Shown: positions 1 through 26,553 of the stretch, in pieces | Layout: every line of letters begins with the position of its first letter | How positions within the stretch are numbered: position 1 is the first letter of the stretch | Origin: a virus | Direction: 5' to 3' (one strand) | IMG/VR virus record: IMGVR_UViG_3300006030_000091 | Location: 1-26,553 of that record | DNA: 26,553 nucleotides | Notes under the pieces: generated by a model | Database searches by the model: none | What the model was told of the DNA's origin: nothing | The model's input: only the letters and a program-made list of their open reading frames with translations | Made by a program: the position numbers and the translations under genes

Positions 1-1093
<1,093 letters not shown>

Positions 1094-1097
1094 ATGT

Positions 1098-1373
1098 CTA
1101 CCACTTTACCTTATTTGCCCAGTATGCGGCGGACATCTTGCCCTTCTTGATGTTTGCTGCGTGACGAGCCTGGAAGGATTCGCGGCGCTTGCGGTATGCC
1201 TCGGATTCCCCTGCTTTCTTTGGGGAGCCTGAGACGCCTTGCTGTCCGAACCTAATCAGTTTGACTTGGTCGCCTTCTTTGGCGAGAACAGCGTGAGACT
1301 TTTTGTCGTGTCCTGGGGTGCGCTTCGGTTTGTTGTATCCGGCGAACTTTTCGCCACGGTATTCAATGGTCAT
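1098..1373 (-). CDS. Conserved small basic phage protein ending in KMSAAYWANKVKW
   Basis: 91 aa, strongly basic. The recognisable blocks are YRGEKFAGYNKPKRTPGH, KSHAVLAKEGDQVKLIRFGQ and the terminal GKMSAAYWANKVKW. Small proteins with these blocks recur in unrelated phages infecting many bacteria and belong to a domain-of-unknown-function family (I believe DUF5872, not verified). The function is unknown. The ATG overlaps the stop of the glycosyltransferase gene (ATGA), so translation is probably coupled. Position between the glycosyltransferase and tail genes suggests co-expression with virion proteins, but structural incorporation is not shown. Confidence 0.75.
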   Translation of the reverse strand: MTIEYRGEKFAGYNKPKRTPGHDKKSHAVLAKEGDQVKLIRFGQQGVSGSPKKAGESEAYRKRRESFQARHAANIKKGKMSAAYWANKVKW

Positions 1374-2479
1374 GGTGATGTGATACTACCTGATTCGAGT
1401 AGGACGTTTTTGGCGTTCACTGGTATACGGGATTGTTGACCTTTGGTTAGGACGATGTGGTGTCGTCCGATGTCGGCGGTGATGTTTTTGAGGGCTGTGA
1501 CGGGTACGGTGGCAACGTCTGATTGTTCCCATTGGGTGTCTTGGAGTTGGTGTCCTTGGGGGATTGTGTCGGCAAGGATGCGGGCTGCGTTAGCCCAGGA
1601 GTATTCCCGCGCCTCCTTATGTTTTGCTGTTGGGGTGTCAGAAATAATAGACCGCATATTTTGAATCAAGGCATTTACGTCTGGTTCGTCCCAGTTCCCT
1701 GCGTCGTAAATGCTTGGCTCTGTGCAGGGTGTTGAGGTTGTCGGCACGACTGCGTTTGCTAGGTGTGAAAACATTCGGTGACCGCTTGTGTCGCTGATGA
1801 TGGTGGGTAGCCCTGCTGCTATTGCTTGCAGTGGCATGAGTCCCCATCCTTCTCCTCTGGACATGGAGATGAAGCAGTCGGAATCCCAGTAAAGGTTTCT
1901 TTCTTCTTCCTCTGTCATCAGTTCCCTATGTAACACAATACGGTTATTGTTTATCTTGGGGACCCCGCCGATAATGTCCATCCGGCATTTGAGATGCAAC
2001 TCAGCATCCATGTCAAGACGGTTGAACGCCTCCACGACAACGTCTAACCCTTTGCGCCTCCAGTGCGACCCGCCAGCCAAGAACCTAAATGGACCTTCGC
2101 GTCGTTTCTTGTTGAGTTGTGGTTTCCAAAGTTGCGTGTCGATACCGAGCGGAACAACAGCAACATTACTGTGGTACTTATCAAAGATTTCTTTATTGTG
2201 GTCACACGGCACAACAATCATGTCGAACTGAGGAAACAACTCGTGCATCGTCTGGGGAAGAACATCCGCTTCCCACATCGTAAATAAGACACGATACTGT
2301 CCGGCATACCAGCCCTTCACCATCGTCGGCTGAAGAACAAAAACAGCGGTACTTGCCGTATCAGACAACGTCACTATTTTGTCAAGTTCATCCCGTAACG
2401 AATTGTGCAATCTCCCATAACCGTAATGAGTATGGGCGGGACCAAAGATTGCTAAATGATTCCCGTCTCCACTTGCCAT
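1370..2479 (-). CDS. GT4-type (GT-B fold) glycosyltransferase
   Basis: 369 aa. The C-terminal half reads as a GT-B nucleotide-sugar domain. VVPLGIDTQLWKP at about 108-120 is the usual entry to that domain. AGGSHWRRKGLDVVVEAFNR at about 135-154 carries the basic RKG motif that contacts the donor phosphate. SRGEGWGLMPLQAIAAGLPTI at about 207-227 is the EGxGL...P signature. In classical GT4 enzymes the signature is E-x7-E; here Glu210 is kept but the second acidic position appears to be Gln218. The N-terminal part (AIFGPAHTHYGYGRLHN) fits the acceptor side. The family transfers sugars from activated donors. The gene is embedded in the virion operon, so a virion protein is a plausible acceptor. 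Donor and acceptor cannot be read from sequence. Confidence 0.85.
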   Translation of the reverse strand: MASGDGNHLAIFGPAHTHYGYGRLHNSLRDELDKIVTLSDTASTAVFVLQPTMVKGWYAGQYRVLFTMWEADVLPQTMHELFPQFDMIVVPCDHNKEIFDKYHSNVAVVPLGIDTQLWKPQLNKKRREGPFRFLAGGSHWRRKGLDVVVEAFNRLDMDAELHLKCRMDIIGGVPKINNNRIVLHRELMTEEEERNLYWDSDCFISMSRGEGWGLMPLQAIAAGLPTIISDTSGHRMFSHLANAVVPTTSTPCTEPSIYDAGNWDEPDVNALIQNMRSIISDTPTAKHKEAREYSWANAARILADTIPQGHQLQDTQWEQSDVATVPVTALKNITADIGRHHIVLTKGQQSRIPVNAKNVLLESGSITSP

Positions 2480-2730
2480 TCGTGCTTCGCCTTCTTCTCC
2501 AATTCGGCAGACCCGTCAATAGACTTAGGCTGCAACCCGTTCTGACGGAGACGCTTATACGCAGGCATATCCTTATTCCATCCCTTCTCCGTCTTGTTGA
2601 TTTCCTCAACCCTAGAACCACGCGATGTGGTTGAGTTGGCACCAGTACGAACGTGCGCGATGCGGCAACCAAAGCAGCCCTCTACGTCAAGGTTCGGATG
2701 CGTTTCACGATGCTTCAATGTAATCCCCAT
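2452..2730 (-). CDS. Conserved hypothetical actinophage protein with a GCFGC motif
   Basis: 92 aa, beginning MGITLKHRETHPNLDVEGCFGCRIAHV. The THPNLDVEGCFGC opening and the later PAYKRLRQNGLQPKSIDGSAELE block recur in small proteins of actinobacterial phages; no function is known to me. The CxxC pair could bind metal but no second pair is present. Its 3' end overlaps the glycosyltransferase start by 28 nt, and its 5' end overlaps the preceding gene by 26 nt, consistent with one polycistron downstream of the capsid terminator. Confidence 0.75.
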   Translation of the reverse strand: MGITLKHRETHPNLDVEGCFGCRIAHVRTGANSTTSRGSRVEEINKTEKGWNKDMPAYKRLRQNGLQPKSIDGSAELEKKAKHEWQVETGII

Positions 2731-2971
2731 ACCCTGCTTCTATAAGGTCCGCTTCCTCGGCAGCAGTCAACACATTGTCATGACCGCCGTAGTAGGTAAT
2801 TGCTACTTCATCAAGGTATGCAGGCTGCGTCTCCGTGTAAGTACCGTCAAGCAACTTATAAACGTTACGCCCACGATTACCAGATTCAACCCTGCCAAAC
2901 AAGCGTGATTCAGGGCTGTTATTCCAAAGGTCATCCCAATACACAAACGGGTCAGTAGGAGGACGGAACAC
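2705..2971 (-). CDS. Small conserved phage protein MFRPPTDPF...
   Basis: 88 aa from a GTG at 2971; an ATG at 2977 would add two residues. GAGGGG lies 6 nt before the GTG but directly against the ATG, so I prefer the GTG. The protein is acidic, with FRPPTDPFVYWDD at the start and YYGGHDNVLTAAEEADLIEAGYGDYIE at the end. The GGH...L...EAGYG pattern occurs in small proteins near tail genes of actinophages. No function is known. It is the first gene after the terminator that follows the capsid gene, so its expression depends on read-through or an unseen promoter. Confidence 0.75.
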   Translation of the reverse strand: MFRPPTDPFVYWDDLWNNSPESRLFGRVESGNRGRNVYKLLDGTYTETQPAYLDEVAITYYGGHDNVLTAAEEADLIEAGYGDYIEAS

Positions 2972-2991
2972 AGCCATCCCCTCATAATAGC

Positions 2992-3020
2992 AAAACCCCC
3001 CACCCCGAAGGGCAGGGGGT
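2992..3020 (-). terminator. Intrinsic terminator with UUCG loop after the capsid gene
   Basis: Read on the minus strand, an 11-bp stem (ACCCCCTGCCC paired with GGGTGGGGGGT, two G-U pairs) closes on a TTCG tetraloop and runs into TTTT at 2995-2992. It lies between the capsid stop and the next gene, 15 nt from that gene. The T-run is short and the downstream genes have no obvious promoter, so it probably attenuates transcription rather than stopping it fully. Confidence 0.8.
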
Positions 3021-3027
3021 CTTACTT

Positions 3028-3044
3028 GACCTAAAAGTTAGGTC
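3028..3044 (-). repeat. Perfect 7-bp hairpin overlapping the capsid stop codon
   Basis: GACCTAA and TTAGGTC are separated by three bases. The hairpin covers the last part of the capsid TGA stop and precedes the terminator by 8 nt, forming a tandem hairpin pair. No T-tract follows it, so it is more likely an mRNA 3'-end structure than a second terminator. Confidence 0.6.
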
Positions 3045-4011
3045 AGGAGTTTGCGCCGATGCTGGACGCCGACTCGATACGACGGAGGCTTGCCTCACGG
3101 AAGCGACCGTATCCACCGAGCCAGTACCAACCGAGCGGCTGGAGACGCATGAGAAGGTCGGTCACGTTTCCGCGAACAATCTTCGGCATAGCGCCGTTGC
3201 CATCGGTGACGCTGTGCGCCTTAGCGAGCGCCTGACGACCCATGATGAGGGTTGCGTAGACGTCAATGGTTCCTGTCGAACCCGAACCGTTCGAGGCGTT
3301 CTCGAACAGCGGGGCGCGGGGCGTCTCAATGAAACGCACCGACTCGAAGGTACCAATCTCGCCGTTGTAGATTCCGGCGGGGTTGACGTAGTTGGCGGGT
3401 GTGCGCCAGCCAGCAGCGTCAGTTGCCGAGCGGAAGTCAAACGACACGTCCGGGTGGATGTAGCCCATGTACGAACCACCGAAGGTGGCGACGTTGGCTG
3501 CGCGCAACTTGGCGACCTGCTTACGCACGTCATCAGCGGCGAGGATGTCCTCCGTCTGGACCGTGGTACGGCTCGACGGGTCGGTTGTGCCGCCTGTTGC
3601 GTAAGCAACGTTGGAGCCAGCAGCGAGAACGTCGCGGACGACGCGGTCGATGGAGTCACCAGCGTTGTAACCAACGATGTTCGCAGCCGAGTTGTCGACA
3701 TCGAGGAACGACGTGCCACGCAACTTAGCGGTGGTGACGACGGCGTTACCGTACTCAGCAAGAGTAACGGTGACCTGGCTGTCAGCAAGGGCTGTGGGGG
3801 TAACGTCTGTCACTTCGTTCAGCGTCGAGGTCGCCGGGGCGAGGTCGCTGAAGATGGTGAATGTGACGGCAGAACCAGGCATCGACTGTGCTGTCGGCAT
3901 AACGTCGGCAGCCTGGTCGAACAGCAACTCCGAACGCAGCGCGAAATAGGCGATGCGGTCAAAGGCTGTCTGGTCTACGGAGAGGGAGGAGGTGGTTGTT
4001 TCACCAGCCAT
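3043..4011 (-). CDS. Major capsid protein (HK97 fold, N4-gp56/P22-like type)
   Basis: 322 aa, starting MAGETTTSSLSVDQTAFDRIAYFALRS. AAGGA lies about 9 nt before the ATG. The SMPGSAVTFTIFSDLAPATSTLNEVTDVTPTAL segment (about 43-75), followed by VTVTLAEYGNAVVTTAKL, matches the N-arm and strand pattern of capsid proteins of the N4-gp56 type, where a 'set up for entry into the shell' region is followed by 'EYG' strands. Length is typical (300-400 aa). A helical spine (GDSIDRVVRDVLAAG), a glycine-rich middle and a GWYWLGGYGRF C-terminal block follow. Position directly after a scaffold-like gene and before a strong terminator is what one expects of the most highly expressed virion gene. The subfamily name is less certain than the function. 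Confidence 0.88.
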   Translation of the reverse strand: MAGETTTSSLSVDQTAFDRIAYFALRSELLFDQAADVMPTAQSMPGSAVTFTIFSDLAPATSTLNEVTDVTPTALADSQVTVTLAEYGNAVVTTAKLRGTSFLDVDNSAANIVGYNAGDSIDRVVRDVLAAGSNVAYATGGTTDPSSRTTVQTEDILAADDVRKQVAKLRAANVATFGGSYMGYIHPDVSFDFRSATDAAGWRTPANYVNPAGIYNGEIGTFESVRFIETPRAPLFENASNGSGSTGTIDVYATLIMGRQALAKAHSVTDGNGAMPKIVRGNVTDLLMRLQPLGWYWLGGYGRFREASLRRIESASSIGANS

Positions 4012-4037
4012 TTTGGTTTTCCTTTAGGGTTGAGGGT

Positions 4038-4484
4038 TTAGATTGCGTTTCGCGCCTCAGCCAGAATTGCCAATACTTCTTCCTCAGACGATGCCTCTGC
4101 GATTCGCTTGTTCCAGTCGATAGGGGCGCTCGCTGTTCCTGCTCCTTGGGCGACCTTTTCGGTGCGCTTCCAGGCGTCGGCTTCGCTTGTGTCCTGTTCG
4201 GGGGTGTGAATCAAATTGGCTTCCATAGCAGCCTGCTTGATGGACTCTGGGGTCATGTCTCCGTCGTATGCCTTCATGAAATACTGCGTCATCTTGTTGC
4301 CGGGGTCTAGCCCTGCTTCAAGAAACGCTGCCTTTCGTGCGGCTGTTTCGGCGGATGCGGCTCGCTTTTCGGCGTCCGCAAGACGCTTCTCCAGTTCCTT
4401 CATCCGTGCGCGAACTGGGTTCTTGCTTTCGGTTTCAGGCTGGTAATCGTCGTCCTCGTACTGGTCGTACTCGTACTCTGACAT
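4038..4484 (-). CDS. Capsid scaffolding protein
   Basis: 148 aa, acidic. It opens with a Tyr/Asp/Glu-rich low-complexity stretch (MSEYEYDQYEDDDYQPE), then a charged coiled coil (about 24-55, ARMKELEKRLADAEKRAASAE), then a helical C-terminal half ending EEEVLAILAEARNAI. AAGGAGA sits 7 nt before the ATG, one of the best ribosome-binding sites in the block. The coiled coil, the acidic character and the place immediately upstream of the capsid gene are the usual signs of a scaffold, which shapes the procapsid and is then lost. No protease motif is visible. Confidence 0.82.
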   Translation of the reverse strand: MSEYEYDQYEDDDYQPETESKNPVRARMKELEKRLADAEKRAASAETAARKAAFLEAGLDPGNKMTQYFMKAYDGDMTPESIKQAAMEANLIHTPEQDTSEADAWKRTEKVAQGAGTASAPIDWNKRIAEASSEEEVLAILAEARNAI

Positions 4485-4506
4485 ATGGCACTCTCCTTAG
4501 TGTCCA

Positions 4507-4529
4507 CGTCGTAGCGGAGGACTACGACG
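4507..4529 (-). repeat. 8-bp inverted repeat in the scaffold/capsid leader
   Basis: CGTCGTAG and CTACGACG form a perfect stem around a 7-nt loop, about 10 nt upstream of the scaffold ribosome-binding site. No T-run follows. It is probably a 5'-leader hairpin that stabilises the scaffold-capsid mRNA. Confidence 0.5.
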
Positions 4530-4609
4530 GCTACTTTGATTTACACCCCTGTTGTACGCCACGTTGTCGGGGGATATCCCGTGGGTTTCGGTCTGCGACC
4601 TATGAAATA

Positions 4610-4638
4610 AATATACACCTTTTATTTGGTGTGTGCAA
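4610..4638 (-). promoter_or_regulatory. Candidate promoter for scaffold and capsid genes
   Basis: Minus-strand TTGCAC (4638-4633), a 17-nt spacer and TATATT (4615-4610). It lies in the 159-nt gap ahead of the scaffold gene, one of the few real gaps in the virion block. The -35 box is weak (3 of 6) and the -10 box good (5 of 6). An extra promoter here would raise capsid and scaffold output relative to upstream genes. Confidence 0.35.
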
Positions 4639-4643
4639 GCATC

Positions 4644-5483
4644 CTATTGGTTGGCGCTTGTAAGCCCGATGATTCCCTTGGATGTTTCTGCGAGCGACCC
4701 GCCTGCTTCAAATGCTGCTTTGCGTTGACGTGCGCGTGTTGCTACTCGTTGGGCTGCTGCTGCGTTTGTTCCGAACGCCGCACCAATTTGCTCAGCCTGG
4801 GTGATTGCTTCCTCTCCAGCCAGCGGCTTGTAGAGTTCTTGGGTGGCTGCGATGTCTGCAAATCCTTGCTGCGCTTGGGTTTGGGTGATTCCACGGTTGA
4901 CCAGTTCTTCTGCTTGGGCGGCTGTGATTTGCTGCTGTTGTTCGCGGGCGGCATTTGCTCGTCTTGCTGCTTCTGCACGGCGAACTACGTCTGTTTGTTG
5001 GAGGCGTGTTGGGTCAATCATGTAGGCGGCGATGTCGCCGTCTTGAAGACCGTAGAGGCGCTTGAGTTCTTCGCGTGTTCCTGGTTCTGTTTCTGTTACT
5101 GCGCGGTAGCCTTGACGGATGCGGGCGTCCAGTTCGTCTGCGCGAACGTCATTAGCGATGAAGTTGGCAAAGTCATCCTGAGTATCGTAAAACCCTTTTG
5201 GCATACCGTTGGCGCGAAGAACATTTCTGTACTCTCCTTCCAACTGGATGTACGCTAGTTCTCCACCCTGAAGCGGAGCAAGACCTTTCTTCTGTCGTTC
5301 GATAAGACCCTTGAACCGCTGCTTGTACTGGTCTGTGCTACGAATCGCTCGCCAGATATTTGTCGAAGCATCAGCACCAGTGAACTGCGTCGGGTCATCC
5401 TTGATGGCGTTGTCAATAGCGCCAATCAAACCCTCCAAGCCGTACTCGCGGAGAATATCTAGTGCGTCGTCACGTGCTGCCAT
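4644..5483 (-). CDS. Probable virion protein, Ala/Gln-rich helical
   Basis: 279 aa. The N-terminal half is mixed (DDALDILREYGLEGLIGAID, then MPKGFYDTQDDFANFIANDV). The C-terminal half is almost entirely helical and rich in Ala, Gln and Arg (about 160-265). It contains VVRRAEAARRANAAREQQQQ and ends ETSKGIIGLTSANQ. I do not recognise the family. The ATG overlaps the previous stop as TAATG. Position between portal and scaffold, after very large proteins, fits an internal or ejected virion protein, but a neck protein is possible. Confidence 0.75.
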   Translation of the reverse strand: MAARDDALDILREYGLEGLIGAIDNAIKDDPTQFTGADASTNIWRAIRSTDQYKQRFKGLIERQKKGLAPLQGGELAYIQLEGEYRNVLRANGMPKGFYDTQDDFANFIANDVRADELDARIRQGYRAVTETEPGTREELKRLYGLQDGDIAAYMIDPTRLQQTDVVRRAEAARRANAAREQQQQITAAQAEELVNRGITQTQAQQGFADIAATQELYKPLAGEEAITQAEQIGAAFGTNAAAAQRVATRARQRKAAFEAGGSLAETSKGIIGLTSANQ

Positions 5484-6709
5484 TATGCCATCTTTCCAAA
5501 TCCCTGAGCCAAAGCATACGCCACATTACGGTACGTATTCTTTGCGTCGTCAGTGTTCTGCCATTCAGGAAGGGTGCGGAGATACTTGTTCCATTCCCAT
5601 AGGTCCATCTGGCGGTACTCGCCAGTCTTGGGGTCCTGATAATTCAACGCTCTGTTCCACTTGTCCTGGGTCCAGTCAATGTTGTTCGGGTCAACAGAAG
5701 TTCCTAGGACGTTCGCTGTCTGCTGTTTGTAGGCGTACATGGCTGTTTCCACATCCTGCCCCTTGTCCAGAGCGGGTTGAAGGCTGCGGAACTGAGTACG
5801 GGCAGATGAACGCATGAGGTCTTCCCACTGTGTAGCGCTCTTTGTCCCAGTCATAATTTCTTGGGTCCAGGTGTCAATCTGAGACTGCGAGGGCTTCTGG
5901 AAATACGCTGCTGCTTTGGCGTAAAGGTCACGTGCTACGGAGCCTTGGCGCAGGTCGGCAATACCAGTAGCACCACGCAACTGCGCATCTGCTACCGCTT
6001 CCGAGCCAATGGCATTTACCAACTGAACATCAGAGTAGTTGAACTTGATGCTGTCTTCAGCCAACTTACGCAGAGTTGCATCAGACAACGCATACCCGTT
6101 GGCAAGAGTCTGTGCCTTGATTGTATCCACCTTTGATGTCACGTTTGTTTCATACGTGGCAGGGTCGGTTGACTGGAGAATCTTAGACTGACGGACGCTC
6201 TGCTGAGTGGTGCGGAACCATCCTGTGTTCTGAAGCGAGGCAGTCAACTTTGCAGAATCGTTGTACCACCCCTCTTTCACAGATTGGTCGATTACTTTCT
6301 TGACATCAGGGTTGTCGTTGTACACATCCCAAAGCGAGCCGAATTCCTTCTGAATAGTTTCTTTCCACTTAGCGGTGTTCGTTTTATCGGCTGTCTTCTT
6401 AGGCGCAACCTTTTTCTTGGCAATCGTCTTCTTTGTGTTCTTCTGCTCTTGACCGACAATGTACTTCAAGCGTGTCTTCAGGTCCCCAAGTTCTTGCTCG
6501 GTGTATTCACCGTAACCAGGAACAACCCACTTCTTTGTCTTGGTGTTCCACGTTGCTTTATCTGTTGCTGCGAGTTGCTTCTTGGCAGCACCAGGACCTT
6601 CCATGTCGGCAGTTTTCGGGGCGGAGGGCGCAGCGGGCGCATTGGGAACTGTCGTCGTTGTTGTCCCAGGAGTGGGGCTTTGCCCGCCAGTGTTCGTCGG
6701 TTCAGCCAT
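5483..6709 (-). CDS. Probable virion protein with Pro/Thr-rich N-terminus
   Basis: 408 aa. Residues 1-35 are low-complexity (GGQSPTPGTTTTTVPNAPAA). About 85-115 is a Lys-rich linker (KNTKKTIAKKKVAPKK). The remainder is a mostly helical region with regular Asp-Trp and Tyr residues, for example SLWDVYNDNPDVKKVIDQ and MDLWEWNKYLRTLPEWQN. I do not recognise it. It is joined to both neighbours by 1-nt TAATG overlaps, so it is made together with the 242-aa and 1509-aa proteins. A flexible N-terminus plus a helical body is common in proteins ejected with DNA; that role is inferred. Confidence 0.75.
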   Translation of the reverse strand: MAEPTNTGGQSPTPGTTTTTVPNAPAAPSAPKTADMEGPGAAKKQLAATDKATWNTKTKKWVVPGYGEYTEQELGDLKTRLKYIVGQEQKNTKKTIAKKKVAPKKTADKTNTAKWKETIQKEFGSLWDVYNDNPDVKKVIDQSVKEGWYNDSAKLTASLQNTGWFRTTQQSVRQSKILQSTDPATYETNVTSKVDTIKAQTLANGYALSDATLRKLAEDSIKFNYSDVQLVNAIGSEAVADAQLRGATGIADLRQGSVARDLYAKAAAYFQKPSQSQIDTWTQEIMTGTKSATQWEDLMRSSARTQFRSLQPALDKGQDVETAMYAYKQQTANVLGTSVDPNNIDWTQDKWNRALNYQDPKTGEYRQMDLWEWNKYLRTLPEWQNTDDAKNTYRNVAYALAQGFGKMA

Positions 6710-7437
6710 TACAAACTTCCCATCAACTGTGAAACATTACTGATTGCGTTCAAATACTTATATGCCTCTGTATCCGCTCCATACTGTTGCTCGATACGGC
6801 TCTGGAAGAAAGTATCTGCACCAGGAGCAGCCATCCCCCCGCCAGTGGCTGCGCTACGTTGCGCACCCTGATACGCAGAAGCAAAACGGTTTGCCTCATC
6901 CTCAGACAACTTACGCCCAATAGTAGAAAGGGCTGTCTTCTGTGCGATTGAAACAAGGTCCTTTGTGTTGGCAACGTATTGGCTGGCGCTGCTGCTTACA
7001 CCATTCGAGATTGGTGCCTTGGCAATAGTGTTGAGAACAGTTTTCCAATCTACGCCTTTGAGGTTTGCAACATAAAGAAGGCTGCTCATAGCCGTACGGT
7101 CAGCATCTCCTAAACCGCCTTCGCGCTCTTTACCTGCGTACCATCCACGAGAATAAAGAATCTTTGTAATCTTCTCTCTGTCGATATCGTTATACCCTGC
7201 AAGGATTTGACCAGGTTCATTATTTAGGTCATAAAAATCTCTTACAGTTCCATCAACATCAACAATGCCAAAAGACGTCGCACCTTTATCAGCGGCGGCA
7301 CGTTGGTTGGGTGGAATGTAATCAAGTGATACTCCGGTGCTTCCACTAGAAGACGACCCTCCCCACGGGATGCCATGCTTCTTCATGTATTCCTCAGGAG
7401 TAAGTTCACTATCTGGTTTTGGATTTTGTTCAGCCAT
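6709..7437 (-). CDS. Probable virion-block protein, unknown family
   Basis: 242 aa, beginning MAEQNPKPDSELTPEEYMKKHGIPWGG. The start has a short acidic helix and a Gly/Ser linker (GGSSSSGSTGVSLDYIPPNQ). A region around 100-180 (ITKILYSRGWYAGKEREGGLGDAD, then ANLKGVDWKTVLNTIAKA) resembles small helical peptidoglycan- or protein-binding folds but no catalytic motif can be named. The C-terminal 60 residues are helical (DEANRFASAYQGAQRS). TAATG overlaps join it to the genes on either side. No function is assigned. Confidence 0.72.
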   Translation of the reverse strand: MAEQNPKPDSELTPEEYMKKHGIPWGGSSSSGSTGVSLDYIPPNQRAAADKGATSFGIVDVDGTVRDFYDLNNEPGQILAGYNDIDREKITKILYSRGWYAGKEREGGLGDADRTAMSSLLYVANLKGVDWKTVLNTIAKAPISNGVSSSASQYVANTKDLVSIAQKTALSTIGRKLSEDEANRFASAYQGAQRSAATGGGMAAPGADTFFQSRIEQQYGADTEAYKYLNAISNVSQLMGSL

Positions 7438-10400
7438 TAGTCAATCTCCAGTGAAAGAAGCCTGTCAAACACCCTAGCAAATTCAGGGTATTTAGTTGAA
7501 ATAGCATCTGCATACGAGTTTAGATACTCATGCAAATCAGAAAGTTTGTCTGACTTCAGCGAGGCATATCCTCGACGGTTTGCCTCCATCAGCGCAGCAT
7601 TACGAATTTGTTCGTAATACCTCACCCCCTTAGCAACAGGGTTATTTTCAAGGTCGGTACGCTGCGCCGCCTCAAACAACTTGCTGATAGCACGGTCCGT
7701 CTTATTGGGGTCGTACGCCATTTCCTTGAAACCAGGGTACTTGTCCTCAATCTTAGTGCGGTACTGCTGCAGATAGGCGCGTTCCTGCTGGTTGATATTT
7801 GGACCCAAATGCTCCCGCATATCCTTGTAATAAGCCATACCAATAGAACGCTCAGATGCAGCCAGCAACTCCTCTGCCGTCAACTTCTTACGTAGACCAG
7901 TCTGAACTTGGCGGGAGAACACCTCAAAGTCCATGCTTGTTCCGACAGGTCCGAAATATCCAGCAACGTCCTTATATTGGCGGAACAGACTTTGATTCGT
8001 TCGTTCAAACTTGCCGAACTCTGCTGATGTTTCTAGCCCGCCAGCCTCGGACACGGTCTTGTTGCCAAGATATGTAAAAGCGTCTTCACCGAAAATCTCG
8101 ATAAACCTCAGAGCGGCAGTGTCGTAGTTTATTTCCTGAAGGGAACGCAACGCTTTTGCCAGGTTGTCTACGTGGACATCTCCTGCTTTTGTGCTTACTT
8201 TCAGGTCAATGGTTCCAGAAGCAGGTCCGGTGAACTGTGAAACACCACGCAGAACAACAAGATACCTAGCCTTATCTTTAGCGTCTTGAAGCATTTTGTC
8301 GCGCTGGTCAGGAATAGAAAGGTCATAGTCGCCTGTGGCGGCAAGAGCCTGCATTACTTCAGCATACGTTGTAGCAAAATACTTTCCGTTAGTGTTTCCA
8401 GTGACGCCATCATAAATTTTACGTACCCATGACGGTGCAAGCGCGTCAGTGAGGTTTGTGCGTTCTCCGTACGGCATTGTCATTTTGCGTACAAAGTCAA
8501 AGTTGGGGGAGTCTGGGGTGATTGCCGACATAGCCATCGTTGCGAATGGTCCAAGTCCGGGACGGACATCAAGACCCATGGCGATGCCTTTGACGGAGGC
8601 GACAATCCCTGCGTTCATCCCAGTGAACATCTTTGCCAGCGGTCCAGTCAGCGGGATAGCAAACGACCATTGCCCTGTGCCTTGGTCCTTGAAGATGAAG
8701 CCGCGACCATCACCATCAGGGTCAAAGTCTTTTCCACCTTCCCAAAGCAACTGCATCTTCCGCAGGTTCTTTGCGTTTGGAAGGTATCCAAGTTCTCCAC
8801 CAGCAACCGGGGCGGTTGCGAAACGTGCCATACGTCCAATGAATTCAGCCCACTGTTGACCGAACGGGCTGATAGCCCTCATCACATCTGTACCGTTGCG
8901 ACGCTCAACAGCGTTGTACACAATCTTTTGGTATTCGTCAAGCGCTGCGCCAGCAGCATGAGAAGACACTTCCTCTGGCGTCAAAGTTCCATAAAGTTTT
9001 TGTGGGTTTGCCTGAAGGTCTTTCAGTTTTGCCCATAGTTCTTCACCAAGATATTTTGCTGGTTCAGCGTGGCTGTTTTCAATGTTACGAATAATTGTGT
9101 TGAGACCAGCCTCATCCATTGACGGAGCCAATTTGCCAACCCAGTCGTAGTATTGGCTGCGGAACATAGGTGAACGTTCAAGGGTGGAAATGGGTTTGTT
9201 GTACAAGTATGTGTAGAACTTGTTCATCAACGTGTCCATCGAGTTTCTCAGCAGGTCCGCTGCAGGGCTGCGCGGGTCGCGGATTTCACCAACCTGATAA
9301 CGCGGCATACGGGGGTCCATGTATATACGCTCGTCATGTAGTAGGCGTTCAAGCGCAACAGAGTTATCTCCATAACCATCAAATGCGTAAGGGCTAATAA
9401 CAGCCTTTACAGCGCCACTGTCGGTCTCAATGATTTCTTCGACACGACCCAGGTATGTGGTTCTAATCTTCTTACCGTCGACGTTACGAATGTCGCGCAC
9501 TTCTACACGCCCGCCAACTTCGATATTCCCACGAAGGTTGCGCACGTTGATTTCTTCTGTTGAGTTCTTCAACATACCCAAGCCAACAACATCAAGAAGT
9601 TCTGGGTGGTCGCCAGTTACAGTAGAAAGGCGCTGCTGATTTGTTTCCAACAAATTGCGCAAGTTTTGGTCTACCGACAAGTCAATAGATTCATACGAAG
9701 TGGTTCGTGCTACACGATTATAAACAGGTTGTCCGTTGTCCCACGATGTTTTCATCGTTCTATACCAACGCATAGCGTCAGGGTCGCCATCTTTTATCAT
9801 CTGCATGATTTCGTCGATGGTCTTTCCTTGAGCCATCATGCGTGTATCCCACGATGCGTTCAATTTTCCTAGTTCGTCACCATGCGCACGTGCTACGTCT
9901 GTTGACACTTCGTCAGCGTGGCGTTCATACTGCTTGAATATGTTGAGCCTTGCGGCTCGGCGTTGTGTGGCAAGAGGGTCCTTGTACACAGCGGAAACCA
10001 TGTCACTAGTAGCAATACGGTGAGCCTGCTGTGCATCATCGAGAACACCTGCTGCTCCTAGAACGTTCCAATCCTGATTGAGAAGGTCCCCCTTCCCCGA
10101 TTTCGATGTAGCAAATTCCCACCACTGAAATGGGTGGAAGAAAGGATTAGCAGGATTCGCCTTACCGGACATCCAAATTGAAAGTTGGGAGTCAATGGTG
10201 TTTCGTACAAAGTTGCCGAGTGTTGCAACAATAAGTTTGCGCCACACGTTTTCTTGTACAAATTCGACAGCCCTAAACGGCAGGCGCAGTTGACCAGCAT
10301 TACGAAGTGCGTCAATATTGGGGTCTTTCTTTACCCACAACCAGTTATATTGGTTGGTGAGTCTGCGGAATTGGCGCACATCAGGAACGTGAAATTCCCT

Positions 10401-11966
10401 TGTTGCAAGTTCGGATGCAAGCGTTCCACTAACAAAGTTTTCTCCTGCGGCATCATCAGGAAGACCCTTTACTTTGTTGTACAAACCATAGTCGGTTGCG
10501 TTGCCAAGTTCATCGGCGGCGAACATACTGACTTTTTCTTTGTAGTATTTCATGCCATCATGTACAGCATCGACTATTGCTCGGTGTGAACCGCCTCTTA
10601 CCAGAGCGTCTTTAGCCTCTAGTTCAAGGTCGTCGTAGAACGAAGTAATCTTTGCATCGTTTGGGTTGACAAGAAGTTCACCAGCGCGGTTGATAAAATT
10701 ACGACGAACTTCAGGGTCGCTCTTGAACAACTTCAATGTTCTGTCAAGTGTGTCGATTTGTTGAATTTGTTCGCGTGGAGTTTCAGCCTGTGACAAGTTG
10801 ATTGACTTACGCGGAATCTTTGACCATGCTCGGGAAACTTGCTTACCGCCAGGGATGTTCCTAAGAAGTTCATCACGTTGCGCAAGCGATGTGTAATACC
10901 TACGCCCGCCAATAATGTTTGATGTATCTGTTATTTCTGTTCCAAGAACATCAAGCAGTTCACCCATTACTTTTTCTGGGGTGTCAGCCTTGGTGAGACG
11001 CATTACTGTGGCAGGGTCAAGTTTCTTTCCCCACAAGTCCCATGTTTCAGCAAAGTCTGTTGTTTGCGCAGTACGGTCAACAATGCGTCGACCGAATCCT
11101 GTTGTGAAGAAGCGATTTGCTTTACCGAAATCAACAGAGTTGTGAACAAGACCTGCTTCAGCCTTTAGTGCTTCACGTTCTGCTTTAGTGAGTTTGGTAA
11201 TCCCAATTTCTTTGGAACCGCGACCTACATATCTAGATGCATTAGCGAACTTTGATAGGACTGTTCCTGCTTCTCCTGCTTCATCAAGTGCGCGGGCTAC
11301 TTTCCCTGCTCTGCCGATAATGGAGAATGGGTCTGCACCGATTGTTACTCCAGCGTCAATAGCGCCAGAAAGAACACGATATGGGATTGTGTCTTCTTTC
11401 AAGAACGTTGTTGCAAGACCACGTCCAATAGTGAAGGCATGACCGTCAATCTCTCCTCGATAGCGGCGAGCGCGTTCTTCTTGAAGTGACTTAGCCCTTC
11501 CACCCATGAACAAACCAGTTCCAGATTCATCGCCATTGGCAATCATTGAACCAAGGTCGGTAGAAATAAACCATCCGCCAACGTCGTCGTTCTTGTCGAA
11601 CATCTGAGCGACGCCGCCTTGAACAAACTGTGGTATGAAGTTGAGACCAGCAAAGGAATAGCGTGAACCAGTCTTCAACGCGCTACGAAATTTATCTCCA
11701 AGTGTTTGGTGTTTCTTGGCTTGCTGACCGCGTGTATCAACAGATGGGACAACCCCTGTTTTAGCGATGGCAGCAATTTGTTCATCAGAAAGTTCACCCT
11801 TGGCGGCGGCAAGTTTCACACCAGGCTGGAGAAATGGGTATTGCCTGTGGATGTCACCAACTCTTTTAGCGAGTTGTTCTGTGGCGGATGCGCGATACTG
11901 TTCACGCATACGTTCTTCCTGGGCAATAGTTGTCCAGATTGCGTCATACAACTGTGGGTTTGTCAT
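7437..11966 (-). CDS. Very large (1509 aa) probable internal virion/ejection protein
   Basis: The longest gene in the window. There is no long heptad or tandem repeat as in a tape measure. The sequence is non-repetitive and helical, with scattered aromatic and hydrophobic stretches: RYSFAGLNFIPQFVQGGVAQ near 100-120, YRVLSGAIDAGVTIGADPFSI near 195-215, FVRNTIDSQLSIWMSG near 585, and WAEFIGRMARFATAPVAGG near 1030. No nuclease, polymerase, lysozyme or protease motif could be found by eye. A giant soluble protein between portal and capsid genes, coupled to other unknown virion proteins, matches the position of ejected core proteins in podovirus-like phages. That role is inference from size and context. 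TAATG overlaps occur at both ends. Confidence 0.8.
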   Translation of the reverse strand: MTNPQLYDAIWTTIAQEERMREQYRASATEQLAKRVGDIHRQYPFLQPGVKLAAAKGELSDEQIAAIAKTGVVPSVDTRGQQAKKHQTLGDKFRSALKTGSRYSFAGLNFIPQFVQGGVAQMFDKNDDVGGWFISTDLGSMIANGDESGTGLFMGGRAKSLQEERARRYRGEIDGHAFTIGRGLATTFLKEDTIPYRVLSGAIDAGVTIGADPFSIIGRAGKVARALDEAGEAGTVLSKFANASRYVGRGSKEIGITKLTKAEREALKAEAGLVHNSVDFGKANRFFTTGFGRRIVDRTAQTTDFAETWDLWGKKLDPATVMRLTKADTPEKVMGELLDVLGTEITDTSNIIGGRRYYTSLAQRDELLRNIPGGKQVSRAWSKIPRKSINLSQAETPREQIQQIDTLDRTLKLFKSDPEVRRNFINRAGELLVNPNDAKITSFYDDLELEAKDALVRGGSHRAIVDAVHDGMKYYKEKVSMFAADELGNATDYGLYNKVKGLPDDAAGENFVSGTLASELATREFHVPDVRQFRRLTNQYNWLWVKKDPNIDALRNAGQLRLPFRAVEFVQENVWRKLIVATLGNFVRNTIDSQLSIWMSGKANPANPFFHPFQWWEFATSKSGKGDLLNQDWNVLGAAGVLDDAQQAHRIATSDMVSAVYKDPLATQRRAARLNIFKQYERHADEVSTDVARAHGDELGKLNASWDTRMMAQGKTIDEIMQMIKDGDPDAMRWYRTMKTSWDNGQPVYNRVARTTSYESIDLSVDQNLRNLLETNQQRLSTVTGDHPELLDVVGLGMLKNSTEEINVRNLRGNIEVGGRVEVRDIRNVDGKKIRTTYLGRVEEIIETDSGAVKAVISPYAFDGYGDNSVALERLLHDERIYMDPRMPRYQVGEIRDPRSPAADLLRNSMDTLMNKFYTYLYNKPISTLERSPMFRSQYYDWVGKLAPSMDEAGLNTIIRNIENSHAEPAKYLGEELWAKLKDLQANPQKLYGTLTPEEVSSHAAGAALDEYQKIVYNAVERRNGTDVMRAISPFGQQWAEFIGRMARFATAPVAGGELGYLPNAKNLRKMQLLWEGGKDFDPDGDGRGFIFKDQGTGQWSFAIPLTGPLAKMFTGMNAGIVASVKGIAMGLDVRPGLGPFATMAMSAITPDSPNFDFVRKMTMPYGERTNLTDALAPSWVRKIYDGVTGNTNGKYFATTYAEVMQALAATGDYDLSIPDQRDKMLQDAKDKARYLVVLRGVSQFTGPASGTIDLKVSTKAGDVHVDNLAKALRSLQEINYDTAALRFIEIFGEDAFTYLGNKTVSEAGGLETSAEFGKFERTNQSLFRQYKDVAGYFGPVGTSMDFEVFSRQVQTGLRKKLTAEELLAASERSIGMAYYKDMREHLGPNINQQERAYLQQYRTKIEDKYPGFKEMAYDPNKTDRAISKLFEAAQRTDLENNPVAKGVRYYEQIRNAALMEANRRGYASLKSDKLSDLHEYLNSYADAISTKYPEFARVFDRLLSLEID

Positions 11967-12334
11967 TACTGCCCGTCGTACTTGATGGCGGAAAGAAGCG
12001 AGGCAAGGTCGTCGTTGGGAAACATCTGGTATAGGGCGTTCAGTTCCTCAATAACAGGATTTGCCATATCGAGAATCATCGGGGAGTTGTTCATCATTGG
12101 CATCAAAGTGTCTTGGGGGCGTTGCGTTGGTGCGGCAAGGTCAACAACCTGACCAGGGGTGGGGCGTTGAACGGGCTGCTGAGGCGCTGCTGCAGTAGGA
12201 GGTGGACCCATCGGCACGGCACGTTGAGCATCCATCTGCTGTTTTGCTGCGCCGTAGGTTTGCCCTTTAGCGGTTGTTGCAGCCATCTTCGCGGCAGGGT
12301 TTTGAAGGTCGGTGCGGTTGGCGTAATCAGCCAT
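11966..12334 (-). CDS. Small Pro/Gln-rich protein after the portal
   Basis: 122 aa. The N-terminal half has Ala, Gln and Lys (NRTDLQNPAAKMAATTAKGQ). The middle is Pro-rich (MGPPPTAAAPQQPVQRPTPG) and the C-terminus is a short amphipathic helix (PVIEELNALYQMFPNDDLAS). GGAGGATAACA precedes the ATG, and the SD overlaps the end of the portal gene. I do not recognise it. A disordered linker with one terminal helix between portal and a giant virion protein suggests an adaptor or chaperone, without proof. Confidence 0.7.
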   Translation of the reverse strand: MADYANRTDLQNPAAKMAATTAKGQTYGAAKQQMDAQRAVPMGPPPTAAAPQQPVQRPTPGQVVDLAAPTQRPQDTLMPMMNNSPMILDMANPVIEELNALYQMFPNDDLASLLSAIKYDGQ

Positions 12335-12336
12335 TG

Positions 12337-14163
12337 TTATCCTCCGAGACGACTAGCGAGACTCAATACGGAACCAGGGGATGATGGTGCTGCCATAGCC
12401 CCAGGCTGAGGACCACCTCCACCCAATCCGGCAAGCATCGAGTTCAGGTCTTGCGGTGCTGCGGGCTGCTGTTCTGCACCCATTCCGGGGGTGGCAAGAC
12501 CAGGCATTGTTTCGGGTGCGCCTGCGGGAGCCTGTGCAGCCTGACGTGCTTGCGCTCGTTTCTGTGCTGATTGGATAGCGGCAGGGAGACTCATCTTGTT
12601 TGATGCGACAAGTTCTGCGATGTATGCCAAATCATCTGGCTGGTACGGTCCGTTCGGGTCTGCAGCCTGCGCCTGGATGGAGGACAGAAGTGCTGCTTCA
12701 ATTCCTTCTGCGACGATACGGTCGCGCTCCAGTTCGGGGTCGGCAATCAGCGGGTCTGCTTCACGGGCTGATTCCTTCGACATGAGACCTGTACCGAGGC
12801 GCTGTCCAAGTCCGACGATGAGGCTGTTGACATCTGAACCTGATGCGGGGTACGAAACAAAGTGGGTGTCTGTTTCCCACAGTTTATTCGGGGTGTAGTC
12901 CTTCTTTCCACCACCGAATCCTGTGATGAAATACGACTTGGGGGTGTTACCCCAGTATGCACGTTCTGTTGCGATAGCAACCTTGTTCTCCTCTTTCAGT
13001 GAGGATTCAAAGATTGCTTGTGCTTCTTGTACGCGGAAGTCAATTGTTGCGGAAAGGATGGATTCTCCACGGCGTCCTGTGCGGATGTTGCTTGCGGATT
13101 CTCCGCCGAATTCTGCGGGGATTGCACCTTCAAGACGTTCCTGTCGTTCAAGTCTGTCCAGTGCGACATCTGTCTTGTATCCGGGTGCAAGTTGGAACTG
13201 CTGGATATCTCCACCCTTGACAACACCCAACTGACCCAACTTGCCGTCGGCTACCTGGATTACTTCGGGGTTTTCTCCGGGTCGGGCGATGAGGTATTCG
13301 TCGGGGAAGATGCCTCGTTCGATAGCGATTTCGGTGAGAGCCTGGAGACGGGCGCGAGTGAAGTAGGTGTTGAGCATTCCGTCGAACTGACCCTTGGGTC
13401 GGTCAAGGGTGATGCGCTGCGGAACGATTGCGAGCGGCATACCTGTACGGTTGATGATGCGTTCCAGTTCAACAATTTCTTTGCCCTGGTATTCGGCACC
13501 AGACTGCCAGTCCTTCTTGTCCTGTCCGATGACGGCGACAACAAGTTCGTCGGCTGAGGCGTATTCGATAAGGGTGAAGACGGTGTCGGCGGAAATTTTG
13601 CCCATGCGGAGTTGACCGATGACGGCGTGTCCGTAGTTACGGATAAGCCAGTCTGCGGACTTGGTGTAGGTGAAGATGCAGTCGTCGGGGATGGGGTCGT
13701 CTGGGTCGTCACGGAATGATGGGAATGTGTCCAGCGGGTTGCGGATGTGCCACTTAGGGGTGAGGTTTTTGAAATCAGGTTTGATGATGACTGGGCTGTT
13801 TGAGTATGCGAGCAGGTGACGTGCGCGGCGGCGCATCTTCATGTTCATCCTGTTCTCATCCCATATGTTGAGTAGCGCCCGCTTGCGGTCACGTGCCAAC
13901 CCCATTGAACGTTCCTGTCCGTCTTTCATTGGGGGGAAGTACGGCATTGGCATGGTTGACGCAACACGTGTAGACATCTGGTCTAGACCTTGAGTCAGCA
14001 GTGATGCGACGCTGGAAACAGAGTTACGGTCCAGTTCGTTGAGTGGGACGATGATGTCGCCGTTGGCGTGGTCGCGGACGCGACGCATTTGGGCAAGCAC
14101 AGGACCTTGTCCAACTACTCGTTCAAGATACAGTGCGTGAATTTCCTCGACGGTGATTGCCAT
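12337..14163 (-). CDS. Portal protein
   Basis: 608 aa from ATG 14163 (MAITVEEIHALYLERV). An in-frame GTG at 14175 would add MSHI, and neither start has a clear SD. Portal-like features, in order: an N-terminal wing opening with LNELDRNSVSSVASLLTQGLDQ; MRRRARHLLAYSNSPVIIKP (about 115-135) leading to WHIRNPLDTFPSF, the 'structure imposed by position' strand seen in portals; RGEALSA-like GRRGESILSATIDFRVQEAQ in the crown/stem helices; and a Gln/Ala/Pro-rich tail ending GGGPQPGAMAAPSSPG. Portals form the dodecameric DNA gate at one capsid vertex. It follows the large terminase directly, the standard order. Function is firm, start uncertain. Confidence 0.88.
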   Translation of the reverse strand: MAITVEEIHALYLERVVGQGPVLAQMRRVRDHANGDIIVPLNELDRNSVSSVASLLTQGLDQMSTRVASTMPMPYFPPMKDGQERSMGLARDRKRALLNIWDENRMNMKMRRRARHLLAYSNSPVIIKPDFKNLTPKWHIRNPLDTFPSFRDDPDDPIPDDCIFTYTKSADWLIRNYGHAVIGQLRMGKISADTVFTLIEYASADELVVAVIGQDKKDWQSGAEYQGKEIVELERIINRTGMPLAIVPQRITLDRPKGQFDGMLNTYFTRARLQALTEIAIERGIFPDEYLIARPGENPEVIQVADGKLGQLGVVKGGDIQQFQLAPGYKTDVALDRLERQERLEGAIPAEFGGESASNIRTGRRGESILSATIDFRVQEAQAIFESSLKEENKVAIATERAYWGNTPKSYFITGFGGGKKDYTPNKLWETDTHFVSYPASGSDVNSLIVGLGQRLGTGLMSKESAREADPLIADPELERDRIVAEGIEAALLSSIQAQAADPNGPYQPDDLAYIAELVASNKMSLPAAIQSAQKRAQARQAAQAPAGAPETMPGLATPGMGAEQQPAAPQDLNSMLAGLGGGGPQPGAMAAPSSPGSVLSLASRLGG

Positions 14164-14184
14164 GATGTGTGACACTCTACACTA

Positions 14185-16155
14185 TTAGAGCCATGTGGGT
14201 CGCCACTGGCGGGGTGGTAGTCGGAACCTGGATAGGTTGGGGATGTTGAGGACAGCCATCCAGAGCGACATGACGATGTCGGTTCCGCTTTTCTTTTCAC
14301 GATGCCATTTGGTTAGTTCATCTACTGCGGCGAGCGTCTTCCAGTTTCCGCGCATATGGGGGAGACGGATTGCGCCTGTGCGGAAGATGGGTGGGAGTAG
14401 GGCTTCAACACCTAGTTTTTCGTCTAGTTTGTTTTTAGTGGTGGTGTGAGGTATCACGTTGACACCACGCTTGGATTGCCACTTTCGTACAAAGTCGTGT
14501 GCGAGGAGGAATCTTTGGGCGGCGTTGATTTCTACGACGTAGTGGGTGATGGGGTATCCGAGTCGTTCGGAGCGGTCTTGCCATTCGTCCATGATGCCTG
14601 AGTATTCACCTGTGCTGGTGTTGTATCCGAGGAGGTCTTCGGCGGTGAGTTTGGTGCGTTCGATGTCGATGACGTGGTACAGGTTGTGTTCGGGTTGGTA
14701 GAGAATCCAGGTGAGCGCCCAGAACATTGTGGGGGATGGGTCGATTGAGACGATGGAGAGGATGGGTTGGGATAGCCCTGGGGGTATTTCTCCGTGGGCG
14801 CGTTCATGGTCAATACATCCGTTGTACAAAACACCGTCCATGCCTTTCCCACCATGAATCCACGTCTTGTCAATCAGATACTTGTCTAGTTCCAAGTCAC
14901 CTTGCTGATACACAACCTCAAAAACATCGGGTTTGTTCTGCTTGATAAACGACAGGTCTTTCCATGATAGGCGTTTCGGGTCTAGGAGAGGTCCGTCTGG
15001 ATATGGTGGGGCGTCGAACCTGCGGGATTCTTTCCCTGTGTCCAGTTCTGGGTAGTACGCCTGATAGATGATGTGCTTGTACTTGTAGGATTTGAGGGGT
15101 TCAAGCGCGGCTTGCTGCTCAGGAGTTGAGATATCTGAGCCGTCGTACTCGTCATCATCCATGTCATAAGTGACTTTTGCCAAGCAGTGAGCGTATAGGT
15201 CTCCTGGTCCCAGTCTTTGACCAACCACGGCGAGAAGACCGCCTGGGTCGCATCGTGCTTCTGCCACGTTGTCCCATCGTTCCAGTAACTTGTCACGGGC
15301 AACGGAATCACGTGAGTTGTCCGGTGATGACACGTCGTCAAATAGGCAGAGGTCAGCGCGGTGACCGATGAATTCCGCTTCAATACCGTACGCACGAACT
15401 GTCGGCTCTTTGTTATCCAGCCCGTTCCCGTCCAACTGTTCCACAACGAATTCATCTGCCCTCCACAAAGCACCCTTATCTGATGGTTTGAACCTGCCGT
15501 AGTCAATAGACAAACACCCCTTTGCATTTTGCGCCAATCCCTTTGCTACAAGTGCGGGGTCGGGTTCGATAGGCATGGGTCGTTCGAGTGTTTCACGGAT
15601 GCGGCGGGAGTACAACTTCGCCATGTTCTGCGAAACAGAACCAATCATGATACGAACACGACGGTCACGAACAATCGCCCATACTGCTACGTCGTGTAGC
15701 AAGGTGGACTTACCAGCACCAGGGGGGACGTTGATGACAACGAATTCTTTTTCTTCTGATTCGAGGAGTTGCACCAGTTGAAGTGCTGCTTCTACCTGCC
15801 AGGGTGACGGTACACGCCCAAGATAGTATTCGCGGAAGAACGCAAAGTCTTCTAATCCGCGTTTTGCTTCCTCACAGAGACGGTCGTGCGCCAAGGCTGA
15901 AGGTAGGTCGATGGTTTCCATGAAAGCGTTGTACTGGTCACGCTGAACACCACCTTCTTTGGCGCGTTGTTTATGGGCTGTAGCGTCTGCTAGTTCCGCT
16001 TTTGCTTGTGCAGCCTTCGCTTTGGCAAGCCACTTTGAACCAGTGTTCACGTGGATGCCTGCGGTGGCGGACGCTTGTTTGATGGATTGTCCTGCTGCGA
16101 TGGCAGCGAAGAACCGCGCTTTGTCTTGTGGCGCTACTTGTCGTGCTGTTCCCAT
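14185..16155 (-). CDS. terL: Terminase large subunit with N-terminal helix-turn-helix
   Basis: 656 aa. Walker A is PPGAGKST at 144-151, in VVINVPPGAGKSTLLHDVAV. Walker B is LCLFDDV at 269-275. The C-terminal nuclease has SIDPSPT with Asp472, VEINAAQR with Glu542, and SGTDIVMSLWMAV with Asp626, matching the acidic triad of the RNase H-like terminase nuclease. Residues 10-47 (FFAAIAAGQSIKQASATAGI, then HVNTGSKWLAKAK) form a helix-turn-helix of the kind usually found in small terminase or resolvase-type proteins. This TerL may therefore carry its own DNA-recognition domain. It packages DNA into the procapsid through the portal encoded next. No separate small subunit is visible in the window. The ATG has a poor SD. 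Confidence 0.95.
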   Translation of the reverse strand: MGTARQVAPQDKARFFAAIAAGQSIKQASATAGIHVNTGSKWLAKAKAAQAKAELADATAHKQRAKEGGVQRDQYNAFMETIDLPSALAHDRLCEEAKRGLEDFAFFREYYLGRVPSPWQVEAALQLVQLLESEEKEFVVINVPPGAGKSTLLHDVAVWAIVRDRRVRIMIGSVSQNMAKLYSRRIRETLERPMPIEPDPALVAKGLAQNAKGCLSIDYGRFKPSDKGALWRADEFVVEQLDGNGLDNKEPTVRAYGIEAEFIGHRADLCLFDDVSSPDNSRDSVARDKLLERWDNVAEARCDPGGLLAVVGQRLGPGDLYAHCLAKVTYDMDDDEYDGSDISTPEQQAALEPLKSYKYKHIIYQAYYPELDTGKESRRFDAPPYPDGPLLDPKRLSWKDLSFIKQNKPDVFEVVYQQGDLELDKYLIDKTWIHGGKGMDGVLYNGCIDHERAHGEIPPGLSQPILSIVSIDPSPTMFWALTWILYQPEHNLYHVIDIERTKLTAEDLLGYNTSTGEYSGIMDEWQDRSERLGYPITHYVVEINAAQRFLLAHDFVRKWQSKRGVNVIPHTTTKNKLDEKLGVEALLPPIFRTGAIRLPHMRGNWKTLAAVDELTKWHREKKSGTDIVMSLWMAVLNIPNLSRFRLPPRQWRPTWL

Positions 16156-16171
16156 GACTGGGAGAAGTGTA

Positions 16172-16558
16172 CTACTTCTTCTTCTTGCCCTTATTGTTTG
16201 GCATCAAACCGTACTTGATGGGTGTGACAGTGTTACGGGCTGCTGAAACAACAGACTCTTTCACTGCATCCAATCCTTTACCGATGCCATGAGCAATTTC
16301 ACCGTAGGTGATTTCAGGCATTTTCCCTGTCTTGGGGTCCTTGACGTAGTTGCCACCTTTGAGCCACTTGTCAAGGTTTGACGCCTTGTTACGGTTTGTT
16401 GGGTTTTCGTACAGGGTGCGCTTGATTGCACCACCTGCGACCATGGCGGCGTGTCCTGCGGTACCAATGGCATGGGTAACGTCGTGGACAATTCCGTCGT
16501 TCTTCTTTTTCTTTGGGCTGACTGACCCGTTGGAACGGGTGTTGCTTTCAGCAGCCAT
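16172..16558 (-). CDS. Small basic protein upstream of terminase
   Basis: 128 aa with Lys clusters at both ends (SPKKKKNDG near 15, NNKGKKKK at the C-terminus). The middle holds two Gly/Ala helices (HAIGTAGHAAMVAGGAIKRT and GEIAHGIGKGLDAVKESVVS) that look amphipathic or weakly membrane-seeking. No family is recognised. It is the second gene of the virion block and begins 2 nt after the previous stop. Possible roles are DNA-binding packaging factor or minor virion protein; neither can be chosen from sequence. Confidence 0.7.
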   Translation of the reverse strand: MAAESNTRSNGSVSPKKKKNDGIVHDVTHAIGTAGHAAMVAGGAIKRTLYENPTNRNKASNLDKWLKGGNYVKDPKTGKMPEITYGEIAHGIGKGLDAVKESVVSAARNTVTPIKYGLMPNNKGKKKK

Positions 16559-16560
16559 TA

Positions 16561-16959
16561 CTACTTCTTCTTCTTTTTCATCGGGACAACAGTGACCTGG
16601 TCGGTGCGCTTGCCCTTCGGGGAGGACGACACAATTCCGCGACGTGTCTGTGCGGGGGCGGCGCTACGAGCGCCACTTGCCAACTGACGGTTGTTTTGAG
16701 GTCCCACAATGTTTGATGTGACCTGGTTGCGGCGGCTCTTAGGCTGTGTGGGGTACATTTCCAGTCCCTTGGCGTTACCAGCAACAACAGACTTTCCGTA
16801 TGCCTTCGTTGTTGCTCCCATGCGTGTCTCACCGAAACCGGACTGACCAGCCTTGTCGGTGCGCTTCGGTCCCTTCTTGCTGCTGTTGCTGCTGTCGTCG
16901 CCCTGCTTCATCGCGGGCTTTGATGCTGCCTTCTTTGCGGTCTTCTTCGCTGCTGCCAT
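16561..16959 (-). CDS. Small Lys-rich protein, first gene of the virion operon
   Basis: 132 aa from ATG 16959 (MAAAKKTAKKAASKPAMKQG). AAGGAT sits 7 nt upstream; an upstream in-frame ATG at 17013 lacks an SD and would add 18 residues through the leader. Both ends are Lys-rich (KKTAKKAASKPAMK and VPMKKKKK), resembling histone H1-like tails. The middle is polar, with GFGETRMGATTKAYGKSVVA. No fold is recognised. A nucleic-acid-binding role, for example DNA condensation or packaging, is plausible from charge alone. Confidence 0.72.
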   Translation of the reverse strand: MAAAKKTAKKAASKPAMKQGDDSSNSSKKGPKRTDKAGQSGFGETRMGATTKAYGKSVVAGNAKGLEMYPTQPKSRRNQVTSNIVGPQNNRQLASGARSAAPAQTRRGIVSSSPKGKRTDQVTVVPMKKKKK

Positions 16960-16998
16960 TTTCAATCCTTGTGTCGCACAACTTTTTGTTGTATGTGG

Positions 16999-17028
16999 TT
17001 GCGACAATAACATAAATGGGGTTAGGAT
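16999..17028 (+). promoter_or_regulatory. Candidate promoter for the tRNA-like RNA and tRNA
   Basis: TTGCGA at 16999-17004, an 18-nt spacer and TAGGAT at 17023-17028. Predicted initiation near 17035 matches the 5' edge of the folded RNA at 17039. The same TTGCG -35 core and 18-nt spacing occur in the 18110 promoter. The -10 box is only fair. Confidence 0.35.
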
Positions 17029-17038
17029 GTGGGGGTTA

Positions 17039-17221
17039 CATAGACGAAGCGGTATGGGCGGGACCGTAAGAACCAGCGACTAAGGCGCAATACATTCAAG
17101 CCTCCAAGTAACTCCCCGCGTGGGTAACACAGTCTCGACAACTGTGGGTTATGAGGGGGAGAAGTTGCATTACGGCGCAGTTCTTCCTTGTCGGGGCATG
17201 GGTTCAACTCCCATATCTATG
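17039..17221 (+). ncRNA. Candidate 183-nt tRNA-like pseudoknotted RNA
   Basis: Elements occur in tRNA order. CATAGAC at 17039 pairs (6 of 7) with ATCTATG at 17215. A D-arm-like hairpin CGGT/ACCG has a 9-nt loop (17050-17066). An anticodon-stem-like helix AAGAAC (17068) pairs with GTTCTT (17180) but encloses a 106-nt insert. A canonical T-arm ATGGG-TTCAACT-CCCAT spans 17198-17214. The insert holds a hairpin, CTCCCC (17112) with GGGGAG (17156), topped by TAACACAGT with ACTGT..GTTA. Its 7-nt loop CTCGACA (17134-17140) can pair with TTGTCGGG at 17188, giving a pseudoknot. The plan recalls a tmRNA without its usual length or tag. It could also be the 5' part of a larger RNA, or a decayed tRNA. Fold was found by eye only. 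Confidence 0.45.
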
Positions 17222-17229
17222 CAACATTT

Positions 17230-17301
17230 GCCGCATTAGCACAACGGTTAGTGCAGTTGCCTTGTAAGCATCTGATGGGGGTTCAATTCCTCCATGCGGC
17301 T
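17230..17301 (+). tRNA. tRNA-Thr (anticodon UGU)
   Basis: A 72-nt cloverleaf. The acceptor GCCGCAT/ATGCGGC is perfect. The D stem is GCAC/GTGC. The anticodon stem GTTGC/GCATC has one U-U mismatch, and the loop CTTGTAA has TGT at 17263-17265. The T stem GGGGG/CCTCC has one G-U, and the loop is TTCAATT. Discriminator T; no encoded CCA. It reads ACA and lies 8 nt after the candidate tRNA-like RNA. Phage tRNAs often compensate for codons rare in the host. Confidence 0.88.
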
Positions 17302-17306
17302 CAAAC

Positions 17307-17319
17307 ATCTGCTATAGTG
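17307..17319 (+). promoter_or_regulatory. Extended -10 promoter-like element
   Basis: ATCTGCTATAGTG contains TG-N-TATAGT, an extended -10 box. The same 13 nt recur exactly at 18128-18140 in a promoter that has a -35 box. Here no -35 box is visible because the tRNA 3' end occupies that place. Transcription would start near 17325, at the edge of the hairpin-rich non-coding stretch. Confidence 0.45.
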
Positions 17320-17324
17320 CGGGT

Positions 17325-17760
17325 CGCAACAGAGTGAAGCATGGCTGTACCCCAGTTGCACGGGGCGGGGCGTTGAATACACGGGAACGTGGGTTGACCA
17401 CTCCTGCAACCAAGTAACAACTGAGAGATGTTGTTACCCCTGTTGTGTAAGCGGGTGGAGCAGCGTACAGAACGTCATATCTGTGAAAGAAGAATCTTCT
17501 CGGTTGTCGGCTTGAAATATTGGCTACGGCGCGTCCGAACCCTAAACGGGTGAAACGTGTGGGGGGTGCTAACAAGACTTTAGGTTTGAGCGGGTGAAAG
17601 ATTCTGCTACTGGCGCCCTTGTCCTTCGGACTGCGGTTGCCTGCATAGAAGGCATGAGCAAGCAGCACCGTGAACATCCAAGCATGATGTGCTTCTTCTT
17701 TCTTTCTTTGCCAGTTCTTTCTTTCTTCTAGAGCATTGAGACCGCCTACGCGGTCCCCCC
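17325..17760 (+). ncRNA. Candidate large structured non-coding RNA
   Basis: About 435 nt with no credible ORF and many local helices: CACG-GGAA-CGTG with a GNRA loop (17380-17391), GGTTG/CAACC (17392-17411), an 8-bp GTAACAAC/GTTGTTAC (17414-17437), AGAAG/CTTCT (17489-17501), AACC-CTAAA paired with TTTAGGTT over about 30 nt (17539-17586), GTCC/GGAC, TGCCT/AGGCA, AAGCA/TGCTT, and GACCGC-CTAC-GCGGTC (17740-17755). GGGTGAAA occurs twice. A large, ornate RNA beside a tRNA in a phage resembles the genomic setting of GOLLD and ROOL RNAs, but I cannot match the consensus from memory. It may include the upstream RNA and tRNA as one transcript. Boundaries are approximate. Confidence 0.42.
17685..17732 (+). 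repeat. CTTT-rich polypyrimidine tract
   Basis: After the AAGCA/TGCTT hairpin, two runs of TTCTTTCTTTCTTT separated by GCCAG extend to about 17730. It is a low-complexity stretch at the 3' side of the structured RNA. The T-rich run after a hairpin could aid termination but the stem has only 5 bp. Confidence 0.5.
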
Positions 17761-17872
17761 AACACCAACCGTAACACAACCGAGACCCACCCAAACAACC
17801 ACACACCCCCAAAAGCCAACACACCCACCACCCACAACAACCAAAACCACCACCAACACCAACCACAAACAA
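17756..17872 (+). promoter_or_regulatory. A/C-only, G-poor tract (possible Rho-loading region)
   Basis: About 115 nt composed almost entirely of A and C, with only a few G and T. A plus-strand transcript would be unstructured and C-rich, which is how Rho utilisation sites look. It follows the structured RNA and precedes the early promoters. Otherwise it contains no gene, palindrome or promoter that I can see. Confidence 0.4.
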
Positions 17873-17947
17873 GAGTGAAACCATCAAAAACCACTAATAC
17901 ATACATACCTAGAGGGGTGTCAAGGCACATCCCCAGTCACGCTCCGG

Positions 17948-17961
17948 CGAACAAACGTTCG
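17948..17961. promoter_or_regulatory. SOS-type box CGAAC-AAAC-GTTCG
   Basis: A perfect 5+5 bp palindrome with a 4-bp centre, matching the LexA/DinR box of Gram-positive and actinobacterial genomes (CGAAC-N4-GTTCG). It is the first of three copies. It lies between the A/C tract and the early promoters, with no clear promoter right beside it. Confidence 0.6.
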
Positions 17962-17974
17962 TATCCTTGTAACA

Positions 17975-17999
17975 GCAAACTAACTGGACAATTAGTTGC
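17975..17999. repeat. Inverted repeat GCAAACTAA / TTAGTTGC
   Basis: Eight pairs with one bulged A around an 8-nt loop, 13 bp after the SOS-type box. It could be an RNA hairpin or a protein site. No function is assigned. Confidence 0.4.
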
Positions 18000-18025
18000 C
18001 ACCAACAACCAAATAGTAAGATGAC

Positions 18026-18056
18026 CCTACTAACGCCTAAGTAGGTTCTGTTTTTT
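18026..18056 (+). terminator. Weak terminator ahead of the early promoters
   Basis: CCTACT and AGTAGG form a 6-bp stem with an 8-nt loop, followed by TTCTG and a run of six T (18051-18056). It would stop plus-strand transcripts coming from the RNA region before they enter the early gene block. Confidence 0.5.
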
Positions 18057-18060
18057 GGGG

Positions 18061-18074
18061 CGAACGGGTGTTCG
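18061..18074. promoter_or_regulatory. SOS-type box CGAAC-GGGT-GTTCG
   Basis: Second copy of the CGAAC-N4-GTTCG palindrome, 9 bp before the CRP-like box of the first early promoter. Binding by LexA or a phage protein here could control that promoter. Confidence 0.6.
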
Positions 18075-18083
18075 GTTTGGTGG

Positions 18084-18099
18084 TGTGACGAATGTCACA
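18084..18099. promoter_or_regulatory. CRP-like box 1, TGTGACGAATGTCACA
   Basis: Exact TGTGA-N6-TCACA, perfect over 6+6 bp. It ends 10 bp before the -35 box at 18110. It lies in a 23-nt segment repeated exactly 99 bp further on. Confidence 0.65.
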
Positions 18100-18109
18100 T
18101 GGTGTGAAT

Positions 18110-18139
18110 TTGCGTTAGGTATGCCTAATCTGCTATAGT
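18110..18139 (+). promoter_or_regulatory. Early promoter 1
   Basis: TTGCGT (18110-18115), an 18-nt spacer and TATAGT (18134-18139) preceded by TGC, an extended -10 box. The spacer carries the palindrome TTAGG-TATG-CCTAA. It has a CRP-like box and an SOS-type box upstream. Confidence 0.6.
18115..18128. promoter_or_regulatory. Palindrome TTAGG-TATG-CCTAA in promoter 1 spacer
   Basis: A 5+5 bp palindrome filling the space between the -35 and -10 boxes, where a bound protein would block polymerase. Near copies (TAAGG-N4-CCTAA) occur at 18974 and 19201. The half-site resembles part of an iron-regulator (DtxR/IdeR) box but the match is incomplete. Confidence 0.4.
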
Positions 18140-18182
18140 GTCGGAGTGCTTGCTGTAGTTAGCGGGGTGCTTGCTGTGGTGG

Positions 18183-18198
18183 TGTGACGAATGTCACA
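18183..18198. promoter_or_regulatory. CRP-like box 2, TGTGACGAATGTCACA
   Basis: Identical to box 1 and again ends 10 bp before a -35 box (18209). Confidence 0.65.
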
Positions 18199-18208
18199 TA
18201 GGAAAGGC

Positions 18209-18237
18209 TTGACATGGTGGGGGGTGTCTGGTAGAGT
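18209..18237 (+). promoter_or_regulatory. Early promoter 2
   Basis: Consensus TTGACA (18209-18214), a 17-nt G-rich spacer and TAGAGT (18232-18237). Confidence 0.65.
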
Positions 18238-18274
18238 GGTACACATGAAGGAACGGGGAGACCCGAACCGACAG

Positions 18275-18290
18275 AGTGACAAAGGTCACA
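18275..18290. promoter_or_regulatory. CRP-like box 3, AGTGACAAAGGTCACA
   Basis: Perfect GTGAC-N4-GTCAC core with one change in the outermost base. It ends 10 bp before TTGACA at 18301. Confidence 0.6.
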
Positions 18291-18300
18291 CGAAAAGGAC

Positions 18301-18329
18301 TTGACATAGAGTCTGAACCGTGCTACATT
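18301..18329 (+). promoter_or_regulatory. Early promoter 3
   Basis: TTGACA (18301-18306), a 17-nt spacer and TACATT (18324-18329) preceded by TGC. This is the promoter nearest to the first early gene and would give a leader of about 118 nt. Confidence 0.75.
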
Positions 18330-18333
18330 GTCA

Positions 18334-18405
18334 CTACATAGAGAGAGGGACTAGACAGGAACTAGCGAGGAGGGAGAATAGCCCTCCACCCTCTCTACAT
18401 AGAGA
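18334..18405 (+). repeat. Nested hairpins in the first early leader
   Basis: AGAGAGGG (18342-18349) pairs with CCCTCTCT (18389-18396). Inside it GGAGGG (18369-18374) pairs with CCCTCC (18382-18387). Direct repeats of CTACATAGAGA flank the structure at 18334 and 18395. It lies in the 5' leader of the gene at 18454 and has no T-tract. Confidence 0.6.
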
Positions 18406-18418
18406 ACGGGAAACAGAC

Positions 18419-18434
18419 TGTTTCACGTGAAACA
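18419..18434. promoter_or_regulatory. Exact parS-type palindrome TGTTTCACGTGAAACA
   Basis: A perfect 16-bp palindrome identical to the bacterial chromosomal parS site bound by ParB (Spo0J). It lies 20 bp before the first early start codon, downstream of promoter 3. No parA or parB gene is in the window. It is the only copy here. In RNA it would also form a hairpin just upstream of the SD. Confidence 0.8.
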
Positions 18435-18453
18435 ATAGAGAAAGGAACAGAGA

Positions 18454-18690
18454 GTGTCAGAAAAGACAAGGCGGATTACCAAAGAAGATTGGTACCTAAT
18501 CGGGTGCGCACTTCGGGAACAGTCCGAACTACTGATGAAGTGGGCGAGCAACCATGACTACTCAGAGGCAATGCGCCAAGGGTTCATGGATACGATGGAT
18601 GCGAACCTTGACCTACTCGCCTACGTGGTGAATACGAAAATGTCAGACAAGGACAGATACGGATTCTTCACCGAATTCGTGGATTGGTGA
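18454..18690 (+). CDS. Early protein, unknown, first gene of the plus block
   Basis: 78 aa from a GTG with AAAGGA about 9 nt upstream; no better start is present. Charged and helical, with DWYLIGCALREQSELLMKWA and ending RYGFFTEFVDW. No family is recognised. It directly follows three stacked promoters, nested leader hairpins and the parS-type site, so it is likely among the first proteins made. Small acidic-to-neutral helical proteins in this position often target host functions, but nothing in the sequence says which. Confidence 0.75.
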   Translation: MSEKTRRITKEDWYLIGCALREQSELLMKWASNHDYSEAMRQGFMDTMDANLDLLAYVVNTKMSDKDRYGFFTEFVDW

Positions 18691-18699
18691 ACAGCCGAA

Positions 18700-18738
18700 A
18701 CCGCGCGAGCGGTCACACGGGAACTAGCCGTCCCGTGT
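18700..18738 (+). repeat. Two consecutive perfect hairpins between early genes
   Basis: ACCGC-GCGA-GCGGT (18700-18713, GNRA loop) is followed by ACACGGGA and TCCCGTGT around an 8-nt loop (18715-18738). No T-run follows either. They may protect or separate the upstream mRNA rather than terminate it. Confidence 0.6.
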
Positions 18739-18775
18739 CTGATGAGGCAGGCTAACTAGAAAGGGAATACAACTA

Positions 18776-18976
18776 ATGACACGTAAAGACTATGAGGCTA
18801 TTGCCTCAGTAATCCGAAAGCACGTGGAAGGCTACGCCGACATGGGTAGCACAAAGGAGGCGGGGGACAAGCGTCGCGCGCTGGTCATGTTGGCTAGCGA
18901 ACTGTCGCGGGAGTTCACGGCAGATAACCCACGGTTTCAGTCCGCCCGATTCATGAAGGCGTGCGGGGCTCTGTAA
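18776..18976 (+). CDS. Small conserved phage protein MTRKDYEAIA...RFMKACG
   Basis: 66 aa. AGAAAGGGAA lies upstream of the ATG. The pattern MTRKDYEAIASVI at the start, an Ala/Leu helix in the middle and FTADNPRFQSARFMKACG at the end is shared by many short proteins of actinobacterial phages and plasmids; none has a function known to me. The N..RF...RF.KACG end looks like a small helical binding motif. Confidence 0.78.
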   Translation: MTRKDYEAIASVIRKHVEGYADMGSTKEAGDKRRALVMLASELSREFTADNPRFQSARFMKACGAL

Positions 18977-18987
18977 GGCATACCTAA
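18974..18987. promoter_or_regulatory. TAAGG-CATA-CCTAA element at a stop codon
   Basis: Begins with the stop codon of the 18776 gene. It differs by one base from the perfect palindrome type at 18115. A third member is at 19201, also starting on a stop codon. Confidence 0.35.
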
Positions 18988-19008
18988 CAAAAAAGAAAGG
19001 AAAACATA

Positions 19009-19203
19009 ATGACTACTTACTACAGAAAAACGTGGGACATAATTGGGTACACATTCCACGCCGACATCTACTGTGAACCGTGTGGGGACACGTTCCCCGA
19101 CACCGACCCCGAAGGCAACGCTAAGCACCCTGTGTTCGCGGATGCGGAATTGGACGAAGACACCTATTGCGGAAAATGCGGGGAGCATTGGCAAGGCTGG
19201 TAA
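19009..19203 (+). CDS. Small zinc-ribbon-like protein
   Basis: 64 aa. Cys22-x2-Cys25 (YCEPCGD) and Cys54-x2-Cys57 (YCGKCGE) are two knuckles separated by an acidic linker DTDPEGNAKHPVF, so a single zinc ribbon is likely. AAAGGA lies 8-9 nt before the ATG. Related short two-knuckle proteins are frequent in actinophage early regions. They may bind nucleic acid or protein; the function is unknown. It is followed at once by a promoter cassette for the next gene. Confidence 0.78.
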   Translation: MTTYYRKTWDIIGYTFHADIYCEPCGDTFPDTDPEGNAKHPVFADAELDEDTYCGKCGEHWQGW

Positions 19204-19214
19204 GGCGCACCTAA
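19201..19214. promoter_or_regulatory. TAAGG-CGCA-CCTAA element at a stop codon
   Basis: Starts with the stop codon of the zinc-ribbon gene and lies 7 bp before CRP-like box 4. Third copy of the TWAGG-N4-CCTAA element. Confidence 0.35.
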
Positions 19215-19221
19215 CAGAGAG

Positions 19222-19237
19222 TGTGACGCAGGTCACA
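19222..19237. promoter_or_regulatory. CRP-like box 4, TGTGACGCAGGTCACA
   Basis: Perfect 6+6 bp palindrome. Unlike the others it directly abuts the -35 box (19238) with no gap, so a bound protein would overlap the polymerase site. Confidence 0.6.
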
Positions 19238-19266
19238 TTGACAAACAGTATCAACTGTGATACGGT
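19238..19266 (+). promoter_or_regulatory. Early promoter 4
   Basis: TTGACA (19238-19243), a 17-nt spacer and TACGGT (19261-19266). The spacer contains a 5+5 palindrome ACAGT-ATCA-ACTGT (19245-19258). Confidence 0.65.
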
Positions 19267-19294
19267 ACAAGTACCAACAAGAAAGGGAAAGACA

Positions 19295-19507
19295 ATGGAC
19301 ATACAGACAGCAGAGGATGTGACGCCAGAGTGCCTGACCGAAGCAGAACAAATCTTCTGCGACTGGTTTGACAACGGTGACGAACCGATTGACTGGGAAC
19401 GATTCTGGGACAGACTGGAAACCGTGGGGTACACCGTGACCGACATGGACTCACCCGCTTGTCGCAAGATTCAGAGGCACGTCCGTAAGTTCAGGTCAGA
19501 GTCCTGA
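19295..19507 (+). CDS. Early protein, unknown, acidic
   Basis: 70 aa from ATG 19295 (MDIQTAEDVTPECLTEAEQI), with AAGAAAGGGAAA upstream. A longer open frame upstream is non-coding in character and overlaps the zinc-ribbon gene, so I reject it. It is acidic, with several Trp and Asp residues (FCDWFDNGDEPIDWERFWDR) and a basic C-terminus (CRKIQRHVRKFRSES). The DWERFWDRLE motif is suggestive of a small helical protein-protein module. Transcribed from promoter 4. Function unknown. Confidence 0.75.
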   Translation: MDIQTAEDVTPECLTEAEQIFCDWFDNGDEPIDWERFWDRLETVGYTVTDMDSPACRKIQRHVRKFRSES

Positions 19508-19517
19508 CACAGAAACA

Positions 19518-19563
19518 GGGTGACAAGCAGACAGACAGGTGCGAGTCCTGTCCACCCACCATG
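19518..19563 (+). other. T-arm/acceptor-like minihelix (possible tRNA remnant)
   Basis: ACAGG-TGCGAGT-CCTGT is a 5-bp stem with a 7-nt loop, followed by CCACCC and ACCA. GGGTGAC 10 nt upstream can pair with the CACCC. It resembles the 3' half of a tRNA joined to an acceptor strand, but no D or anticodon arm fits. It fills the 105-nt gap before the ArdA-like gene. Confidence 0.3.
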
Positions 19564-19612
19564 CCGACCAGAACGGGAGGCAGTAGCAAACTCCGAAGGG
19601 GAGAAACAAACA

Positions 19613-19927
19613 ATGGAAACAGTAACAGTACAAGAATGGGCGGACGAAAATGTCTACGACACGGATGCCTTCCTAATCTACCTAGAAAACGGACACGTCA
19701 AAGCGACGGACGAAATGACAGAGAGCGACCTAGAAGATAAGAAGACAGAATTTGAGGACGCATACCAAGGATGCCACGACACGTTCGCAGAATTCGTAGA
19801 AGAAATGGTGCGAGAAATTGAGGTAATCCCCGACTGGGTATCTAATCACATTGACTGGGAATCGGTAGCACGTGACTGGAGTCATGACTACTGGGAACAG
19901 GATGGTCACGTATTCCGGAACCTCTAA
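19613..19927 (+). CDS. ardA: ArdA-like antirestriction protein (short form)
   Basis: 104 aa from ATG 19613 (METVTVQEWADENVYDTDAF). AAGGGGAG precedes it; an upstream in-frame ATG at 19520 would run through a structured gap and has no SD. The C-terminal 50 residues, with HDTFAEFVEEMVRE and then IPDWVSNHIDWESVARDWSH and GHVFRN, match the last domain of ArdA. ArdA proteins are DNA mimics that inhibit type I restriction enzymes, using negatively charged surfaces. This protein is rich in Asp and Glu. Typical ArdA is about 165 aa, so the N-terminal domain is shortened. Early placement fits protection of incoming DNA. The homology is convincing; activity with the short form is not certain. Confidence 0.7.
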   Translation: METVTVQEWADENVYDTDAFLIYLENGHVKATDEMTESDLEDKKTEFEDAYQGCHDTFAEFVEEMVREIEVIPDWVSNHIDWESVARDWSHDYWEQDGHVFRNL

Positions 19928-19988
19928 GAAATACTTGTAAGACACAACTAAATAACTAGACAGACAGTCCAATAGAAAGGGAAATAAA

Positions 19989-20204
19989 ATGGACACTATC
20001 TACACAGTAGAAATGACAGCACGACAGGCGGAACTAATCCTCCAATGCCTTAGCGAAGGAGTACGAGAGTACCGCGAGAGGGGAAAGAAAGTAGAGGGGA
20101 CAGGGTTTGACGTACTTGCCTACCAGTATTCACAGCAAGCGTTCAGTTACGAACTAATCCGTAGGTCTCTGTTCACAAACGCACAAGTTAGAAAGGTGGC
20201 GTAA
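19989..20204 (+). CDS. Early protein, unknown, helical
   Basis: 71 aa with AGAAAGGGAAATAAA before the ATG. After a short strand (MDTIYTVEMTA) it is helical and basic (ARQAELILQCLSEGVREYRE, YQYSQQAFSYELIRRSLFTN). No family is recognised. The gap before it has no clear promoter, so it is probably read from promoter 4 with the ArdA-like gene. Confidence 0.72.
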   Translation: MDTIYTVEMTARQAELILQCLSEGVREYRERGKKVEGTGFDVLAYQYSQQAFSYELIRRSLFTNAQVRKVA

Positions 20205-20208
20205 CAAA

Positions 20209-20394
20209 ATGGATAAGAAAATGGAACGTATTATTCAGAACGCATTAGTCACATCGGCGGAATACTGGCAGGAACGAGGGGACGATAACCTTCCCGACAG
20301 GGGAGAGACACGGGACGATTGCTACACACGCTCGCGTGAGTACCGTCAGACATGGCAGGCACGAGTGGACGAGTACGGAGACTGGGCGGACTGA
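20209..20394 (+). CDS. Early protein, unknown, charged
   Basis: 61 aa starting MDKKMERIIQNALVTSAEYW. AAAGGTGG lies in the end of the previous gene, whose stop is 4 nt before the ATG. The composition is very polar with many Asp and Arg (RGDDNLPDRGETRDDCYTRS). The end EYGDWAD is followed at once by an SOS-type box. Function unknown. Confidence 0.7.
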   Translation: MDKKMERIIQNALVTSAEYWQERGDDNLPDRGETRDDCYTRSREYRQTWQARVDEYGDWAD

Positions 20395-20395
20395 A

Positions 20396-20409
20396 CGAAC
20401 ATACGTTCG
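20396..20409. promoter_or_regulatory. SOS-type box CGAAC-ATAC-GTTCG
   Basis: Third copy of the palindrome, here perfect over 6+6 bp (ACGAAC/GTTCGT). It begins right after a stop codon and its flanking T is the first base of CRP-like box 5. Confidence 0.6.
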
Positions 20410-20425
20410 TATGACAAATGTCACA
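20410..20425. promoter_or_regulatory. CRP-like box 5, TATGACAAATGTCACA
   Basis: ATGAC-N4-GTCAC core. The right half is perfect and the left half has one change. It ends 10 bp before TTGACA at 20436. Confidence 0.6.
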
Positions 20426-20435
20426 GAAAAAGGTC

Positions 20436-20464
20436 TTGACAGATAACTACAAGTGTGTTACTGT
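20436..20464 (+). promoter_or_regulatory. Early promoter 5
   Basis: TTGACA (20436-20441), a 17-nt spacer and TACTGT (20459-20464). It serves a string of genes beginning at 20497. Confidence 0.7.
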
Positions 20465-20474
20465 TGGGAATGTA

Positions 20475-20493
20475 GCCAAGAGAAAGGGAAACA
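20475..20493 (+). repeat. Ribosome-binding cassette repeat, copy 1
   Basis: GCCAAGAGAAAGGGAAACA, the SD region before 20497, is repeated exactly at 21644-21662. Both are followed by ATGGCAACA. This is a duplicated translation-start cassette. Confidence 0.85.
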
Positions 20494-20496
20494 CAA

Positions 20497-20655
20497 ATGG
20501 CAACAGCAACTAAGAGGTCTGTCTACATAGACGGACAGTACGAGTGGAACGTCACCTACCAGAGAGATGGGGAACTTATCGCTAACAGTACGTGGGTATC
20601 CACAGAGCAGGAAGCGGACGCTCTCATCGCACAAATCACAGAGGGAAAGGACTAA
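20497..20655 (+). CDS. Short early protein, unknown
   Basis: 52 aa, MATATKRSVYIDGQYEWNVT onward, ending ALIAQITEGKD. It has a strong AGAAAGGGAAA SD and follows promoter 5 directly. The pattern strand-strand-helix (YEWNVTYQRDGELIA, then STEQEADALIAQIT) suggests a small beta-beta-alpha fold. No family is recognised. The coupling of promoter, SD and frame makes it real despite its size. Confidence 0.7.
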   Translation: MATATKRSVYIDGQYEWNVTYQRDGELIANSTWVSTEQEADALIAQITEGKD

Positions 20656-20659
20656 GGGA

Positions 20660-21193
20660 ATGAACAGGCAAGAAGTAACAGAAGAATGGAACAAGAATCC
20701 CAACAGGGTATTCATGTGGCAGAAAGAACCGTGGCGTACCACTAGCAGACCGTGTGTCATCCGTGAATTCGTGACTATCAAAGTGAAGCACGGAACAACT
20801 GGATACGGACGGCAAACCAAGACTAACTACCGTGAACAATTGGGCGCACGTATCCAATACTGGGAACCGAACGCATGGAAGGAAAATCACCCTGACTATC
20901 GGTTCACAGCACGAACAGCGGTTGTACCGTTCCGTTCGCTCTCATACTACGGGAGCGCCAGTATCCACGAATTCGTGAGGTCACAACGGGAATGGGAAGC
21001 ACGTTGCGAAACGCAACAAGTGGAGCGCCAGAACGCACGTGACGCTATCAACCAGGCTCTCACGGAATTGGGTATGCGAGCCATGTCTGACTATGACAGC
21101 AGTCTCCTCCTGTCTGTGACACAGGAAACTGTGGAACTGTTGCGGGACGCTATCGCCTACCGTGCGACTATGAAGCAGGAGGACGTGGCATGA
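20660..21193 (+). CDS. Early protein, 177 aa, unknown
   Basis: The largest protein of the plus block, starting at ATG 20660 (MNRQEVTEEWNKNPNRVFMW), 4 nt after the previous stop. An upstream in-frame start overlaps that gene and is rejected. Basic and aromatic N-terminal half (KVKHGTTGYGRQTKTNYREQ), helical C-terminal half (CETQQVERQNARDAINQALT). The last residues MKQEDVA are encoded by the SD of the next gene. No catalytic motif or family is recognised. Confidence 0.75.
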   Translation: MNRQEVTEEWNKNPNRVFMWQKEPWRTTSRPCVIREFVTIKVKHGTTGYGRQTKTNYREQLGARIQYWEPNAWKENHPDYRFTARTAVVPFRSLSYYGSASIHEFVRSQREWEARCETQQVERQNARDAINQALTELGMRAMSDYDSSLLLSVTQETVELLRDAIAYRATMKQEDVA

Positions 21194-21360
21194 GTGACGT
21201 TTCTAGGTGGAAGAACAGGAGCGTGGTAGTTATCAACGGTAGTACCGTGACGCTTACGAGCAAGCCGAAACGAGCAATAGATGGGACGTGGCTTGTGTTC
21301 TACGAGGACAAAGACGGAAAAGTACGAAGCACTTATGTGGGACAGGAGGACGTGGCATGA
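21190..21360 (+). CDS. Short early protein, unknown
   Basis: 56 aa, MSDVSRWKNRSVVVINGSTV onward. Its ATG overlaps the previous stop (ATGA), and CAGGAGGACG is the SD. Mostly beta strands (SVVVINGSTVTLTS, TWLVFYEDKDGKVRSTYVG). The end GQEDVA repeats the C-terminus of the previous protein because the same SD sequence is reused. No family is recognised. Confidence 0.7.
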   Translation: MSDVSRWKNRSVVVINGSTVTLTSKPKRAIDGTWLVFYEDKDGKVRSTYVGQEDVA

Positions 21361-21587
21361 CAACGACAGCAGAATGGACGACTGTCTATCTAGGAACGAA
21401 AGACAACCCAACCAATTACCGTGTGGAATACATGGACGGGTGCGCGATGGTGAAGTGGGACATGATTAGGAGCGCGTTCTACCGTTCTTGCGATGGACTG
21501 TGGGTTGGGGATGCTCTCTCAAAGCGCGTCATGGCAAGTGTGGAACACCTTGTATCGGGACAGTACAAAACGAATTGGCAGGTGTGA
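21357..21587 (+). CDS. Short early protein, unknown
   Basis: 76 aa from ATG 21357 (MTTTAEWTTVYLGTKDNPTN), overlapping the previous stop (ATGA). Preceded by CAGGAGGACG, identical to the neighbour's SD. Two beta strands, then a helix near the end (ALSKRVMASVEHLVSG). Two Cys residues are too far apart for a zinc knuckle. It ends just before CRP-like box 6. Function unknown. Confidence 0.72.
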   Translation: MTTTAEWTTVYLGTKDNPTNYRVEYMDGCAMVKWDMIRSAFYRSCDGLWVGDALSKRVMASVEHLVSGQYKTNWQV

Positions 21588-21598
21588 CGGACGACACA
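21583..21598. promoter_or_regulatory. CRP-like box 6 (degenerate), TGTGACGGACGACACA
   Basis: Left half TGTGAC is perfect; the right half has one mismatch (GACACA for GTCACA). It would be missed by itself, but it ends exactly 10 bp before TTGACA at 21609, as in four other cassettes. It overlaps the end of the upstream gene. Confidence 0.5.
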
Positions 21599-21608
21599 GA
21601 ATAAATAC

Positions 21609-21637
21609 TTGACAACCAAACCAAACAGTTATACGTT
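21609..21637 (+). promoter_or_regulatory. Early promoter 6
   Basis: TTGACA (21609-21614), a 17-nt A/C-rich spacer and TACGTT (21632-21637). It serves the genes from 21666 to 24013. Confidence 0.65.
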
Positions 21638-21643
21638 ATAGAT

Positions 21644-21662
21644 GCCAAGAGAAAGGGAAACA
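21644..21662 (+). repeat. Ribosome-binding cassette repeat, copy 2
   Basis: Exact 19-nt repeat of 20475-20493 in front of another ATGGCAACA start. Confidence 0.85.
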
Positions 21663-21665
21663 ACA

Positions 21666-21917
21666 ATGGCAACAATGACAGAAACAGAAATGCGAGAGTA
21701 CGCAGAGAGGTGCGCCTTAGGGTATCTCCTAGCAGACTACGACGAGACACTCCCATACGAGGAAGTATTGGGACTTATTGAGGAAGGGGACAACACGGTG
21801 GTCGTGTGGGAACCATTCGCAGACCATGATGGTGCGTTTGTCGTAGAGCAAATTGAGACGATGGCAAGGCTCCTCTTTAGTGACTTCCAATTTGTAACAG
21901 GACAGGGGAAGAAGTAA
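21666..21917 (+). CDS. Early protein, acidic, unknown
   Basis: 83 aa from ATG 21666 (MATMTETEMREYAERCALGY). The in-frame ATG at 21642 lies inside the SD cassette and is rejected. Acidic and helical (DYDETLPYEEVLGLIEEGDN), with a strand TVVVWEPFADHDGAFVV and a terminal helix. No family is recognised. First gene after promoter 6. Confidence 0.74.
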   Translation: MATMTETEMREYAERCALGYLLADYDETLPYEEVLGLIEEGDNTVVVWEPFADHDGAFVVEQIETMARLLFSDFQFVTGQGKK

Positions 21918-22237
21918 TGGAAACAGTAGAAACACAAGACGTGTGGACGTACATGGAGAACGCTCCAGCACATTTGGAAGCAACAGCAAATCTGTTCCAC
22001 TGGTCTACAAACTACGACTGGGGACAACGACCGTCGCAACTATTCCTAGACCTAATCGGATGGAGTGGTGAGAACATCGGCAGACCACAAGCAAGCAACG
22101 ACTACTCACGATACTTAGGGTATTTGGAATTGGATTACCTTGCCGACGCTCTGAAAGAGTACGCAACACGTCCCCAAGAAGTAGAGCAGTGGATAGAAGG
22201 ACTGTTCGCTACCGAGCAGGAGGACGACAATGCCTAA
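21917..22237 (+). CDS. Conserved phage protein with FLDLIGWS and LELDYLADAL motifs
   Basis: 106 aa. The ATG shares one base with the previous stop (TAATG). The central PSQLFLDLIGWSGENIG and LGYLELDYLADALKEYATRP blocks recur in small proteins of many actinobacterial phages and in some actinobacterial genomes; their role is unknown to me. The rest is helical. It is acidic, ending EQEDDNA, which is again encoded by the next SD (GAGCAGGAGGACGACA). Confidence 0.76.
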   Translation: METVETQDVWTYMENAPAHLEATANLFHWSTNYDWGQRPSQLFLDLIGWSGENIGRPQASNDYSRYLGYLELDYLADALKEYATRPQEVEQWIEGLFATEQEDDNA

Positions 22238-22439
22238 CTACAACGTGGTAATGCGTGTGCCTGTCCGCTATGTGGAATACACATACAAGGTATGGGCAGA
22301 GAACGAGACAGAGGTTCGGCGCATCGTGGATGAGCAGGACGAGAACTGGTACGACGCTGACATGAGCCTGACTCATGTGGAGACGGACTGTTGGAACGAC
22401 CCCGAGGTTGTGGAAATTGAGGAGGACGACAATGAGTGA
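22230..22439 (+). CDS. Short early protein, acidic
   Basis: 69 aa, MPNYNVVMRVPVRYVEYTYK onward. Overlaps the previous gene by 8 nt. A strand-helix-strand layout (VVMRVPVRYVEYTYKVWAEN, then ETEVRRIVDEQDE) looks like a small alpha-beta domain. The end EIEEDDNE is encoded by the next SD. No family is assigned. Confidence 0.73.
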   Translation: MPNYNVVMRVPVRYVEYTYKVWAENETEVRRIVDEQDENWYDADMSLTHVETDCWNDPEVVEIEEDDNE

Positions 22440-22734
22440 ACACTTGATTTACTTTGACATGGAAGACAACCTTATGGATGGAAACGGATGGAATGTGATT
22501 AGCAAATCAGACACGCTTGTAGCCATGAGGTTCCCTACCGAACAGAGCGCATACGAGTGGTGCGAACTCAATGGGCATACTGTCCGCGCACGTGACTGGT
22601 ACAACGCTTGTGACTGGTGTGGAGACCTGACAGATAATGGAGCAGGTTATTACTTGGAAGAATTGGGGACAGAGGACAGACTGTGTGCCGACTGTTTCAG
22701 TAGGGCAACCGAGAAAGGAAACAACAATGAGTAA
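22432..22734 (+). CDS. Early protein with a C-terminal four-Cys zinc-knuckle pattern
   Basis: 100 aa from ATG 22432 (MSEHLIYFDMEDNLMDGNGW), overlapping the previous gene by 8 nt, with GAGGAGGACG as SD. The C-terminal part has CDWCGDL and LCADC, two CxxC pairs about 25 residues apart, so one zinc site is likely. The N-terminal part is beta-alpha with LVAMRFPTEQSAYEWCELNG. The motif arrangement resembles other small phage zinc proteins. Function unknown. Confidence 0.75.
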   Translation: MSEHLIYFDMEDNLMDGNGWNVISKSDTLVAMRFPTEQSAYEWCELNGHTVRARDWYNACDWCGDLTDNGAGYYLEELGTEDRLCADCFSRATEKGNNNE

Positions 22735-22969
22735 TCGGTTCATGGTGACAGCCAAAGTGACGTTCGTTATTGACGACATTGAGAGCGACGACGTGGCAGA
22801 GATGTTCCACTATCTGATGGGACGTGCGCCACAAGACATGGACGGCATCGTCTACGCCGACACACACTATCTCTACTGGGATGAAGTGGACGAGGACGGA
22901 CGGCTCATGGACGACGGAGAATCTGGTGACCAGATACTTGACCCGACCTGTATCGGAGAGGTGCGATGA
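22727..22969 (+). CDS. Short early protein, acidic beta-alpha
   Basis: 80 aa from ATG 22727 (MSNRFMVTAKVTFVIDDIES), with GAGAAAGGAAACA upstream and 8 nt overlap with the previous gene. The strand FMVTAKVTFVIDDIES followed by helix DDVAEMFHYLMG mirrors the layout of the 22230 protein, so the two might be distant relatives. The C-terminal half is very acidic (YWDEVDEDGRLMDDGESGDQ). Function unknown. Confidence 0.73.
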   Translation: MSNRFMVTAKVTFVIDDIESDDVAEMFHYLMGRAPQDMDGIVYADTHYLYWDEVDEDGRLMDDGESGDQILDPTCIGEVR

Positions 22970-23151
22970 TGTACGCATACCAACAACTGTCAGAATTCTG
23001 GGGAGAAATAACAGGGAACCTCATGCTGGTAGTCCTCCTGTTCTGTATCCTCCCTATCCTTGTGGGTATCCGTGAGGAACGACGACGAGGATGCCGACGC
23101 AGGCACCCTGCCACCAAGTCTCATTACTACAAAACAAGAAAGGGAAACTAA
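22966..23151 (+). CDS. Small single-pass membrane protein with basic tail
   Basis: 61 aa; the ATG at 22966 overlaps the previous stop, and a second ATG follows at once. One hydrophobic segment at about 20-36 (MLVVLLFCILPILVGI) is flanked by a short N-terminus and a strongly basic C-terminus (REERRRGCRRRHPATKSHYY). By the positive-inside rule the tail would be cytoplasmic. One membrane span is compatible with a small holin-like or superinfection protein, but the early location argues against lysis. Function unknown. Confidence 0.74.
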   Translation: MMYAYQQLSEFWGEITGNLMLVVLLFCILPILVGIREERRRGCRRRHPATKSHYYKTRKGN

Positions 23152-23309
23152 TGAGAAATGAAAACTGTTCATGCCCGACCGAGGTATGGCACAACGAACT
23201 ATGCCCAACCTGTATACGCAGTATGTACCACGACGATGGCTACACACCTGCCGACGGATGGTTCACAGCAGAACAACTTGCTGATGCCTTGACGGAAGTG
23301 ATGGCATGA
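23151..23309 (+). CDS. Short Cys-rich protein
   Basis: 52 aa from ATG 23151 (MRNENCSCPTEVWHNELCPT), with AAGAAAGGGAAA SD and a TAATG overlap. CSC, then CPTC about 11 residues later, provides four Cys for a compact zinc knuckle. The rest is a short acidic helix (FTAEQLADALTEVMA). An upstream in-frame ATG at 23091 lies in the membrane-protein gene and is rejected. Function unknown. Confidence 0.7.
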   Translation: MRNENCSCPTEVWHNELCPTCIRSMYHDDGYTPADGWFTAEQLADALTEVMA

Positions 23310-23518
23310 TGGACACTACATACTTCACCCGTGATGGTGACGTTCTCTGTGAAACGCAAGGACACCGACGATGGGATTGCTCCCATTGGGACAAGCAAGA
23401 CTGGGAAGAATTCTGGGATAGAGACTTTGGTGGTCAATGCTCATACATTGAGGGACTTGGTGGTATCAACGATGGGTTGCCGGAGATTATCTATGACCCG
23501 TGGGATGGTGCGCTATGA
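23306..23518 (+). CDS. Short Trp/Asp-rich protein
   Basis: 70 aa. ATG 23306 overlaps the previous stop (ATGA), and a second ATG follows. Acidic and aromatic, with DCSHWDKQDWEEFWDRDFGG, which resembles the DWERFWDR stretch of the 19295 protein. Ends IIYDPWDGAL. No family is recognised. Confidence 0.7.
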   Translation: MMDTTYFTRDGDVLCETQGHRRWDCSHWDKQDWEEFWDRDFGGQCSYIEGLGGINDGLPEIIYDPWDGAL

Positions 23519-23811
23519 ACAAGACTTACGAGATTGCTTTGTACGACGCAGGGATTGAGGACAGAATTACTGTCACGGTAGATGGCAGGACAGCACGTCA
23601 GAACCGTTTGCCTCTTTCTCTTGTAGAGTACGCACGAGCGCAGGCACGGGCTGGTGAATACCATCGCTACACAATTTCACAGATTAGATTGCCTCACATT
23701 ATGGGAGACAAGGTTGTACCTGCCGTCGCCCGTCTTGTGTTTGAGGAGGTGAACTGTGACGGTACCTACGCCACGTCTGCTATGGACACGGATTCATTCG
23801 CCACGACGTAG
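23515..23811 (+). CDS. Early protein, unknown
   Basis: 98 aa from ATG 23515 (MNKTYEIALYDAGIEDRITV), overlapping the previous stop (ATGA). Beta-rich N-terminus (DRITVTVDGRTARQNRLPLS), then a helix with Ala/Arg (VEYARAQARAGEYHRYTI). Its last 56 nt overlap the next gene, and GAGGAGGTGA inside it is that gene's SD. Function unknown. Confidence 0.7.
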   Translation: MNKTYEIALYDAGIEDRITVTVDGRTARQNRLPLSLVEYARAQARAGEYHRYTISQIRLPHIMGDKVVPAVARLVFEEVNCDGTYATSAMDTDSFATT

Positions 23812-24013
23812 CACACGGCTGCTTGTCATACGAAAGACAAACACCCCGAAACAACGATGGTATGTGATGGGTATGTATGGATACCGTTGGACTGGTTCAC
23901 TTACAAAAGCAACAAAGTTCCCTGACGAGGTTGCTGTGGAACGTGAACTGTATTCCACCCGTGTTCACTATGAAGCCACTTATGTAGTGGAAGAAATACA
24001 AGTCGCCAGATAA
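23756..24013 (+). CDS. Last early protein, basic, unknown
   Basis: 85 aa from a GTG at 23756 preceded by GAGGAGGTGAACT, the strongest SD in the block, so this start is well supported despite a 56-nt overlap. Basic, with MTVPTPRLLWTRIHSPRRST then RKTNTPKQRWYVMGMYGYRW, and a helix-strand end. KQRWYVMGMYGYRWTGSLTK looks like a compact beta hairpin. The terminator starts 19 nt after the stop. Confidence 0.7.
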   Translation: MTVPTPRLLWTRIHSPRRSTRLLVIRKTNTPKQRWYVMGMYGYRWTGSLTKATKFPDEVAVERELYSTRVHYEATYVVEEIQVAR

Positions 24014-24031
24014 TCCTCCCTTTCTCTGGCT

Positions 24032-24074
24032 GAGAGCCACCACGGTTTCTAGTTCCGTGGTGGCTCTCTTTATT
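24032..24074 (+). terminator. Strong intrinsic terminator of the early block
   Basis: GAGAGCCACCACGG (24032-24045) pairs perfectly with CCGTGGTGGCTCTC (24055-24068), a 14-bp stem with a 9-nt loop, followed by TTTATTT. It ends plus-strand transcription before the convergent WhiB gene. On the minus strand no T-run follows, so it is directional. Confidence 0.9.
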
Positions 24075-24330
24075 TGTATGTCAAAGGTGTAGGTGTATGC
24101 GTCATGGCAGAGCGTTCACGTGGAGTCTTGCCACCATACACACCAAACCGATACCGCTGACCGGATTCATGTTCTAATGCGAACGCTAAACAATGGTCTA
24201 TCACTTCGCATTTCTTACAGAACTCCAAGCCTTTACGGTACACAGACTCTTGTCCGCCGGGGTTATCAGGGAACATAATGTCTAGCGAGATACCTTTACA
24301 AGCAGCACGGTCTTGCCAGTTGAGGCTCAC
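24070..24330 (-). CDS. whiB: WhiB-family iron-sulfur transcription regulator
   Basis: 86 aa from a GTG at 24330. GGAGGAAAGA is well spaced before it, and GTGA overlaps the previous stop. A GTG at 24342 would add four residues without an SD. With the first residue as Met it reads MSLNWQDRAACKG. One Cys comes near the start (AACKG), then FCKKC and, six residues after the CxxC, another Cys (DHC). This is the C-Xn-CxxC-X5-C set that holds a [4Fe-4S] cluster. GVYGGKTPRERSAM is the G[VI][WY]GG turn and the basic helix that contacts DNA. WhiB proteins bind the primary sigma factor and modulate promoters. Phage WhiB proteins, for example that of TM4, can interfere with host WhiB regulators. Convergent with the early block. 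Confidence 0.93.
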   Translation of the reverse strand: MSLNWQDRAACKGISLDIMFPDNPGGQESVYRKGLEFCKKCEVIDHCLAFALEHESGQRYRFGVYGGKTPRERSAMTHTPTPLTYK

Positions 24331-24539
24331 TCTTTCCTCCACGGCACGACAGTAGGCATCGCCTCATCATGCTCGGCAGGTGTGGACACAACACGGATGA
24401 CATGAACACAAGGGTCGTCCCCATCTTCCCATGCCATCTCCTCTGCCACAGTGAACGGAACTCCATCGTGGGTTTGGCACACCACAGGGCAACACCACTT
24501 CTGGTCAATGCCGTACTGAACCCATTCGTCAAACGTCAT
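24327..24539 (-). CDS. Conserved actinobacterial/phage protein with CxTHDGVP...DPC motif
   Basis: 70 aa, MTFDEWVQYGIDQKWCCPVV onward. CCPVVCQTHDGVPFTVAEE and GDDPCVHVIRV form a pattern seen in many short proteins of actinobacteria and their phages. Three to four Cys plus His may bind metal. The function is unknown. The ATG overlaps the stop of the 31-aa membrane gene (ATGA), and its own stop overlaps the WhiB start. Confidence 0.8.
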   Translation of the reverse strand: MTFDEWVQYGIDQKWCCPVVCQTHDGVPFTVAEEMAWEDGDDPCVHVIRVVSTPAEHDEAMPTVVPWRKE

Positions 24540-24631
24540 CGGTTCCTACCTTCACGCAAATACTGGATGGTGACAGGGGCGAAGATACCGATGATGAAGA
24601 ACAGCAGGGCTACGAGTGTGCTGTCGTACAT
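24536..24631 (-). CDS. 31-aa membrane protein between ssb and its neighbour
   Basis: MYDSTLVALLFFIIGIFAPV followed by TIQYLREGRNR. One hydrophobic helix at about 6-22 and a basic tail. GATGAGGAGCC provides an SD about 9 nt before the ATG. It overlaps the ssb stop as TGATG and the next start as ATGA, so it is locked into the reading chain. Short enough to be skipped by gene finders. Function unknown. Confidence 0.65.
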   Translation of the reverse strand: MYDSTLVALLFFIIGIFAPVTIQYLREGRNR

Positions 24632-25038
24632 CAGAACGGCTCCTCATCACCGAGCATCGGACTGTTCATGTTGCGTCCAACCATTCCGGTGCGGGCAACA
24701 ACCTTGTCGCTCTGGTCTTTCACCCATGCCGACCAACGGCATGATGCGCCAACTTCTTCTGCGATTACCTTGCGGGCGTAACCTTTGGTGCCGTCCTTCT
24801 TGGTGAATTCTTCTTCCTCAATACGTCCGACAATAAGAACGCTGTCGCCCTTGTTGAGCGTGTTAGCAACGTTGTCCGCAAGGTTTCCGAAGACAAGGAT
24901 GTTGTGCCATGTTGTCTTCTTCTTGTCGTCCTTGCCGTAGTTGTCGGCAACAGAGAAGGTAAGCATGGATGTTCCGCCGTTGCTGACCTTCATCTCTGGT
25001 TCTTTGCCCACGGTTCCGTGGATTGTGACTGTGTTCAC
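24631..25038 (-). CDS. ssb: Single-stranded DNA-binding protein
   Basis: 135 aa from a GTG at 25038, with AAAAAGGAAACC upstream; the GTGA overlaps the preceding stop. The OB fold runs from MNTVTIHGTVGKEPEMKVSN through WHNILVFGNLADNVANTLNK (44-63) to GDSVLIVGRIEEEEFTKKDG and VIAEEVGAS (91-99). Trp44 and Phe50 lie where SSB uses aromatic stacking. The end LGDEEPF is the acidic tip that recruits partner proteins. Homotetramer in the family. Protects ssDNA during phage replication, cytoplasmic. No other replication gene is present in the window. Confidence 0.95.
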   Translation of the reverse strand: MNTVTIHGTVGKEPEMKVSNGGTSMLTFSVADNYGKDDKKKTTWHNILVFGNLADNVANTLNKGDSVLIVGRIEEEEFTKKDGTKGYARKVIAEEVGASCRWSAWVKDQSDKVVARTGMVGRNMNSPMLGDEEPF

Positions 25039-25181
25039 TTGGTTTCCTTTTTGGTTAGGGGTGTTATTCTCTCTGCCTTTTTCTGGCAGCGATGTTGGGG
25101 TACGCCGACAAGGGGGACGTACGTGGTGAGGCTTTTACCGCAGTATCGGCAGTGCCATTCGACCCTTTCGTTCTTGGTCAT
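25035..25181 (-). CDS. 48-aa zinc-knuckle protein upstream of ssb
   Basis: MTKNERVEWHCRYCGKSLTT, then VPQHRCQKKAERI, ending TKKETK. HCRYC and HRC give three Cys and two His for one zinc site. The frame fits between the previous stop and ssb, overlapping ssb as GTGA. The SD is weak. A 49-codon uninterrupted frame with a zinc pattern makes it credible. Function unknown. Confidence 0.6.
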   Translation of the reverse strand: MTKNERVEWHCRYCGKSLTTYVPLVGVPQHRCQKKAERITPLTKKETK

Positions 25182-25190
25182 TTCGTTAGT

Positions 25191-25598
25191 CTACTTCTTG
25201 GATGCTTTGCTGGCAAGCCCTGACGTGGGTCGCCAGTGGGCTAATCCTCCGTGGGTGTAGAGGTAGTGGGCGACGGCGAGATTACAGTTCACGTTGGTGA
25301 GGGCGAGGATGTGGTCTTGGTTGGGACGCAAACGACAAACGGTATGGGTGACTGTTTTCCACGCCCCTGAAATCTGAACCAACCCTACGTCGGGTCTGCC
25401 TGTGGTGCGTCTGATGGGGGACACGGACTTGGGTTGGCATCTGGACTCACGCCAAGAAATGTAGGAGAACGCCTTGACGGGCAGGTGATACTGGCGGAAC
25501 AGCGCTTCGTATTGCGGGCAGGAACCTTTCGCTGCTGACGCTGGTGCGGCTGTCGCAAGTGGTGCGAGTAGACAAATGGTGAGTATGAGTTTGCGCAT
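25191..25598 (-). CDS. Secreted lysozyme/transglycosylase-like enzyme
   Basis: 135 aa. Signal peptide MRKLILTICLLAPLATAAPA with an ASA cleavage site near residue 22. YISWRESRC at 46-54 places Glu51 where SLT/goose-lysozyme enzymes have the catalytic Glu. VGLVQISGAW at 71-80 is the GLxQI motif, and NVNCNLAVAHYLYTHGGLAHW at 102-122 is the usual C-terminal helix and substrate-contact region. Four Cys could form disulfides. The family cleaves peptidoglycan glycan strands. With a signal peptide it would act outside the membrane. It may be an endolysin exported by Sec, or a wall enzyme. AAGGAGG SD is strong. No holin lies next to it. Confidence 0.82.
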   Translation of the reverse strand: MRKLILTICLLAPLATAAPASAAKGSCPQYEALFRQYHLPVKAFSYISWRESRCQPKSVSPIRRTTGRPDVGLVQISGAWKTVTHTVCRLRPNQDHILALTNVNCNLAVAHYLYTHGGLAHWRPTSGLASKASKK

Positions 25599-25654
25599 AG
25601 AGCCTCCTTGTGGTTGGCTTGCCCCGTTTCTCTGTCTGAAACGTAGTCTAGCAG
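25599..25654 (-). repeat. Short gap with a CGTTTC/GAAACG hairpin
   Basis: The 56-nt gap before the secreted enzyme holds a 6-bp stem with a 7-nt loop (CGTTTC-AGACAGA-GAAACG) and the strong SD AAGGAGG. No T-run or promoter is clear. Confidence 0.4.
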
Positions 25655-26068
25655 TTAGTCGTATTGTTCGTTGGTGAGCAGGTCTTGGACGTGCTGTGGG
25701 AATAAAAGGAATCCTCTGGCTGGGTTGTCGCTGTCTGGTGCGAAATCACGCTTGTCTAATAGTGAATAGTTGATGCGAAGATAACGCTTCAATCGTTCTA
25801 CGTTGATGAGAACAAACGCATCCGGTGCGAACCTATACGCCCACCATGTAGCAGCAGTGACGTTGATACCAGAGTCTTTCCATTCACCATTACGAGGACG
25901 CTGCTGTGTCTCAACAGCCATCCTGCCGTTACGGTAACGGTCAGCCTTCACCTCGACCGACTGATTATTTACAGCCTGAAAAAAGTCAATGAGGTTTTGT
26001 TCACCTTCATGTCCGTATTCAAGGTCGGTAGTAAAATCAAACTTGGGGTTGTATCCACCTATTTCCAT
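25655..26068 (-). CDS. PD-(D/E)XK nuclease-like protein
   Basis: 137 aa. GHEGEQNLIDFFQAV (19-33) provides the helix with an acidic residue. SVEVKADRYRNGRMAVETQQ (37-56) has E39-V-K41, the (D/E)XK core, and E53 on the next strand. KDSGINVTAATWWAYRF (64-80) is the SGI..T.A.WW.Y block found in phage nucleases of this type, and DAFVLINVERLKRYL follows. Such enzymes cut DNA in recombination, repair or packaging. Metal-binding residues appear intact. The exact function and substrate are unknown. Confidence 0.62.
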   Translation of the reverse strand: MEIGGYNPKFDFTTDLEYGHEGEQNLIDFFQAVNNQSVEVKADRYRNGRMAVETQQRPRNGEWKDSGINVTAATWWAYRFAPDAFVLINVERLKRYLRINYSLLDKRDFAPDSDNPARGFLLFPQHVQDLLTNEQYD

Positions 26069-26247
26069 TTGTCACCTTGCTTGTAGTACGGATTGTCTTT
26101 GTGGTGGATAAGAGTTGCGTATCCATCCATGAGGTAGTTGCCCCAGTTGGTGCGCATCCATGTCCACCATTCTTCCCAGTCTTCTATGGTGTAGTCACGG
26201 CAGGTCTTGAACGTCGCCCCTATTTCTGGGTTACTACCTATTGCCAC
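26059..26247 (-). CDS. Small Trp-rich protein, unknown
   Basis: 62 aa with a Trp/Glu-rich middle (TIEDWEEWWTWMRTNWGNYL) and Asp/Lys/Tyr end (HHKDNPYYKQGDKWK). Overlaps the nuclease-like gene by 10 nt and the upstream gene by 14 nt. The TIEDW motif is also present in the upstream protein (ENTIEDWW), suggesting a common ancestry of the short motif or chance. Function unknown. Confidence 0.68.
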   Translation of the reverse strand: MAIGSNPEIGATFKTCRDYTIEDWEEWWTWMRTNWGNYLMDGYATLIHHKDNPYYKQGDKWK

Positions 26248-26548
26248 TAGTAAGCCATTCGTAGTTCTGTTGCTTGAACTTCATGCACTGACATTTCTTC
26301 TTCGTACATTTGCTCGCGTGGTACAGGTCATCTGCCATGTATCTCCACTGCTTTAGTTCTTCCCATAGGCGTGTAGCGTCGTCGTTGTTTTCCAGTTCGG
26401 TGATGCGGGATTGTGCGACGGACAGAACAGCCCGTAGACGCTCTATCTCGTCAGCGGCATCAGTACACATTGGTTCCAAGAGCCACCAATCTTCAATGGT
26501 GTTTTCTCTGTCTTCCCGTAGTCGGGTCACAATGTCGTCAGTCGGCAT
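26234..26548 (-). CDS. Phage protein with DIVTRLRE...ADEIERLRA coiled coil
   Basis: 104 aa, starting MPTDDIVTRLREDRENTIED. The D-I-V-x-R-L-R opening and CTDAADEIERLRAVLSVAQS coiled coil are shared by many small phage proteins of unknown role (Ea22-like in style). Two Cys clusters near the C-terminus (CTKKKCQCMKF) may bind metal. The start is 5 nt from the window edge, so a longer form outside cannot be excluded. Confidence 0.7.
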   Translation of the reverse strand: MPTDDIVTRLREDRENTIEDWWLLEPMCTDAADEIERLRAVLSVAQSRITELENNDDATRLWEELKQWRYMADDLYHASKCTKKKCQCMKFKQQNYEWLTSGNR

Positions 26549-26553
26549 CGCCG

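Follow-up and report, generated by a model that had tools for sequence, protein, structure and literature searches.

An exact chromosomal-type parS palindrome in the early control region of a phage genome as a candidate loading site for host ParB

Results

An exact parS palindrome in a phage record

We analyzed IMG/VR record IMGVR_UViG_3300006030_000091, a virus record of 26,553 bases to which we refer as the window, and found TGTTTCACGTGAAACA, an exact copy of the 16-bp parS palindrome, at positions 18419-18434, as a first-pass annotation had claimed. We favor the reading that this is a working parS that would recruit the ParB of the host to the early control region of the phage, and we place the probability of that reading at roughly 0.6. 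Together with the window's relatives and many unrelated phages that carry parS, the site suggests that phages recruit the host segregation clamp to their own DNA. Features of the window are collected in Table 1.

Table 1. Coordinates of features in the window.
Feature	Coordinates	Strand	Basis or remark
Terminase large subunit	14185..16155	-	anchor for relatives
SOS/LexA-like palindrome CGAAC-N4-GTTCG	17948..17961		
SOS/LexA-like palindrome CGAAC-N4-GTTCG	18061..18074		
CRP/GlxR-like palindrome	18085..18098		no TTGACA close behind
CRP/GlxR-like palindrome GTGAC-N4-GTCAC	18184..18197		11 nt upstream of P1 -35
Promoter-like P1, TTGACA-17-TAGAGT, of tandem early pair	18209..18237	+	consensus scan only
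CRP/GlxR-like palindrome GTGAC-N4-GTCAC	18276..18289		11 nt upstream of P2 -35
Promoter-like P2, TTGACA-17-TACATT	18301..18329	+	consensus scan only; leader would hold parS
Folded leader RNA, branched hairpin	18342..18396	+	similar sequence in parS-less L134
parS palindrome TGTTTCACGTGAAACA, candidate loading site of host ParB	18419..18434		sequence match, relatives
First early gene, 78 aa, GTG start	18454..18690	+	
CRP/GlxR-like palindrome	19223-19236		TTGACA after 1 nt
ArdA-like antirestriction protein, early operon	19613..19927	+	
SOS/LexA-like palindrome	20396..20409		just upstream of GTCAC-type box and TTGACA

The leftward genes of the window include terminase, portal and major capsid protein. 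An ArdA antirestriction protein lies on the early side, followed by a WhiB regulator and SSB on the other strand, and WhiB suggests a host among the Actinomycetota. The identical parS site is present in G001 (locus L122), a 38,450-bp contig that differs from the window at 4 of 26,553 bases. Agreement of this second contig ruled out an assembly slip, and the terminase, portal and capsid genes ruled out host contamination. No close phage was found among isolates by megablast of the phage collection with a 12.4-kb query. A terminase protein search gave 92 matching records, all below 60% identity; the 40 matches listed were 23.7-33.3% identical along part of the protein. In genomes of 84,980 species, relatives of the terminase were limited to nine distant Acinetobacter matches (25-29%, partial protein).

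Two further features of the record were observed. A tRNA-Thr(TGT) lies at 17230-17302, and from 17150 up to it runs a stretch that by eye resembles the 3' half of another tRNA. Collagen-like Gly-Pro-Val repeats at 67-622 read open on both strands, and the minus-strand gene of G001 at these repeats matches tail-fibre PHROGs.

The window had no second match to TGTTTCACGTGAAACA within 3 mismatches in its 26,553 bases. Shuffled sequences also match at that level (at least one match in 20 of 100 shuffles, mean 0.23), so only the exactness of the window site is informative. By arithmetic, about 6e-6 exact matches to a 16-mer are expected in 26.5 kb, and the earlier statement that a random match is very unlikely agrees with control palindromes, which gave none. 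Measured from the -10 box of P2, the palindrome begins 90 nt downstream, which places it behind a promoter-like site as first described, and the gap to the GTG start at 18454, originally given as 20 bp, is 19 nt.

The palindrome is identical to the bacterial chromosomal parS, the ParB/Spo0J site of mycobacteria and B. subtilis (PMC2346475, PMC10197239). Chromosomal sites lie near oriC and parAB, whereas this one is on a phage record, beside early promoters and with no parA or parB found. Its sequence is kept while flanks change, though 53 of 78 rows in the terminase tree described below lack it. Noc-binding sites (NBS) are also palindromes of the ParB family. The window site is parS at both positions that discriminate the two, and the one-mismatch form TGTTTCACGGGAAACA, found in some relatives, alters one of these two positions in one half. 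The discriminating positions are 1 and 6 (PMC7383237).

The early control region

A promoter-consensus scan of the region gave 5 sites, compared with 2.1 in shuffles, and P1 and P2 are therefore consensus matches only. The region also contains two families of palindromes, which we take to be CRP/GlxR-like (GTGAC-N4-GTCAC) and SOS/LexA-like (CGAAC-N4-GTTCG). In relatives, TTGACA follows the CRP-like box after 11 nt in 64 of 102 distinct boxes, and the opposite-strand control had any TTGACA within 40 nt in 0 of 101. The SOS-like palindrome was present in 21 copies over 18 related contigs, against a median of 1, and was absent from several contigs. Upstream of the GTCAC-type box, at a place that corresponds by eye to the SOS-like palindrome at 20396, loci L130, L131 and L256 have parS or its one-mismatch form. 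Because CRP-like and SOS-like palindromes are also found in the early regions, the phage group appears to build its early control from putative sites of host DNA-binding proteins.

The leader at 18334-18470 is strongly structured by RNA folding (z -4.5). In the best fold of the window RNA the palindrome is not paired with itself, and its left half pairs with an upstream GAAACAG. Searches against PHROG at E 0.01 and against Pfam at E 0.1 gave no match for the first early gene. Among 31 early and accessory proteins scanned against Pfam, WhiB and ArdA were the sole matches with E below 1e-4, and the gene at 19295-19507, outside that set, had no match of this strength.

Directly after the first early gene, at 18693-18756, we observed a Type II hammerhead ribozyme, which scored 37.6 bits with Rfam RF02276 against a cut-off of 37. 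Hammerheads above the cut-off also occur in L123 (45.0), L135 (57.6) and L122, which is the same phage as the window, and were not above the cut-off in the other 8 of 11 loci scanned.

Distribution and position of the site among terminase relatives

Relatives were collected by three terminase scans, taking the best 80 of each, for 150 loci in all. Of these, 75 extend 2.4 kb or more beyond the terminase start on its upstream side, and 72 shorter loci were left out. The first-pass annotation had proposed checking conservation of the 16-mer in related phages: 22 of the 75 carry the site within 2 mismatches, 12 of them exactly, and 53 are without it. The site is also present in three more loci for which less upstream DNA was available. 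On a terminase tree of 78 rows (66 different), 13 exact, 12 variant and 53 without a site, the site-bearing rows fall in several separated clades. The fewest changes that explain this pattern are 10 for site versus none and 5 for exact versus the rest, so that there were at least 10 gains or losses of the site on the tree. With 53 of 78 rows lacking it, the site is dispensable in the wider group.

At 83.5-85% terminase identity, the exact site was found in eight of nine loci with enough DNA, some of them near copies. The remaining one, L134, lacks parS in a similar leader. It had been proposed at the outset that absence of the palindrome from close relatives with conserved flanks would refute the interpretation. 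L134 literally shows that pattern, and the presence of the site elsewhere in sister phages suggests that the proposal was too strict. Counted against the host-ParB reading are L139 and L146, which lack the site inside a positive clade, and several relatives that keep only TGTTTCACGGGAAACA.

The site was not confined to one place. It lies in the P2 leader in L130 and L131 (exact) and in L127-L129 (one-mismatch form), at the junction before the downstream gene in L123, L125 and L127-L129, and upstream of another early promoter in L131 (exact) and in L128-L130, L256 and L263 (one mismatch). L140, L143 and L155 have it in a different flank that is common to the three. The initial description of the site as lying in the leader of the first early gene thus fits the window and fails as a general rule. 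L123 and L130 align at 82% across the junction. Where L123 carries parS, a short replacement stands in L130, and an exact site belonging to L130 lies 624 nt from that parS-less junction. In L194 and L197 both halves are altered with the palindrome preserved (TGTTCCACGTGGAACA), and the one-mismatch form of L193 fits the consensus TGTTNCACGTGAAACA published for parS (PMC2346475). Across the relatives, the sequence persists while its place shifts between leader, gene junction and promoter-upstream slot. Constrained sequence with a shifting place would be expected of the loading site of a sliding protein and would not be expected of a fixed operator of one promoter. Since the palindrome is not self-paired in the best fold and lies upstream of promoters in relatives, it probably acts as DNA.

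Partition genes and co-occurring gene families

Profile searches of the window's group, in records of mostly unknown completeness, found ParB_N (PF02195) in 0 of 16 records including the window, HTH_ParB (PF17762) in 0 of 29, and ParA AAA_31 (PF13614) and tyrosine integrase each in 0 of 19. By these profiles neither the ParB nor the ParA of a phage-encoded ParABS was present. The earlier observation that the window has no par genes therefore holds for PF02195, and the accompanying idea of a plasmid-like prophage with its own ParABS found no support, since G001 and further relatives had no ParB_N, HTH_ParB, AAA_31 ParA or tyrosine integrase. A ParABS elsewhere in the genome is ruled out as far as the profiles and the completeness of the records reach. 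One relative, G019, is probably complete because it has a 127-base direct terminal repeat; it was covered by the HTH_ParB, ParA and integrase searches and not by the ParB_N search.

We found no gene family present in all nine site-bearing and in none of nine site-free contigs, a comparison that small, fast-evolving genes could escape. The best tracking families were in 5 of 9 site-bearing versus 0 of 9 site-free contigs and in 7 of 9 versus 2 of 9. No candidate for a regulator gene travelling with the site emerged from this comparison, as no family fully tracks parS.

parS in other viruses exceeds chance

Exact TGTTTCACGTGAAACA was found in at least 120 IMG/VR stretches, and one control palindrome of the same composition was found in none. 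The 18-mer ATGTTTCACGTGAAACAT matched 155 of 50,697 phage records (E up to 2), a count that includes GenBank/RefSeq doubles and 19 Listeria records that are possibly host DNA, and two control palindromes had no match in the 50,697 records even at E up to 10. The Listeria 'LM 4-11-1/4-14-1' records consist of many unannotated pieces and were given no weight; with the doubles, they sit inside the counts of 155 and 198. The empty control palindromes rule out a chance origin of phage parS. A search of 20,395 E. coli records gave no match, which is a weak control because the word used was a 20-mer.

In a census of every 5+4+5 palindrome in 18 related contigs (659 kb), the median was 1 and the most frequent were GGACC (54), GTGAC (39), GGTCC (37) and CGAAC (21), of which we take GGACC and GGTCC for collagen-like coding repeats. 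GTTTC, the parS half-site, was counted 11 times (6 exact parS, 4 one-mismatch TGTTTCACGGGAAACA/TGTTTCCCGTGAAACA and 1 two-mismatch form). As GTAGC (11), GCAAA (12) and CAATG (12) were at least as frequent, this count alone does not single out parS. A precedes the 16-mer in 16 of 18 half-sites in the window's group and in 162 of 286 in the general sample, and the ATG...CAT extension is thus a preference that reaches beyond the group.

Among the first 50 of the at least 120 parS-bearing IMG/VR stretches, ParB_N matched in 2 contigs, 1 of them over the cut-off; many of the 50 are short, so absence says little for each. Of 146 IMG/VR sites, 55 are inside open frames of at least 150 codons. TTGACA lies 35-65 nt before the site in 4 of the 120 stretches sampled, with about 2 expected by arithmetic, and a promoter-plus-parS scan of IMG/VR gave 115 stretches. 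With only 4 of 120 sampled stretches fitting, promoter proximity is a trait of the window's group and not of viral parS at large.

We picked 15 isolates by eye from the parS-bearing isolates listed. With one mismatch allowed, the number of sites per isolate is one to four, and every isolate has an exact one; one genome has up to four exact sites. There was no ParB_N match in 14 of the 15. The exception is Paschalis (Quhwahvirus), in which the site is inside a gene and a ParB_N protein is present, so that this phage does not count as ParB-less. In 11 of the 15 the 16-bp core lies between genes, against an expectation of 3.1 given how many windows in the same stretches are non-coding; the comparison treats records as independent, and Arian/Bo-Finn and DSS3P8/MAL1 share hosts or look alike. 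Gordonia phage Woes has two exact sites 421 bp apart, at 71019 and 71440, Bacillus phage vB_BcoS-136 has four sites within about 1 kb, and Glutamicibacter phage Voltaire has two with 3 bp between them, the second 20 bp before a tail gene. Sites lie next to structural genes in some isolates and occur also in a phi29-type phage and a herellevirus. Tyrosine recombinases were present in 4 of the 15.

The parS 18-mer was also seen in very small phages: PQ006097.1, PQ006148.1 and PQ006149.1 (bajarodino viruses), HQ264138.1 (phi-CA82) and NC_003438.1 (Spiroplasma phage 4). In the bajarodino viruses, with both strands counted, about 6 kb contains 8-12 matched places.

Discussion

The site is parS by sequence, no phage ParB or ParA was found and the recurrence is beyond chance, which makes host ParB the natural ligand; assuming that the host has ParB, we think it quite likely that host ParB would bind here. 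ParB loads on parS as a CTP clamp and then slides (PMC12704722). Loaded at the 16-mer with CTP, clamps of host ParB would slide over neighboring DNA to cover P1, P2 and the first genes, as follows from known ParB behavior if host ParB binds. Because of sliding, the early promoters could be covered from several alternative positions of the site in the early region. In Pseudomonas aeruginosa, ParB at parS3 and parS4 represses neighboring promoters (PMC5521831). The effect that we think most likely in the phage is that the ParB-coated early region would be held down or timed, with early transcription delayed or capped; only tentatively do we propose that the selected function is to affect early transcription. 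For a virulent phage to silence its own early genes would be a paradox except as a timing device, and this counts against the proposal. The host may also handle the early region as origin-like DNA, by tethering or SMC loading, and so draw it into its origin-organizing system. The first-pass interpretation is partly supported, and the silencing, transcriptional roadblock and tethering that it listed would be candidate outcomes.

Several other explanations were weighed. Host ParA and ParB might segregate or position an extrachromosomal phage genome, as in a pseudolysogen or plasmid-like carrier, with no phage par genes involved. A single parS is enough to stabilize an unstable plasmid through the host proteins Soj and Spo0J (PMC2346475), no tyrosine integrase or ParA was found in 19 records nor ParB_N in 16, the site is free in position within the early region, and the SOS-like boxes would suit an inducible silent state. 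However, no usual replication-maintenance protein or repressor was recognized among the 31 early and accessory proteins, and sites also occur in the phi29-type phage and the herellevirus, groups whose known members are virulent, and we regard this explanation as unlikely. More improbable is a decoy, in which many phage copies with exact parS would draw ParB away from the origin region of the host, so that chromosome segregation stalls. A decoy needs exactness and copy number and not position, which fits sites beside structural genes and the isolate with up to four exact copies, but the window's relatives have only one to three sites per genome, and so few would be a poor sink for a sliding clamp until infection is well advanced.

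We give a little less weight again to the palindrome being the operator of a phage regulator or another host regulator that merely resembles parS. Sites do lie beside early promoters together with CRP-like and SOS-like palindromes, and the window has, by eye, an SOS-like palindrome upstream of the GTCAC-type box where some relatives have parS. The exact identity to the parS consensus across unrelated phages speaks against an operator, as do the lack of HTH_ParB in 29 records and of any gene family that fully tracks the site, small fast-evolving genes being those that could be missed. Least credible of all is that the site arose by chance or serves the leader RNA as a hairpin or attenuator. The two halves of the palindrome could pair in RNA and the leader is strongly structured, but the best fold engages its left half with GAAACAG, relatives carry the site upstream of promoters, and chance is excluded by the control palindromes.

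The host-ParB reading can be compared with known systems. The extrachromosomal mycobacteriophages RedRock and Miko resemble the window in being phage DNA with a partition site. They encode ParA and ParB, whereas no par genes were found in the window's group, and in RedRock a parS locus consists of an 8-bp motif directly repeated eight times, in contrast to the chromosomal-type 16-mer of the window (PMC7157519). Already known, then, are parS itself and phage-encoded ParABS (same source); what would be new is mimicry of a host site with a new host factor, ParB. In the open-access literature, with preprints outside the search, we found no report that ParB-less phages carry host-type parS, although this does not prove that none exists. 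Some phages are regulated by host LexA or CRP. The wiring of early control to host DNA-binding proteins would be the same here, except that the host factor would be the partition protein ParB, whose sliding clamps and CTP switch are known from chromosome and plasmid segregation.

Whether a borrowed host centromere is a widespread viral strategy seems to us evenly balanced. Exact parS would then have evolved repeatedly, and the host ParB-CTP clamp with ParA or SMC would act on incoming DNA, in phages of ParB-bearing Actinomycetota, Bacillota and Alphaproteobacteria, and perhaps in Microviridae and inovirus-like phages, often from intergenic leaders and usually with no ParB of their own. The 16-bp element is easily removed, which makes it a handle for testing models of tethering, silencing, SMC loading and decoy, and suitable cultured phages exist for Gordonia, Microbacterium, Bacillus and Lactobacillus, whose hosts can be grown and manipulated. 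If the host-ParB reading is true, the segregation machinery would join the host systems that phages exploit.
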